DNA of 64,000 nt from Catenulispora sp. EB89 (lineage in GTDB: Bacteria; Actinomycetota; Actinomycetes; Streptomycetales; Catenulisporaceae), in contig NZ_JBGCCU010000004.1 of assembly GCF_041261445.1 (NCBI RefSeq), forward strand, positions 310,001 through 374,000, in the 5' to 3' direction. Both the position numbers and the translations under genes were made by a program. Shown here piece after piece: positions 1 through 64,000 of this stretch. The notes beneath the pieces were generated by a model. It was not told where the DNA came from. It made no database searches and saw only the letters and a list, made by a program, of their open reading frames with translations. The stretch's first letter is position 1. Every line of letters begins with the position of its first letter.

Positions 1-2046
1 TCGGTCACCCCGGACAGCGACGACTCCGCGCAGATGGACCACCACCTGCTGATCGTCGAGCCGGCGGACAAGGCCCTGGTCACCGCCGAGATCGCGGCCC
101 GGCACACGCCCGGCGACGACGACGGCCGGCGCACCATCCTGTTCGCCCGCACCAAGCTGGGCGCGGACCGCATCGCCGAGAAGATCCGCGAGGCCGGCGT
201 CTCCGCCCTGGCCCTGCACGGCGGCATGACCCAGCGCGCCCGCACCAAGACCCTGGCCGACTTCAAGGACGGCCGCGTCCCGGTCCTGGTCGCCACCGAC
301 GTCGCCGCCCGCGGCATCCACGTCGACGGCATCGACCTGGTCCTGCACGTCGACCCGGCCGGCGACCCGAAGGACTACCTGCACCGCGCCGGCCGCACGG
401 CCCGCGCCGGCGAGAGCGGCACGGTCGTGACGCTGGTCCTGCCCAAGCAGCGCAAGAGCACGGTCCGCCTCCTGGAGTCGGCCGGCATCGACGCCGAGCT
501 GACGAAGGTGACCCCGAGCTCGGAGGCCCTGCGCGAACTGACCGGCGGCCGCCCGGTGGCGGAGTACGTCGCCGAGGCCGACGCCTACCACGCGGCCCGC
601 CGCGCGGCGCGCGAAGCCCGCCTGGGCGGCGACGACCGCCGCGAGGGGCGCGACAACCGCGACGGCTTCCGCGGCGGCCGCGAGGGCTTCCGCCCGGGCC
701 GCAGCGAGTTCCGTCAGGACCGGGACCGCTTCGACCGCGGGCACCGCGACGGGCGCGGGTTCGGTGGCGGCGAGCGTGGTTCGGAGAACCGCGGCACCGG
801 CTTCGGTGGCGAGCGTCGGTCGTTCGGGGACCGGGACGGTGCGCAGGGTCGCACCGGCGGGTTCAACCGGGACAGCCGTGGCGGGTCTGAGGGCCGCAGC
901 GGTGGCTTCAGTGGCGAGCGTCGGTCGTTCGGCGACCGCGATGGCGCCCAGGGTCGCACCGGCGGGTTCAACCGCGACAACCGCGGCACCGAGGGTCGCA
1001 GCGGTGGGTTCAGTGGCGAGCGTCGGTCGTTCGGGGACCGGGACGGTGCGCAGGGTCGCACCGGCGGGTTCAACCGCGACAACCGCAGCTCCGAGGGCCG
1101 TACCGGCGGTTACAGCGGCGAGCGTCGCTCGTTCGGCGACCGCGACGGCGCCCAGGGTCGCACCGGCGGGTTCAACCGGGACAACCGCGGCACTGAGGGT
1201 CGTACCGGTGGCTTCAATCGGGACAGCCGTGGCACTGAGGGTCGTACCGGCGGGTTCACCGGCGAGCGTCGCTCGTTCGGCGACCGCGACGGTGCGCAGG
1301 GCCGCACCGGCGGGTTCAACCGGGACAACCGCAGCACCGAGGGTCGTACCGGTGGCTTCAATCGGGACAGCCGTGGCACTGAGGGTCGTACCGGCGGGTT
1401 CAACCGTGACAGCCGTGGCACCGAGGGTCGTACCGGCGGTTACAGCGGCGAGCGTCGCTCGTTCGGCGACCGCGATGGCGCCCAGGGCCGCACCGGCGGG
1501 TTCAACCGCGACAACCGCAGCACCGAGGGGCGTACCGGCAGCTACAACCGCGACAACCGTGGCACCGAAGGCCGCACCGGCGGCTACACCGGCGAGCGCC
1601 GCTCGTTCGGCGACCGCGATGGCGCCCAGGGCCGCACCGGCGGGTTCAACCGCGACAACCGCAGCACCGAGGGCCGCACCGGCGGCTACAACCGCGACAA
1701 CCGCAGCTCCGAGGGCCGTACCGGTGGATTCAACCGGGACAGCCGTGGCACCGAAGGCCGCACCGGCGGCTACAACCGTGACAGCCGCGGCACTGAGGGT
1801 CGCACCGGCGGCTTCGGCGGCTCGCAGGGCCGCAGCTACGGCAACCGCGACGATCGCGGTGGCTTCGGCAACCGCGACAACCGCGGCGGCACCGGCGAGC
1901 GTCCCTCCTTCGGCGACCGCGACAGCCGCCCGAGCCGCGACGACGAGCGTCGCACCTTCGGCGAGCGCACCGCGTTCGGCCGCCCGCGCGGCGGCTACAG
2001 CAACGAGCAGCGGGACAACCGCCCGCCGCGTGACCGTCGCTGGTGA
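1..2046 (+). CDS. DEAD-box RNA helicase, C-terminal part (5' end outside window)
   Basis: The frame is open from base 1, so the gene starts upstream of the window; the first in-frame ATG at 34 is internal. The visible part begins just before helicase domain 2 and shows motif IV (ILFARTK), motif V (VATDVAARGIHV) and motif VI (YLHRAGRTARAGESG). The ATP-binding Q, Walker A and DEAD motifs are therefore outside the window. After about residue 195 (counted from base 34) the protein becomes a roughly 450-residue Arg/Gly/Asp-rich tail of RGG type that should bind RNA unspecifically. The family unwinds RNA in cold adaptation, ribosome assembly or degradosomes. Such tails are known in actinobacterial CsdA/RhlE-like helicases, but this one is unusually long and repetitive. 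A strong terminator follows at 2100. Confidence 0.93.
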   Translation, partial: SVTPDSDDSAQMDHHLLIVEPADKALVTAEIAARHTPGDDDGRRTILFARTKLGADRIAEKIREAGVSALALHGGMTQRARTKTLADFKDGRVPVLVATDVAARGIHVDGIDLVLHVDPAGDPKDYLHRAGRTARAGESGTVVTLVLPKQRKSTVRLLESAGIDAELTKVTPSSEALRELTGGRPVAEYVAEADAYHAARRAAREARLGGDDRREGRDNRDGFRGGREGFRPGRSEFRQDRDRFDRGHRDGRGFGGGERGSENRGTGFGGERRSFGDRDGAQGRTGGFNRDSRGGSEGRSGGFSGERRSFGDRDGAQGRTGGFNRDNRGTEGRSGGFSGERRSFGDRDGAQGRTGGFNRDNRSSEGRTGGYSGERRSFGDRDGAQGRTGGFNRDNRGTEGRTGGFNRDSRGTEGRTGGFTGERRSFGDRDGAQGRTGGFNRDNRSTEGRTGGFNRDSRGTEGRTGGFNRDSRGTEGRTGGYSGERRSFGDRDGAQGRTGGFNRDNRSTEGRTGSYNRDNRGTEGRTGGYTGERRSFGDRDGAQGRTGGFNRDNRSTEGRTGGYNRDNRSSEGRTGGFNRDSRGTEGRTGGYNRDSRGTEGRTGGFGGSQGRSYGNRDDRGGFGNRDNRGGTGERPSFGDRDSRPSRDDERRTFGERTAFGRPRGGYSNEQRDNRPPRDRRW
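802..1815 (+). repeat. in-frame nested repeats in the helicase RGG tail
   Basis: Seven copies of a module GERRSFGDRDGAQGRTGGF are separated by one to four copies of a shorter module of the type NRDNRGTEGRTGGF. Amino-acid copies are nearly identical, while the DNA copies differ mostly at synonymous third positions (cgg/cgc, gac/gat). This suggests expansion by unequal recombination followed by drift under selection on protein sequence. Copy number may vary between strains, and short-read assemblies may collapse here. Confidence 0.9.
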
Positions 2047-2099
2047 TCGCTGAGCACCGATCGAAGTACTGGTTGAAGTACTGACTGAGTAACTGGCAA

Positions 2100-2127
2100 G
2101 GGACCGCGCACCGTGCGCGGTCCCTTT
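2100..2127 (+). terminator. Rho-independent terminator after the helicase gene
   Basis: An 11-bp perfect stem (2100-2110 with 2114-2124) and a 3-nt loop are followed by TTTC. It starts 53 bp after the helicase stop codon. Confidence 0.85.
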
Positions 2128-2145
2128 CAGCTTTCCCAGCTCGTG

Positions 2146-2185
2146 GCAAAACGCAGGGGCCCCGCCCGAAGGCGAGGCCCCTGCG
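2146..2185 (-). terminator. Rho-independent terminator after the qcr operon
   Basis: A 10-bp outer stem (2152-2161 with 2176-2185) has an inner GC-rich stem. Read on the minus strand it is followed by TTTT (2148-2151). It lies just beyond the qcrB stop codon and faces the helicase terminator. Confidence 0.85.
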
Positions 2186-2208
2186 CCGTGCGACAGCGAA
2201 TGAACTAC

Positions 2209-3846
2209 TCAGTGATGCCCGTGCCCGGCCTCGATCTCCTTGTACTCCTCGACCGTCGTCTCGACGTTGTCGGAGAACATCGCCTTGGAGGCCTTGGCCC
2301 GCAGCTTCAGCGCACGGTTGCCCGGGCGCTCGACGCCGTTCTCGTCCGTGGCGGGGCCGAGTTCCAGCGGCTTCTGCACTTCGTGCGCGGTGAGGCGGTA
2401 GCGCTCGCCGGCCGACAGCGGCTCGTGGACCTCGGTGAACTCCCCTTCCAGCGAGACCTTGATGATGCCGGTCTCGCGGCCGTGGAGGACCTTGTCCTTG
2501 TCGCGCCGTTGCAGGCCCAGGGCGATGCGCTTGGTGCACCAGAAGGCGATCACCGGGCCGAGGAACACCAGGACGCGGAACGTCCAGGTCAGCGCCTCCA
2601 CCGAGAGGTGGAAGTGGGTCGCGATCAGGTCGTTGCCGCCGCCGAGCCACAGGATGCCGTAGAACGTGATGCCGCCGACGCCCAGGGCGGTGCGGGTCGG
2701 GCGGTTGCGCGGGCGGTCCAGGATGTGGTGCTCGCGCTTGTCGCCGGTGATCCACTGCTCCAGGAACGGCCACACGGCCAGGGCGGTGAACAGGATGCCC
2801 GGGACGACCAGCGAGGGGATCAGCACGTTGAAGGACAGCGTGTGGCCCCAGATGTTCCACTCCCAGTTCGGCATCATGCGAAGGGAGCCTTCGAGGAAGC
2901 CGATGTACCAGTCTGGTTGGGAACCCGCGCTGATCTGGTCCGGTGTATATGGCCCGTAGGCCCAGATCGGGTTGATCTGCACCAGGCCCGCCAGCAGGAA
3001 GACCACGCCGAAGATCACGAACATGAACCCGCCGGCCTTGGCGGTGTACACCGGCAGCAGCGGCAGGCCGACGACGTTGTCGTTGGTCTTGCCCGGCCCG
3101 GCCCACTGCGTGTGCTTCTGCACGAACACCAGGATCAGGTGCGCCGTCACCAGGCCGACGATCAGCGCCGGGATCAGGAGCACGTGGATGGTGAACAGCC
3201 GCGGGATGAAGTCGTGCCCGGGGAAGTCGCCGCCGAACAGGAAATACGACACGTACGTGCCGACGATCGGGATCGACAGAATGACGCCCGAGGCGATGCG
3301 CAGACCGGTACCGGACAGCAGGTCGTCCGGCAGCGAGTAGCCCGCGAACCCTTCCAGCAGGCCCAGCACCATCAGCGTGAAGCCGATGAGCCAGTTGATC
3401 TCGCGCGGCTTGCGGAACGCACCGGTGAAGAAGATGCGCAGCATGTGCACCATGATCGCCATGATGAAGATCAGGGCGGCCCAGTGGTGCACCTGGCGCA
3501 TCAGCAGGCCGGCGCGCACGTCGAAGCTGATCTTCAGCGTCGAGGCGTACGCGTCGGACATCGACACGCCGTCGAGCGGGAAGTACGAGCCGTGGTATTC
3601 GACCTCGCTCATGCTCGGGTTGAACCACAGCGTCAGGAACACGCCCGACAGCAGGATCAGGATGAACGAGAACAGCGCGATCTCGCCGAGCAGGAAGCTC
3701 CAGTGGTCCGGGAAGACCTTCCGGATCAGGTTCTTCGAGCCCTTGTAGATCCCGAGCCGCTCGTCCGCCCAGTTGGAGACCGGGTCGGTCTTCACTTCCT
3801 CGTTCTCGCCTGCGGCCCCGTGCGCCGGGGCGGTCGTGGCGCTCAT
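2209..3846 (-). CDS. qcrB: cytochrome bc1 (bcc) complex cytochrome b subunit
   Basis: Membrane core of complex III: it carries two b haems and oxidises menaquinol, passing electrons to QcrA and QcrC. At 545 residues it has the actinobacterial length, longer than mitochondrial cytochrome b. Haem-ligand histidines are visible in two helices (HHWAALIFIMAIMVHMLR and the TIHVLLIPALIVGLVTAH segment), with at least eight hydrophobic helices. The ATG start overlaps the qcrA stop by 4 bp, so it is translationally coupled. It is the last gene of ctaE-qcrC-qcrA-qcrB. QcrB is the known target of imidazopyridine-type inhibitors in mycobacteria. Confidence 0.97.
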   Translation of the reverse strand: MSATTAPAHGAAGENEEVKTDPVSNWADERLGIYKGSKNLIRKVFPDHWSFLLGEIALFSFILILLSGVFLTLWFNPSMSEVEYHGSYFPLDGVSMSDAYASTLKISFDVRAGLLMRQVHHWAALIFIMAIMVHMLRIFFTGAFRKPREINWLIGFTLMVLGLLEGFAGYSLPDDLLSGTGLRIASGVILSIPIVGTYVSYFLFGGDFPGHDFIPRLFTIHVLLIPALIVGLVTAHLILVFVQKHTQWAGPGKTNDNVVGLPLLPVYTAKAGGFMFVIFGVVFLLAGLVQINPIWAYGPYTPDQISAGSQPDWYIGFLEGSLRMMPNWEWNIWGHTLSFNVLIPSLVVPGILFTALAVWPFLEQWITGDKREHHILDRPRNRPTRTALGVGGITFYGILWLGGGNDLIATHFHLSVEALTWTFRVLVFLGPVIAFWCTKRIALGLQRRDKDKVLHGRETGIIKVSLEGEFTEVHEPLSAGERYRLTAHEVQKPLELGPATDENGVERPGNRALKLRAKASKAMFSDNVETTVEEYKEIEAGHGHH

Positions 3847-4925
3847 CCGCGCTCCCAGAAGCTCGGGCCGACCGGCTCCCGGAAGTCGCTCACGGCGACC
3901 AGGTTGCCGTCGGCGTCGACCGTGATCGGCAGCTGCGGCAGCGAGCGCGCGGCCGGGCCGAAGATGACCTTCCCGTCATCGGAGAGGTCGAAGGTCGACT
4001 GGTGGCACGGGCACAGCATGTGGTGCGTCTGCTGCTCGTAGAGCGCCACCGGGCAACCCACGTGGGTGCAGATCTTGGAGAACGCCATGACGCCGTCCAC
4101 CGACCAGTCCCACTGCTTCTTCTTCTGCGCCTCGGAGCCCTTCAGGGCCTCCTGCGGCAGCCGGACGACCAGCACCGCGGCCTTGGCCAGGTTGTCGATC
4201 CGGTTCTCCGGGTCGTCGGCCAGGGCCGCCGGGTTGGCCAGCGCCAGGGTGCCGACGGAGACGTCGGAGACCTTCAGCGGCTGCCCGGTGTTCGGGTTGA
4301 CCAGCTTCTGGCCCGCGGCCCACAGCGTGTGCCGCAGGTTGTCCTTGGGCATCGGGCCCAGGTCGCGCAGCAGCCACACCGCCGGCAGCGGCAGCACCAT
4401 CATCGCGGTCAGCAGCGAGCGCCGGATCAGCGGGTACTTGGTGAAGCCCGAGTCCGCGACACCCTGCTTGAACTCCGAGACCGCGAACGCGCGGGACTCG
4501 GGGTCCGACTTCATCGGGTGCCGCTCCTGGACCAGGTCCACGTCGGTCATCAGGGTCCGGGCCCAGTGGATGGCGCCGCCGCCCAGGGCCAGGAACGCGA
4601 TGCCCAGGCACAGGCCCAGCGCCAGGTTGTTGGCGTTGACCGCGCCCAGGCCCGTGATGTGCCCGGTCACCCTGGAGTTCGGGATGAACGTGTAGCACAC
4701 CATCGACCCGATGATGCCCGCGATCGCGACCAGGAACAGGCCCGCGACCTGGCGCTCGGCGCGCTTGGCGGCCCTGGGGTCGAGGTCGGTGACCCGGGGC
4801 CGGTAGGCCGGCAGACCCGGGTCCTGGAAGGGGTTCTCCACCGCGGCGTCCTTGGTCAGGGTGCCGTGGCCCGCCCCACCGGTGTTCTCTGGCAGGTGGT
4901 CCGTTTCCATGTCCCGATCAGTCAT
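3843..4925 (-). CDS. qcrA: Rieske iron-sulfur subunit of the bcc complex
   Basis: Transfers electrons from menaquinol to cytochrome cc. The C-terminal Rieske domain has both cluster-binding boxes, CTHVGCP and CPCHQSTF, supplying two Cys and two His. The protein is 360 residues and has three predicted N-terminal membrane helices (about residues 58-78, 97-117 and 168-187), the three-helix topology of actinobacterial QcrA rather than the single helix of mitochondria. It overlaps qcrB downstream by 4 bp and qcrC upstream by 8 bp, so all three should be made together. Confidence 0.97.
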   Translation of the reverse strand: MTDRDMETDHLPENTGGAGHGTLTKDAAVENPFQDPGLPAYRPRVTDLDPRAAKRAERQVAGLFLVAIAGIIGSMVCYTFIPNSRVTGHITGLGAVNANNLALGLCLGIAFLALGGGAIHWARTLMTDVDLVQERHPMKSDPESRAFAVSEFKQGVADSGFTKYPLIRRSLLTAMMVLPLPAVWLLRDLGPMPKDNLRHTLWAAGQKLVNPNTGQPLKVSDVSVGTLALANPAALADDPENRIDNLAKAAVLVVRLPQEALKGSEAQKKKQWDWSVDGVMAFSKICTHVGCPVALYEQQTHHMLCPCHQSTFDLSDDGKVIFGPAARSLPQLPITVDADGNLVAVSDFREPVGPSFWERG

Positions 4926-5787
4926 TGTCGGTGGCGTCCTTCCCGGTGGTCGCCTCGAAGTGGGCGACGCGGGCGCGGGACGCCTTGGTGGTGTGCGCGC
5001 CGATCCAGCAGGCGAACACGATCAGCAGGCCCAGCACGATCGTCCAGACGAACAGGCCCTCGGAGACCGGGCCGATCGAGCCCAGGTCCAGCCCGCCGGG
5101 GTTGGCGGTGGTCCGGGTCTGCACGAGGTAGGCGATGATGTCCTTCTTGTCCTGCGGGGACATCACGCTGTCGTTGAAGATCGGCATGTTCTGCGGGCCG
5201 GTGAGCATGGCCTCGTAGATGTGCTTCGTCGAGGTCTCACGCAGCGACGGCGCGAACTTGCCGTCGGTCAGCGCGCCGCCGGCCCCGGCCACGTTGTGGC
5301 ACTGGGAGCAGTTGGTGCGGAAGAGCACCCCGCCGTTGGACACGCTGGCGGCGTTGGTCGGATCGGCGGCGTACAGCGACGGGTCCGGGACGGCCGGGCC
5401 GGCGCCGAGCGAGCCGATGTAGGCGGCCATCGCGTCGATCTGGTCCTGCGTGAAGATCGGAGGCTTGCTGGTGACCTGCGGGCCGATCTGCATCGCCGGC
5501 ATGCGGCCGGTGCCGACCTGGAAGTCGACGGCGGCGGCACCGACTCCGATCAGCGACGGGCCCGAGCCCTGCACGCCCTGGCCCTGCAGGCCGTGGCACG
5601 AGGAACAGGTCGACTGGAAGAGCTTCTGACCCTCCGTGAGCTGCTCCGGCGTGACGGCGGCCGAAGCCGACGCCTTCGCCTTGGCAGAGCCCAAGGTGGC
5701 GTAGGTCGCGCCGATGACACCCAGCGCGAGGAAGAGGACGACGAACGCGGCCAGCGGATGGCGCCGTCGTGCCGAAAGCGTGTTCAC
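4918..5787 (-). CDS. qcrC: di-haem cytochrome c subunit of the bcc complex
   Basis: Membrane-anchored cytochrome cc that passes electrons straight to the aa3 oxidase, replacing a soluble cytochrome c. Two haem c sites are visible (CSSCH at residues 61-65 and CSQCH at 160-164). There is an N-terminal signal/anchor helix and one C-terminal helix (about residues 248-268). I chose the GTG at 5787 because AAGGA lies about 9 bases upstream and the product then begins with a normal Arg-rich signal region; an upstream in-frame start at 5862 would overlap the end of ctaE. Length from 5787 is 289 residues. Confidence 0.95.
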   Translation of the reverse strand: MNTLSARRRHPLAAFVVLFLALGVIGATYATLGSAKAKASASAAVTPEQLTEGQKLFQSTCSSCHGLQGQGVQGSGPSLIGVGAAAVDFQVGTGRMPAMQIGPQVTSKPPIFTQDQIDAMAAYIGSLGAGPAVPDPSLYAADPTNAASVSNGGVLFRTNCSQCHNVAGAGGALTDGKFAPSLRETSTKHIYEAMLTGPQNMPIFNDSVMSPQDKKDIIAYLVQTRTTANPGGLDLGSIGPVSEGLFVWTIVLGLLIVFACWIGAHTTKASRARVAHFEATTGKDATDND

Positions 5788-5822
5788 GACAGAGGATTCC
5801 TTACCGATTCCACTGGTCCGGA

Positions 5823-6443
5823 CTACTTCATGATGTAGATGACGAAGAACAGGCCGATCCACACCACGTCGACGAAGTGCCAGTAGTAGGACACGACGAT
5901 CGCGGAGGTGGCCTGGTCATGGGTGAAGCGCTTGGCGAGATAAGTCCGGCCCAGCACCAGCAGGAACGCGAGCAGACCGCCGGTGACGTGCATACCGTGG
6001 AACCCGGTGGTGAGGTAGAACACCGACGTCCACGCGTTGTGGCCGATCGTGTAGTTCTCCTTCACCAGGGCCGAGTACTCCCAGATCTGCCCGGAGACGA
6101 AGACCGCGCCCATGATGAACGTGAGGATGAACCAGCTCCGCAGCTTCCGCACGTCCCCACGCTCGGCCGCGAACACGCCCATCTGGCAGGTCACCGAGGA
6201 CAGCACCAGGATGGTGGTGTTCGGCACGGCCAGGGACATGTTCAGGTGCTTGGCCTGCTCCACGAAGTACTGCGACCCGTGCACTGAGCGGATCGTGAAG
6301 TACATCGCGAACAGCGCCGCGAAGAACATCAGTTCCGAGCTCAGCCAGACGATCGTTCCGACGCTGACCAGGTTCGGCCGGTTGGGCAGGCGGTGGGCCT
6401 GCCCCGCTTGAGTAGTTGCAGTTGCTGTCGCCACGGCCGCCAT
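5823..6443 (-). CDS. ctaE: cytochrome c oxidase (aa3) subunit III
   Basis: Five-helix subunit III of the haem-copper oxidase (206 residues), with the family signatures [15 protein letters not shown] near the N terminus and [10 protein letters not shown] in the second half. First gene of the minus-strand operon ctaE-qcrC-qcrA-qcrB; ctaCDF lies separately at 10.6-13.7 kb, an arrangement usual in Streptomyces and relatives. The 197-bp gap upstream is shared with the divergent receiver gene and should hold the operon promoter, although I cannot place a convincing -10/-35 pair. Confidence 0.97.
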
Positions 6444-6640
6444 TATGTCGTCACCCCATGGCGGCTCCGCGCCGGGGGTGGGTGTTAAGGAACCAGTGTC
6501 CTGTGTGTATGGGGCCGAACGAGTTAACGAAGGTCCGGATCAAGCAGTTCCCGGAAGGTCGGAACGGCAGTTGATCATGGACGAGATCGGGACCCCGACC
6601 GTCTGGAAGCGGAGCGAGCACGCCGAGTAAGCTCCCCTGC

Positions 6641-7102
6641 ATGAACGCTGCTGACACTAACCAACAAGGGGTGCACGGCAACGCTGGTAGTGCCAGCGAG
6701 ACCGCCATCAAAGTCCTCATCTACAGCGACGACTCCACCACCCGCGAGAAGGTCGTGCTGGCGCTCGGGCGCCGGGTGGCGGCCGACCTGCCGCCGATCA
6801 AGACCCACGAGTTCGCGACCCCGCTCGCCGTGGTCAACGCCGTCGACAACGGCGGCTTCGACCTGCTGATCCTGGACGGCGAGGCCACCCCGGCCGGCGG
6901 CATGGGCGTGTGCCGGCAGCTCAAGGACGAGATCTACGAGTGCCCCCCGGTCCTGGTGCTCACCGGGCGCCCGCAGGACGGCTGGCTGGCCACCTGGTCC
7001 CGGGCCGAGGCGTGGACGCCGCACCCGATCGACCCGGTCGCGCTGGCAGACTCGGTCGCGGAGTTGGTCCGGGCCCGGCTCGCCAAGCGCGTCTCCGCGT
7101 AG
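6641..7102 (+). CDS. stand-alone receiver-like response regulator with altered active site
   Basis: A single CheY-like domain of 153 residues with no output domain. The beta-1 acidic pair (LIYSDD), the phosphoacceptor position (LLILDGE) and the beta-4 Thr (LVLTG) are present. The invariant beta-5 Lys before Pro is replaced by His (WTPHPID), so phosphorylation-driven switching may be altered or lost. The first 20 residues look disordered. It is divergent from ctaE and followed by a palindrome and trpD. From memory, a similar gene accompanies the respiratory cluster in Streptomyces. Its target is not evident from the sequence. Confidence 0.8.
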   Translation: MNAADTNQQGVHGNAGSASETAIKVLIYSDDSTTREKVVLALGRRVAADLPPIKTHEFATPLAVVNAVDNGGFDLLILDGEATPAGGMGVCRQLKDEIYECPPVLVLTGRPQDGWLATWSRAEAWTPHPIDPVALADSVAELVRARLAKRVSA

Positions 7103-7109
7103 GGTTCGC

Positions 7110-7140
7110 TCTATAGAGAGGCCCTGGGCTTCTCTATAGA
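7110..7140. promoter_or_regulatory. 31-bp palindrome between receiver gene and trpD
   Basis: Bases 7110-7124 and 7126-7140 are complementary around a central T, with a single G-T exception. Each outer arm contains TCTATAGA, itself palindromic and AT-rich in a very GC-rich region. It starts 8 bp after the receiver stop and ends 44 bp before the trpD start. It could be a protein-binding operator for trpD, or an RNA hairpin acting as terminator or attenuator; only a weak pyrimidine stretch follows (TTCACCC), which favours an operator. Confidence 0.7.
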
Positions 7141-7183
7141 TTCACCCAATTGAGCGTTCCGTAGAGACGGAGGCGACCCGCCG

Positions 7184-8233
7184 ATGACCGAGCAGCGCAC
7201 CTGGCCCGAGCTCCTGTCGGCGGCTCTGCGCCGCGACGACCTGTCGGTCGACGACGCCGCCTGGGCCATGGACCGCATCATGACCGGCGAGGCCACCCCG
7301 AGCCAGGTCGCGGGCCTGGCGGTGGCGCTGCGCGCCAAGGGCGAGACGGTCGACGAGATCGAGGGCTTCGTCCGCTCGATGTACACGCACGCGCTGCTCA
7401 TCGACGTCCCCGGGGCCACCGTGGACATCGTCGGCACCGGCGGCGACCGCGCGCACACGGTGAACATCTCCACGATGTCGGCCATCGTCGCGGCCGGCGC
7501 GGGCGCGACGGTGGTGAAGCACGGCAACCGGGCGGCCTCGTCCTCCTCCGGCGCCGCGGACGTCCTGGAGCGCCTCGGCGTCCGCCTGGACCTCGCACCC
7601 GAGGCGGTGGCCCAGGTCGCGAAGGAAGCGGGCATCACCTTCTGCTTCGCCCCGGTCTTCCACGCCTCCCTGCGCCACGCGGGCGTCCCCCGCAAGGAAC
7701 TGGCGATCCCGACCTTCTTCAACTTCCTCGGGCCCCTGACGAACCCCTCCCGCCCCCGGGCATCGGCCGTCGGCGTCTTCGACGAACGCATGGCCCCGAT
7801 CGTGGCCGGCGTCTTCGCCCGCCGAGGCGTCGAAGCCCTGGTCTTCCGCGGCGACGACGGCCTGGACGAGATCTCGGTGGCCACCACCACGACGATCTGG
7901 ACGGCCTCCGACGGCGAGGTGACCCGCGAGGTCTTCGACCCCCGCGACCTCGGCATCGCCTACTCCCCCATCAGCGCCCTCCGCGGCGCCGACCCGGAGT
8001 TCAACGCGGCCGTGGCCCGCCGCCTGCTGGCCGGCGAGCAGGGCGCGGTACGCGACGCGGTGCTGCTGTCGGCGGCTGCGGCCCTGGCGGCGCTGGAGCC
8101 CACGCATGAGCCGGTGACGGCACGGCTGGGCGCGGGGCTGGCGAAGGCCGCGGAGGCGATCGATTCGGGGGCCGCGGAGCGGGTGCTGGCGACGTGGGTC
8201 GAGGTTTCGGAGCGGTTGGTTCAGGAGCGGTAG
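7184..8233 (+). CDS. trpD: anthranilate phosphoribosyltransferase
   Basis: Second step of tryptophan synthesis: anthranilate plus PRPP gives phosphoribosyl-anthranilate. The PRPP/Mg loop [14 protein letters not shown] (about residues 84-97), the [18 protein letters not shown] segment that follows and the N-terminal helical domain are all present. The 349-residue length is normal. GGAGG sits 10 bases before the ATG. It stands alone, away from other trp genes, as in Streptomyces, where trpD lies next to the qcr genes. The palindrome just upstream may control it. Confidence 0.97.
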
Positions 8234-8260
8234 GCGGAGCTCGGGCGGTCAGATGCGGGC

Positions 8261-8283
8261 GCCCGCCGGTCGCCGGGGCGGGC
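8261..8283. terminator. possible hairpin between convergent trpD and Uma2 gene
   Basis: A 7-bp GC stem (8261-8267 with 8277-8283) lies in the 60-bp gap between the two stop codons. There is no T-run, so termination is only suggested by its place. Confidence 0.4.
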
Positions 8284-8293
8284 ACTCGTGCGG

Positions 8294-9016
8294 CTAGAAC
8301 TCGAGGTCGGCCCAGGTCGCCTCGATCGGGAAGGGCAGTTTGGTGCTGATCGCCTCGGCGGTCTCGCCGTTGGTCCAGGTCGCGACCTTGGTGTAGGCGC
8401 CGCGGTAGCCCGGCCCGAGCCACCACTGCTCGATGCTGGCGATCGCCGAGTCATCCGGCTTCAGCCGGACGATCCAATAGTGTTCGATCCCGGCCAGCGC
8501 GTACTGGGTCATCTTCGACTCGAAGCCGGTCCGCTGGTTGTCCTTGCCGGTGTCCGTGGCGCCGCTGGACGGCGAGACGATCTCCACCGCGAGCACCAGG
8601 TCGTATCCCCAGAGCTTGCGTCGGCCCTCTTCCAGGCAGCGGAAGACCAGCACATCTGGTTTGCGAACAGTGGCGCCTGGAACATCCCAGAGCCGCGTGT
8701 CGACATCCTGCGCTGTGCGGAGGCAGGGAAACGCTTCCGCCTCGACAGCGCGGCGGGCGGCATTCTTCAGAACGATCGCCAGCGACAAGGACGCGTGCTG
8801 GTGGCCGAGAGTCGGCGACTCGCACCTGATCAACCGGCCACGATCGAGTTCGTGATCGTGGCAGAAGTCCTCGGGCAGGGCGTCCCACAGCGCCAGCGAG
8901 ACGTCGTCGAGGAGGCCGAACTCCTCGACCAGGCTGAAAGCGGCCGTCGCCGCTTCCATGGCGGAGTCCAGCTCCGGTCCGCTCTCGGGCGGTTCGTAGT
9001 CCATGGCTACTGTCAT
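8294..9016 (-). CDS. Uma2 family (DUF820) putative nuclease
   Basis: Restriction-endonuclease-like fold of the PD-(D/E)XK type. The family core is visible: KPDVLVF, then LAVEIVSPSS, a downstream Lys in a helix (FESKMTQYALAGIEHYWIV), and the usual ending. Despite the fold, the cellular role of Uma2 proteins is not settled; they are multicopy in actinomycetes and cyanobacteria. I chose the ATG at 9016; a GTG at 9034 and an ATG at 9004 are also in frame and no start has a clear ribosome site. It is a single gene with its own direction and no toxin or modification partner beside it. Confidence 0.8.
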   Translation of the reverse strand: MTVAMDYEPPESGPELDSAMEAATAAFSLVEEFGLLDDVSLALWDALPEDFCHDHELDRGRLIRCESPTLGHQHASLSLAIVLKNAARRAVEAEAFPCLRTAQDVDTRLWDVPGATVRKPDVLVFRCLEEGRRKLWGYDLVLAVEIVSPSSGATDTGKDNQRTGFESKMTQYALAGIEHYWIVRLKPDDSAIASIEQWWLGPGYRGAYTKVATWTNGETAEAISTKLPFPIEATWADLEF

Positions 9017-9081
9017 ACCCCAAAGGCTAGCCACGCCCTCTGACAGGACGTGGCCAACCGATTACCACCTGCGACAGCTGG

Positions 9082-10410
9082 CTACTGCGCCGTCTGCACT
9101 CCCGCCGCCGACCCCGCCAGCCACTGGCTCCAGGTCAAGTTCCAGTCGTCGAAGCCGGGGTTCGGGTTCGTGGTGACGTTCGGCTTGGTGTTCGCCGACT
9201 TCTGCACGTCCACCACGTCGCCGATCTTGACCGTGTTGAAGAACCACGCGGCATCGTCCAGGCTCATGCCGATGCAGCCGTGGCTGCTGTTGACGCGGCC
9301 GAACTTGCCGTCGTTCCAGGGCGCGGCATGCAGGAAGGTGCCGGATGAGGTGATCTTCACCGCGGATTGGACCTTGAGGTCGTAGAAGTCCGAGGCGTCG
9401 GTGAAGTTCACCGAGGCGGAGGTCATCTGCAGAGAGGCGTCCTTCTCCAGGACGACCATCTTTCCACTCCAGGTCGGGTGGTTCGGGACCTCGCCGGCGC
9501 TGACCGGGATGGTGCGCAGGACCTGGCCGTTCTTGGTGACGGTCATCTTGTCCTTCACCAGGTCCACGGTGCTGATCACCGAGTCGCCGATGGTGAAGGA
9601 GAAGTCCTTGGTGAAGGAGCCATAAGTGGTCTGGCCCGCCTTCACGCCGTTCAGGCCCAGGTGCACCTGCACCTTCGTGCCCGGCTGCCAGTAGCCCTGC
9701 GGGCGCCAGTCCGCCTCGGTGTCGCCGCGCCAGTTCCAGGCGCCGTCGACGTGCGGCGTGGTGGTGACCGTCATCGCCTTCTCCACGGCCGCGCGGTCCT
9801 TCTCGTTCGGCGCGTTGGTGAAGAAAACGGCCACCGGCTGGCCGACGCCGACCGTGGTGCCGTTGTCCGGCACGTAGTGGTCCAGGCCGAGGCGCTTGCC
9901 GGGGGTCAGGGTCGTGAACTTCGACGTGGTCGTCTTCTCGGCCCCGGAGCCGTCCTGCGCCTTCGCCACCACCGTGTAGGTGCTGGAGATCGCCAGCGTG
10001 CCGCTGGAGGCCCAGGAGGACCCGTCAGCGGCCAGAGCGCCGGACACCGTCTTGCCCGCGGCGTCGGTGGCCGTGACGCTCTCCAGCTTGCCGTTGACGG
10101 CGTTGATCTGGATGCCCTTGGCCGGGTCGACGCCGGCCGCGCCGTCCGCGGGGCTGGTCGAGAGCGCCAGCGGCTGCGCGGCGGAGGACGAGGGGCTCGC
10201 GGGGTTCGCCCCGCCACTCGCGCCGCCCGAGGTCCCGGACGAGGCCGTCTGCGCGGCCCCGACCGGCGCGCCCGCGCTCTTGCCGCTCGACGAGCCGCCG
10301 CACGCCGCCGTCAGCAGCGCCACCGCCGCCGCCCCCGCCGTCCACTGCGCAGCCCGCCGCCACCGACGCCGCCCGCCCGCGGTAACACCCTGCCCGATGC
10401 GGTGTGCCAC
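9082..10410 (-). CDS. lipoprotein L,D-transpeptidase (YkuD) with Ig-like domains
   Basis: Makes 3-3 (DAP-DAP) cross-links in peptidoglycan outside the membrane. The catalytic box SHGCIGMS lies at residues 376-383 with the nucleophile Cys379. An Arg-rich signal peptide ends in the lipobox LTAAC, so the mature protein should be lipid-anchored. A Ser/Gly/Ala-rich linker follows, then two Ig-like domains (about 85-190 and 190-290) before the catalytic domain, the layout of mycobacterial LdtMt2. The GTG start at 10410 is preceded by GGGAGGG. This class resists most penicillins but is blocked by carbapenems. Confidence 0.94.
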   Translation of the reverse strand: MAHRIGQGVTAGGRRRWRRAAQWTAGAAAVALLTAACGGSSSGKSAGAPVGAAQTASSGTSGGASGGANPASPSSSAAQPLALSTSPADGAAGVDPAKGIQINAVNGKLESVTATDAAGKTVSGALAADGSSWASSGTLAISSTYTVVAKAQDGSGAEKTTTSKFTTLTPGKRLGLDHYVPDNGTTVGVGQPVAVFFTNAPNEKDRAAVEKAMTVTTTPHVDGAWNWRGDTEADWRPQGYWQPGTKVQVHLGLNGVKAGQTTYGSFTKDFSFTIGDSVISTVDLVKDKMTVTKNGQVLRTIPVSAGEVPNHPTWSGKMVVLEKDASLQMTSASVNFTDASDFYDLKVQSAVKITSSGTFLHAAPWNDGKFGRVNSSHGCIGMSLDDAAWFFNTVKIGDVVDVQKSANTKPNVTTNPNPGFDDWNLTWSQWLAGSAAGVQTAQ

Positions 10411-10532
10411 GAGGCCCTCCCTGTCCTGGTTCTCCTGTGCTTTAGAGCCTTACACCTGGATAGACGCCGAACCCCCCGTGCGCGTTGCATGCGATCTCGA
10501 AAGATGGTCAACCATTACATTCCTGAGACACG

Positions 10533-10572
10533 AAGGAGCCGGGCCTCGGAGCGATCCGAGGCCCGGCTCCTT
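10533..10572 (-). terminator. hairpin after ctaCDF
   Basis: An 18-bp perfect stem (10533-10550 with 10555-10572) has a GCGA loop, between the ctaF stop and the L,D-transpeptidase start. On the minus strand no T-run follows, while the plus side has TTT, so it works by stem strength or in the other direction. Confidence 0.75.
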
Positions 10573-10618
10573 TGAAGCTCCGGCAGGTGTCAGCCCGACC
10601 GGTGTCAGCCCAGCGGGG

Positions 10619-11038
10619 TCAGTGCCCTGCCCCCGCCTCGCCGTACCGGTTGTTCTCACGCCGGTAGTACTCGAACACCAGCCCGATCACCGAGTACGCC
10701 CCGAACGGGAAGGCCACCAGCAGCAGCCACCACCCGAAGATGACGCCCATGAACGCCAGCGCCGCGGAGCCCGCGGTGTACAGCGGCCACCACGAGTGCG
10801 GGGCGAAGAAGCCGAGTTCGCCGGCCATCTCCGAGATCTCCGCGTCGTCGCGGTCCTCCGGGCGCGGCCCGATGCGGATCGCGGTGAAGTACAGGTAGAA
10901 CCACACCAGCGCGCACAGGCCGAAGGCCATCGACAGCGCGGTGGTGCCGACCGTGTCCTTGGACAGGTACCAGTACACCGGGATGTCGATGATCAGGAAG
11001 ACGGCGACGAACCCGAAGAGCTTGGCTTCGACCTTCAC
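10619..11038 (-). CDS. ctaF: actinobacterial cytochrome c oxidase subunit IV
   Basis: Small membrane subunit (139 residues) specific to actinobacterial aa3 oxidases. Four hydrophobic segments are visible (about residues 7-24, 32-52, 88-105 and 107-122), with a short hydrophilic loop containing GPRPEDRDD in the middle. The GTG start at 11038 overlaps the ctaD stop as GTGA, showing coupling. It is the last gene of ctaC-ctaD-ctaF and is followed by a strong hairpin. Confidence 0.94.
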
Positions 11039-12774
11039 TTGGCACCGTCCTCGTTGTCGGTCGACGTCGAGGCCGACGGCTTGTCCGGGGCGCCGACCGC
11101 GGCCTTCTTCCCGTGCCCGTGGCCCATGTCCAGCGCCGCGACCTCGGGGTGGTGCAGGTCGAAGGCCGGGGATTCGGAGCGGATGCGCGGCAGCGAGGTG
11201 AAGTTGTGCCGCGGCGGCGGGCAGGAGGTGGCCCACTCCAGGGAGCGGCCGTAGCCCCACGGGTCGTCGACCGTGACCTTCTTGCCGCGCTTGGCGGTGA
11301 TGTACACGTTGTACAGGAACGGCAGGGTCGAGGCGCCGAGGACGAACGAGCCGATCGAGGAGATCGTGTTCAGCGTCGTGAACCCGTCGCTGGCCAGGTA
11401 GTCCGCGTACCGCCGGGGCATGCCCGCCGCGCCCAGCCAGTGCTGTACCAGGAACGTGGTGTGGAAGCCGACGAACAGGATCCAGAAGTGGATCTTGCCC
11501 AGCCGCTCGTCCAGCATCTTGCCGGTGAACTTCGGCCACCAGTAGTAGAAGCCGGCGTTCATCGCGAACACCACGGTGCCGAACAGCACGTAGTGGAAGT
11601 GCGCGACCACGAAGTACGAGTCCTGCACGTGGAAGTCGATCGGCGGGGAGGCCAGCAGCACGCCGGTCAGACCGCCGAACAGGAACGTCACCAGGAAGCC
11701 GACCGACCACAGCATCGGCGTGTCGAAGCTCAGCGAGCCGCGCCACATGGTGCCGATCCAGTCGAAGAACTTGATGCCGGTGGGCACCGCGATCAGGTAC
11801 GACATGAAGGCGAAGAACGGCAGCATCACCGCGCCGGTGGTGAACATGTGGTGCGCCCACACCGTCACCGACAGGCCGGCGATCGACATGGTCGCCATCA
11901 CCAGCGTGTTGTAGCCGAAGATCGGCTTGCGGCTGAAGACCGGGATGATCTCGGAGATGATGCCGAAGAACGGCAGCGCGACGATGTACACCTCTGGGTG
12001 TCCGAAGAACCAGAAGAGGTGTTGCCACAACAGCGCTCCGCCGTTGTCCGCCTCGAAGATCTGCGCACCCAGGCGGCGGTCGGCCTCCAGCGCGAACAGC
12101 GCGGCGGCCAGGACCGGGAACGCCATCAGGACCAGCACCGCGGTCAGCAGGATGTTCCAGGTGAAGATCGGCATGCGGAACATCGTCATGCCGGGCGCGC
12201 GCATGCAGATGATCGTGGTGATGAAGTTGACGCCACCGAGGATGGTGCCGAAGCCGGACAGCGCCAGACCCATGATCCACATGTCCGCGCCGATGCCCGG
12301 GGAGTGGATCGCGTCGGTCAGCGGCGCGTAGGCGAACCAGCCGAAGTCCGCCGCGCCCTGCGGGGTGAGGAAGCCGCCGACCGCGATCAGCGAGCCGAAC
12401 AGGAACAGCCAGTAGGCGAACATGTTCAGCCGCGGGAAGGCCACGTCCGGGGCGCCGATCTGCAGCGGCACGATGACGTTCGCGAACCCGATGAACAGCG
12501 GGGTGGCGAACATCAGCAGCATGATCGTGCCGTGCATGGTGAACGCCTGGTTGAACTGCTCCGTGGTCAGGAACTGCAGACCCGGCCGGGCGAGCTCGGC
12601 GCGCATCAGCAGGGCCAGCAGGCCGCCGATGCCGAAGAAGCAGAACGACGTGATGAGGTACATGTACCCGATCACCTTGTGGTCGGTGGACGTCAGCCAC
12701 TTGACCACGATGTTGCCGGGCTCACGGCGCTCGTACGGCGCGCTCACTGCGCGCGGTTCACTGATGGCCGTCAC
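11035..12774 (-). CDS. ctaD: cytochrome c oxidase (aa3) subunit I
   Basis: Catalytic subunit that reduces O2 to water at the haem a3-CuB centre and pumps protons. Twelve-helix protein of 579 residues with the family blocks FFGHPEVYI (CuB His and the Glu/Tyr region), HHMFTTG (CuB ligands) and [11 protein letters not shown] (haem a3/a ligands). The GTG start at 12774 overlaps the ctaC stop as GTGA; reading further upstream would run through ctaC. It is the middle gene of the ctaCDF operon. Confidence 0.97.
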
Positions 12775-13718
12775 TTTTCTTTCCCTGTGGAGTCGTTGCC
12801 GATGCCGGTCAGCGGGCCGACGCGCAGCGGGACGCCGTTGGAGTTGTAGCCCACGGGCATCTGACCGGTCTGGCCCTTGCCGGTCACCGGGTCGATCTTG
12901 TTGGCCAGGTCCTGCAGGTGCTGCTGGTACTCGGCCGCGGAGACGACCTTGACCTTGAACAGCATCCGGGAGTGGTCGACACCGCACAGCTCGGCGCAGC
13001 GGCCGATGAACTCGCCCTCCTTGTTCGGGGTGAGCTCGAACTCGTTGATGCGGCCCGGGACCACGTCCAGCTTGAACAGGAAGTTCGGGACCCAGAAGGA
13101 GTGGATGACGTCGGTGGAGGTCAGCGTGAAGCGCACCCGCTCGTTCACCGGCAGCCACAGCACCGGCAGGTCCGCGGGGGTGCCGGCGTCGTAGACGGCC
13201 AGCTGCCCCGGGGTCGCCTGACCGGAGACGGCGTCGTAGTTGTAGTTCCAGGACCAGGACCACTGCCGGCCCACGACGTTCACCTTCACGTCGGGGTTCT
13301 TGTGCAGCGCGAGGAGCTTGGACTCGTCCTTGGCCGTGAAGAAGAACAGCACCGCGATCATGATGAACGGCACGACCGTGAAGAGCACTTCGATCGGGAC
13401 GTTGTAGCGGGTCTGTGCGGGGATCTCGATACCGGTGCGCTTGCGGCGGTAGAAGACGCAGCACCAAATGATCAGGCCCCAAACCAGGGCACCGACGGCG
13501 AGCGCGGCGATCCACGAGCCCTGCCACAGGTGCAGGATGATCGGCGCTTCCTTGGTGGCGGGCGCGGGAACCCCGAGCCGCTTTGCTTCGTCTACATTGC
13601 AGCCGGTGGCGGTCATGGCGACCAGCCCGGCCACGGCAAGAACGCCGAGCTTCGCGCGCCGCGATCGCCGCGCCGGTGAGGTGCGCTGCGGCGACGGGTC
13701 GGAGCCGTGTGGACTCAA
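12771..13718 (-). CDS. ctaC: cytochrome c oxidase subunit II, lipoprotein
   Basis: Takes electrons from cytochrome cc via the dinuclear CuA centre; the binding motif [12 protein letters not shown] is intact. Signal peptide with lipobox ending at Cys40 (TATGC), then two membrane helices and the outer cupredoxin domain. I assigned the TTG at 13718 because GGGAAGG lies just upstream and the product then starts MSPHGSD, closely like Streptomyces CtaC as I recall it. Length is 315 residues. Overlaps ctaD by 4 bp. First gene of ctaCDF. Confidence 0.95.
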
Positions 13719-14135
13719 GGTTGCCTTCCCGAGGTTCAAGCCTTGGCGGCAGGCACGCGGCGGACCGCCGGGATCGCACCCGGTGTGCCCGCACGTCACG
13801 GCCCTGCCAGGGGCGGTGTCTTCTCTCTCGCGGCCAAACCCTACTCCAGCCCCAATTGCCTCTTGCGCGGAGGTCCCGGTTAACGCGTGTGGCGGGGTGC
13901 GACGGTCACACTTCCGGCCGAACTGACGGGCGTTGATCTGATGAGCGCACCGGCGGCGACGGTCCCGACGACGCGGAGTGCCGGGGGGTGCGCGCGGTTG
14001 TGCGACCGGAGCGTGCGGCCGGAGCGTGCGGCCGAGTACGGGCCCGGCCCGGGCCCAGCGCGGGACCGGTGCGCGGCCGGTGCGCGGCCGGACAAGTACC
14101 GCGGGTGACGGCGCAGGGTCCGTATCGTCAAGGGT
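13719..14135. other. 417-bp intergenic region between divergent ctaC and desulfurase genes
   Basis: Must hold the ctaCDF promoter and that of the desulfurase gene. On the plus side TATCGT ends a few bases before the GTG at 14136, which would fit a leaderless transcript, but this is weak. Bases 13998-14092 contain short tandem duplications (a 13-mer GGAGCGTGCGGCC-like unit and an 11-mer GGTGCGCGGCC, two copies each). No convincing gene. Confidence 0.6.
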
Positions 14136-15299
14136 GTGACTCATTTCGACGCCGCCTCCGCCGAGCCCCCGCACCCGGCCGCCCGCGCCGCGCTGCTGGC
14201 GGCCCTGGACGAGGGCTGGGCCGACCCGGCCCGGCTCTACCGGGCCGGGCGGCAAGCGCGGATGCTGCTGGACCGGTCCCGGGCGGCGGTGGCCGAGGTC
14301 CTGGGCTGCCGGGCCCGGGAGGTGCTGTTCACTCCTTCGGGGACGGCCGCGATCCATTACGGCGTCGCCGGCGTGCTGGCCGGCCGGCGGCGGGTCGGGA
14401 ACCGGCTCGTGGTGTCAGCGGTCGAGCACTCCGCGGTGCTGCACGCGGCGGAGCTGCACGAGGCCGAGTCGAACGCGGGCGGGCCGACCAGCGCCGAGCC
14501 GACCAGCACCGGGCCGCACGACACCGTGGCGACGGTCGGCGTGGACCGGCTCGGCCGGGTGGACGCCGAGGCCTTCGCGCGCGAGCTGCGGGTGCCGGGA
14601 ACGGCCCTGGCGTGCCTGCAGGCGGCCAACCACGAGGTCGGCACGGTCCAGCCGCTGGCGCCGGTGTTCGCCGCCGCGGTCGAGGCCGCGGTGCCGTTGC
14701 TCGTGGACGCCGCTCAGGTGGTCGGCCGGATGCCGGTGCCGCGCGAGTGGTCGGTGCTGTGTGCTTCGTCTCACAAATGGGGAGGGCCGACCGGGGTCGG
14801 GATCCTCGCCGTCCGCAAGGGAACGCGGTTCGCGCCGGCGTGGGCCGTCGACGAACACGAAGACGGCCTGGTGCCCGGCGCGGTGAACCTGCCGGGGATC
14901 GTCGCGGCGGCCGCCGCCCTGGTGGCCCGGGAGCAGGAGCGGGAGGCCGAGGCGGTCCGGCTGCGGGCGCTGACCGACCGGCTGCGCGCCGCACTGCCGG
15001 CGGTCGCAGACGACATCGAGGTGTTCGGCGACCCGGACGACCGGCTGCCGAACCTCGTCGCGTTCTCCTGCCCGGCGGTCAACGCCGAGGCGCTGGTGCT
15101 GGACCTGGACGAGGCCGGGTTCGAGGTGTCGTCGGGGTCGGCGTGCACCTCGGACACCGTCACGCCGAGCCACGTGCTGGTCGCCATGGGCGCCGCGGAC
15201 CGCGGCAACGTGCGGGTGTCGCTGCCGTTCGGCACGGCCGAGGAAGACGTGGAGCGCTTCCTGGCCGTGCTGCCGCGGGTGTTGGAGAAGCTGCGCTGA
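14136..15299 (+). CDS. cysteine desulfurase (class V aminotransferase family)
   Basis: PLP enzyme that takes sulfur from cysteine for Fe-S clusters or thio-modification. The PLP lysine box SSHKWGGPTG and the sulfur-carrying Cys loop SGSACTSDTVTPSHVL are intact (387 residues, normal length). The GTG start gives MTHFDAASAEPPHPAAR, a normal NifS/IscS-like beginning. It faces the PfkB kinase and lies near erpA and nadA, whose products carry or need Fe-S clusters. The same neighbourhood occurs in Streptomyces as I recall it. It could serve Fe-S assembly or tRNA thiolation; the sequence does not decide. Confidence 0.92.
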   Translation: MTHFDAASAEPPHPAARAALLAALDEGWADPARLYRAGRQARMLLDRSRAAVAEVLGCRAREVLFTPSGTAAIHYGVAGVLAGRRRVGNRLVVSAVEHSAVLHAAELHEAESNAGGPTSAEPTSTGPHDTVATVGVDRLGRVDAEAFARELRVPGTALACLQAANHEVGTVQPLAPVFAAAVEAAVPLLVDAAQVVGRMPVPREWSVLCASSHKWGGPTGVGILAVRKGTRFAPAWAVDEHEDGLVPGAVNLPGIVAAAAALVAREQEREAEAVRLRALTDRLRAALPAVADDIEVFGDPDDRLPNLVAFSCPAVNAEALVLDLDEAGFEVSSGSACTSDTVTPSHVLVAMGAADRGNVRVSLPFGTAEEDVERFLAVLPRVLEKLR

Positions 15300-15368
15300 G
15301 GGCGGCTTCTCCGTCGGCTTGCTTAACTCTGATGGCCTAGCAGGTTCAGCTCATTCGGCCCAGCGGCC

Positions 15369-16358
15369 TCAGGCCGCCAGGTACCGCACGACCTCGCTGG
15401 CGGCGGCGCTGCCGTACGCCACCGAGAACCGCTCCAGGAACCGGCCGCGGCTCAGGTCGTACTCCTGCGTGCCGATCGTCTCGATCACCAGCGTCGCCAG
15501 CATGCAGCCGACCTGCGCCGCCAGCTCCTCGCCGGCGCCCCAGGACAGGCCGGCGATGAAGCCGGCGCGGAAGGCGTCGCCGACCCCGGTCGGGTCCGAC
15601 TTCGCCTCCTCCTTCGGGGTGGCGATCTCCAGCACCTGGACGCCGCCGTCCTCGGTCCGCCGGGTGATCCGCACGCCGTTCGCGCCGAGCGTGACCACCC
15701 GGGCCCCGACTCGGCGCAGGATCTCGTCGGCGTCCCAGCCGGTCTTCTGCTCGATCAGCGCGGCCTCGTACTCGTTGGTGAACAGGTACCGCGCGCCGTC
15801 GACCAGCTGCTTGATGTCCTCGGCACCCATGCGGGCCAACTGCTGCGAGGGGTCGGCGGCGAACGGGATGCCGCGCTCGCGGCACTCCTGGGTGTGCCGC
15901 AGCATCGCCTCGGGGTCGTCGGCGCCGATCAGCACCAGGTCCAGCCCGCCGACCCGCTCGGCGATCGGCCCGATCTCGATCAGCCGCGCCTCGGCCATGG
16001 CGCCGGTGTAGAAGGACGCGATCTGGTTGTGGTCGGCGTCGGTGGTGCACACGAAGCGCGCGGTGTGCAGCAGCTCGCTGATCCGCACCGACTCGCAGTC
16101 CACGTTGTTCCGCTCCAGCCACGAGCGGTACTCGCCGAAGTCCTCGCCGGCGCTGCCGACCAGGATCGGGCGCATGCCCAGCTTGCCCATGCCGAAGCAG
16201 ATGTTCGGCGCCACGCCGCCGCGGCGGATCTCCAGGGAGTCGACCAGGAACGACAGCGAAACGGTGTGGAGCTGCTCGGCGACCAGCTGCTCGGAGAAGC
16301 GGCCGGGGAAGCTCATCAGGTGGTCTGTCGCGATGGAACCGGCGACGGCAACACGCAC
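15369..16358 (-). CDS. PfkB/ribokinase family carbohydrate kinase
   Basis: ATP-dependent kinase of the ribokinase fold, 329 residues. The anion-hole and catalytic-base motif DPTGVGDAFRAGF is near the C terminus and the N-terminal family glycines are present (GVAPNICFGMGKLG). The start is the GTG at 16358, giving MRVAVAGSIATDHLMSFPG, typical of the actinobacterial adenosine-kinase-like subgroup; longer in-frame starts would add an unlikely Arg-rich leader. Substrate (adenosine, sugar or nucleoside) cannot be told from sequence alone. Confidence 0.9.
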   Translation of the reverse strand: MRVAVAGSIATDHLMSFPGRFSEQLVAEQLHTVSLSFLVDSLEIRRGGVAPNICFGMGKLGMRPILVGSAGEDFGEYRSWLERNNVDCESVRISELLHTARFVCTTDADHNQIASFYTGAMAEARLIEIGPIAERVGGLDLVLIGADDPEAMLRHTQECRERGIPFAADPSQQLARMGAEDIKQLVDGARYLFTNEYEAALIEQKTGWDADEILRRVGARVVTLGANGVRITRRTEDGGVQVLEIATPKEEAKSDPTGVGDAFRAGFIAGLSWGAGEELAAQVGCMLATLVIETIGTQEYDLSRGRFLERFSVAYGSAAASEVVRYLAA

Positions 16359-16517
16359 GGGAGGACTCGATTCTTCTCGGGTATGACGTAGGCGCGACGT
16401 CCTGCGGGCACGGCAAATGGGTGGACCCGCGCACGGGCCCACCCACCGTATTAGCCTCCGCCCCGGCCTTCACACACCTTCACAGATGCCGTGCGCGGCC
16501 GAGCGGGTCGTTTCCGT

Positions 16518-16883
16518 CTAGCTGAAGCTGTCGCCACAGGCACACGACGAACCCGCGTTCGGGTTGTCGATCGTGAAGCCCTGCTTCTCGATGGTGTCCA
16601 CGAAGTCGACCTTCGCACCGGTCAGGTACGGCGCCGACATGCGGTCGGTGACGACGTTCACCCCGTCGAACGTGGCGACGACGTCGCCGTCGAGGGAGCG
16701 GTCATCGAAGTAGAGCTGGTAGCGCAGACCCGAGCAGCCACCGGGCTGCACGGCGACGCGCAGCGACAGGTCGTCGCGGCCTTCCTGCTCCAGCAGCGAC
16801 TTCACCTTGGACGCCGCTTCGGCGCTCAGGATGATGCCCGCCGCGACAGTCGCCTCCGACGAGGTCTCCGTCTGCACGGTCAT
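16518..16883 (-). CDS. erpA: iron-sulfur cluster insertion protein (HesB/IscA type)
   Basis: A-type carrier that delivers [4Fe-4S]/[2Fe-2S] clusters to client enzymes. All three conserved cysteines are present: GGCSGLRY and the C-terminal CAC in SSCACGDSFS. Length 121 residues is standard. It lies downstream of nadA on the same strand (231-bp gap); NadA is an Fe-S enzyme and a likely client. The gap contains a repeated GGGGGTCAT and a CCCCGCGCGGGG palindrome, possibly a promoter or terminator. Confidence 0.95.
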   Translation of the reverse strand: MTVQTETSSEATVAAGIILSAEAASKVKSLLEQEGRDDLSLRVAVQPGGCSGLRYQLYFDDRSLDGDVVATFDGVNVVTDRMSAPYLTGAKVDFVDTIEKQGFTIDNPNAGSSCACGDSFS

Positions 16884-17114
16884 ATGCGTACTCCTTCATC
16901 TGGACACCGGCGCCCCGTGGAGCGCGCCTGCACAACAAGGGGGAACCACGCGCCGCCGGAAGCTATTCCGTCTCCATCGTCGCACAGGTCTGGAAGGTGC
17001 GGGCGGGGCTGTGCGGGGGGTCATACCCCGCGCGGGGGTCATTTCACGAGTCGCCGAGCTCGCCGAGCACCACGCGCGCCCGGCACGCCCACACCGCCCG
17101 GCCTCGCATCGCTC

Positions 17115-18287
17115 CTACGGCAGCGCCAGCATCTGCTCCAGCGCGACCCGCGCGAAGTGCGCCGTGTCCGCGTCCACCTCGATCACGTTCGGCACCCGGC
17201 CGTCGGCCAGCGCCTCCAGCGTCCACACCAGGTGCGGCAGGTCGATGCGGTTCATGGTCGAGCAGTAGCAGACGCTCTTGTCCAGGAACGCGATCTGCTT
17301 GTCCGGATGCGCCGCGGCGACCCGCTTCACCAGGTTCAGCTCCGTGCCGATGGCCCAGGCGCTGCCCGGCTCGGCCTCGTCGAGCAGCGCGATGATGCGC
17401 TCGGTCGAGCCGACGTAGTCCGCCTTCTCCACGACCTCGTGGCGGCATTCCGGGTGCACCAGCACGTTCACGCCCGGGATCCGCTCGCGGACCTCGTCCA
17501 CGCACTCCGGGGTGAACCGGCCGTGCACCGAGCAGTGCCCGCGCCAGAGGATCATCTTCGCGCCGCGGAGCTGGTCGTCGGTGAGGCCGCCGTCGGGGCG
17601 GTGCGGGTTGTAGACCACGCAGTCGTCGAGCGAGAAGCCCATGTCGCGGACCGCGGTGTTGCGCCCGAGGTGCTGGTCGGGCAGGAACAGGACCTGCGAA
17701 CCCTTGGCGAAGGCCCACTCCAGGGCCCGCTGGGCGTTCGAGGACGTGCAGATCGTCCCGCCGTGCCGGCCGGTGAACGCCTTGATGTCCGCCGAGGAGT
17801 TCATGTACGAGACCGGGACCACGCTCTCGGCGAGCCCCAGGTCCTCCAGGCGCTCCCAGCAGCGCTCCACCTGCTCGGCGGTGGCCATGTCGGCCATCGA
17901 GCAGCCGGCGGCCAGGTCCGGCAGGATCACCTGCTGCGCGTCGCTGGTCAGGATGTCCGCGGACTCGGCCATGAAGTGCACGCCGCAGAAGACGATGTAC
18001 TCCGCCTCCGGCCGGGCCGCCGCCTGCTGCGCCAGCTTGAAGCTGTCGCCGGTGACGTCCGCGAACTGGATGACCTCGTCGCGCTGGTAGTGGTGGCCCA
18101 GGACGAACAGCCGGTCGCCCAGCTTCGCCTTCGCCGCCGCGGCGCGGGCGACCAGGTCGGGGTCGGAGGCCGGGGGCAGGTCGCCCGGGCATTCGACGCC
18201 GCGCTCGCTGCGCGGGTCGGCGCTGCGGCCCAGGAGGAGCAGGCTGACCGGTGTGGGAGTCGGCTCCTGGAAGGTGGTGGTGCTCAT
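17115..18287 (-). CDS. nadA: quinolinate synthase
   Basis: Condenses iminoaspartate with dihydroxyacetone phosphate to quinolinate, early in NAD synthesis, using an oxygen-sensitive [4Fe-4S] cluster. Candidate cluster cysteines are seen in IVFCGVHFMAES, HPECRHEV and VCYCSTMNR; the substrate-binding ILVHP-like segment (VNVLVHPECR) is present. At 390 residues it belongs to the longer NadA form. No nadB or nadC is attached. Upstream, TATGAT on the minus strand (18330-18335) is a possible -10 box, but without a good -35. Confidence 0.95.
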   Translation of the reverse strand: MSTTTFQEPTPTPVSLLLLGRSADPRSERGVECPGDLPPASDPDLVARAAAAKAKLGDRLFVLGHHYQRDEVIQFADVTGDSFKLAQQAAARPEAEYIVFCGVHFMAESADILTSDAQQVILPDLAAGCSMADMATAEQVERCWERLEDLGLAESVVPVSYMNSSADIKAFTGRHGGTICTSSNAQRALEWAFAKGSQVLFLPDQHLGRNTAVRDMGFSLDDCVVYNPHRPDGGLTDDQLRGAKMILWRGHCSVHGRFTPECVDEVRERIPGVNVLVHPECRHEVVEKADYVGSTERIIALLDEAEPGSAWAIGTELNLVKRVAAAHPDKQIAFLDKSVCYCSTMNRIDLPHLVWTLEALADGRVPNVIEVDADTAHFARVALEQMLALP

Positions 18288-18417
18288 CCCGTTACCCCTT
18301 TTCGTCTATCTGACGTTAAGAGATCATACCCTGGTGTCAGTGTGACGAGAAGCCGGGTCGGGCCGGCGTGGTGGACGTCACAACGCCGCCCGGCAGAAAA
18401 CGATTACCATCCGGAGC

Positions 18418-19593
18418 GTGCACATCGTCATCGCCATGGACAAGTTCGCCGGCACGCTCAGCGCGCCGGAGGCCGTGCAGGCCGTCGCCGCCGGATGGCT
18501 GCGGACGTCGCCGGACGACACCGTGACCGGCGTCCCGATGTCGGACGGCGGCCCGGGCTTCCTGGACTCGCTGGCCGACGCCTTCGAGGGGCGGCGGCGC
18601 TTCGGCGAGCAGCTGGCCACGGTCACCGGCCCGCTGGGCACCGAGGTCACCGGGCGGTACCTGATCGAGCTGGCCGGCGGCCCCGCCGGCGAGGCCGACG
18701 CCGCCGGGCACCCCACCGCCTACATCGAGGTCGCCGAGGCCTGCGGACTGCACCTGGTGCCGGCCGAGCAGCGCGACGCCAAGGCGGCGACCACGTACGG
18801 CGTCGGCGAACTCATCGCGGCGGCCCTGGACGACGGCGCCAAGCGCCTGGTCATCGGCCTCGGCGGCACGTGCACCACGGACGGCGGCGCGGGCCTGCTG
18901 GCCGCGCTCGGCGCCGAGCCGGCCGAGGTACTGCGGGCCGGCGGCGGGGCGCTGAAGAGCCTGCACTCGCTGGACCTGACCGAGCCCCGGCGGCGCCTGG
19001 CAGGCGTCGAGATCGTCATCGCCAGCGACGTGGACAACCCGCTGCTCGGCCTGCGCGGCGCGGCGGCGGTCTTCGGACCGCAGAAGGGCGCCACCGACGA
19101 CGACGTCCAGCGCCTCGACGCCGCCCTCACGCACTTCGCCCACCTCGCCGGCGCCATCGGCCAGGAGCCCGGAGCGCTCCGCCGCACCCTCGACGCCCCC
19201 GGCGCCGGCGCGGGCGGCGGCCTCGGCTACGGCCTGATGCTGCTCGGCGGCCGGCGCGTACCGGGCATCGGCACGGTCATCGCCGAAACCGGCCTGGCCG
19301 AGCTGATCGCCGAGGCGGACCTGGTCATCACCGGCGAAGGCCGCTTCGACCACAGCTCGCTCGGCGGCAAGGTCCCCACCGGCGTCGCGGAGGCGGCCCT
19401 GGAATCCGGCAGGCCCTGCCTGGTCCTCGCCGGACTCGTGGAGGTCGGCAAGCGCGAGCTGGCGGCCGCCGGCTTCGCCGCCGCGTACGAGGTCGCCGAG
19501 CAGGCCGGCTCGGCGCAGGAGGCGATGGCGCACGCCGAGTTCCACCTGGCGGCGCTGGCCGAGCGGGTCGCGAAGAGCTGGGCGCACGCGTAG
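18418..19593 (+). CDS. glycerate kinase
   Basis: Phosphorylates glycerate (GlxK/GarK family), linking glyoxylate or serine breakdown to glycolysis. Recognised by the N-terminal MDKFAGTLSAPEAVQA block, the GLGGTCTTDGGAGLLAALG segment and VITGEGRFDHSSLGGK near the end. Length 391 residues fits. GTG start at 18418; the upstream gap is shared with nadA, so the two are divergent. No glyoxylate carboligase or tartronate reductase gene is nearby. Confidence 0.93.
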   Translation: MHIVIAMDKFAGTLSAPEAVQAVAAGWLRTSPDDTVTGVPMSDGGPGFLDSLADAFEGRRRFGEQLATVTGPLGTEVTGRYLIELAGGPAGEADAAGHPTAYIEVAEACGLHLVPAEQRDAKAATTYGVGELIAAALDDGAKRLVIGLGGTCTTDGGAGLLAALGAEPAEVLRAGGGALKSLHSLDLTEPRRRLAGVEIVIASDVDNPLLGLRGAAAVFGPQKGATDDDVQRLDAALTHFAHLAGAIGQEPGALRRTLDAPGAGAGGGLGYGLMLLGGRRVPGIGTVIAETGLAELIAEADLVITGEGRFDHSSLGGKVPTGVAEAALESGRPCLVLAGLVEVGKRELAAAGFAAAYEVAEQAGSAQEAMAHAEFHLAALAERVAKSWAHA

Positions 19594-19648
19594 CTCGGGG
19601 GAGAGCCGTGGCTGGGAACCGGCGGCCGGCGCCTGGCGTCCCAGAGCT

Positions 19649-20194
19649 ATGAGACTCATGCTTCTGGCAGCCCTCGGCGCGGCCGCGGTAGCGGCGACGG
19701 CCGGGGCGGTCGAAGGTTGGCGGCACTCCCCCGATTTCCCGAACGGGGTCAGCGGCTATTGGGGCATGGTCGCCACCCGCATGCCGACCGGATCTCCGGT
19801 CTACGTCAAGCCGGACTGCTCTGACCCGCACGACTCCGACCCGCACAAGGCAGGCGGCCCGATCCCGCAGGGCTTCGTCCCCGTGCGAGTGATCGAATGC
19901 CGTGACAGTGCCGACGAACCGGGGACCGTGACCCAGCACGAGACCCGGGACCCGAAGGCGGTGCGGGCGTTGCTGACCGCCTATCGCACGACGCACGTCC
20001 GCGAATACATCAGCTCGGAGATGTTCTGCGCGGCCTATGCCGACAGCGATCCGGCCATCGTCTTCGTGGACGTGCACGGAGTCGCGATCGCGCCCGCGGC
20101 CCCGCGCGACACCTGCGACCACGTCGTCACCGCCGTCCGCACCGCCGTCGAGAACGGGCAGTGGACCGTCACCAGCTTCGTGACGGCCCACTGA
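19649..20194 (+). CDS. secreted hypothetical protein with four cysteines
   Basis: Not recognised. The 181-residue product starts with a short signal-like helix (LMLLAALGAAAVAATAGA) and then has no further membrane segment, so it is probably exported or anchored. Four Cys (in KPDCSD, VIECRD, EMFCAA and RDTCDH) are evenly spread and could form two disulfides. It stands alone on the plus strand, 16 bp from the convergent mraY, in the place where murD would normally follow mraY. Confidence 0.6.
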   Translation: MRLMLLAALGAAAVAATAGAVEGWRHSPDFPNGVSGYWGMVATRMPTGSPVYVKPDCSDPHDSDPHKAGGPIPQGFVPVRVIECRDSADEPGTVTQHETRDPKAVRALLTAYRTTHVREYISSEMFCAAYADSDPAIVFVDVHGVAIAPAAPRDTCDHVVTAVRTAVENGQWTVTSFVTAH

Positions 20195-20210
20195 GCGCGA
20201 ACGCCGATCC

Positions 20211-21352
20211 CTACTTGACCGTGATCCATCCGGCGTAGAAGGCACCGAGCCCGAGCCCCACGAACAGCCCGCAGATGATCCAGAACCGCACCACCACCGT
20301 CACCTCGGCCCAGCCGACGAGCTCGAAGTGGTGGTGCAGCGGGGCCATCTTGAACACCCGTTTGCCGCCGCTGATCTTGAAGTAGCCCACCTGGATCACC
20401 ACCGACAGCGTGATGATCACGAACAGGCCGCCGAGCAGCGCCAGCAGCAGCTCGGTCTGCGAGCAGATCGCCAGGCCCGCGAGTGCGCCGCCGAGGGCCA
20501 GGGAGCCGGTGTCGCCCATGTAGATCTTCGCTGGGGACGTGTTCCACCACAGGAAGCCGAAGCAGGCGCCCATCACCGCCGCCGCGACGATCGCCAGGTC
20601 GAGCGGATCTCGGACCGGGTAGCAGCCCTGGACGCCGGTGCCGAGGGTGGCGCACGACTCGCCGTGCTGCCAGACGCCGATCAGCACGTAGGACGCGAAC
20701 ACCATCACGCACGAGCCCGTGGCCAGGCCGTCCAGGCCGTCGGTCAGGTTCACGCCGTTGGAGGTGCCGGCGATGAGCAGGCCGGCCCAGATCACGAACA
20801 GGACCGCGCCGAGGTCGATCGCCGAGATGTTCCGGACGAACGACAGGTGCGTGTCGCCCGGCGTGAAGCCCAGCGCGTTCGGGAAGTGCAGGGCCATCAC
20901 CGCGAAGGCGATCGCCACGATCCACTGCCCGATCATCTTCGCCTTGGCGCGCAGGCCCAGCGAGCGCTGCCGGAACACCTTCAGGAAGTCGTCGGTGAAC
21001 CCGACCACGCCCATGCCGACCATCAGGAACAGCACCAGCATCCCGGAGGCGGTGGGCATGCGCATGGTCGCCAGCTTGGTGAAGCCGTAGCCGAGCACCG
21101 TGGCCAGCACGATCACCACGCCGCCCATGGTCGGCGTGCCGCGCTTGGCCTGGTGCGTGGTCGGGCCGTCCTCGCGGATCGGCTGGCCGAAGCCGTAGCG
21201 GGCCAGGGTCTTGATCGCCATCGGGGTGCCGATCAGCGAGAAGAACAGCGCGATCCCCGCCGCGTACAGGACTCCGCGCATCTGCAGGCCGCTCTCCGAG
21301 CCGGCGTGCGGCACCACCGCGCCCACCCCGGCGTGGACCGCCGCGAACGTGC

Positions 21353-21356
<4 letters not shown>
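20211..21356 (-). CDS. mraY: phospho-N-acetylmuramoyl-pentapeptide transferase
   Basis: Makes lipid I from UDP-MurNAc-pentapeptide and undecaprenyl phosphate in the membrane. Ten-helix protein with the Mg-binding motif FTDDF, the [12 protein letters not shown] loop and the H-rich PLHHHFE motif near the end. I used the GTG at 21356: it overlaps the murF stop and is preceded by GGGAGGTGG. A second possible start, ATG at 21282 (MRGVLYAAG), matches the N terminus of most MraY proteins and would drop 25 extra residues. It is the last gene of this dcw segment. Confidence 0.95.
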
Positions 21357-22920
<1,564 letters not shown>

Positions 22921-22924
<4 letters not shown>

Positions 22925-24570
22925 TGCTCGCTGTGGCCCTTCTCTGCTTTGGCCCCAGCCGCGATGGCCCCAGCCGACGCCTCCAAAGCGGCGCGCAGCA
23001 CCACCCGGTCGTCGAACGGCTTCTTCACTCCTGCGATCTCCTGCCCCTGCTCATGTCCTTTGCCGGCGACGATCAGCACGTCGCCGGGGCCGCTGGCGGC
23101 CACCGCCGAGGCGATCGCCTCGGCCCGGTCGGCCACCACGCGGTAATTCTGGTCGGCACCGGCCAGTTCGGCGTCGGCGCCGGCGGTGACGGCCGCGAGA
23201 ATGTCCGCTGAACTTTCCGTACGCGGGTTGTCATCGGTGAACACGGCCTCGTCGGCGAGCCGCACGGCGGCGGCGCCCATCAGCGGCCGTTTGCTCTTGT
23301 CGCGGTCCCCGCCGCAGCCCACCACCACGCGCAGCCGGCCGTGGCCGCGCTCGGCGACCGGGCGCAGCGCGCGCAGCGCCGTCTCGACGGCGTCGGGGGT
23401 GTGGGCGTAGTCGACGACCGCCAGGAACTCCTGGCCCGGCACCTGGACCCGCTCCATGCGGCCCGGGACGCCGTGGACATCGCCGACCCCGGCGATGGCG
23501 GTCTCCAGCTCGATCCCGCTCACCGCCAGCAGCACGATCGCGGCCAGCGCGTTGGCGACGTTGAAGTCCCCGGGCAGGCCCGCGCGGGCCTGGTGCCGGC
23601 CGCCGTCCGGGCCCACGACGGTGAACGTCGAGGCGTCGGCACCGAGCTCGATGGCCTCGGCGGTCCAGTTGGCGGCTTCGCCCTTGATAGAGAAGGTGTG
23701 CACCTCGACGCCGTTAGCCCGGCAGCGTTCGACGATCCTGCGGCCGTGCTCGTCGTCGACGTCGACGACGGCGCGCTCGGTGTACCCCGGGGTGAACAGC
23801 TTCGCCTTGGCCTCGAAGTAGTCCTCGAAGTCGGCGTGGAAGTCCAGGTGGTCCTGGGTCAGGTTGAGGAACGCGGCCGCCTTGAACCTGATCCCGGCGG
23901 TGCGGCCGTAAGTCAGCGCGTGGCTGGAGACCTCCATCGCGACCGCGTCGACGCCCTTCTCCACGGCGGTCGCCAGGATCGCCTGCAGATCCGGGGACTC
24001 CGGGGTGGTGCGCACGGAGGGCACCACCTCGTCGCCGATCAGGATCTGCACGGTCCCGATCACGCCGGTCCTCAGGCCGGCCCGGCGCAGACCGCCGTCG
24101 ATCAGGTAGCTGGTGGTGGTCTTGCCGTTGGTGCCGGTGACGCCGTACATCGCCAGGTGCGTGGCCGGTTCGCCGTACACGTACGCCGAGAGCCGGCCCG
24201 CCAGGGCGCGGACGTCCTCGGCCACCAGGACCGGGACCGCCAGGCCGTCGAGCATCGCGGCGCCGGCCGCGTCGGTCACGACCGCGACCGCTCCGGCGTC
24301 CACCGCGCCGGGCGCGAACTCGGCGCCGTGCCGCGCCGCGCCGGGCCAGGCGATGTACAGGTCGCCGGGCCGGATCGCCTGCGAGTCGTGCGAGATCCCG
24401 GTGACCGCCGCTTCCAGGAACTCCATGGCCGCGTCCGCGGGGACGACGGCGGCGCCGACGTACTCCGCACAGGCGCGGACGCTGTGCTGCGGGATGTTCT
24501 GCGGGCGCGGCGTGGAGGTCATGGGATCCCGATACGTCGTCGGATCGGCGGGGACGGTCACTTGGGGCAC
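22921..24570 (-). CDS. murE: UDP-MurNAc-dipeptide--diaminopimelate ligase
   Basis: Adds the third residue of the stem peptide. P-loop GVTGTNGKTTTSYL and the DNPRTE motif are present; DNPR is the known signature for diaminopimelate rather than lysine, in line with dapF in this window. 549 residues. The start at 24570 gives MPQVTVPADP; an in-frame ATG at 24522 (MTSTPRPQN) is an equally good choice. A 163-bp gap separates it from ftsI upstream, so an extra promoter is possible there. Confidence 0.96.
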
Positions 24571-24733
24571 GAGCGGAAGGCTACCGGTTCGCGGAGCGCG
24601 GTCGTGCGTTCAGCTCCTCGCCGATATTCGCGTCCCGTCCCGCGTTCGGGCCGAACCGGCTGGTGAGGCCTGACGAACGCGGGAGAGACGGCCTCTTGCG
24701 TCAATGGGTTAACAATCAGCTCCGGGTGCCCGG

Positions 24734-26821
24734 TCAGTTACCGGATCCGTAGGTGGTGGGCAGGTTGGCCGGCGGTGTGCCGGTCGGCGCGATCCCGCGG
24801 CTCTGCAACCCGAACGACATGACCTGCGTGAACACCGGCGCGGCGATCTCGGCACCGAAGTGCGCGCCGACCGGGGCCTGCAGCGAGACCGCGACGACGA
24901 TCTGCGGCTTGTCGGTCGGGGCGAAACCGATGAACGACGCGGTGTAGCCGTTGTAGCGGCCCAGCTTCTCGTCGTAGCGGTTCGCGGTTCCGGTCTTGCC
25001 GGCGACCCGGTAGCCGGGGATCTGGGCCGTGGTGCCGGTACCGCGCTGGGAGGTGGTGACCGCCTCCAGCATGTCGGCGACCTTCGTCGCGGTCGCGGCG
25101 CTGACCACCGGCGTCTGCTGCGGCGCGGCGGCCGGGGTGTACTTGCCGGAGGAGTCGGTCCAGCCCTGGATCAGGCTCGGGGCGATGCGGACGCCGCCGT
25201 TGGCGATGGTCTGGTAGACCGAGGCGTCCTGGACCGCGGTGGCGGCCAGGCCCTGGCCGTACAGCACGGTGTAGCGCTCGGTGTCGTTCCACTTCTCCGG
25301 CGGGTCCAGCAGGCCGGCGCTCTCGCCGGGGAAGCCGATGCCGGTCTTCTGGCCGAAGCCGAACAGCCGCTGGTACTTGGCGATGGTCTGGTCGCGGTCC
25401 ACGCCGTGCGGCTGGAACAGGTCGGCGACCTCGATGGTGCCGATGTTGGAGGAGGCGGCCAGGACCCCGGTCATGGTCAGGCTCCAGGGGCCGTGCGAGA
25501 CGTCGTCGTTGAAGATGTAGCGCCCGACGCGCTGCGGCGAGGTGAAGGGCGGCAGCTGGGTGTCGGGCTCGGCCACGCCGGTCTGGATGGCCGCGGACAT
25601 GGTGATGACCTTGGCCACCGAGCCGGGTTCGAAGGGCTCGGTGAAGGCGCGGTTGCCCAGGTTCGGGCCGTCCGCGGTGGTGATGTGGCGCGGGTCGAAG
25701 GTCGGGTAGTTCGACAGCGCGAGGATCTGGCCGGTCTTCACGTCCTCGACCACGACGGTGCCGGAGACCGAGCCGGTCTGCTGCACCTCCTTGGACAGCG
25801 CCTGGTCGGCGGCCCACTGGATGTCCGGGTCGATGGTGGTCTTGACGCTCTCGCCGTCCACCGCCGGCTTCAGGTTCACGCCGGTGGTCGGGATCTCCAC
25901 ACCGGAGGCGGCCTGGTAGGACTCCTGGCCGTCCTTGCCGGCCAGCTTGTCGTTGAGCATCTGCTCGATCCCGGCCTTGCCGACGCCGTCGGAGTCGGTG
26001 AAGCCGATGAGGTTCGCCGCGAGCGTGCCGCCGGGATAGGTGCGCCGGTCGTCGCGGGAGTTGGTGTAGACCCCGACGGTGCTGTTCGGGTTGCTGGTGT
26101 TGGACACGGCCAGCTGCCGGATCTTCGCGCAGGTCGCCGGCGAGGCCTTGTGCGCCAGCACGACGTAGCGGGTGTCCGTCTTGGTCAGCGCGGCCTGCAG
26201 GTCCGCGACGCTGGGCGCACCGCCCTGCGCGTACTCCGGCGCGGCCGAGAACAGGCCGGCGAGTTTCGCGGCGAGCTCGTCGACGTCCTCGTGATAGCGG
26301 GCCACCAGGGTCGGGTCGGCGGTGACGTCGTACGCCTCGACGGAGACGGCGAGCGGCGTGCCGTCGGCAGCCAGTATCGCGCCCCGGCTGGCATGCAGCG
26401 TGGCGGTGGCCTCGCGGCCCTTCTCGGCGGCCGCGGCATACCCGCCGGCGTCGACGGCCTGGAGCTGGAAGAGCCGGCCGGCGAACAAGGAGAAGGCGAA
26501 GAGCAGGCCGAACATCGTGACCCGCAGGCGGCGGCGCGGCGAGCCCATGCGCAGCGTCGGGGTGCGCGGGCCGGGGGGACGCGGCGGGCGCGGGCGGGAG
26601 GGGGCGCTGCCTGTGCCCGCGCCGGCCGGACGGCGGGGGGCGAGCTGACGGACGGCGGTTTTGCGAGGACGGGCCGGTGCGCTCTGCGCGTCGCGGTCAG
26701 GGCTCTGACGCGGCGGGCGGGCGGGGCGCGGCGGCTGGTGCGCGTCGCGGTCGCCGGCCGGGCGGCGGGGGCGGCCGGCGCTGCGCGGGCGCGGGTCTTC
26801 GGGGCGGTCTCGGTCACTCAT
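24734..26821 (-). CDS. ftsI: septal penicillin-binding protein 2 / FtsI family transpeptidase
   Basis: Cross-links peptidoglycan at the septum. Single membrane helix at about residues 98-117, dimerisation domain, then the transpeptidase with all active-site boxes: PGSVAK (nucleophile Ser), SSN in AASSNIG and KTG in VAGKTGTANR. The cytoplasmic N terminus (about 95 residues) is a disordered Arg/Pro/Ala-rich extension, longer than in most FtsI but common in actinobacteria, where it may contact other division proteins. Its start is 36 bp from the ftsL stop. Confidence 0.95.
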   Translation of the reverse strand: MSDRDRPEDPRPRSAGRPRRPAGDRDAHQPPRPARPPRQSPDRDAQSAPARPRKTAVRQLAPRRPAGAGTGSAPSRPRPPRPPGPRTPTLRMGSPRRRLRVTMFGLLFAFSLFAGRLFQLQAVDAGGYAAAAEKGREATATLHASRGAILAADGTPLAVSVEAYDVTADPTLVARYHEDVDELAAKLAGLFSAAPEYAQGGAPSVADLQAALTKTDTRYVVLAHKASPATCAKIRQLAVSNTSNPNSTVGVYTNSRDDRRTYPGGTLAANLIGFTDSDGVGKAGIEQMLNDKLAGKDGQESYQAASGVEIPTTGVNLKPAVDGESVKTTIDPDIQWAADQALSKEVQQTGSVSGTVVVEDVKTGQILALSNYPTFDPRHITTADGPNLGNRAFTEPFEPGSVAKVITMSAAIQTGVAEPDTQLPPFTSPQRVGRYIFNDDVSHGPWSLTMTGVLAASSNIGTIEVADLFQPHGVDRDQTIAKYQRLFGFGQKTGIGFPGESAGLLDPPEKWNDTERYTVLYGQGLAATAVQDASVYQTIANGGVRIAPSLIQGWTDSSGKYTPAAAPQQTPVVSAATATKVADMLEAVTTSQRGTGTTAQIPGYRVAGKTGTANRYDEKLGRYNGYTASFIGFAPTDKPQIVVAVSLQAPVGAHFGAEIAAPVFTQVMSFGLQSRGIAPTGTPPANLPTTYGSGN

Positions 26822-26857
26822 GGTTGCTCCCCGTTGCTGCTCGGGAGGTGGTGGAAG

Positions 26858-27712
26858 TCATCGGCCGGCCCCGGTCGGAGTGGGGGTCGGCGTGGTGGGG
26901 AGGTGCGGTGCAGCCGCGCCGGGCTTGGCCTGGGGCGCGACCGGAGCGACCGGCGCGGTCGAGCTGGGCGTCGGCGTGGTCTGCGTCGGCACCGGAGTCG
27001 GGGTCGGGGTCGGGGTCGGGGTCGTGAGCGGGTTCGCGACCGGGGCGTGCGGTGCAGCCGCGCCGGGCTTGGCCTGAGGCGCGACCGGAGCGGTCGGGCT
27101 GGGCGTCGGTGTGGTCGGGGCCGGCGTGGTCGGCAGTACCGCGGCGCCGGGGACCGCACCGTTCGCGGTCGGCGCGGGGGTCGAGGGCTTCGGCGCGGGC
27201 GTCGGCGAGCCGAGCACCGAACCGTTCGGAGCCAGGAACGCCGGGTTCGGGTTCGGCACCATGCCCATCTGCGAGGCCTTCGACGCGAGTGCGCCAGGAC
27301 CGTCCAGGCCGTCCAGCGACTGCTGGATCTGCTCCGACTCCTGCTGAAGCTTGGTCGCGGTGGCTTTCTGCTGCTTTATGGTGAACGCGCCCTTGTTCAG
27401 CTCGGTGTTCAGCAACAGCAGCGCCAGCAGCCCGACCAGGCCGAGCACCAGCAGCACCGCCACGAACGGCAACAACGACGGCGTGCCCTTGCGCCCGGCC
27501 AGGACCACCAGCCGCGGAGTGAGAGCGCCGCCACGGCCCGAGCCGCCGGAGCCGCCGGAGCCGCCAGAACCCCCCGAACCGCTCCCCGACTTCGCACCGC
27601 CCGCCTCGCCGGACGACTCAGTGCCGCCCGACCGGCCTAATCGCTCCCCACCGCCGGTACCACCGCCAACACCACCGTCGACACCGCCGCCACCCGGACC
27701 CTCCGCGCCCAT
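26858..27712 (-). CDS. ftsL: FtsL-like division protein with Gly-rich head and Thr/Pro-rich tail
   Basis: Placed by position (rsmH-ftsL-ftsI) and layout: one membrane helix (about residues 80-102) followed by a short coiled-coil-like stretch (TIKQQKATATKLQQESEQIQ) as in FtsL/septum initiators. Sequence identity in this family is low, so position matters most. Unusual are the Gly/Ser-rich N terminus and a 125-residue Ala/Pro/Thr tail with two copies of APVAPQAKPGAAAPH (about 208-222 and 256-270) and TPTPTP runs, which would lie outside the membrane. The start at 27712 is 2 bp from the rsmH stop. Confidence 0.8.
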   Translation of the reverse strand: MGAEGPGGGGVDGGVGGGTGGGERLGRSGGTESSGEAGGAKSGSGSGGSGGSGGSGGSGRGGALTPRLVVLAGRKGTPSLLPFVAVLLVLGLVGLLALLLLNTELNKGAFTIKQQKATATKLQQESEQIQQSLDGLDGPGALASKASQMGMVPNPNPAFLAPNGSVLGSPTPAPKPSTPAPTANGAVPGAAVLPTTPAPTTPTPSPTAPVAPQAKPGAAAPHAPVANPLTTPTPTPTPTPVPTQTTPTPSSTAPVAPVAPQAKPGAAAPHLPTTPTPTPTGAGR

Positions 27713-27714
27713 CG

Positions 27715-28665
27715 CTACCCCTCCCTCACGCGCTCGGCGCCCCGCAGCTTCGCCGACGCCGCCCGCGGGTTCTCCGCGACCTCGGCCTCGGTCGGCAGCT
27801 CCGCGCCGCGCGTCAGCAGCCGGAACTTCGGCTGGTACTGCTCCGGCACCACCGGCAGGCCGGGCGGGGCCGTGGACTCCGACACCGCCGCGAACGCCCG
27901 CTTGACCAAGCGGTCCTCCAGCGAGTGGTACGACAGCACCGCGATGCGCCCGGCCAGGCCGGTGGCCCTGATCGCGGCCGGCAGGGCCCGCTCCAGAACC
28001 GGCAGTTCGTCGTTCACCGCGATGCGCAGGGCCTGGAACGTGCGCTTGGCCGGGTGGCCGCCGGTGCGCCGGGTGGCCGCCGGGATGGAGTCCCGTACCA
28101 GTTCGGACAGACGCGCGGTGGTGGTGAACGGTTCCCGCTCCCGTTCGGCCACGATGTTGTCGGCGATGCGGCGGGCGAAGCGCTCCTCGCCGTAGTCGCG
28201 CAGGATGCGGGCGATGTCAGGGGCCGGATACGTGTTCACGATCTCCGCCGCCGTGATGCCGCGCGAGGAGTCCATGCGCATGTCCAGCGGGGCGTCGTAG
28301 CTGTACGCGAACCCGCGTTCGCGCATGTCCAGCTGCAGCGAGGAGACTCCGAGGTCGAACAGCGTCCCGGACAGCGCCGGGACGCCGAGGCGGTCCAGCA
28401 CCTCCGGGATCTCGTCGTACACCGCGTGCACGAGGGTCGCGCGGTCGCCGAACGGCGCCAGGCGCTTGCCCGCGGCGTCCAGCGCCTGCGGGTCGCGGTC
28501 CAGGCCGATCAGCCGCGCCTCCGGGAAGCGCTGGAGGAACGCCTCGCTGTGGCCGCCGAGTCCCAGGGTGGCGTCGAGCACGACCGCACCGGGCCGCCCG
28601 AGGGCCGGGCCGAGGATCTCGACGCAGCGTTCGAGCATGACCGGGATGTGCGTCGCGCTAGTCAT
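27715..28665 (-). CDS. rsmH: 16S rRNA m4C1402 methyltransferase
   Basis: N4-methylates C1402 in the ribosomal P site using SAM. Family motifs visible: [13 protein letters not shown] at the N terminus, the SAM loop [14 protein letters not shown], and [14 protein letters not shown] near the C terminus. 316 residues is typical. Second gene of the dcw cluster; a 267-bp gap with a 9-bp hairpin (28787-28795 with 28806-28814) separates it from mraZ. Confidence 0.96.
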
Positions 28666-28932
28666 CGGTGGTGGTTCCGCCTTCGAAGTCTCATCTGGTC
28701 CGGGGCCCCACGGTATCGAGCGGACCTCAGGAGTGGCGCACGCCGCGCGCCTTCTGGTCCCCGCCCGTCAAGGCCGGGTGCCGCCAGGCTGGCACCGGGG
28801 AAGGTGTGCCAGCCGGGCGGGCCGGTCGAGCGGGAGGAGGCCACAGGGCACGCGGCGTGCGTGAACGGTTCGGATGGTTCGGGTGGTCCGGCCGCCGGAG
28901 CTCCGCCAGGCCTGGTCCACCGGTCGCTCCGG

Positions 28933-29379
28933 CTAGTCGGCAGCCGCCTCCGATCCGGACGCGGCGAACGCGGACTCGGCGCCGTCCAGATAGTCGGCCC
29001 ACGCCTCGGCGTCCCAGATCTCCAGCCGGGTGTCGGCGCCGATCACCACGCACTCGCGCTTCAGCCCGGCGTACGCGCGCAGCGGCGGCGGGATCACGAT
29101 CCGCCCCTGCGAGTCCGGCTGGCAGTCGTAGGCGCTGGCGAAGAACACCCGGTGGTAGTCGCGGGAGGAGCGGCCTATCGCCGCGTCGGCCGCGCCGGGC
29201 CGCGAGGCGCTGCGCATCTGCGCCGTCAGCTCGGCGAAGCCCTCGGCGGTCCACACCGCCAGGCAGCGCTCCTGCCCCTTGGTGACCACCAGGCCGGCGG
29301 CGAGCTCCTCGCGGAAGCGCGCCGGCAGGATCAGCCGGCCCTTGTCGTCGAGGGAGGGCGTGTAGGTCCCGAGGAACAC
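28933..29379 (-). CDS. mraZ: transcriptional regulator MraZ
   Basis: AbrB-like regulator that heads the dcw cluster and represses it. Two SpoVT/AbrB-like half domains are visible ([15 protein letters not shown] and [16 protein letters not shown]), 148 residues. The GTG at 29379 is chosen because GGGAGGAGG sits 5-6 bases upstream and the product begins [14 protein letters not shown], the normal MraZ N terminus; longer in-frame reading has no ribosome site. A MraZ-type operator lies about 110 bp upstream. Confidence 0.95.
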
Positions 29380-29919
29380 TCGCGCCTCCTCCCGGCCAGT
29401 CGACGTCCAGGGCGGTATCGATCGGAACAGCCGGGTCCGTAAAAAATCTGCGCATTGCGCGGTAGTCCCAATCCGGACCCGGTCCCGCTCCACTTCCCCC
29501 CACTGTACTCCACCAAACTTCCCGGGCAACCCCGGATCACCGGATCCGGGCAGGTCACGGCGGCCCTGGACGCGGAAGCGGGGATTGCCCCGAACGAGGC
29601 GTGCAACGCCGGGGGTCCACCGCACGTCTTGACATCAACGGGAGCGTGACGGGGGTGGTCCAGACCAGTGCGTCAAAGTTTTGGCCGGATCTATTGCCCT
29701 AGGCGCCCCGCTGTGAGCGAAGATCTGAGGAGTACATGTTTTCGCTGGCGCGGCGTGCGATCAGCGGGAAGAGTGAACGCCCCGCGCGTGCAGGAGACGC
29801 GTGGCGGGGGCCTGGCGGCCCGGGGCCCGGAGCGCGAGCTCCGGCGGGTCCGTGACGTCGGGCGGGGCGGCCGTGCGAACACCGTGCGGTCGATCGGACA
29901 GTGTTGGTGGGAGGATCCT
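29380..29919. other. 540-bp divergent control region between mraZ and the MoxR gene
   Basis: Holds the MraZ operator and must hold promoters for both operons. Towards mraZ there is an AT-rich TTTTTT stretch (29441-29446) after GCGCAATGCGC. Towards the MoxR gene a TTGACA sits near 29630 without a clear partner -10 box. An open frame runs from 29668 into the MoxR gene, but its Arg-rich product looks non-coding. Confidence 0.6.
29488..29512 (-). promoter_or_regulatory. MraZ operator: three TGGRG repeats at 10-bp spacing
   Basis: On the minus strand TGGAG, TGGGG and TGGAG begin exactly 10 bp apart (plus-strand positions 29488-29492, 29498-29502 and 29508-29512). MraZ octamers are known to bind three or more TGGGN-type direct repeats with this spacing in front of mraZ. 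It lies 109-133 bp upstream of the mraZ start, pointing to autoregulation of the cluster. Confidence 0.8.
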
Positions 29920-30984
<1,065 letters not shown>

Positions 30985-30999
30985 GAGGGAAGGGCAAAG

Positions 31000-32349
31000 A
31001 TGTCCGCCCAACAGAATCAGAACACGGAGAACACCGACGGCCGCGGCGGGCGGCTGGCCGGGCTCACCACCCGGGGGCGGTCGTTCCTGGCCGCCGGGCT
31101 GGCCGCGATGGCCTGCGGCATGCTCTTCGACTACAAGGTGCTGCTGCGGGTCGGCGCGATGCTGGCGATGCTGCCGCTGATCGCGATCATGGTGCTGGCG
31201 CGGACCCGCTACCGGGTCTCGTGCCGGCGCGCGCTGGAGCCGGCCCGCGTCGGGGTCGGCCAGGAGGCGCGCGTGCACCTGCGGCTGGAGAACGTCTCCC
31301 GGCTGCCCTCGGGCACGCTGCTGGTCGAGGACCGGGTGCCGTACGTGCTCGGCTCGCGGCCGCGCTTCGTGCTGAACAAGGTGGAGCCCAACGGCCGGCG
31401 CCGGGTGGTCTACCGGGTGCGCTCCGACGTGCGCGGCCGCTACCTGCTGGGCCCGCTGGCGCTGCGCCTGGCCGACCCGTTCGGGCTGGTGGAGCTGTCG
31501 CGCTCGTTCTCGGCCCAGCACGCGCTGACGGTGACGCCCCAGGTCTTCGCGCTGCCGAACGCGCCGGTCGGACAGGCCTGGAGCGGCCGCGGCGAGGGGC
31601 ACGCGACCTCCGTGGCCGCGGCCGGCGAGGACGACATCGGCACCCGCGAGTACCGGCACGGCGACGACCTGCGCCGCGTGCACTGGCGCTCCACCGCCCG
31701 CACCGGCGAGCTGATGGTGCGCCGCGAGGAGCAGGTGTGGCAGAGCCGCGCGACGATCCTGCTGGACACCCGGGCGATCGCGCACCGCGGCGACGGCCCG
31801 GCCTCGTCCTTCGAGTGGGCGGTGTCCGCGGCCGCGTCGATCGCCATCCACATGGCGCGGCACGGCTACGCGGTGCGGCTGCTCACCGAGACCGGGCAGG
31901 CGGTGACCGCCGCGGCGCACGACTCCTCGGCGGCCGTCGGCCTGGACTTCGAGGGCATGCTGCTGGACGCGCTGGCCGTGGTGGAGATGAGCAACGCCGC
32001 GACGCTGTCCGGCGCGAACGCGATGCTGCGCCAGGGCGGCGGGGACAGCCTGGTCATCGCCGTGCTCGGCGACCTGTCCGGGGACGACGCCTCGGAGCTG
32101 GCCCGGGTGCGGCACTCCACGACCTCGGGCGTGGCGTTCGCGATGGACACCGCGTCCTGGCTCGGCGGCCGGCCGATGGCCCAGGCGCAGACCCGGTTCG
32201 CGGGCTCGGCGCAGGTGCTGCGGGTCGGGGGCTGGCGCGTGGTGGGGGTGGAGCCGGGCGACCGGCTGCCCGAGCTGTGGGAGCAGGCGGCGCGCCGCGG
32301 CGCTGGGCTCTCCGGGATGGCCGGGACGGAACTGGGGGCTGCGCGGTGA
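31000..32349 (+). CDS. DUF58 domain protein with two N-terminal membrane helices
   Basis: 449 residues. Two hydrophobic segments at about residues 25-42 and 47-65, then the DUF58 region with the signature REYRHGDDLRRVHWRSTARTG around residues 210-230, and a von Willebrand-like fold to the end. DUF58 proteins are almost always partners of MoxR ATPases; the biochemical role is unknown. ATG at 31000 follows GGAGGGAAGGGCAAAG. 43 bp separate it from the transglutaminase gene. Confidence 0.9.
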   Translation: MSAQQNQNTENTDGRGGRLAGLTTRGRSFLAAGLAAMACGMLFDYKVLLRVGAMLAMLPLIAIMVLARTRYRVSCRRALEPARVGVGQEARVHLRLENVSRLPSGTLLVEDRVPYVLGSRPRFVLNKVEPNGRRRVVYRVRSDVRGRYLLGPLALRLADPFGLVELSRSFSAQHALTVTPQVFALPNAPVGQAWSGRGEGHATSVAAAGEDDIGTREYRHGDDLRRVHWRSTARTGELMVRREEQVWQSRATILLDTRAIAHRGDGPASSFEWAVSAAASIAIHMARHGYAVRLLTETGQAVTAAAHDSSAAVGLDFEGMLLDALAVVEMSNAATLSGANAMLRQGGGDSLVIAVLGDLSGDDASELARVRHSTTSGVAFAMDTASWLGGRPMAQAQTRFAGSAQVLRVGGWRVVGVEPGDRLPELWEQAARRGAGLSGMAGTELGAAR

Positions 32350-32392
32350 ACGTCGGTACGAGTTCTGGTGCGTGTGACGGGGGTACGGGACG

Positions 32393-35095
32393 ATGACAGG
32401 CAGACTGCGCATAGGCATAGCCGCGGCCGTCGCGCTGCTGCTCACGTCCACGGGGCTGCTGCGGCTGCTGGCGCCCGGCTCGTGGGTCTGGCCGATCGTG
32501 CTGGCGGTCATCGTGTCGACCGCCGCCGGCGAGCTGTTCCGCCGGCTGATCCGGCCGCGGCCGCTGGTGGTGCTGGCCCAGACCGTCGTCGTGTTCTGGT
32601 ACGACATGGTGCTGCTGGCCCACGACCAGGCGTTCGGCGGCGTCCTGCCGACCTGGGCGGTGTTCCGCCGGCTCGGCGACCTGTACTCCACCGGCGCCCA
32701 CGACATCCGCGACACCGTCATCGGCGGCCAGGCCACGCCCGGCATCGCCGCGATCCTGGTGCTGTCGCTGAGCGCGCTGGCCGTGCTGGTGGACGCGCTG
32801 GCCGCGACCTACGCGGCCGCGCCGCTGGCCGGCCTGCCGCTGCTGGCGCTCTACCTGGTCCCGGCCACCCGCAGCGGCGGCGGCTACGACTGGCTGGCGT
32901 TCGCGCTGGCCGCGGGCGGCTACACCGCGCTGCTGTCCGCCGAGGGCCGCGACCGCCTGGGCCGCTGGGGCCGTCCGCTGGTGCACGCCGGCCGGCAGCG
33001 GGCCGGCGTGGACGGCAAGCCGGTCGCGGCGCCCAAGGCCCGCGTGGACACCGGTCCGATCGCCGCCACCGGGCACCAGATCACGATGTACGCGCTGATC
33101 GTCGCGGTGCTCGCGCCGGTGCTGCTGCCGACGATCTCCGGCGGTCTGTTCGGGATCGGGCCGGACGACGGCAACGGGAACGGCACCGGCCACAAGAAGG
33201 GCAACGGCTCGTTCAGCCAGGTGCTGGACCTCAAGGGCAATCTGGGCGCGACCTCCGACGACCCGGTCCTCGACTACACGGCGAGCAAGCCGGAGTACCT
33301 GCGGCTGCAGACGCTCGACCTGTTCGACGCCAAGGCCCCCGTGGCCTGGAAGCCCGACCCGAACAAACAGCTGACGCCGATCGGCGCGGACATGGTCGTC
33401 TCGTCGGTGGTCCCCGGGCTCGCGAGCGACATCACGCCGCCGAAGACGGTGCAGGTGGACGTCAAGTACGTCTCCGACCAGACGACCAAGATCGACAAGA
33501 CCGACATCAGCTCGCTGCCGGTGCCCTACCCGGCCCAGACGGTGAACGCCCCGCAGGGGTTCTCGGTCGACCGCGACTCCCTGGCGATCCTGGGCACGGC
33601 CTCGGTCTACAAGGGCATGCCGTACAGCGCGACGGTGTACGACACGACCTCCTTCCCCCCCGCCGACCTGGCCAGGGTCACCGGGGTCACCCCGGGCGAC
33701 GCGGCGGCCTACAACCTGGCGATGGACCTGAACAAGACCGGCATCCCGGCGGACGTGGCGGCCCAGGCCGCGACCATCACCAAGGGCATCACGAACCCGG
33801 TCGCGCAGGCGCAGGCGATCCAGGACTTCTTCCAGAAGGGCACCCGCTTCGCCTACTCGCTCGCCGTCCCGGCCGAGGACGGCGTCGGGGCGATGGAGTA
33901 CCTGCTGCAGCACAACAAGGGCTACTGCCAGTTCTACGCCGAGACCATGGCCGCGATGGCGCGCTCCCTGGGCATCCCGGCACGAGTCGCGGTGGGCTTC
34001 ACCCCGGGGCAGCTCATGCCCAACGGGAGCTACGAAGTCAAGATGCACGACTACCACGCGTGGCCGGAGCTGTTCTTCCACGGCATCGGCTGGCTCCGCT
34101 TCGAGCCGACGGTCGGCATCACGACCACCGCGGCGGGGAGCGGCGGCCACGGCGTGGTCCCGAACTACAGCACCAACATCTCCGGCAGCACCACCACGGG
34201 GCCGTCGCAGAGCCCGAGCACCTCAGCGCCGTCGGGCGCCGGCGCCTCCTCGGCCAGCAACTGCCCGGTGAACATCCGCAAGTTCAACGGCTGCAACGAC
34301 AACACCGACACCGGCACCGCGGCCGCCGGCCCGAAGCCGAAGTTCAGCTGGCTGGGCTGGTTCGGCGCCGTCCCGCGCTTCCTGGAGTACTGGCTGTTCG
34401 GCGGCTCCGGCTACGCCATCGCAGTGCGCTTCATCCTGCTGGCCCTGCTGCTGCTCGCCTCGGTACCGATGCTCCTGCGCATCGCCCGCCGCCGGGCCCG
34501 CGGCAAGCTGGCCGCCGGCCTCGGCCGCCGAGCCGGCCGCCGCAGCAAATCCGGCGCCGAGGACGAGGACGGCCTCGAATGGGAGTCCGCGGACACCCCC
34601 TCGAACCGCCGCCCCGAGGAGGACACGGAACGCCGCCGCATCCTCGCGGCCTGGGACGAGGTCCGCGACAGCGCCACCGACCTGGGCTACAGCTGGCCCA
34701 CCTCGGAGACCCCCCGCCGCAGCGCCGAACGCATCATCAAACAGGCGCACCTCTCCCGCCCGGCCCAGGACGCGATGGGCCGCGTCACCGGCCTGGCCGA
34801 ACGCGCCAACTACGCCCGCACCCTCCGCCGCCCGACGAACACCGGCGCCGCCCCGATGCCGGACCTGATGGACGACGTGAAGGAGATCCGCGCCGGCCTG
34901 GCCGAACCGGTCTCCCGCCGCACCCGCCTCCGCGCAACGGTGATGCCCCCCTCGGCACTCGCCGCACTCCGCGAACGCCGCGAGGATCTCACCGGCCGCG
35001 TGTACGAGCGCGTGCAGGGCGCCGGCACGCGCCTGCGGGCGCGAGGGCGGCGGCCTTCGGGGGCGGCGAAGGAGAAGGAGAAGGCTCGGCAGTAG
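32393..35095 (+). CDS. membrane transglutaminase-like protein (TgpA type)
   Basis: 900 residues. About six N-terminal membrane helices (to residue ~255), an outer region with the transglutaminase core around residues 500-580, one more helix near 680-700, and a cytoplasmic C-terminal DUF4129-like part rich in Arg. The Cys-His-Asp triad is visible: GYCQFYAET, then DYHAWPELFF and GWLRFEPT. Family members are thought to act on cell-surface proteins or peptides. Third gene of the MoxR operon, ended by a terminator at 35110. Confidence 0.92.
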   Translation: MTGRLRIGIAAAVALLLTSTGLLRLLAPGSWVWPIVLAVIVSTAAGELFRRLIRPRPLVVLAQTVVVFWYDMVLLAHDQAFGGVLPTWAVFRRLGDLYSTGAHDIRDTVIGGQATPGIAAILVLSLSALAVLVDALAATYAAAPLAGLPLLALYLVPATRSGGGYDWLAFALAAGGYTALLSAEGRDRLGRWGRPLVHAGRQRAGVDGKPVAAPKARVDTGPIAATGHQITMYALIVAVLAPVLLPTISGGLFGIGPDDGNGNGTGHKKGNGSFSQVLDLKGNLGATSDDPVLDYTASKPEYLRLQTLDLFDAKAPVAWKPDPNKQLTPIGADMVVSSVVPGLASDITPPKTVQVDVKYVSDQTTKIDKTDISSLPVPYPAQTVNAPQGFSVDRDSLAILGTASVYKGMPYSATVYDTTSFPPADLARVTGVTPGDAAAYNLAMDLNKTGIPADVAAQAATITKGITNPVAQAQAIQDFFQKGTRFAYSLAVPAEDGVGAMEYLLQHNKGYCQFYAETMAAMARSLGIPARVAVGFTPGQLMPNGSYEVKMHDYHAWPELFFHGIGWLRFEPTVGITTTAAGSGGHGVVPNYSTNISGSTTTGPSQSPSTSAPSGAGASSASNCPVNIRKFNGCNDNTDTGTAAAGPKPKFSWLGWFGAVPRFLEYWLFGGSGYAIAVRFILLALLLLASVPMLLRIARRRARGKLAAGLGRRAGRRSKSGAEDEDGLEWESADTPSNRRPEEDTERRRILAAWDEVRDSATDLGYSWPTSETPRRSAERIIKQAHLSRPAQDAMGRVTGLAERANYARTLRRPTNTGAAPMPDLMDDVKEIRAGLAEPVSRRTRLRATVMPPSALAALRERREDLTGRVYERVQGAGTRLRARGRRPSGAAKEKEKARQ

Positions 35096-35109
35096 CGGGG
35101 ATGACGAGG

Positions 35110-35148
35110 CCGGCGCGGTTGATCTCAGGATCGGCCGCGCCGGTTTTT
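35110..35148 (+). terminator. Rho-independent terminator after the MoxR-DUF58-transglutaminase operon
   Basis: A 9-bp perfect stem (35110-35118 with 35135-35143) is followed at once by TTTTT, 15 bp after the stop codon. Confidence 0.85.
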
Positions 35149-35184
35149 GCGCCGGGGGCTGGTCGACGGGGCATGGGCAGCGCG

Positions 35185-35545
35185 GCCGGCGAACATGCTG
35201 GCGGCTCGCTCTGCAGGCATGCGGTGAGCAGCGCAATCGGGTGAGGCACTGCCGCTGGTTCTGGCCGGCTTGATCGGCGCGAGGCGTGCGGCGGATTCAG
35301 CGGCATGCTGGCGGCCAGGTGTGCGGCGGTTCGGCAGGCACGCTCGGCGGGCGCGTGGTGAGCAGCGCAATTAGCTGAGGCACCAGCGTTGCAGCTGGCA
35401 GCAAAGCAGGCGGCGTGCATGCTGGCTGCACGCACGGCAGGCATGTTGCGAGCAGCGCAATTGGCTGAGGCGTCGGCGCTGCGGCAGGCAGGCTCGGCCG
35501 GCGGCGAGGCGTGCGGCGCGGTCGGCGAGCATGCTGGTTGACCTG
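35185..35545. repeat. four degenerate ~112-bp repeats in a gene-free stretch
   Basis: The 558-bp gap between the convergent transglutaminase and DUF3040 genes is filled, apart from two terminators, by related units. CATGCTG recurs at 35194, 35304, 35418 and 35530 (spacings 110, 114 and 112), and GAGCAGCGCAAT at 35226, 35360 and 35450. Units also share GGCAGGCA, GTGCGGCG and GGTGAGCAGC. Minus-strand frames give Cys/Ala/Arg-rich peptides with recurring CAAxxMPAxRAAS but no start with a ribosome site, so I treat the block as non-coding. Confidence 0.65.
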
Positions 35546-35594
35546 GTCGGCGGCGGCGCGGCGAGCGTCCGGCCGGCGGGTGTTCCGGCCATAA

Positions 35595-35621
35595 CAAAGC
35601 CGGGCCCCACCAGGACCCGGC
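35595..35621 (-). terminator. terminator after the DUF3040 gene
   Basis: Stem GCCGGG with CCCGGC (35599-35604 and 35616-35621), extended with one mismatch; on the minus strand TTTGTT follows. It lies 33 bp beyond the DUF3040 stop. Confidence 0.7.
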
Positions 35622-35653
35622 CGTCACGTTCTCAAAGCTCTCAAGTTGCTCTC

Positions 35654-36070
35654 TCAGAGGTTGCCCTCATCCCGCCGCCGCTGCCAGCGCTCCTCGAAGC
35701 GGCGCATGGTCGGTTGGCGGGGCTGGCCGGGTGAGCGGCCGGGCTTGCGGGCGGCGGCGCGGACCTTGCGGCGGGCGACCGGGACGATCTCGCCGGGGGC
35801 GGGGATCCGGCGCCAGCTCGCGTAGGCGAGCCAGGCGCAGCCCAGCATCACCACGAAGCCGGCCACGCTGAGCGGGATCTGGGAGATCACGACGCCGGCC
35901 ACCAGTGCGCCGATGCCGAGCACGAACCCGATCACGGCCAGCAGGGCGCGGCGCCGGAACAGCGCGCGCAGATCTGCTCCCTGCAGCGCGGAGGCGAACT
36001 TGGGGTCCTCCGCGTGCAGCGCGCGCTCCATCTGCTCCAGCAGGCGCTGCTCATGATCAGACAGCGGCAC
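35654..36070 (-). CDS. DUF3040 membrane protein
   Basis: Small actinobacterial protein (138 residues) of unknown function. It begins MPLSDHEQRLLEQMERALHA, the typical DUF3040 N terminus, then has two membrane helices (about residues 43-61 and 66-84) and a basic C-terminal tail. The GTG at 36070 is chosen because GGAGGATAGG lies upstream and matches family starts; a longer frame to 36100 has no such site. Terminator at 35595. Confidence 0.88.
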   Translation of the reverse strand: MPLSDHEQRLLEQMERALHAEDPKFASALQGADLRALFRRRALLAVIGFVLGIGALVAGVVISQIPLSVAGFVVMLGCAWLAYASWRRIPAPGEIVPVARRKVRAAARKPGRSPGQPRQPTMRRFEERWQRRRDEGNL

Positions 36071-36393
36071 TTGGCCTATCCTCCCAGCATCCACAGCCAC
36101 CCATCGGCGGTGACTGTCTTAAGAATAAGCAGACCCTGGGGTCTACGAAAGCTCCCATCAGAGACAGATCCCGTGACCCCTTCACCGGAACGATGCCCTG
36201 GTATGCGCTGCGCTACGCATGGGGTGATCTCGGTGTCGGGGGCGGTGTCGGATCCACCCCCTACAAGAACGTTCCCGGGCCGGAAAAGGTTCGCTGCGGG
36301 GAGCCGGGAGATGAGTTGTAAGCACGTATTAAGAAGTGATCTTATGTGTCGGCTGGGGAAGCTGGGAAGGCTGGCGAGACCGAACCCTGCCGG
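36071..36393. other. 323-bp intergenic region upstream of DUF3040 gene
   Basis: No gene seen. Contains a 14-bp perfect palindrome AGACCCTGGGGTCT (36131-36144) and a looser inverted repeat ATGCG/CGCAT around 36207-36226. It probably holds the DUF3040 promoter and the end of the methyltransferase transcript. Confidence 0.6.
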
Positions 36394-37221
36394 CTAGGTC
36401 GCGCTCTTGCGCGCCAGCACGTGCAGCCGCCCCGCCACCGCGCGGAACTCCGGACGGTCGGCGACCGCCGCCTCCAGCGCCGCGAGGTCGGACGCGGCCT
36501 GCGGGTCGGCGTCCACCAGCGCCCCGGGCACCAGGTCCGTGAACACCCGCACGCCGTGCACCGACTGCACCGCCAGCCCCGCGTCGTCCAGCAGCCGGGT
36601 CAGCTGGGCCTCGTCGAAGCGGGCGGCCAGCGGGTCCTGGGGGCCGAAGCGGCCGGTCGGGTCGGCCAGCGCGCGCCGGGCCTCGGCGAAGTGGCCGCCG
36701 AGCGCGCGGGCCACCACCGCGGCGGCGCGGTTGGCAGCCAGCACGCTCACCACGCCGCCGGGACGCAGCACGTCGGCGACCGTCGCCAGGCCCGCCGCCG
36801 GGTCGTCGGCCATCTCCAGGACGCCGTGGCACAGGACCAGGTCCACGCTCGCCGGCTCGACGTGCTCCAGCAGCCCGGCCAGGTCGCCCTGGACGGCGCG
36901 CAGCGCGTCCTTGGGCACACCGGACTCGGCGGCGCGGCGCTCCAGCGCGGCCAGCGCGTCGGGGCTGGGGTCGACGACGGTGACCCGGTGCCCGAGCTCG
37001 GCGATCGGCACGGCGAAGCCGCCGGTGCCGCCGCCGACGTCGAGCACGTCACGGGGCGCGGAGTCGTCGAGGACGATGCGCACGGCCTGCCACAGCACGG
37101 CGGTGCGGGCCTGGGCGCGGCGGGCCGCGGCCGGGCCGGCGGATCCGCCCGGTCCCGCGGCGGCGCCTTCGGGTCCCTGGGCGGCGGGCGTGGCGGTCGC
37201 GCTGGCGGCGCTGTCGGCCAT
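36394..37221 (-). CDS. class I SAM-dependent methyltransferase
   Basis: 275 residues, with SAM motif I VLDVGGGTGGFAVPIAELG (about residues 66-84), motif II acidic end VTVVDPSPDAL, and the DLVLCHGVLEMADDPAAGL segment. A small-molecule methyltransferase by fold; substrate unknown. ATG at 37221 preferred (AGGAG upstream, though 13 bases away); the open frame continues through Arg/Pro-rich sequence unlikely to be translated. A similar gene lies between the transglutaminase operon and dinB in Streptomyces as I recall it. Confidence 0.85.
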   Translation of the reverse strand: MADSAASATATPAAQGPEGAAAGPGGSAGPAAARRAQARTAVLWQAVRIVLDDSAPRDVLDVGGGTGGFAVPIAELGHRVTVVDPSPDALAALERRAAESGVPKDALRAVQGDLAGLLEHVEPASVDLVLCHGVLEMADDPAAGLATVADVLRPGGVVSVLAANRAAAVVARALGGHFAEARRALADPTGRFGPQDPLAARFDEAQLTRLLDDAGLAVQSVHGVRVFTDLVPGALVDADPQAASDLAALEAAVADRPEFRAVAGRLHVLARKSAT

Positions 37222-37587
37222 GAGGGGTGCACTCCTGCGGGTCGGCTCGGGCTCGGCGGGGCCTCGGACGGTTGCTGTGTCGGTGACGCCTGGTCCGGTG
37301 TCCGGGTGAAACCGGTCGGGTGTCACGGTCGAGCTTTCTGGTGTCGCGGCGAATGTCGCGGCGAAGCCTGCTGAGGCCTCAGTGCCAGCGTAGTGGACCG
37401 AGTGGGTACCGGTCCGGGGCGTCTCGCGGGGCGTCGTGGCCGGTCGGGGGCTCCGGGTCACCCGAGCGGACCCGCGGCGGCCCGCCCCGCGCCGCAGCCC
37501 GGCCGGACCCGTGCCCCGTCCCACCTGTCACTTCTGTCCACCCTGTCACTGCCAGCAGATGTCAGTGGCCCGGTGCACGATGGAGGC
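37222..37587. other. 366-bp divergent region between methyltransferase gene and dinB
   Basis: No gene. Contains a 12-bp tandem duplication TGTCGCGGCGAA (near 37335-37360) and, 40-65 bp before dinB, three 9-bp units of the type CCTGTCACT (37524-37550) followed by CACTG/CAGTG arms. These could be an activator or repressor site for dinB. No LexA box is visible. Confidence 0.55.
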
Positions 37588-39258
37588 GTGCGCCGGCTGC
37601 CCTCGATCTTCCACGTCGACCTGGACGCGTTCTACGCGTCGGTCGAGCAGCTGCACAAGCCGAGCCTGCGCGGCAAGCCGGTGGTGGTCGGCGGGATCGG
37701 GAACCGGGGCGTGGTGTCGACCGCGTCATACGAGGCGCGGGCCTTCGGCGTGCACTCGGCGCTGGCCACCGGCATCGCCCGCCGCCGCGCGCCGAACGCC
37801 GCGTACCTGATCCCCCGGTTCGGCGCCTATCAGGCGTACAGCGAGCGGGTCATGGCCCTGATGCACGAGCTGTCGCCGCTGGTGGAGCCGCTGAGCCTGG
37901 ACGAGGCGTTCATCGACATATCACACTTATTCGAACCACTTGACAGCGAAAGCACGCATTCTGCGACACTGAGAGCACGGCAGATAGCAGCAGAACTGCG
38001 GGACCGCATCAAGACCGAGACCGGCCTGACGGCCTCGGTCGGTGCCGGGACCAGCAAACTCATCGCCAAGATCGCCTCGGACGCCGAGAAGCCGGACGGT
38101 CTGGTCGTCATCGAACCCGGGACCGAGCAGACCTGGCTCGACCCGCTGCCGGTCCGCGCCCTGTGGGGCGTCGGCCCGGCCACCGCGGACCGGCTCCGGA
38201 AGATCGGCGCCACCACGGTCGCCGAGCTGCGCACCCTGAGCCGCAACGAACTGACCGCCGTCGTGGGCGCCTCCTACGGCAGCACCCTCTACGCGATCGC
38301 CCGAGGTCAGGACGACCGCGACATCAGCACCGACCGCGAGATGAAATCGGTGAGCGTCGAGGACACCTACGCCGAGGACCTGCTCGACCCCGCGACCATC
38401 ACCGCGCACATGGACGACCTGGTGACCCGCCTGGGCAGCCGGATCCGCAAGGCCGGCCGCTCGGGGCGGACCATCACGATCAAGGTGCGGGGCCACGACT
38501 TCACGACCGTGTCCCGCAGCGAGACCACGCCCAACCCGACTGACGACCCGGCCACCATCCGCGCCGCCACGCACCGCATGCTCCCCGGCGCGGTGGCCGC
38601 CGCCACCCAGACCGTCCCGGGCGTCCGGCTGCTCGGCGTGGGCCTGTCCGGCCTGGCCGAGTGGGCCCAGCTCGACCTGTTCGCCGCCGACGACGAGTTG
38701 GAGACCGCGCTGGACTTCTGGGACCAGGCGGCGGAGCCGGGGCCGGCGGCCGACGACGGCGACTTCGACATGCCGCGGGGCACGATCATCGAACCCGCAC
38801 CCGAAACCAAGTCCGAAACCCAGCCCGAAGCCGAAACCAAGCCCGAACCAGATCCCGAACCCGAACCCGAACCCGGACCCGACCCGGCCGACGTCATGAC
38901 CCCGGTCGACACCGTCGAGGGCGAACGCTCGCCGCGCCAGTTCGGCCCGCTGCCGCCCGGGACGCGCGGCGCCGTCGAGACCGCCGTCAGCGAGCGCCGC
39001 TTCCTGCCCGGCCAGGACGTCGCGCACGACGAGTTCGGCAGCGGCTGGGTCCAGGGCAGCGGTCTGGGCCGGGTGACCGTCCGCTTCGAGAGCCCGTGGT
39101 CCGAGCCGGGCCGTATCAAGACCGTGTGGGCCGACGATCCGGCGCTGCACCTCGTCGACGCGGCCGCCGTCGCCCGCGAGGCCTTGGCGGTGCTCACCGA
39201 CGGCGACGCCGATCCCGACACAGACCCCGACCCCGATCCCGATGCCGCCCCGGCCTGA
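37588..39258 (+). CDS. dinB: DNA polymerase IV (Y family)
   Basis: Error-prone translesion polymerase. Catalytic blocks FHVDLDAFYASVEQ and LSLDEAFIDIS supply the acidic residues; thumb and little-finger domains follow. After about residue 385 comes an acidic Glu/Pro/Asp linker (EPDPEPEPEPGPDP) and then an extra domain (RFLPGQDVAHDEFGSGWVQG, about 470-520), also seen in Streptomyces DinB as I recall it. The GTG at 37588 matches family N termini; GTG at 37573 is an alternative. Codons 109-140 are unusually AT-rich and include a TTA at 37927. Confidence 0.93.
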   Translation: MRRLPSIFHVDLDAFYASVEQLHKPSLRGKPVVVGGIGNRGVVSTASYEARAFGVHSALATGIARRRAPNAAYLIPRFGAYQAYSERVMALMHELSPLVEPLSLDEAFIDISHLFEPLDSESTHSATLRARQIAAELRDRIKTETGLTASVGAGTSKLIAKIASDAEKPDGLVVIEPGTEQTWLDPLPVRALWGVGPATADRLRKIGATTVAELRTLSRNELTAVVGASYGSTLYAIARGQDDRDISTDREMKSVSVEDTYAEDLLDPATITAHMDDLVTRLGSRIRKAGRSGRTITIKVRGHDFTTVSRSETTPNPTDDPATIRAATHRMLPGAVAAATQTVPGVRLLGVGLSGLAEWAQLDLFAADDELETALDFWDQAAEPGPAADDGDFDMPRGTIIEPAPETKSETQPEAETKPEPDPEPEPEPGPDPADVMTPVDTVEGERSPRQFGPLPPGTRGAVETAVSERRFLPGQDVAHDEFGSGWVQGSGLGRVTVRFESPWSEPGRIKTVWADDPALHLVDAAAVAREALAVLTDGDADPDTDPDPDPDAAPA

Positions 39259-39304
39259 TCCGCTCGCGAGGCACACCCCCACCCCCGGCGTTAGCATCGG
39301 CAGC

Positions 39305-39628
39305 ATGACTGAAGAGCCCACACTGGTTGGCGAGGCGGTACAGCCCGAGGTAGTCGACAACGAACTCGAAGACCGCTTCGAGATCTGGTACGGCGACGAA
39401 CTAGCGGGCTTCGCCGCCTACCGGCGCCGCGCCGGCGGAACGGTCTTCGTGCACACCGAGATCGAGCCGAAGTTCGAGGGCAAGGGCCTGGGGTCGGTGC
39501 TGGCGCGGCAGGCGCTGGACGCGACCGTGGCGCGCGGGGAGAAGATCATCCCGGTGTGCCCCTTCATCGCCGCCTACCTGCGCAAGCACCCCGGGTACGA
39601 AGAGCACGTGGAGTGGCCCGCGCCGTGA
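39305..39628 (+). CDS. small GNAT-type acetyltransferase (YjdJ-like)
   Basis: 107-residue single-domain N-acetyltransferase of the short YjdJ class. The acetyl-CoA loop is EPKFEGKGLGSVLARQAL and the ending VCPFIAAYLRKHPGY is characteristic. Overlaps the pirin gene by GTGA at its stop, so the two are co-translated. Substrate unknown. Confidence 0.9.
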   Translation: MTEEPTLVGEAVQPEVVDNELEDRFEIWYGDELAGFAAYRRRAGGTVFVHTEIEPKFEGKGLGSVLARQALDATVARGEKIIPVCPFIAAYLRKHPGYEEHVEWPAP

Positions 39629-40605
39629 GCGACCTGGAAGCGAACCCCGCCGAGCAGGACTGCCCGGCCAAGGACGACCCGGGCCCGGTCGTCGAGTTCC
39701 ACGAAGCCCGCGACGTCCCGCTCGGCGGCGTCCGGGGCGTGCACGTGATGCGTGCCCTGCCGCAGCGCGTGCTGCCCACCGTCGGCGCCTGGTGCTTCCT
39801 GGACCACTTCGGGCCGCAGGCCTCGGCGATGAACGTCAACCCGCACCCGCACATCGGCCTGCAGACCGTCACCTGGCCGTTCCAGGGCGACGTGCGGCAC
39901 CGCGACAGCGTCGGCTCCGACGTCGTGGTGCGGCCGCGCCAGCTGAACATCATGACCGCCGGCCGCGGCATCGCGCACTCGGAGATTTCAGTAGAAGCAG
40001 AGCTCGGCATCGAAGCGGGGCAGGTCGGACACGGCCTGCAACTCTGGACCGCACTGCCGCGAGCGCACCGCGACACCGCCCCGCACTTCGAGCAGCACCG
40101 GGACCTCCCGGTCTACGAACTCCCCGGCCTGCGCGCGCTGGTCTTCCTCGGGACGCTGGACGACGTCACCTCCCCGGCGACCACCTACTCCCCGATCGTC
40201 GGCGCCGACATCACCGTCAACCCCGGCGCGTCGGCGACGATCCCGCTGACCCACTACCACGAGCACGCGGTGATGGTCATCGACGGGGACCTCACGGTGG
40301 CCGAGACCGACGTCCCTCCCGGGCCCCTCCTCTACCTCGGCACCGGACGCAGCGAGCTGACGCTCACCAGCCGCGCCGGCGCACACCTGATCCTGCTGGG
40401 CGGCGAGCCGTTCCGCGAGGACATCGTCATGTGGTGGAACTTCGTGGGGCGCACTCATGAAGACATCGAGGAAGCCCGCAATGACTGGGAGAAGCGCAAC
40501 CTGGAGCGCTTCCCGGACATCGCAGGGCACGCAGTCGAGGAGCGCATCCCCGCGCCGCCTCTGCCGGGCATCCGCCTCAAGCCGCGCAGTCGCCCATCCC
40601 GCTGA
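39625..40605 (+). CDS. pirin family protein
   Basis: Two-cupin-fold protein, 326 residues. Metal-binding residues of the N-terminal pirin domain are visible: HPHIGLQTVTW, HRDSVGSD and GIAHSEIS(V)E. The C-terminal cupin includes TIPLTHYHEHAVMVIDG. Some pirins are quercetin dioxygenases, others bind regulators; the function here cannot be fixed. GTG start at 39625 overlaps the GNAT stop. A palindromic terminator follows. Confidence 0.92.
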   Translation: MSDLEANPAEQDCPAKDDPGPVVEFHEARDVPLGGVRGVHVMRALPQRVLPTVGAWCFLDHFGPQASAMNVNPHPHIGLQTVTWPFQGDVRHRDSVGSDVVVRPRQLNIMTAGRGIAHSEISVEAELGIEAGQVGHGLQLWTALPRAHRDTAPHFEQHRDLPVYELPGLRALVFLGTLDDVTSPATTYSPIVGADITVNPGASATIPLTHYHEHAVMVIDGDLTVAETDVPPGPLLYLGTGRSELTLTSRAGAHLILLGGEPFREDIVMWWNFVGRTHEDIEEARNDWEKRNLERFPDIAGHAVEERIPAPPLPGIRLKPRSRPSR

Positions 40606-40609
40606 AACT

Positions 40610-40643
40610 CTAAGGGGCGCCCACAGCTGTGGGCGCCCCTTAG
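40610..40643. terminator. 34-bp perfect palindrome, bidirectional terminator
   Basis: CTAAGGGGCGCCCACAG (40610-40626) is followed directly by its reverse complement (40627-40643). It sits between convergent pirin and glyA genes, 4 bp after the pirin stop and 7 bp before the glyA stop. Confidence 0.85.
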
Positions 40644-40650
40644 TCCGACA

Positions 40651-41919
<1,269 letters not shown>

Positions 41920-41944
41920 GTGATGCCTCCTCGGGCGTCATCGT

Positions 41945-42075
41945 CCGGAAGGACACCCAGGCGCGCGGTGCCCGCTACATCGATCGCTTCCCGGTGGTCG
42001 CTTCCACCTCCACACACTCCGCCCCGGAGACATCCCCGGAGAAAAGCGTGCGTTCTGCGCCAGTCGCGATGGGTA
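41945..42075 (-). ncRNA. ZTP (pfl) riboswitch in the glyA leader
   Basis: Read on the minus strand, the leader has the two conserved parts in order. First is CGCGACTGGCG (rc of 42058-42068), matching the 5' GACUGGCG of the pfl motif. Next come ACCACCGGGAAGCG (rc of 41985-41998) and, after a short linker, GCGCGCCTGGGTGTCC, matching the 3' CCUGGGY pseudoknot element (rc of 41951-41966). ZTP/ZMP-sensing riboswitches of this class are known in front of glyA and purine genes in actinobacteria. The element ends about 15 bases before the Shine-Dalgarno, so translational control is likely. Confidence 0.8.
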
Positions 42076-42079
42076 GATG

Positions 42080-43489
42080 CTATCGCTGCGCGGGTTCCAA
42101 GAGCGCCACGCATTCCACATGCCGGGTCATGGGAAACAGGTCGAACGCCCGCAAACCGGTCAGCTCGTAGCCGGCGTCCGCAAAGTAAGCAACATCGCGA
42201 GCCAGGGCAGCCGGGTCACAGGCCACGTAGGCCACGGCGCGCGGCGCCAGAGCCACGATGCGGGCGCAGACCTCGCGTCCGGCGCCGGCCCGCGGCGGGT
42301 CCAGGACCACGAGGTCGGCCGCGTCCGGCGCATAGCTGTCGTCGGCGAGGACCTCGTCCACAGAGCCTTCCACGAGGTCCACCCACGGGAACTCCGTGCT
42401 CTCCTCTTGGTCCTCCACGAACCCGAGATTGTGCGCGGCGTCCTTGACCGCCTGCCGGTCCAGCTCCACGGCCAGCACGCTGCCGTCCTCGCCGACCGCC
42501 TCCGCCAACGGCACCGCGAACAATCCGACACCGCAGTAGAGGTCCAACGCGGACTCGCCCGCGCGCGGCTTGAGGAAGTCCAGAACCGCTTCGGTCAGGA
42601 CGTCCGGAGCGGCCGGGTGCACCTGCCAGAAGCCGCTTCCGCTGACCCGCCAGGTGCGGCCTTCGGCGACCTCGCGCACATAAGGACGTCCATGGATGCG
42701 CTGCACACCGGAGATGTGCGTGTTCCTGGAGACGCCCCGCAGAACCGACACCTTTACGTCAGCATCCACATAAGGCATCTGCTCGCCGCGCTTCGGCGTG
42801 ACCACCAGAGCCCGGTCGGCGGAGCCGGTCGCGGCGATCACCTCGACCGTCTCCAGGCCCGGCCAATTCCTCTGCAGAGCGCCGACCTCGTCCACGCCGG
42901 AGGACGCAATAGCGCACTCCTCTACAGGGACCACCTCATGGGAACGGTGCTTGCGGAATCCCAGGTTCCCCTCGGGATCGACCGCGAACTGCACCCGGGT
43001 CCGCCAGCCGAACGGCGAGGCGACCTCCTCGACGACGACCTCGCGCTCCAGCTTCGCCAGCCGCCGCAACTGTTCGGCGACGATCTCGCCCTTGATCCGC
43101 AGCTGCGCCTCGTAGCTCGCGTGCTGCCAGTCGCAGCCGCCGCACATCCCCGGCCCCGCGTATTCGCACGGCGCCTCCACGCGGTCCTCGGAGGCCTCCA
43201 GGACCTCCACCGCATCGGCGCGCCAGAACGAGTCCTTGGAGTCCCCCTCGGTCACCTCCGCGACCACCCGCTCCCCGGGCAACGCGTGCCGCACGAACAC
43301 CGCGCGCCCCTCGTGCCGCGCCACGCAGAAGCCGCCGTGTCCGGGCGGGCCGACCTCGACCTCGATCCGGCTGCCGACCGCGTCGCCGGGGCCGCGCTCC
43401 GCGGTGGCGCGGCGGGCGCCGCCGGAGCCTCCGGAACGGCGTTCGGGGGCGGCGGGAGCGGCGGAGCGGCGGTCAGTAGGTCGTTTCAC
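42080..43489 (-). CDS. TrmA/RlmD-type class I RNA (uracil-5) methyltransferase
   Basis: SAM-dependent RNA m5U methyltransferase, 469 residues. N-terminal TRAM-like domain (about 40-100), a Cys cluster CEYAGPGMCGGCDWQ typical of Fe-S-containing members, SAM-binding motif LDLYCGVGLFAVPLAE, and catalytic Cys/base region DPPRAGAGREVC with VAYVACDPAAL. The target (tRNA U54 or 23S rRNA uracils) cannot be told. The first 35 residues are Arg/Ser/Gly-rich. Divergent from the TrkA pair; the glyA leader begins right at its stop. Confidence 0.92.
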   Translation of the reverse strand: MKRPTDRRSAAPAAPERRSGGSGGARRATAERGPGDAVGSRIEVEVGPPGHGGFCVARHEGRAVFVRHALPGERVVAEVTEGDSKDSFWRADAVEVLEASEDRVEAPCEYAGPGMCGGCDWQHASYEAQLRIKGEIVAEQLRRLAKLEREVVVEEVASPFGWRTRVQFAVDPEGNLGFRKHRSHEVVPVEECAIASSGVDEVGALQRNWPGLETVEVIAATGSADRALVVTPKRGEQMPYVDADVKVSVLRGVSRNTHISGVQRIHGRPYVREVAEGRTWRVSGSGFWQVHPAAPDVLTEAVLDFLKPRAGESALDLYCGVGLFAVPLAEAVGEDGSVLAVELDRQAVKDAAHNLGFVEDQEESTEFPWVDLVEGSVDEVLADDSYAPDAADLVVLDPPRAGAGREVCARIVALAPRAVAYVACDPAALARDVAYFADAGYELTGLRAFDLFPMTRHVECVALLEPAQR

Positions 43490-43616
43490 ATCGCCAGCCT
43501 AGGGGTAGTCGCCTCCGCTCACCGCCGGGCCCGGAAACAGGGGCTCACGCCCCGTAGTACCGTCGAGTTACGAACATCGAAAGTCCGTCGTCCGAAGTCT
43601 CCCGAGAGGGTCGAAC

Positions 43617-44276
43617 GTGCACGTCGTCATCATGGGGTGTGGCCGGGTGGGCTCCACCCTGGCGCACAGCCTGGAGGATCTCGGCCACACGGTCGCGGTC
43701 ATCGATCAGGACCCCGGGGCCTTCCGCAGGCTCAGCCCGCACTTCGCCGGCCGCCGGGTGACCGGGGCCGGATTCGACCGCGACACCCTCGCCGAGGCGG
43801 GGATAGGGGACGCCGGCGCTTTCGCGGCGGTGTCCAGCGGCGACAACTCGAACATCATCGCCGCGCGGGTGGCCCGCGAGAACTTCGGTGTGGAGAACGT
43901 CTGCGCGCGCATCTACGACCCGCGCCGCGCGGAGATATACCAGCGTCTGGGCATCCCCACGGTGGCCACCGTGCGCTGGACCGCCGACCAGATGCTGCGC
44001 CGGCTGCTGCCCACCGGCTCCACTGAGATCTGGCGCGACCCCAGCGGCCAGGTGGCGCTGGTCGAGGTGCACACCTCGCCGGCGTGGATGGGCCACCGGG
44101 TGGCCAAGCTGGAGGACTCCACCGGCCAGCGGGTGGCGTTCCTGACCCGGCTCGGCGAGGCCGTGCTGCCCGCCTCCGACACCGTCCTGCAGGACGGCGA
44201 CCTGGTGCAGGTCATGGTGCACCCGGCGGACGTCGCCCGGGTCGAGGAAGCTTTCGCGAAGGGACCGGGCGCCTGA
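43617..44276 (+). CDS. TrkA-type K+ uptake regulatory subunit (first of two)
   Basis: Rossmann RCK domain with the NAD-binding loop MGCGRVGSTLAHSLEDLGH at the N terminus, VIDQD at the end of beta-2, and a TrkA-C domain in the last 80 residues; 219 residues. Gates a potassium channel or transporter whose membrane subunit is not in this window. GTG start at 43617. Ends in TGATG with the second trkA gene, so they are coupled; the pair probably forms a hetero-assembly. Confidence 0.93.
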   Translation: MHVVIMGCGRVGSTLAHSLEDLGHTVAVIDQDPGAFRRLSPHFAGRRVTGAGFDRDTLAEAGIGDAGAFAAVSSGDNSNIIAARVARENFGVENVCARIYDPRRAEIYQRLGIPTVATVRWTADQMLRRLLPTGSTEIWRDPSGQVALVEVHTSPAWMGHRVAKLEDSTGQRVAFLTRLGEAVLPASDTVLQDGDLVQVMVHPADVARVEEAFAKGPGA

Positions 44277-44950
44277 TGCGTGTCGCAATCGCCGGAGCCG
44301 GCAACGTCGGCAACTCCATCGCCAAGGAGCTGCTGGAGAACGGCCACGAGGTCCTGCTGATCGACCGCGACCCGTCGCGGATCGCGGTGGAGGGCCTGCC
44401 GACGGCCGAGTGGCTGCTGGCCGACGCCTGCGAGATCTCCTCGCTGGACGAGGCGGCCCTGCAGCGCTGCAACGTGGTGGTCGCGGCCACCGGCGACGAC
44501 AAGGCCAACCTGGTCGTGTCGCTGCTGGCCAAGACCGAGTACGGGGTGCCGCGCGTGGTGGCCCGCATCAACCACCCCAAGAACGAGTGGATGTTCGACG
44601 AGAAGTGGGGCGTGGACGTCGCCGTCTCCACCCCGCGCCTGCTCTCGGCGCTGGTCGAGGAGGCGGTCTCGGTCGGCGACCTGGTGCGCCTGCTCCGCTT
44701 CAGCCAGGGCGACGCGAACCTGGTCGAGCTGACCCTGCCGAAGGACACCGCGCTGGTCGGCGTCACGGTCGGCGAGGTCGACTGGCCCGAGGACACCGCG
44801 CTGGTGACCATCATCCGCGGCGGCCGGGTGCTGATCCCGACGGCCGAGGAGCCGCTGGCGGCGCTGGACGAGCTGCTGTTCGTGGCGCACGTGGACCGCG
44901 AGGAAGAGCTCGAAGAGCTGCTCTCCCCCGCTACGGGGTCCGCGTCCTGA
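44276..44950 (+). CDS. TrkA-type K+ uptake regulatory subunit (second of two)
   Basis: 224 residues; NAD-binding loop AGAGNVGNSIAKELLENGH, LIDRDPSR at beta-2 and a C-terminal TrkA-C domain. The tail is acidic (REEELEELLSP). Paralogue of the preceding gene, sharing one base with it (TGATG). Both keep the Rossmann glycines, so both can bind nucleotide. A terminator follows at 44978. Confidence 0.93.
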   Translation: MRVAIAGAGNVGNSIAKELLENGHEVLLIDRDPSRIAVEGLPTAEWLLADACEISSLDEAALQRCNVVVAATGDDKANLVVSLLAKTEYGVPRVVARINHPKNEWMFDEKWGVDVAVSTPRLLSALVEEAVSVGDLVRLLRFSQGDANLVELTLPKDTALVGVTVGEVDWPEDTALVTIIRGGRVLIPTAEEPLAALDELLFVAHVDREEELEELLSPATGSAS

Positions 44951-44977
44951 GCGGAAACGCTATAGCGATGTACACGT

Positions 44978-45011
44978 AAAGGTCCGCAGGAGTTCGCTCC
45001 TGCGGACCTTT
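44978..45011. terminator. strong terminator after the trkA pair
   Basis: A 15-bp perfect stem (44978-44992 with 44997-45011) with a stable TTCG tetraloop, ending in TTT. It begins 27 bp after the second trkA stop and ends 11 bp before the TetR gene. Confidence 0.9.
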
Positions 45012-45022
45012 GCATCTGTACG

Positions 45023-45592
45023 GTGGCAAATGAGATGGAACCACAGCATTTGGGAGCTCCCCAGCGCCGGATCCTCCTGGCCGCGGCCCGCGTCCTGGCC
45101 GACGATCCGACGGCGAGCATGCAGCAGGTCGCCGACGAGGCCCAGGTGGCCCGTCCGACCGTCTACGGCTGCTACCCGACCAAGGTGGCACTGATCGAGG
45201 CGATCGGCCACGAGGCGGCCAAGGAGTTCGCCGCGGCCCTCGGCCACGCGCAGGCCGCCGGCGACGGCGCGGCCGCGACCCTGGCGCGGCTGATTCGGGA
45301 ACTGGCCAGGATCGGCGCCGACTACCCGATCGTGTTGCGGACTCCGCACACCGAGGACGTCGACGATCTGGTCGCCCGCATCGACGAGCTGATCGAGGAC
45401 GGGCAGGCGGCCGGCGAACTCCGCGCCGACGTGGCCTCCGACGTCCTGCGCCACGCCCTGTTCGGTGCGCTGTCGGCCGGGCTGCGGCTGGCCCGCGACC
45501 CGGAGCGGCCGCAGGTCGACTCCGACGCCGTCGGGACCCAGATCGCCGCGCTCGTCGTGGAGGGCATGCGCGCAAAGGGAGCCCCTGCGTAG
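45023..45592 (+). CDS. TetR-family transcriptional regulator
   Basis: 189 residues. The N-terminal helix-turn-helix is clear (ILLAAARVLADDPTASMQQVADEAQVARPTVYGCYPTK); the C-terminal ligand domain is generic. The start is GTG 45023 or ATG 45035; neither has a good ribosome site, so a leaderless message is possible. Its gene is enclosed by terminators at 44978-45011 and 45575-45602. No obvious target operon is adjacent; autoregulation is likely. Confidence 0.88.
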   Translation: MANEMEPQHLGAPQRRILLAAARVLADDPTASMQQVADEAQVARPTVYGCYPTKVALIEAIGHEAAKEFAAALGHAQAAGDGAAATLARLIRELARIGADYPIVLRTPHTEDVDDLVARIDELIEDGQAAGELRADVASDVLRHALFGALSAGLRLARDPERPQVDSDAVGTQIAALVVEGMRAKGAPA

Positions 45593-45602
45593 GGGCTCCC
45601 TT
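45575..45602. terminator. bidirectional terminator overlapping the end of the TetR gene
   Basis: Stem AAGGGAGCCCCT (45575-45586) with AGGGGCTCCCTT (45591-45602) and a GCGT loop. The TetR stop lies inside the hairpin, and it also serves the convergent DUF3159 gene. Confidence 0.85.
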
Positions 45603-45628
45603 GTGAGTTCCGCTTAAGCGTTGGCGAG

Positions 45629-46498
45629 CTATTGCTCGGCCGCGGCCGCTCCCGCGGTCTCCGCAGCCGCCGCGCCGTCGGACTCGTCCTCGTCCGTCAC
45701 CGGCATCACCGGCGGCGGCGCGTTCTTGATCCACTGCCACGCGACATACAGGCACGCGAGGTACGGCGGGTAGCCCAGCGCGAGCCGGGCCACGCCGAGC
45801 GCCGTCGTGTGGTGCGTCAGGTACAGCGGCACCTGCACCGCGAGCTTCACCGCGAACAGCCCGGCCAGCAGCCACGTGGCCTTGGTGAACGCCTTCAGGC
45901 GCCCGGGCACCTGGCGCCAGGTGGTCATCTCGCCGGTGATCGGGCCGATCATCAGGCCCGCGATCGGCCAGCGCACCAGCGCGGTGATCGAGAAGAGCAG
46001 GAACGAGCCGAGGTTGATCAGGATGCCCGGCAGGTAGTAGTTCTGCGCGTGGCCGGAGAACTTCGCGAACGCCGCGCACACGATGACGCCGAACAGGCCG
46101 GACAGCGCGTGCTGCAGGGTCTCCTTGCGCAGCAGCCGGATGACGAACATCACCAGCGCCACGGCCACCGAGCCGATGACGGCCGGGTTGAGGTTGTTGG
46201 TCGCGGTGTAGACGATCAGGAAGCAGATCGCCGGGAGTCCGGCGTCGGCCATCCCCATCTTGCCGCCGAACGCCTTCTTGACGGCGTCCTCATAGGCCTT
46301 GGTCTCGGCCTGCTTGGCCTGCGCGTCGCGCTCGGCCTGGCCGGGGATCCCGTCGCCGGTCAGCGCCTCGGCGGCGCCGTCCAGGATCGAGGATCCGACC
46401 TCGTCGAAGGCAGCCCGGTCGCCGCCGGCCTCGGTGCCCGGCGCCGCGTGCCGGGGCCGGCTCATCGGTTCGGCACGCTGGCCGCTCTCCAAGGACAT
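45629..46498 (-). CDS. DUF3159 membrane protein
   Basis: 289 residues: a hydrophilic 95-residue N terminus followed by five or six membrane helices (for example PAVIGSVAVALVMFVI and NLGSFLLFSITALVRWPIAG). DUF3159 is confined to actinobacteria and has no known function. ATG at 46498 chosen; TACAGT lies 7 bases before it, which would suit a leaderless promoter, and no Shine-Dalgarno is visible. It sits with DUF3710 and dut on the minus strand, an arrangement widely conserved in the phylum. Confidence 0.88.
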   Translation of the reverse strand: MSLESGQRAEPMSRPRHAAPGTEAGGDRAAFDEVGSSILDGAAEALTGDGIPGQAERDAQAKQAETKAYEDAVKKAFGGKMGMADAGLPAICFLIVYTATNNLNPAVIGSVAVALVMFVIRLLRKETLQHALSGLFGVIVCAAFAKFSGHAQNYYLPGILINLGSFLLFSITALVRWPIAGLMIGPITGEMTTWRQVPGRLKAFTKATWLLAGLFAVKLAVQVPLYLTHHTTALGVARLALGYPPYLACLYVAWQWIKNAPPPVMPVTDEDESDGAAAAETAGAAAAEQ

Positions 46499-46593
46499 AC
46501 TGCGAACTGTAGCGGGCCGAGCTGTACCAAACAGGACTGCTCGGCCCACCAATCACCCCGGGGAGCGGATTACCGCCGCCCGGTGAGCTCTGC

Positions 46594-47361
46594 CTACCGC
46601 CGCTCGGTAATCTCCGGCCCGCGCATGAACGGGTTCAGGTCGCCCTGCTCGTACTGGTTGCCCTCGGCGTCCTCCGGCGCGGCCTGCTGCTGCATGGCCT
46701 GCTGCGCCTCGGCGGGCATCCGCAGCGGGATCGGGTCGCGCGGGGCCATCGGGGAGTTGCCGCGGCTGACCACGGTGTCGCGGAACACGTGCTCTATGTC
46801 CAGCGCCTCCTTGGGCTGCACCGCGCCCTGCCCGGACACCACGCCGCGCAGGAACCACCGCGGGCCGTCCACGCCGATGAAGCGGACCAGCTGGATGCCG
46901 CGGCTGCCGTCCGGCGCCTGCACCGGCACCTGGGCCCGCAGCTCGATGCCGAAGGGTCCCTCGCGCTCGTCGACGGTGCCGCCCTGCTTGGAGATCTCCA
47001 GAGCGATCTCCGCGCGGACCTCGGCCCAGATGCCCTCGCTGCGCGGCGCGGCGAACGCCTGCAGCTGCACCGCCGACTGCCGGGCCACGACCGTGGCCGC
47101 GATCACCTGCTCGGCGTCGGCCATCTCCAGCCGCAGTTCCATGCCCTCCACGGCCGGCACCAGGAGCGCGCCGAGGTCGACACGGCCGGCCTTGGGGTCC
47201 TCGACCTCGTTGAAGTCCCAGGGGCCCGCAGCCCGCGAGACATCGGCGAGGCTGATCTTGCGCTCCTCGTCCTTGATCTCGCTCAGGTCGCCGTAGGCGT
47301 CCGCCTCGCTCACTTTGTCGCGGCGGTCCGCGTCGCCCTTCTGTCCGCGTCGGAAAACCAC
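46594..47361 (-). CDS. DUF3710 protein
   Basis: 255-residue soluble actinobacterial protein of unknown function, with the family core (PWDFNEVEDPKAGRVDLG and PRWFLRGVVSG). The tail is rich in Gln and acidic residues. Placed between dut and DUF3159, as usual. The last codons form part of a local repeat: two copies of TACCGCCGC near 46570-46605 enclosed by GATTACCG/CGGTAATC arms, possibly a weak hairpin after the gene. Confidence 0.9.
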   Translation of the reverse strand: MVFRRGQKGDADRRDKVSEADAYGDLSEIKDEERKISLADVSRAAGPWDFNEVEDPKAGRVDLGALLVPAVEGMELRLEMADAEQVIAATVVARQSAVQLQAFAAPRSEGIWAEVRAEIALEISKQGGTVDEREGPFGIELRAQVPVQAPDGSRGIQLVRFIGVDGPRWFLRGVVSGQGAVQPKEALDIEHVFRDTVVSRGNSPMAPRDPIPLRMPAEAQQAMQQQAAPEDAEGNQYEQGDLNPFMRGPEITERR

Positions 47362-47571
47362 GGCTTCCCACTCTCTCTATCTCTGCGTCCTTACGGACGC
47401 AACGCTCTACTCCACGGGGCGCCACCCGCCCCGGCCGCCAGGGCCGGCAAGGCCACGCCGACGGACACGGTTCTAGCCCGGCTCAGCCAAGAGCCGGTTG
47501 GTACACGGTCGTCACGCGAGACCTCGGTGAGAGTACCGTCACTCGGCCTCTCTCCGGGAAACGTGCGGGGC

Positions 47572-48030
47572 CTAGGCAGGTGTTCCCGCAGCCGTGCCCG
47601 TCGAACCGAAACCGCCGTCACCGCGGTGCGAGCCCGGGAGTTCGGCGACCTCGTGGAAGACCGCCCTCTCGACCCTTTGTACTACAAGCTGCGCCACCCG
47701 GTCGCCCCGCTTGAGCGTCACCGGGTGCACCGGGTCCAGGTTCACCAGGATGATCTTGATCTCGCCGCGGTATCCGGCGTCCACCGTGCCCGGGGCGTTG
47801 ACCAGCGCGACCCCGCAGCGCGCCGCCAGGCCCGAGCGCGGGTGCACGAAGGCGGCGTAGCCGTCGGGCAGCGCGATGGCCACGCCGGTGGGCAGCACGG
47901 CCCGCTCGCCGGGGGCCAGGGTGGCATCCACGGTGGTCAGCAGATCGGCCCCGGCATCCCCCGGATGGGCGTACGAGGGCAGCGGCAGGGCGTCGTCGAG
48001 CCGCCGGATGAGGACGTCGACCCCGGGCAC
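47572..48030 (-). CDS. dut: dUTP diphosphatase
   Basis: Hydrolyses dUTP to dUMP, keeping uracil out of DNA. All five trimeric dUTPase motifs are seen: [39 protein letters not shown] and GDGGFGSTG (152 residues). The GTG start at 48030 shares one base with the upstream thioesterase stop (TAGTG), so they form a coupled pair. Confidence 0.96.
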
Positions 48031-48608
48031 TACGGGTTGACCTCGAAGGCGCGCGCCGCCCGCAGCTGCTCGGGGTCGTGCATGGCCTCCTGCACGTCCT
48101 CCAGGCGGCCGTTGTTCAGGAAGTGGTCGACCTCGACCTGGATGAAGATCGCGGTCGCCCGGACCGCGACCTCGCCCTCGGGCCCGTCCAGGCGGCCGAC
48201 GGCCGAGGTGTAGATCTTGCGACCGGAGATGCCGTCGCACTGCGCGGTGATGTGCAGCGTGGTGCCGACCGGCACCGGCAGCAGGTAGTCGGTCTCCAGG
48301 CGGCCGGTGACGGCGATCGCGCCGATCAGCCAGTTCACGGCGCCCAGCGCCTCGTCGAAGGCGAGGGCGAGCAGGCCGCCGTGGGCCAGGCCGGGCGCGC
48401 CCTGGTGGTTGTCGGTGACGGTGAACTCGGTGGTGACGCTCAGTCCCTCACCGACCGTCGAGGACACCCGCAGGCCGCCCAGCGCGTCGTCACCGCAGCC
48501 GAAGCAGCGCGAGTAGTGCGAGCCGAGCTTGGTGCCCGGTGCGGGGGCGTTCGGGTGCTTTTCCGGCATCACGGCGTCGGCCGGCGGAGTCGTGGAGGCA
48601 GGTCTCAC
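48030..48608 (-). CDS. PaaI-type hotdog thioesterase
   Basis: 192 residues. Hotdog-fold acyl-CoA thioesterase region with [22 protein letters not shown] (active-site helix) and [18 protein letters not shown] short N-terminal segment includes a CFGCG motif common in this subgroup. Start set at the GTG 48608 by likeness to Streptomyces homologues; an ATG at 48569 is also possible. Cotranscribed with dut. Confidence 0.88.
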
Positions 48609-48768
48609 GATGAGGAATCTACCGGCACGACCCCGGCCCGTCCGATCGGCGTGGCCACGCTCACATCCAGACGGAAATCGATCGACACCCCCCACGGACA
48701 CCCTCCGTATCCGTCTCGTATCACCGTGGCTGATATCCAGGTCGCGGCCGCGTCCTACCTTCCTGGGT

Positions 48769-48996
48769 ATGAAGTCCATGAAGAGCCCTGAAACGGACGA
48801 CCTCCCGGAGATCGGCGCCCTCGTCCGCGACGCTACCGGCCGGATCGGCCGACTGATGGCCTACACCCGCGCCCGGGCCTGGCTCCGCCCGCCCGGCGGC
48901 GGCCGGGAGTGGGACGTCGAGCCCGGCACCATCACCGAGATCCCCGGATGGGACGCGGCCGGTGCCGGAAGGGAGGGGGCGGTCCAGGACCGGTGA
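48769..48996 (+). CDS. small conserved actinobacterial protein
   Basis: 75 residues, not assigned to a named family here. The pattern PEIGALVRDATGRIGRLM, then WLRPPGGGREWDVEPGTI, resembles small Streptomyces proteins found between regulators, often as KOW- or SH3-like barrels. Start at ATG 48769 (or 48778). The DUF3093 gene follows after 34 bp on the same strand. Confidence 0.65.
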   Translation: MKSMKSPETDDLPEIGALVRDATGRIGRLMAYTRARAWLRPPGGGREWDVEPGTITEIPGWDAAGAGREGAVQDR

Positions 48997-49030
48997 CGGT
49001 CTCCTCAGAAGGATGTGGGAGATTGTCGGC

Positions 49031-49486
49031 ATGGCAGACAAGGCCAAGGCCAGCACTTACGAGGAACGCCTCACCGCGCCCGCCGGCTGGTGGGCGGTCA
49101 CCGCGATGGCCGGCATCATGGGCGGGCTCGTCTTTCTCCGTGTGAACCCGGCTGCGGCCCTCGTCGCGGCGATCGTCACGGCGGCCCTGTGCGGTGCACT
49201 GGTCGTCGCCTACGGACGCGTCGGAGTGCGCGTCCACGACGGGTTCCTGGAAGCCGGCCCGGCACGTCTGCCTCTCACGGCGCTCGGGGCAGCCACCGCC
49301 CTGGACGCCGAGGCGGCCCGACGGCTGCGCACCACGGAGGCCGACGCGCGCGCGTTCATGTTGTTGCGCGGCTATGTGAGCACCGCCGTAAAGGTGGACG
49401 TCACAGACCCCGAGGACCCGACGCCGTACCTGTACCTGTCGACGCGGCGGCCGGACAAGCTCGTGAAAGTGCTCTCCGCACGCTGA
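49031..49486 (+). CDS. DUF3093 membrane protein
   Basis: 151 residues with two adjacent membrane helices (about residues 20-60) and a soluble C-terminal domain (GVRVHDGFLEAGPARLPL ... YLYLSTRRPDKLVKVL). DUF3093 is actinobacterial and uncharacterised. In Streptomyces it also lies between dut and DUF4193, from memory. GGGAG lies upstream of the ATG. Confidence 0.9.
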   Translation: MADKAKASTYEERLTAPAGWWAVTAMAGIMGGLVFLRVNPAAALVAAIVTAALCGALVVAYGRVGVRVHDGFLEAGPARLPLTALGAATALDAEAARRLRTTEADARAFMLLRGYVSTAVKVDVTDPEDPTPYLYLSTRRPDKLVKVLSAR

Positions 49487-49703
49487 GGTCCGCGCACCAG
49501 CCTGCGCACCAGCCCGCGCACACCACCCCCGCGTTACTCGCCCGTTCGCAGCAACTTCCGGCGGCATTCCTTGACCCGCGCCGGGTCGGGCACAGATCCT
49601 GGGCGAGGCCCTCTCCCCCGATGGAGCCTCCAGACCGTCCGCTACGGGCTCCGCAGAGCCCGTAGAGCCCTCTCAGAGCCCATATAGGCGCCACAAAGGT
49701 AAA

Positions 49704-49723
49704 GGCCCCGCGAACGCGGGGCC
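49704..49723 (-). terminator. terminator after the DUF4193 gene
   Basis: Stem GGCCCCGCG/CGCGGGGCC with a 2-base loop (49704-49723); on the minus strand TTTACCTTT follows. 34 bp from the DUF4193 stop. Confidence 0.75.
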
Positions 49724-49756
49724 CAGGGGCGCAGAGACTACCTCGCGACGACGCGG

Positions 49757-50050
49757 TCAGGCGCAGTCCTTGCAGATCATCTCGTTGCCCTTTTCGCGCG
49801 CCAGCTGGCTGCGGTGGTGCACCAGGAAACAACTGGTGCACGTGAACTCGTCCGCCTGCCGTGGCAGCACACGCACCGACAGTTCCTCGTTGGACAGGTC
49901 GGCGCCGGGGAGTTCGAGCGACTCGTTGTCGCCCTCGTCCAGGTCGGCCAGGCCCGCAGCCTTGTCGGTGCGGCGGGCCTTCAACTCCTCCAGGCTGTCC
50001 TCGTTGAGGTCGTCGTCGGTCTTGCGCGGTGTGTCGTAGTCGGTAGCCAT
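49757..50050 (-). CDS. DUF4193 zinc-ribbon-like small protein
   Basis: 97 residues, acidic, with two CxxC pairs at the C terminus (FTCTSCFLV and MICKDCA) that should bind one zinc. DUF4193 is conserved through actinobacteria and close in character to RNA-polymerase or sigma-associated zinc proteins, but its role is not established. Single gene with its own terminator. Confidence 0.92.
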   Translation of the reverse strand: MATDYDTPRKTDDDLNEDSLEELKARRTDKAAGLADLDEGDNESLELPGADLSNEELSVRVLPRQADEFTCTSCFLVHHRSQLAREKGNEMICKDCA

Positions 50051-50392
50051 TCTTGATCCCTCTCCCCTGACGGCTGTTTCGTCGTCGTGTTTGTGCTGTG
50101 TTCAGTGCGGCGACGGCGGTGGCGCCCCGACGCGGCCGGCACAAGCGGTGCGCTACCGTCTGCGCTCGGGCGCCGTCGGCGTTTCGCCGTCAGCGCAGTA
50201 ACGCGGAAAGGAGCGCAATTGTGCCCGCTGAAGCGCAGATTGTGCCGTACTTCAAGACCCGTTACGCAATCGACACCCCGGAACAGACCCGAACAGGTGA
50301 TCCGGAGGGTTGATCCGCCACCCCATACGTCCCATCTCGTCCCGTTTCGTTCCGGACATCACAGCAGCCACACCCAGGAAGGATGACGAACC
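50051..50392. other. 342-bp divergent region between DUF4193 and carbonic anhydrase genes
   Basis: Less GC-rich than its surroundings. Contains a direct repeat GCGCA(A/G)ATTGTGCC-like (50213-50246) and one small frame with a good ribosome site (50221-50313, given separately). Promoters for both neighbours must lie here. Confidence 0.55.
50221..50313 (+). CDS. possible 30-residue small protein or leader peptide
   Basis: GTG preceded by AAAGGAG at good spacing opens a frame MPAEAQIVPYFKTRY... ending in a TGA 79 bp before the carbonic anhydrase start. Only about 60% of third positions are G or C, which is low for this genome, so it may not be a selected gene. Nothing recognisable in the peptide. 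Confidence 0.25.
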   Translation: MPAEAQIVPYFKTRYAIDTPEQTRTGDPEG

Positions 50393-50911
50393 ATGGCCGT
50401 CTACGCAATCGGCGACGCAGTGCCGGAAATCCACCCCGAGGCCTACATCCACCCGGACGCGACCGTCATCGGCCAGGTCAGCGTCGGTGCCGGCAGCACA
50501 GTATGGCCTGGTGCGGTACTGCGGGGCGACTACGGACGGATCACCGTGGGCGACCGTACGTCGATTCAGGACGGCACAGTCGTGCACGCCACTGAGACCT
50601 TGCCCACAGTGATCGGATCGGACTGTGTCGTTGGTCACATCGCACATTTGGAGGGGTGCGTGGTGGAGGACGGCTGTCTGATCGGATCGGGTTCCGTGGT
50701 GCTGCACCAAGCCGTGGTGCGTACGGGAGCTCTGGTGGGGGCGAACGCTGTCGTGAGCAACAACGTGGAAGTCCCCTCCGGCGCGATGGCCCTCGGCGTC
50801 CCGGCGAAGATCCGCGAGAACGCGGTGCCGCCGGGCAGCTTCGACGACGCGGTCGCCCGCTACGTGGCCAACGGCAAGCGGTACCGGGAAGAACTGCGGC
50901 GCATCGACTGA
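50393..50911 (+). CDS. gamma-class carbonic anhydrase / hexapeptide-repeat protein
   Basis: Left-handed beta-helix of hexapeptide repeats, 172 residues. All three zinc histidines expected for the gamma class are present (VVHATE and VGHIAHLEG), so CO2 hydration is possible, though many bacterial members of the YrdA/PaaY group are uncharacterised. The ATG is preceded by AGGAAGGATGACC. Codon third positions are less GC-rich in the middle third. Monocistronic and divergent from DUF4193. Confidence 0.9.
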   Translation: MAVYAIGDAVPEIHPEAYIHPDATVIGQVSVGAGSTVWPGAVLRGDYGRITVGDRTSIQDGTVVHATETLPTVIGSDCVVGHIAHLEGCVVEDGCLIGSGSVVLHQAVVRTGALVGANAVVSNNVEVPSGAMALGVPAKIRENAVPPGSFDDAVARYVANGKRYREELRRID

Positions 50912-50988
50912 CGGGGCGGACGGTCATCCCGCGCTCATAGAGCGAACCCGCTGCGCGCCTTCTCCCTGGACGCGCCCCTGAGGCCGCT

Positions 50989-52194
50989 TCAAGAGATGTG
51001 CATCCGCCCCGCCATGCGCCGCAGCCGCTCCCGCTGGCTGCGCCGCTCGTGGCTCAGCAGCGAGCGCACGGCGGCTTTGGCGACCGGGTTGTTCCGCACC
51101 AGCAGCGGGGCGATGCGCTCGGCCCGCTCGATCTCGTCCAGCGCCTGGTCGTAGCCGCCGTAGTAGATCCAGCCGCGGGCGGCGTCCAGGTGGAAGCGGC
51201 CGCGGCGGGAGGCCGGGAAGTTCGCCGGCATCCTGGTCTGGGACGCCAGCGCGACGGCGCGCGCCCCGTCCCGGATCTCCACGGCCACGGCGAGCTTGTG
51301 CAGTTCGACGTTGGCCGGGCAGAAGGCGAGCTTGTACGGGTCGTACCCCTCGCCGAGGCGGTGCGCGGTCTCGTCGGCCAGGCGGATCCGCTGCCACGCC
51401 TCGTCCTCCTTGGACGACAGCGCCGCGGTGATCGCCGCGCGGAGTTGGAGCGAGCCCCACACCGACGCCTGCTCCTTCCGGCGCGGTTCGCCGACGAAGC
51501 CGATCGCGCCGTCGATCAGGTCCAGCGCGTCGGGCCACAGGTCGGCGGCCCACAGGTCGCGCACCCGGAGGTAGTCGAAGACCGCTGTCAGGCACGGGTC
51601 CCCGGCGCGGTCCGCGGCGGCGCGGAAACGCTCTGTGGTGAGCGTGGAGAGGTCGTCGTAGCCCAGTTCGTGGGCGACGGTGTCGGCTTCCTTGTAGGCG
51701 CGCGCGAGGAGGCCGTGTAATCGCTCCGACTCCTCGCCCGCCGGGGCCACGTAAGCCGCGGCGTGGATCTCCCGGATGAGGTTCGGCGCGGCCTCTCCGA
51801 GATCGGCGTAGCGCGCCGCCATGCGCAGCACCGCCAGGTGCTCCACCGCGGCCTCCAACTCCCGGCGCGACCGCGGCTCCACCGGCCAGTCCGGCGGGAG
51901 GTCGTGCCGGGAGACCACGCGCCGGATGGCGGGGATCGCGCGGTGCCCGCGGTCCTCGGCGGGGGTGCCGGGGTCGTAGGGGCGTCCGGTGATTTCGTTG
52001 GGATAGACCTTCAGGACACTCGCGGCGCGTACGATCAGGGTCACCGAATCGAGCTCCAGGTCGCCGTTCTCGATCCCCGACACCCAGCCCTGGGAGCGAC
52101 CCATGAGCTGTCCGAACTCGGACTGCGTCAGGCTGGCACGCTTGCGCAGCCGGCGGATCCGCCCGCCGTCGGGTTCCTGCTCGTAGGTCACCAT
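50989..52194 (-). CDS. XRE-family regulator with TPR-like C-terminal region
   Basis: 401 residues. N-terminal helix-turn-helix of the XRE type (IRRLRKRASLTQSEFGQLMGRSQGWVSGIENGD), then a long all-helical Ala/Leu/Arg-rich region that looks like tetratricopeptide repeats, as in Streptomyces developmental XRE regulators. ATG at 52194 with GAGG upstream (GTG 52191 also possible). Divergent from the flavoprotein gene 119 bp away, a pairing that is common in actinomycetes, often many copies per genome. Confidence 0.88.
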   Translation of the reverse strand: MVTYEQEPDGGRIRRLRKRASLTQSEFGQLMGRSQGWVSGIENGDLELDSVTLIVRAASVLKVYPNEITGRPYDPGTPAEDRGHRAIPAIRRVVSRHDLPPDWPVEPRSRRELEAAVEHLAVLRMAARYADLGEAAPNLIREIHAAAYVAPAGEESERLHGLLARAYKEADTVAHELGYDDLSTLTTERFRAAADRAGDPCLTAVFDYLRVRDLWAADLWPDALDLIDGAIGFVGEPRRKEQASVWGSLQLRAAITAALSSKEDEAWQRIRLADETAHRLGEGYDPYKLAFCPANVELHKLAVAVEIRDGARAVALASQTRMPANFPASRRGRFHLDAARGWIYYGGYDQALDEIERAERIAPLLVRNNPVAKAAVRSLLSHERRSQRERLRRMAGRMHIS

Positions 52195-52313
52195 GCCAGG
52201 CCTCACAATGCGGTCAATGAGGAACATCCCGAATGCGGGTCCATCGTCCGCCCCGGCGCCGTGGCGTTCGCGTACGGACGACAGAATGTCCCCGACGAGC
52301 CGGGAGGTTCCCT

Positions 52314-52823
52314 GTGCCAGTGCTCTACCTCGTCGCCTGCGGCGCGCCGCCCGCGGCCGAGCTGTTGTCCCACCCCGAGGCGGTACCGGGCCTGCAGGCC
52401 GACGGCTGGACCGTGTGCGTGCTGTGCACGCCGGCCGGAGAACGCTTCCTGGATCCCGCGGCGGTCTCGATCGCGACCGGCTATCCGGTCCGGGTGGAGC
52501 AGCGCCAGCCGGGGGAACCGGACGTGCTGCCGTCCCCGGACGCGATCATGGTCGCGCCGGCGACGTTCAACACCCTGAACAAGTGGGCCCTGGGGATCTC
52601 CGACACCCTGGTCCTCGGAATCCTCAACGAGAACCTGGGCGCGGGCGTGCCGATCGCGGCAACCGTGTGGGCCAAGGACGAGCTGCAGAAGCACCCGGCC
52701 TTCGACGGCCACGCGCAGCTGCTCTTCGAGAGCGGCGTCCGCTTCATCCAGCCGGACGAGGGCGTTGCGCAGTTCCCTTGGGGGCAACTGCGCAACGCTA
52801 TGGCGGAACTCCTCACGGAGTGA
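52314..52823 (+). CDS. flavoprotein of the HFCD (PPC decarboxylase-like) family
   Basis: 169 residues. The N-terminal Rossmann-like part (LYLVACGAPPAAELL) and the FMN/active-site motif APATFNTLNKWALGISDTL match homo-oligomeric flavin-containing Cys decarboxylases such as CoaC, Dfp and EpiD. A downstream catalytic Cys loop is not obvious, so activity is uncertain. GTG start at 52314 has GGGAGG upstream. The likely partner is the divergent XRE regulator. Confidence 0.85.
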   Translation: MPVLYLVACGAPPAAELLSHPEAVPGLQADGWTVCVLCTPAGERFLDPAAVSIATGYPVRVEQRQPGEPDVLPSPDAIMVAPATFNTLNKWALGISDTLVLGILNENLGAGVPIAATVWAKDELQKHPAFDGHAQLLFESGVRFIQPDEGVAQFPWGQLRNAMAELLTE

Positions 52824-52851
52824 GGAAACCGCTAAGAGATCAACCGAGAGA

Positions 52852-53769
52852 TCAACCGAGAACCGTCACTCCGACGACCATCCCCATGGCCGCGTGCGGC
52901 AGCCCGGTCTGGTCGTCCGGCACCAGACAGAAGGCGATGTAGCGCCCCGGGTCGGCCTGGACCTTGAACCAGCCGCCGTGGCCCGGCGCGACGGCTCCGT
53001 GCCCGCCCTCGAAGGTGAACGGCGGCGGACCCGGGTTCACCGGCGGTGTGGCGGAGGAGGCGACGAACCACGCCTTGGCGTCGTCGACCGTCTTGCCCGG
53101 CAGCAGCTTGCCCAGGTTGACCTCGTGGTCGTCGGCGGCGTCGGTGTCCTCGAACCGGACCACGGTGCCGCGCACCAGGTACGGCGGCATCGTGTAGGTG
53201 AGGTCGTGGCCCCGGATCACGAAGGACGACTGCGCGGCCTCCCGGTCGTCGGCCGCGGCCCACTCCGGCACCGTGCCCTGGACGTCGAAGGACTTGTACA
53301 TGCCCAGGAAGATGTGCGGCACGCCGCCGGGGCCGGGCACGAAGCAGGTCACGACGTAGGTGCCGCCCCGCAGGACGTCCCACACGTCCTGCCGGCCGTG
53401 CGGCGGGACGACGGGATTCGCGCCTCCGGTCGGCACCCCGTCCGCGAACAGCGCCGCGTTCGCGTTGGGGCCGTGGATGTCCGCCTGCCACTGCGCGAAC
53501 GTGACACCGTCGTTGAGCCGGAACAGCTGCGCCTGGTGCAGATCGGCGCCGCGGTTCTCGAACCGGAGGTGGACGACGCCGGCGGCCAGGACGCCGTGCG
53601 TGTCGACGTCGTACGTCAGCGGCTCCACGGCCGTGATGTCGACCTGGTGGGAAAGCCGCACGTGCGCGTCGGCGGGACCCGCGATGCCGACGAACGCCAG
53701 GGCCGCGGCCACCACGGCGACGACGGCCCGCCGGACCCGGCGCGGGATGGGGTGAAGGTGATTCAGCAC
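52852..53769 (-). CDS. secreted two-domain cupredoxin
   Basis: 305 residues with a Sec signal peptide (Arg-rich start, cleavage near PADA-HV) and no further membrane segment. Two cupredoxin-like domains each end in a type-1-copper-style Cys-His-Met loop: CFVPGPGGVPHIFLGM and CLVPDDQTGLPHAAMGM. Each has an earlier candidate His (DLHQAQLF and DDHEVNLG). No type-2/3 copper sites of laccases or nitrite reductases are evident, so it looks like an electron-transfer or copper-binding protein. GTG at 53769 chosen (GGGAAG upstream); an in-frame start at 53814 would add 15 residues. Confidence 0.8.
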   Translation of the reverse strand: MLNHLHPIPRRVRRAVVAVVAAALAFVGIAGPADAHVRLSHQVDITAVEPLTYDVDTHGVLAAGVVHLRFENRGADLHQAQLFRLNDGVTFAQWQADIHGPNANAALFADGVPTGGANPVVPPHGRQDVWDVLRGGTYVVTCFVPGPGGVPHIFLGMYKSFDVQGTVPEWAAADDREAAQSSFVIRGHDLTYTMPPYLVRGTVVRFEDTDAADDHEVNLGKLLPGKTVDDAKAWFVASSATPPVNPGPPPFTFEGGHGAVAPGHGGWFKVQADPGRYIAFCLVPDDQTGLPHAAMGMVVGVTVLG

Positions 53770-53903
53770 ACTGCCGATCTTCCCGCCGAAGCCGACATAT
53801 CGGGAAAATGCCACAGCGCTTACTCACCCGTTCGCGAGGCGGGACCGGGGCCGCCACGCTCAAAAACCACTGGATCGGAGTATTCCGCCGGATCCGGGAC
53901 CGA

Positions 53904-54088
53904 GCGCCGGCGCGTCACCGGCGCATCTCCGGCGCACAAGCGACACAACCCCAGCGCGTCTCCGGCTCGCCGCCAGCACGTCGCATCGCCGGCACATACC
54001 TGGCGCACTTCCGGGCACCGGCACATCCCCGGCGCACCGCCGGGACTCCGGCGCATCACCGGCGTGCCTCGGCGCATCCCCGGCGAAT
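53904..54088. repeat. degenerate 11-bp repeats (CCGGCGCATCN)
   Basis: The 318-bp gap between the cupredoxin and thiamine-binding genes is mostly made of CCGGCGCATCA-like units, some exactly 11 bp apart (for example 53918, 53929, 54048 and 54059) and some separated by decayed copies. The array stops at the stop codon of the next gene. About one helical turn per unit could bend DNA or bind a protein, or it may be a decayed simple repeat. No gene within. Confidence 0.65.
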
Positions 54089-54384
54089 CAGCCCTCGGCC
54101 AGCTTCGCCTCGACCGCGGCCACCTTCGCCGTCAGCCCGTCGGTGACCCCGGCGCGGATGTCCGCCTTCAACACCACACTCACCCGAGGCGCCTTCGCGG
54201 CCACCGCGTCCACGGCGGCCTTCACCACCGCCATCACTTCGTCCCACTCCCCCTCGATGCTCGTGAACATCGCATCGGTGGAGTTGGGCAGGCCGCTCTC
54301 GCGCACCACCCGCACCGCGTCGGCGACATACTCGCTGACACCTTCGCCGACACCGATCGGGGTCACTGAGAACGCGATAATCAT
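54088..54384 (-). CDS. thiamine-binding MTH1187/YkoF-type protein
   Basis: 98-residue DUF77 family protein. Beginning [20 protein letters not shown] and [21 protein letters not shown] are characteristic; members form tetramers and some bind thiamine or hydroxymethylpyrimidine. ATG at 54384. It lies 22 bp after the histidine kinase stop on the same strand, so it could be the third gene of that operon. Confidence 0.9.
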
Positions 54385-54406
54385 GCTTCGATCTTAGGGC
54401 GGGCGG

Positions 54407-55690
54407 TCACACCCGCACCGGCAGCCACACCCGCACGATGAGCCCGCCGCCCGGACGCGGCTCGGCGGCGACCCGGCCGCCGTGCGCCCGCACCACGGAG
54501 CGCACTATCGACAGTCCCAGTCCGACGCCCTTGTCCTTCGGGTCGCGCGCCGCGGACGCGCCCGACGGCTGCGAGCCGCGCTTGAACGGCTCGAACAGCG
54601 TCTCCACCGCGTACGGCGGCACCTCCGGGCCGGTGTTCGCGACCACCAGCAGGCCGTGGCCCGGGACGTCGTTCGAGCGGTCGTAGGTGAGCACGTCCAC
54701 CCAGCCGCCGGCGCCGATGTTGTGGCGCAGCGCGTTCTGGATCAGGTTCATCGCGATCCGCTCGATCAGGATCCCGTCGCCGGAGACCGCCGCCGGCTGC
54801 AGCGACGTGCGGATCGCGACGTGCCGCTCGGCCGCCTCCATCTCGCACTGCGTCACCGACCGGTACGCCACCTCCGCGAGGTCGATGTCCTCCCGGTTGG
54901 TCGGCTCGTTGTCCGCCCTCGCCAGCAGCAGCAGGCCCTCGATCATGCGCTCGCTGCGCTCGTTGGTGGCCAGCAGCGTGTGGCACAGCTGCCGGGTCTG
55001 CTCGGAGGCGTCCGGGTCCATCAGCGTGACCTCGAGCAGCGTGCGGTTGATCGCCAGCGGCGTGCGCAGCTCGTGCGAGGCGTTGCCGACGAACCGCCGC
55101 TGGCCCTCGAAGGCGTGGTCCAGCCGGTCCAGCATGCCGTCGAACGTCTGCGCCAGGGTGACGAGCTCGTCGTCCTGCGGGCCCTCCATGTCGATGCGGG
55201 CGTGCAGCGCGCGGTCCGGACGGCTGGCGACCCGGCGCGCGGTGCGCGTGATCTGGTTGATCGGACGCAGGAACCGGCCGGCCAGGAAGTAGCCGATCAG
55301 AACCGCCACCACCGCGGAGATCAGCAGCACGATGATCAACGGCTTGTCGATCTGGCTGAGGATCTGCTTGTTCTTCACCGAATCGCAATAGGCCGCCTGT
55401 CCCGGGTATTCCTTGGGCTTGAGCACCGGACAGCCGGGCGGAGGGGCAAGGTCCTTGTTGGGGTGGGTCAACCGCCACCGGAACAGAAAGTAGGCCGTGA
55501 TGATCAGCACCGCTCCGGTGAGGAAGACCGCCGCGCCGTACGCGATGGTCATCCGCAGCCGTATCGTCAGGCCGCGCCGCCCGGGGCGCGGGGGCACCGG
55601 CGCCGGCCCGGCCTCGCCGCCGTAGGTGCTGTCGACCGCTCCCGAGTCGCCCGCCATCAGGCCTTGAATACCTTGAACGTCCTGCATCAC
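54407..55690 (-). CDS. two-component sensor histidine kinase
   Basis: 427 residues. Two membrane helices (about residues 47-70 and 117-142) enclose a short outer sensor loop holding two Cys (PPPGCPVLK and AAYCDSVK). Then a HAMP domain, the phospho-His box NASHELRTPLAINRTLL, and an HATPase with N box (NLIQNALRHN) and G box (KGVGLGLSIVRSVV). Start overlaps the regulator stop by 4 bp. The signal is unknown; the paired Cys hint at a redox or structural role. Confidence 0.93.
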   Translation of the reverse strand: MMQDVQGIQGLMAGDSGAVDSTYGGEAGPAPVPPRPGRRGLTIRLRMTIAYGAAVFLTGAVLIITAYFLFRWRLTHPNKDLAPPPGCPVLKPKEYPGQAAYCDSVKNKQILSQIDKPLIIVLLISAVVAVLIGYFLAGRFLRPINQITRTARRVASRPDRALHARIDMEGPQDDELVTLAQTFDGMLDRLDHAFEGQRRFVGNASHELRTPLAINRTLLEVTLMDPDASEQTRQLCHTLLATNERSERMIEGLLLLARADNEPTNREDIDLAEVAYRSVTQCEMEAAERHVAIRTSLQPAAVSGDGILIERIAMNLIQNALRHNIGAGGWVDVLTYDRSNDVPGHGLLVVANTGPEVPPYAVETLFEPFKRGSQPSGASAARDPKDKGVGLGLSIVRSVVRAHGGRVAAEPRPGGGLIVRVWLPVRV

Positions 55691-56343
55691 GGAATCCGGT
55701 ATCCGGCGCCCGGGACCGTCAACACCACCGGCGGCTCACCGAGCTTGCGCCGCAGGGTCATCACCGTGACGCGCACCACGTTCGTGAACGGATCGGCGTT
55801 CTCGTCCCACGCCTTCTCCAGCAACTGCTCAGAACTCACAGCCGCACCATCGGCACGCATGAGCACCTCCAGTACCGCGAACTCCTTAGGAGACAGCGGC
55901 ACCAACCGCCCGTCGCGCAACACCTCTCGCCGGCTCGGGTCCACGCGGATCCCCGCGCGCTCCAACACCGGCGGCAGCGCCGGGACCGCGCGGCGGCCCA
56001 GAGCGCGGATGCGCGCGATCAGCTCCGGAAACGCAAAGGGTTTGGAGAGGTAGTCGTCGGCGCCGAGGGTCAGCCCCTCGACCCGGTCCGCGACGTCGCC
56101 GGCCGCCGTCAGCATCAAGACCCTGGTCGACAAACCGCTGTGCACGATGTGCCGGCAGACGTCGTCGCCGTGCACCAGCGGCAGATCGCGGTCCAGCACG
56201 ACCACGTCGTAGTCGTTGACGGCTATGCGTTCCAGCGCCGCGTCGCCGTCGTAGACGACGTCCACGGCCATGGAATCCCGGCGCAGCCCGGTGGCCACGG
56301 CGTCGGCCAGCACCTGCTCGTCCTCAACGACCAGCACCCGCAC
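55687..56343 (-). CDS. OmpR/PhoB-type response regulator
   Basis: 218 residues. Receiver with phospho-Asp in VVLDRDLP, acidic pair VEDE and Lys in LSKPFAFPEL; winged-helix output domain with the usual ending TVMTLRRKLGEPP and GAGYRIP. GTG start at 56343 with GGGAGA upstream. Coupled to the kinase. GTAA direct repeats lie 65-76 bp upstream, a possible autoregulatory site. Confidence 0.94.
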   Translation of the reverse strand: MRVLVVEDEQVLADAVATGLRRDSMAVDVVYDGDAALERIAVNDYDVVVLDRDLPLVHGDDVCRHIVHSGLSTRVLMLTAAGDVADRVEGLTLGADDYLSKPFAFPELIARIRALGRRAVPALPPVLERAGIRVDPSRREVLRDGRLVPLSPKEFAVLEVLMRADGAAVSSEQLLEKAWDENADPFTNVVRVTVMTLRRKLGEPPVVLTVPGAGYRIP

Positions 56344-56407
56344 AGCGCGCTCTCCCTAAGTACGGCAAGCAATCTTCGGTCCTGAGGTCATCATGCCTGG
56401 TCATCGC

Positions 56408-56456
56408 GTAAACACCGAGTAAGTGAGAAACGTCTCATGATCACAGGGTTTTCTCA
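56408..56456. promoter_or_regulatory. candidate response-regulator binding site
   Basis: In the 193-bp gap between the divergent regulator and small-protein genes, GTAA recurs after exactly 11 bp (56408 and 56419), the spacing used by OmpR/PhoB-type dimers. Next to it are TGAGA-AACG-TCTCA (56424-56437) and a second TCTCA at 56452. Inference from spacing only. Confidence 0.4.
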
Positions 56457-56536
56457 GGTGATCCAAAGTTTCCGTGGCAAAGATGCCGGGCAGAAGGCAC
56501 GAAGCCCCCTAGCGTCACCCCCGCAGGAGAGAGACC

Positions 56537-56719
56537 ATGCTCGAATTCGTCACCGGCCTGACCCAGCGTATCCGCGAGACGAAGTCCCGCCTGCAAGGTG
56601 CGATGATCGCCGAGGACGCGTACGCGGTCCAGGTGGAACAGGCCGAGTTGGACAACCTGCTCCGGATCGCCGCGAACCACCACGTGGAGGTCCGCGACGA
56701 CCTCCCCCGCGCCGCCTGA
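56537..56719 (+). CDS. small conserved hypothetical protein
   Basis: 60 residues, mostly helical (MLEFVTGLTQRIRETKSRLQ ... AYAVQVEQAELDNLLRIAA), with no Cys and no membrane segment. Good Shine-Dalgarno AGGAGAG before the ATG. Similar short proteins are common in actinomycetes, but I cannot name the family. It is divergent from the two-component system and might be its target. Confidence 0.65.
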   Translation: MLEFVTGLTQRIRETKSRLQGAMIAEDAYAVQVEQAELDNLLRIAANHHVEVRDDLPRAA

Positions 56720-56721
56720 CC

Positions 56722-56785
56722 GGATACCCCGGCAGGAAGGCGGGGACTCACTCCCTCAACCCCTCAGGAGTCCCGCACGGTATCC
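56722..56785. terminator. nested inverted repeats between small-protein and inositol-phosphatase genes
   Basis: GGATACC (56722-56728) pairs with GGTATCC (56779-56785), and inside it GGGACTC (56743-56749) with GAGTCCC (56768-56774). The structure overlaps the end of the convergent phosphatase gene; probably a two-way terminator without a T-run. Confidence 0.4.
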
Positions 56786-57615
56786 CCTCCATCGTCAATA
56801 CGATGGCCCTCGAGAAACGCGCACAAAGCCTCAAACAGCCCGTCAGCGGCCGCCACCGTCATCTCGTCGGAGGCGGCCGCTCCGTGTAGTCCCCCGACCT
56901 TCGCGCCGGCCTCCTGCGCGATCAGCGAGCCGGCCGACAGGTCCCACGGCTTCGCGCCGCGCTCGAAGTAGCCGTCCACGCGCCCGCACGCCACCGAGCA
57001 CAGGTCGAGCGCCGCGGAACCGCCGCGCCGGATGTCCCGCACCTTCGGCAGAAGGTCGGCGACGATCGCGCCCTGCACCGCACGCCGCTGGGCCGCGTAC
57101 CCGAAGCCCGTCGCGATCAGCGCGCGGTCCATCGGGACCGGCTTCCCCTCCGACTGTGCACTGAACGCACGGATCGCCTGACCGTTGCGGTAGGCGCCAT
57201 GCCCGCGCAAGGCGGTGAAGGTCTCGCGCAGCATCGGGATCTCGACCACACCGGCGACCGTCTCGCCGTCGACTTCCACGCCGATGGAGATGCCCCACAG
57301 AGGGATCTCATAGAGGTAGTTCACAGTGCCGTCGATGGGATCGATCACCCAGCGCACCCCGGAGGTGCCCTCGCGGTCCGAGCCCTCCTCGCCGAGGATG
57401 CCGTCGTCGGGGCGCTCGGCGAGGATGCCCTCCACGATCAGCTTCTCCGAACGCTGATCCATGACGGTGACGATGTCGGTGGGGCTGGACTTGGTGTCGG
57501 CCACACCGAGGTCGCGCGGACGCTCCTGGACCAGGAGGCGTCCCGCCTCGGCGGCCAGCCGCACCGCCAGTTCCAGCAGGTCCTTGGGATTGGGGGAATC
57601 GGCGTTCTCGGACAT
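56764..57615 (-). CDS. inositol monophosphatase family protein
   Basis: 283 residues. Metal and substrate boxes are intact: GEEGSDREG, WVIDPIDGTVNYLYEIPLWG and KPWDLSAGSLIAQEAGAKV. Family members remove phosphate from inositol-1-phosphate or related substrates, here possibly feeding mycothiol or phosphatidylinositol synthesis. ATG at 57615; further upstream the frame runs into the hemH region. It follows hemH on the same strand, the usual neighbour order. Confidence 0.93.
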   Translation of the reverse strand: MSENADSPNPKDLLELAVRLAAEAGRLLVQERPRDLGVADTKSSPTDIVTVMDQRSEKLIVEGILAERPDDGILGEEGSDREGTSGVRWVIDPIDGTVNYLYEIPLWGISIGVEVDGETVAGVVEIPMLRETFTALRGHGAYRNGQAIRAFSAQSEGKPVPMDRALIATGFGYAAQRRAVQGAIVADLLPKVRDIRRGGSAALDLCSVACGRVDGYFERGAKPWDLSAGSLIAQEAGAKVGGLHGAAASDEMTVAAADGLFEALCAFLEGHRIDDGGDTVRDS

Positions 57616-57667
57616 GAGTGGGCAGGGCCTTCCTGGGTTCGGTGCGTGGTGCGCAGCGAGGGAGTAC

Positions 57668-58759
57668 TCAGTCCTCCCCCGCCACCGCCGGGAGCGGCGC
57701 GCGCGGATTCGGGCAGCAGTTGAGGGGACACACGTCCGGGAACGCCCGCAGCCGGCCGACCACGTTCGACAGCGAGTCGCCCTCGCTGTCCCCGCGCGCC
57801 ACCGCCGCCCGCTCCAGCACCAGGCGCCGCAGCGCGGCCACGAAGCGCGGATCGGTGCCGACCGTGGCGGCGCGCGCCATCGGCAGCCCGATCTCCTGCG
57901 CGGTCTCGGCGGCCTGCGTGTCGAGGTCGTAGATGACCTCCATGTGGTCGGACACGAAGCCGATCGGGGCGAGCACCGCGCCGGTGGCACCCTGCGCGTT
58001 GATGTCGCGCAGGTGGTCGTTGACGTCCGGCTCCAGCCACGGCGTCTGCGGCGGGCCGCTGCGCGAGCAGAAGACGAGTTCGTGCGGCAGCACCAGGCCG
58101 GTGCGGCGAGAGACGCCCTCGGCCACGAGGCGCGCCACTTCCAGGTGCTGGGAGACGTACGCGCCGCCGATGGGACCGGAGGTCTCGGCGTACGTGCGCG
58201 GCAGGGAGTGCGTGACGAACACCAGACGCGGCGCCAGGCGCGCGCTCTCCGGGAGTCCGGCGACCGCCGCCCCGACGGCGTCCGCCATCGGCTCCACGAA
58301 CCCGGGGTCGTTGAAGTACGGCCGGATCTTGTCGAACTGGATCGAGGTGCCGGACTGCTCCAGCGCGCGCGCCAGATCCTCGCGGTACTGCCGGCACCCG
58401 GAGTAGGAGGAGTACGCGCTGGTGAACACCACGAGCGCGCGCCGCACGCCGTCGGCCTCCATCTCGGCCAGGGTGTCGGCGAGGAACGGCGTCCAGTTCC
58501 GGTTGCCCCAGTAGATCGGCAGCTTCAGTCCGGTCTCGGCGAAGTCCTGGCGCAGCGCGGCGATCAGGTCGCGGCACTGCTGGTTGATCGGGCTCACGCC
58601 GCCGAACTCGAAGTAGTGGGCCCCGACCTCCTTCAGCCGCTCCGGCGGGATGCCGCGGCCGCGGGTCACGTTCTCCAGGAAGGGCACCACGTCCTCCGGT
58701 CCTTCGGGACCGCCGAAGGACAGCAGGAGCAGAGCGTCGTACGGAGCGGTGTTCGACAT
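57668..58759 (-). CDS. hemH: coproporphyrin III / protoporphyrin ferrochelatase
   Basis: Inserts Fe2+ in the last or second-last haem step; in actinobacteria usually into coproporphyrin III (then named cpfC). 363 residues, starting [18 protein letters not shown] and containing the [15 protein letters not shown] metal-binding region and the [13 protein letters not shown] His-Glu motif. A Cys-containing tail ([13 protein letters not shown]) resembles the [2Fe-2S] C terminus known in actinobacterial enzymes. It lies 15 bp after dapF on the same strand and supplies haem needed by the qcr/cta complexes. Confidence 0.96.
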
Positions 58760-58774
58760 GTCAGCGGGACTCCG

Positions 58775-59689
58775 TCACCGGTTCGCTCGGTCAATGGGCA
58801 TGATGTCGGGGGGTGCGATGTCGTAGACCAGCGCCGCGGGGCCGGTCATCTCCAGGTGGCCGTCGGCGCGCTCGACGAAGCGCAGCCGGCCGCCGGGGAC
58901 GTCCACGGTGTACTCGGTCCCGGCCTGCGCGCCGTCGCGGCGCGCGGCGGCGATCATCACCGCGCAGGCTCCGGTGCCGCAGGAGCGGGTCTCGCCGACG
59001 CCGCGTTCGTAGACGCGCATAGCGAGGTGGTGCGGAGAGACGTCTGCGGCGAACTCCACATTGACGCCCTCTGTGTAGATCCCCGTAGGGAGCACTGTGG
59101 GCATCTCGTATAGAGGGCCGGCATCCGCGGTAGAACCCACGAAGACCACAGCGTGCGGATTCCCCATGTCCACGTCCACGGCCGCCTTAGGCGTTCCCTT
59201 TACGTCGACCGTCACAGCTCCGCGCTCTGTGGGGAACACAGGGACACCCATATCGACGGTGACGTCTGCGGTGTTCTCACCGGTTGCCTTGAGCGTCACC
59301 CGCTTGATCCCGCCGCGCGTCGCTACGGCGAACTCCACCGGCTCCCCTAAAACGCCGCCCTTTACGTAGCCGTACGCAGTGAGGTACAGCGCGAAGACGC
59401 GGACTCCGTTGCCGCACATCTCGGCCACGCTGCCGTCGGAGTTGCGGTAGTCCATGAAGAACTCCGCCTCCGCCGCCTGGTCTTCATAGCCCGGCGTATT
59501 GGCAGTGCGGACCACGTGCAGCACGCCGTCCGCGCCGATCCCGGCCCGCCGGTCGCACAGCGCCGCGACCCGCGCGGACGTGAGCTGTTCCGACAGAGCG
59601 CCGTCCGGGTCCGGGACGATGACGAAGTCGTTCTCGGTGCCGTGCCCCTTGGTCAGCGGGGTGGAGGCCGGCAGGCCGTCGAGGATCAT
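58775..59689 (-). CDS. dapF: diaminopimelate epimerase
   Basis: Converts LL-DAP to meso-DAP for peptidoglycan and lysine. Both catalytic cysteines are present in CGNGVRVFAL and SCGTGACAVM. 304 residues. Start overlaps the miaA stop by ATGA, so miaA-dapF are coupled, with hemH following. Part of the middle (about 59040-59360) uses more A/T third positions than neighbouring genes. Confidence 0.96.
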   Translation of the reverse strand: MILDGLPASTPLTKGHGTENDFVIVPDPDGALSEQLTSARVAALCDRRAGIGADGVLHVVRTANTPGYEDQAAEAEFFMDYRNSDGSVAEMCGNGVRVFALYLTAYGYVKGGVLGEPVEFAVATRGGIKRVTLKATGENTADVTVDMGVPVFPTERGAVTVDVKGTPKAAVDVDMGNPHAVVFVGSTADAGPLYEMPTVLPTGIYTEGVNVEFAADVSPHHLAMRVYERGVGETRSCGTGACAVMIAAARRDGAQAGTEYTVDVPGGRLRFVERADGHLEMTGPAALVYDIAPPDIMPIDRANR

Positions 59690-60600
59690 GCTCCGATCCT
59701 ATCGAGCGCAGCCTCCACCAGGTCGGAACGGTCGTATCGCAGCCAGTGCACGCGCGGGTCCCGGCGGAACCAGGAGTCCTGCCGCCGCGCGAACCGCTTG
59801 GTGGCGCGCACGGTCTCCTCCTTGGCCTGTTCCTCTGTGCACTCTCCCGAGAGGAAACGCAGGACCTGGGCATAGCCGAGGGCTCGGCTCGCGGTGAGGC
59901 CGTCGCGCAGCCCCCGCGGCTCCAGGTCCCGCACCTCCTGCACGAACCCGGCGTCCCACATGCGGTCCACGCGCAGCGCGATGCGCTCGTCCAGCGCGGG
60001 CCGGTCGACGTCCAGGCCGAGGTGCACGGTGCCGGGGTAGTGGTCGGTGTGCTCGGGCAGCGTCGCGGTGAACCGGCCGCCGGTCAGCTCGATCACCTCC
60101 AGCGCGCGCACGACGCGCCGGCCGTTCGACGGCAGGATCGTCTCGGCGGCCTGCGGGTCCCGCTCCTTCAGCCGCTGGTGCAGCACGAACGAGCCGACCT
60201 CGGCGAGTTCGGCCTCCAGGCGCTCGCGGATCAGGCCGTCGGTGCCGGGGAACTCGAACTCGTCCAGGGCGCCGCGCAGGTACAGCCCGGAGCCGCCGAC
60301 GAAGACCGGCGGCCGGTCCCGGGCGATCAGCCGGTCCGCCTCGACGCGCGCCAGGGTCTGGTACTCGGCGACGTTCGCGGTGCGGGTCACCGGCCAGACG
60401 TCGAGCAGATGGTGCGGCACGCCGTGGCGCTCGGCGTCCGTCAGCTTCGCGGTGCCCACGTCCATGCCCTGGTACAGCTGCATCGAGTCGGCGTTGACCA
60501 CCTCGCCGTGCAGCGCCTCGGCCAGCGCGACGCCGAGGTCGGACTTGCCGGAGGCGGTCGGGCCGACCACCGCGATCACCGGGACTGTGGCCGTGTTCAT
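59686..60600 (-). CDS. miaA: tRNA dimethylallyltransferase
   Basis: Adds the isopentenyl group to A37 of tRNAs that read UNN codons. P-loop VGPTASGKSDL at the N terminus, the DSMQLYQGMDVGTAK motif and VGGSGLYLRG are clear. 304 residues from ATG 60600; the longer open frame upstream has no ribosome site. First of miaA-dapF-hemH. Confidence 0.96.
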   Translation of the reverse strand: MNTATVPVIAVVGPTASGKSDLGVALAEALHGEVVNADSMQLYQGMDVGTAKLTDAERHGVPHHLLDVWPVTRTANVAEYQTLARVEADRLIARDRPPVFVGGSGLYLRGALDEFEFPGTDGLIRERLEAELAEVGSFVLHQRLKERDPQAAETILPSNGRRVVRALEVIELTGGRFTATLPEHTDHYPGTVHLGLDVDRPALDERIALRVDRMWDAGFVQEVRDLEPRGLRDGLTASRALGYAQVLRFLSGECTEEQAKEETVRATKRFARRQDSWFRRDPRVHWLRYDRSDLVEAALDRIGA

Positions 60601-60770
60601 GCCGGCAACCAAGCTGCGCTCACCCGACCGATTCTCCCATCCCGCCCCGGACCCGCGGACCAGGCGACCGAGCACTGTCACAGACCGTGACGGACTCGGC
60701 TCGACAGGTGACTGCCGCCGTGATCCACTTGGGGGAAGGTTCCCCCTCCACGGAAGGAAACGCAGGCGAC

Positions 60771-61286
60771 ATGGGCATCTTCGATGTTTTCAAGAGCAAG
60801 GTGAGCGAAGCCGCGGACAAGGCCGGCGACGTGGCGGGGCAGGCCTGGGACAAGGCCGGGGACGTGGCCGGTCAGGCCAAGGACAAGGTCTCCGACATGA
60901 TGGACAAGAAGAAGGGTGACGAGGCCGACGGGCCCGCCGCCCAGGCCCCGGCCGACATGGCGCAGCCGGCCGAGACGGCTCAGCCTGCTCAGGCAGCTCA
61001 GGCAGCTCAGGCCCCGATGAACGCCCCTGGCGGCGTCGAGGGCGAGGCGGCCGACATGGTGTCCGAAGGCGCGCCGGTGGCAGCCGCCGGCGAGGCCGCG
61101 CCCGGCGTCGGCGACGACGGGGCCCCGGCCCAGGGCTCCTCCGGCGGCGGGATGACCCAGAGCATCAAGGACAACGTCGCCCAGGGCGCCGACAAGGCCG
61201 GCGAGATGACCAAGGGCGCCACCGGGAACCGTTTCGACGAGAAGATCGACTCCGGAGTCCAGCAGGCGAAGGACCGGCTGGGCTGA
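60771..61286 (+). CDS. MT0933-like antitoxin-family protein with LEA-like extension
   Basis: The ends match the MT0933/Rv0909 family: MGIFDVFKSKVSEAADKAGD at the start and GNRFDEKIDSGVQQAKDRLG at the end. Usual members are about 60 residues; this one has 171. The extra middle consists of repeats of DKAGDVAGQA and a long Ala/Gln/Pro-rich low-complexity stretch like LEA or CsbD stress proteins. No toxin gene lies beside it, so a true antitoxin role is doubtful. A strong terminator follows at 61338. Confidence 0.8.
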   Translation: MGIFDVFKSKVSEAADKAGDVAGQAWDKAGDVAGQAKDKVSDMMDKKKGDEADGPAAQAPADMAQPAETAQPAQAAQAAQAPMNAPGGVEGEAADMVSEGAPVAAAGEAAPGVGDDGAPAQGSSGGGMTQSIKDNVAQGADKAGEMTKGATGNRFDEKIDSGVQQAKDRLG

Positions 61287-61337
61287 CATGCCTGCGGCGC
61301 CGGTTCAGCGGCGGGCGCCGTCGGAGGGGGATGGAAC

Positions 61338-61373
61338 ACGGCCGCGGCCGCCAGCGATGGTGGCCGCGGCCGT
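61338..61373. terminator. bidirectional terminator hairpin
   Basis: 16-bp stem (61338-61353 with 61358-61373) with one G-T pair and a GCGA loop, between the convergent MT0933-like and LigB-like genes. No T-run. Confidence 0.75.
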
Positions 61374-61398
61374 TGCCGTGTGGCAAGGAAAGGCGGAG

Positions 61399-62100
61399 TC
61401 AGCGCGCGAGCCAGGTGGCGACGAAGTAGCCGACGCCATAAGGGGCCTGGTCGTAGAGCAGGTCGGCGTCGTATTCGACTCCTGATGCGGTCGCCGCGGC
61501 GGCCAGGACCCACCACGCCGGGAGCCCCGCGACGTGCAGTTCCCGCGACAGCCCCGGTTCGAGCCCAGCCAGCGCCGCGGCGTCGCCGGTGGCCAGGGCC
61601 CGCGCGACCGCCGCGTCATAGGATTCGGCGCGCTCGTCGAAGTGGCCGGGGGCCTGCAGGGTTCGGGAGGCGCTTCCGTCGCCGAGGACCAACATCGCCT
61701 GACGTGTCGCGCTGTTCGCGAGGGCCGTCGCCGTCACCGTCCCACTGCGCTCGTCCACCATCACCGGCCGCCGAACCGGCTCGGCCGGCCGGTCGCGCAG
61801 AAGCCAGGCGGCGATCAGGAACGGCAGCGTCATCGGCGCGGCGCTCCGCGTGACCGGATCCCACCGGCCGTCGACCTCCAGATCGACGCCGTAGGCCCTG
61901 AAGCTCCCCCGCGAGACGACCTCGGTACCCTGCTGGGGTCCGGCGCCTACAATCAGCACTTCCTCGGCTCCGGCCGCGTACAGGCGGCCGACCGCGGTGC
62001 CGCAGGCGGCGCGCAGCGAGTCGAGGTCGGGGGAAAAACCCTGCGCGACCTCGGGCACGAGGACCGGGGGGTGCGGCACGACAGCGGCGGCGATCAACAC
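61399..62100 (-). CDS. class III extradiol dioxygenase (LigB)-like protein
   Basis: 233 residues with the LigB/MEMO-like fold: MLIAAAVVPHPPVLVPEVA at the N terminus, VLIVGAGPQQG, and VLGDGSASRTLQAPGHFDERA. His in PHPP and later polar residues could bind metal, but the set needed for ring cleavage is incomplete, so catalysis is uncertain. GTG at 62100 gives the same N terminus as Streptomyces homologues, which also lie near miaA and an MT0933-like gene as I recall them. Confidence 0.87.
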   Translation of the reverse strand: MLIAAAVVPHPPVLVPEVAQGFSPDLDSLRAACGTAVGRLYAAGAEEVLIVGAGPQQGTEVVSRGSFRAYGVDLEVDGRWDPVTRSAAPMTLPFLIAAWLLRDRPAEPVRRPVMVDERSGTVTATALANSATRQAMLVLGDGSASRTLQAPGHFDERAESYDAAVARALATGDAAALAGLEPGLSRELHVAGLPAWWVLAAAATASGVEYDADLLYDQAPYGVGYFVATWLAR

Positions 62101-62197
62101 CCGTCCAGGGTAGGACACAGGTGGGGCACGTGGTCGCGGCTACCGGCCGGTGCTGCCACACTGGTCTGCGTAAAGTCGGATTACGGAGGGGCCAGCG

Positions 62198-64000
62198 GTG
62201 GCTGGGGATCAAGAGAACGCAGAAGACAGCCACGGCGCGGAGGGGATCCTGGTCGCCGGGCGGTACCGGCTTCTCGAACGGCTCGGCGCGGGCGGCATGG
62301 GGCGGGTCTGGAAGGCCTACGACGAGTCGCTGGACTGCGAGGTGGCCGTCAAGGAGGTCTGGCTGCCGCCGATGCTCTCGGACGCCGAGCGCGCCGACCG
62401 GCTGGCCCGCGCCCAGCGCGAGGCCCGCAACGCCGCGCGCATGCGCAACCACCCGCACATCGTCTCCGTCCACGACATGGTGTCCGACCAGGGCATGCCG
62501 TGGATCGTCATGGACCTGATCCCCTCGCAGAACCTGATGCAGGCCGTCGAGCAGTACGGCCCGCTGCCCCAGGAGCAGGTCGCCAAGATCGGCCTGGGCG
62601 TGCTGGACGCGCTGACCGCCAGCCACGCGGCCGGGATCCTGCACCGCGATGTGAAGCCGGCGAACGTCCTGCTCACCACGGACGGCCGGGTGCTGCTCAC
62701 CGACTTCGGCATCGCGGTCCAGGAGTCCGACCATACGATGACGGCCTCCGGCGTCCTGGTCGGCTCGCCGGAGTTCGTGGCGCCCGAGCGCGCCCGGGGC
62801 GAGTCCAGCAACGGCGCGTCCGACCTGTTCTCGCTGGGCGCGACCCTGTACTTCGCCGCCGAGGGCCGCTCGCCGTTCACCCGGGACACGGCGGTCGGCG
62901 TGCTGACCGCGATCCTGTTCGAGGAGACGGCGCCGGTGACGCGGGTACCCGCGCTGGCACCGCTGATCAGCGGGCTGCTCACGAAGGACCCCGCAGCGCG
63001 CTGGAACGCGGCGCGGGCGCGGCCGGAGTTGGAACGGCTGAGCGGGGCGACGCCGGGGTCGGGGACGCTGCTGGAGGGGATACCCGGGGCGACGAATCCG
63101 ACGAATCCGTTCGTGGTGCCGGCGACGATGGTCGCGGGGACGAACGGGGACAGCGGCACGCCGGGGTCGGGGACGCCTGGGTTCGGTACCCCTGGGTTCG
63201 GTACCCCTGGGTTCGGTGCTCCGGGAACCGGTACTCCCGGCGCGGGGACGCCGATACCCGGGATGGTCTCCACGGCGCCGCCGACGATGGCCGCCGACGC
63301 GGTCGGTCCTCTGGGCCCGAACAGCGGAGGCATACCGGGCGCGCCGGGGTTCGGGATGCCCGGCGGGGTCGGGCCGAATTCGGGGCCGGGTGTCGGTTCG
63401 GGGTTCACCGGGGGTTCGCAGACTCCTTATCCGCCGCAGAACATGCCTTTCGGGCCGGGTGGCCCCACCGGCCCGATGGGCCCGGGCTCCGGCTACCAGA
63501 CCGCGCCGATGCCCGCGCCGAAGAACAACACCGGGCGCAACGTCGGCCTCGGCGTCGGCGCGCTGGTGCTCGTCGGCGGCGTCGTCGCGGCGATCGCCCT
63601 GTCCGGCGGGGGCGGCGGAAACAACAATCAGAACGCGAACACGCCGGTCGGACAGGTCACGAACCAGTCGGCGGCGCCCAACTCGCCGTCCGGCTCGTCC
63701 TCGGGTTCGGTACCGACGAACGGACCGAACTCGACGCAGGGCTCGAGCACGCCCGGCTCGTCGAGCCCGAGCGCGTCGAGCACGTCGAGTTCCACGGACC
63801 CGACGACCTGGGACACGGCGTCCACGGACCAGACGGCCTTCATCCCGGACGCGCTGCTGCCGGTGTCGTTCACGGACGACAAGGGCGTGGTGTACACCGC
63901 GACGAACCGCTGGACCGACAAGTGCGTCAACTCTTATGAGAGTGCCCAGTTGAAGGCGCTGCTGACGCAGTACCAGTGCCAGAACCAAGCGATCGGCACG
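62198..64000 (+). CDS. Ser/Thr protein kinase, membrane-anchored (3' end outside window)
   Basis: The frame runs from GTG 62198 (GGAGG upstream) to the last base, 601 codons without a stop, so the end is missing. Kinase motifs are complete: GAGGMGRVW, VAVKEVW, HRDVKPANVLL, TDFGIAV and GSPEFVAPERARG. After about residue 285 comes a Gly/Pro/Thr-rich linker with GTPGFG repeats, one membrane helix (about residues 447-467), and an outer Ser/Thr/Gly-rich region leading into an unknown sensor domain with Cys pairs (DKCVNSYES, QYQCQNQ). Hanks-type kinase of the PknB/PkaF kind. Confidence 0.93.
   Translation, partial: MAGDQENAEDSHGAEGILVAGRYRLLERLGAGGMGRVWKAYDESLDCEVAVKEVWLPPMLSDAERADRLARAQREARNAARMRNHPHIVSVHDMVSDQGMPWIVMDLIPSQNLMQAVEQYGPLPQEQVAKIGLGVLDALTASHAAGILHRDVKPANVLLTTDGRVLLTDFGIAVQESDHTMTASGVLVGSPEFVAPERARGESSNGASDLFSLGATLYFAAEGRSPFTRDTAVGVLTAILFEETAPVTRVPALAPLISGLLTKDPAARWNAARARPELERLSGATPGSGTLLEGIPGATNPTNPFVVPATMVAGTNGDSGTPGSGTPGFGTPGFGTPGFGAPGTGTPGAGTPIPGMVSTAPPTMAADAVGPLGPNSGGIPGAPGFGMPGGVGPNSGPGVGSGFTGGSQTPYPPQNMPFGPGGPTGPMGPGSGYQTAPMPAPKNNTGRNVGLGVGALVLVGGVVAAIALSGGGGGNNNQNANTPVGQVTNQSAAPNSPSGSSSGSVPTNGPNSTQGSSTPGSSSPSASSTSSSTDPTTWDTASTDQTAFIPDALLPVSFTDDKGVVYTATNRWTDKCVNSYESAQLKALLTQYQCQNQAIGT

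Follow-up and report, generated by a model that had tools for sequence, protein, structure and literature searches.

A U-poor stem-loop between an Rv3143-like receiver gene and trpD in Catenulispora sp. EB89, and its reading as a candidate weak terminator

A near-perfect palindrome stands in front of trpD in Catenulispora sp. EB89, and the question is whether it is an operator for trpD (or for both flanking genes) or a terminator of the gene that precedes it; the preliminary description of this DNA considered the two equally likely. Here we examined the flanking genes, the fold of the palindrome in RNA, the occurrence of similar sites in the genome and the genus, and the placement of comparable hairpins relative to genes.

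The flanking genes

The palindrome lies at 7110-7140 (+) of the window (the whole stretch of DNA analysed, 64,000 nucleotides), exactly where it had been placed before, and in the only gap between a receiver-like gene and trpD, as had also been described; the gap covers 7103-7183 (81 bases), with the stop of the receiver-like gene at 7102 and the trpD ATG at 7184. The trpD gene (anthranilate phosphoribosyltransferase; 7184-8233, +) is the sole copy in the genome above the TIGR01245 cut-off. Its likely ribosome-binding site, assigned from the sequence, is GGAGG at 7169-7173 (+), which falls within a segment, 7156-7186, that is conserved throughout Catenulispora. No sigma-70-type promoter was found around the gap. 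The hexamer TAGGGT at 7100-7105 was considered as a promoter element, since it resembles the TAGGGT before Streptomyces trpD, and was rejected: it has no fitting -35 element and, by eye, is not present in all species.

The receiver-like gene (6641-7102, +), which ends just before the hairpin, encodes a protein of 153 residues. This protein matched the NCBIfam Rv3143 family with E = 8e-54, though below the family cut-off, and also chain O (annotated as a two-component response regulator) of PDB entry 8e9g, which we take to be a mycobacterial complex I structure. The Rv3143-type protein is known to be a partner of complex I of the respiratory chain (PMC9274095). Judged from these matches, the product is an Rv3143-like pseudo-response regulator, a homologue of the complex I partner, and not a DNA-binding regulator. 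The gene is divergent from ctaE (cytochrome c oxidase subunit III; 5823-6443, -), behind which the cytochrome c and Rieske genes follow; thus, it belongs with respiration and gives no reason for a link to tryptophan regulation. The regulator link that had been suggested for the nearby receiver therefore falls away, and the doubt that accompanied the suggestion proved correct.

The receiver-trpD gene order is old; it was found in Nocardioides, Janibacter, Sporichthya, Actinospica and others, and in many Nocardioides and Janibacter the two genes overlap or almost touch, which implies co-transcription. Co-transcription with read-through would thus likely be the ancestral state. Note that the position of the Rv3143/MSMEG_2064-type gene (6641-7102) beside ctaE-qcr and before trpD, which recurs in many actinobacteria, is an unusual pairing of respiration and tryptophan genes.

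Fold of the palindrome and its strength against chance

The palindrome has the form TCTATAGAGAGGCCC-T-GGGCTTCTCTATAGA, in which arms of 15 bases (left arm, TCTATAGAGAGGCCC, 7110-7124, +; right arm, GGGCTTCTCTATAGA, 7126-7140, +) flank a single base and are complementary at 14 of the 15 arm positions. The sole departure is a G-T pair, which becomes a G-U wobble in the + strand RNA and a mismatch in the - strand RNA, so that the + strand RNA keeps 14 consecutive pairs (including the one G-U) around a three-base loop, CUG, with a predicted folding energy of -20.7 kcal/mol; the predicted fold of the - strand RNA is weaker (-16.8 kcal/mol). The hairpin begins 7 bases 3' of the stop codon of the receiver gene. 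The stem can be extended (7102-7147, +) by pairing of GGGU (7102-7105) with ACCC (7144-7147) across an internal loop, which is 4/3 here and 4/4 in C. rubra. The folding energy of 7101-7140 was -20.8 kcal/mol, and -25.9 kcal/mol with the outer GGGU/ACCC pairs, as compared with the cut of about -23 kcal/mol that is applied in S. clavuligerus to the last 40 bases of a transcript end. The gap holds no T-run or U-rich tract after the stem, with 2 T in the 8 bases that follow it, in agreement with the earlier statement; it thus lacks the tract of a canonical U-tract terminator. As a stable, U-poor stem-loop with a small loop, the structure fits the description of U-poor (I-shaped) intrinsic terminators.

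The preliminary description had called such a palindrome very unlikely by chance, and this was borne out by shuffling. Against dinucleotide shuffles, the fold of the gap had z = -3.7, and that of the 75 bases counted from the stop codon had z = -5.2, with none of 200 shuffles equally stable; the expectation for the TCTATAGA pair was 0 in shuffles of the window. In 400 kb, 37 real hairpins of equal score were found, concentrated intergenically, against 3-7 in block-shuffled sequence. A functionless palindrome with a lineage-specific origin in the C. rubra clade would account for the near-perfect form being found in only two very close species; however, the location directly behind the stop codon, the exceptional stability relative to shuffles and the genome-wide placement pattern of such hairpins (see below) speak against this reading, which we regard as highly improbable.

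The operator question

An operator would here consist of two self-palindromic TCTATAGA boxes bound by a dimeric or tetrameric protein that controls trpD or both genes. Each arm is indeed self-palindromic, as is the case in genuine binding sites, of which the same genome offers a parS-like inverted pair and a TTAGGCATGCCT pair as examples, and AT-rich boxes are conspicuous in a genome of 71% GC. However, the paired site occurs only once in the 11.9-Mb genome; thus, the genome search that had been proposed for paired arm sites gave no second site, and nothing before other aromatic-amino-acid genes. The TCTATAGA box itself was counted 15 times and its reversed control 8 times; no other box pair had the same spacing. 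The genus scan with up to 3 mismatches gave no more sites than expected from the reversed control and yielded no further site with 0-1 mismatches except the orthologous one in C. rubra (G001). Exact, 3-mismatch and variable-spacing scans of genome and genus together gave no second site at the same spacing, and an operator with a regulon was rejected on this ground. A dispersed repeat or MITE was also rejected, the palindrome being no repeat and having near copies in one relative only.

In the alignment of trpD upstream regions among congeners, the flanks align and the arms vary: they are whole in C. rubra, whose strain DSM 44948 has an almost identical site, are partly retained as CTATAG boxes in C. 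pinisilvae and C. pinistramenti (a point for an operator), and are absent in G004 (presumed C. acidiphila), G007 and G009. The spacing of the CTATAG boxes also differs between pairs, and hairpins of similar score are scarce in divergent, promoter-bearing gaps. Lack of conservation of the arms in relatives had been named beforehand as the observation that would speak against an operator, and the loss of the arms within the genus is that observation. An operator for trpD is therefore not supported, and we consider this reading improbable; the palindrome has the look of a common RNA stem-loop close behind a gene end, a type with which GC-rich soil bacteria end or trim transcripts, and not that of a switch of tryptophan synthesis.

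Several other boxes and repeats were seen in the course of these scans. About 18 clustered parS-like sites with the core GTTTCCCGTGAAAC lie at L125:1126-8708 (G000:C1 about 281-289 kb), some of them as inverted pairs just after stop codons; the canonical parS, GTTTCACGTGAAAC, occurs once in the 1.6 Mb scanned. An inverted pair of TTAGGCATGCCT boxes, which resembles an operator of the double iron-box type, lies in a co-directional gap (L101:7923-7956). The sequence CTATAGGGCTTCGGCAGTATGCGCAGAAGCCCTCTATAG and its variants (L177:2996-3034; also L184, L185 and L186) recur in 7 Catenulispora genomes; the two genes neighbouring it in L177 had no Pfam match.

Terminator-like placement and other RNA-level readings

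The placement of hairpins of equal or better score was surveyed across 800 kb of this genome (the stretches scanned total 1.6 Mb; the genes were assigned with a simple codon-usage caller, and their starts are approximate). Convergent gaps held 1.48 such hairpins per kb and co-directional gaps 0.63, as against 0.18 per kb in divergent gaps and 0.025 within genes (Fisher tests: convergent versus divergent, p = 7e-9; co-directional versus divergent, p = 0.002). This distribution, dense in convergent gaps, intermediate in co-directional gaps and rare in divergent gaps and genes, is the pattern of terminators. Such a hairpin is present in 15 of the 91 co-directional gaps of 60-130 bases, and in 19 of the 35 co-directional hairpins the 8 bases that follow contain fewer than 3 T, as at the palindrome with its 2 T. 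The palindrome hairpin (-20.7 kcal/mol) is among the weakest of these 35, and without the outer pairs it does not reach the -23 kcal/mol threshold of S. clavuligerus.

Transcript ends of the same U-lacking class are described in Streptomyces Term-seq studies, together with their leakiness (PMC8269248, PMC8780764, PMC12207403). Of the 535 transcript ends with strong structure in Streptomyces clavuligerus, 353 are without a U-tract and were likened to I-shaped terminators or Rho-dependent ends (PMC8269248); in S. avermitilis, the U-lacking ends are real but leakier (PMC8780764). In the alr-groEL1 operon of M. tuberculosis, an internal I-shaped hairpin reduces the expression of a downstream reporter (PMC5335608). 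The receiver-trpD hairpin shares with these U-lacking, highly structured ends and I-shaped terminators of Streptomyces and mycobacteria a stable stem-loop near a stop codon, the lack of a U-tract and a possible position within an operon (PMC8269248, PMC5335608), but it is weaker and has an AU-rich lower stem. An in vitro study, as cited in PMC5335608, counts against a U-poor terminator, the mycobacterial RNA polymerase requiring a U-tract there. The gaps of all other Catenulispora also fold, yet not clearly beyond shuffles (z, +0.5 to -1.9); a hairpin conserved throughout the genus was thus rejected, the fold being significant against shuffles only here and in C. rubra, and our case does not rest on it. 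Conservation of the structure across Catenulispora is accordingly weak.

The placement is terminator-like, but the hairpin is weak and the folds of the congeners are not significant, and we therefore hold with moderate confidence that the palindrome is a weak or leaky, U-poor (I-shaped-like) intrinsic terminator or 3'-end-forming hairpin within an otherwise co-transcribed receiver-trpD pair. Transcription of the receiver gene on the + strand would produce the stem-loop in the intercistronic RNA; some transcripts would end after the receiver gene, and others would read through into trpD. While the structure, its distance from the stop codon and its class placement are observed, we infer that transcripts end here and that termination is partial. 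Of the two functions raised earlier, the terminator, in a U-poor form, is thus favoured by the genome-wide placement, and the operator is not supported.

The main rival to this terminator is an RNA processing or stabilizing site, at which the receiver-trpD message would be read through and the extended stem-loop would be cut by an RNase III-type enzyme, or would block 3' exonucleases, giving the two halves different decay rates. In Streptomyces coelicolor, RNase III cleaves the rpsO-pnp intergenic hairpin at a [4/4] internal loop (PMC10126417), and the extended stem, likewise intercistronic, has a similar loop (4/3 here, 4/4 in C. rubra). However, the genes and the sequence are unrelated, the resemblance of the internal loops is loose, and the hairpin is not clearly kept beyond two species. 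A comparable CTATAG-based hairpin between the normally co-transcribed rpsD and rpoA genes argues for processing. On balance we consider a processing site unlikely, albeit less so than an operator.

The rpsD-rpoA hairpin is a perfect 14-bp stem, CTATAGGGAGTCCC-loop-GGGACTCCCTATAG (L175:3050-3082; also L181, L182 and L183), kept in 4 Catenulispora genomes with variation in the loop alone; a role in processing or attenuation within the alpha operon is possible. It shares with the receiver-trpD hairpin a perfect stem with CTATAG at its base, a position soon after a stop codon and a co-directional gene downstream; it differs in that its sequence is conserved in the genus, whereas the receiver-trpD hairpin is not. 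In 1.6 Mb, 3 CTATAG pairs were found (2 of the 3 overlap) versus 0.04 expected under independence, but the count over whole genomes is close to the reversed control with no clear excess, and a CTATAG family is therefore not established. A class of CUAUAG hairpins is an unproven idea; that CUAUAG-closed intercistronic stem-loops (receiver-trpD, rpsD-rpoA, C1:545575 and others) are a recurrent class in Catenulispora, recognized by a dedicated factor for RNA processing or termination, seems very improbable.

A tryptophan-responsive attenuator of trpD (of the leader-peptide, T-box or TRAP type) would explain a hairpin upstream of a tryptophan gene. However, T-box, TRAP and other known RNAs were rejected, as no Rfam family matched in 6400-7500 and the genome has no TRAP gene; a start codon with consecutive Trp codons is absent from the 81-base gap, and the fold offers no obvious alternative pairing. 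An attenuator is thus largely refuted and is the least probable of the readings considered.

The biology of the receiver-trpD hairpin is in itself ordinary. If the terminator reading is true, the first reading of a striking palindrome behind a stop codon in a GC-rich actinobacterium should be a U-poor terminator or a processing hairpin, not an operator, and a respiratory gene and trpD, which were ancestrally coupled, may be partly uncoupled in Catenulispora.
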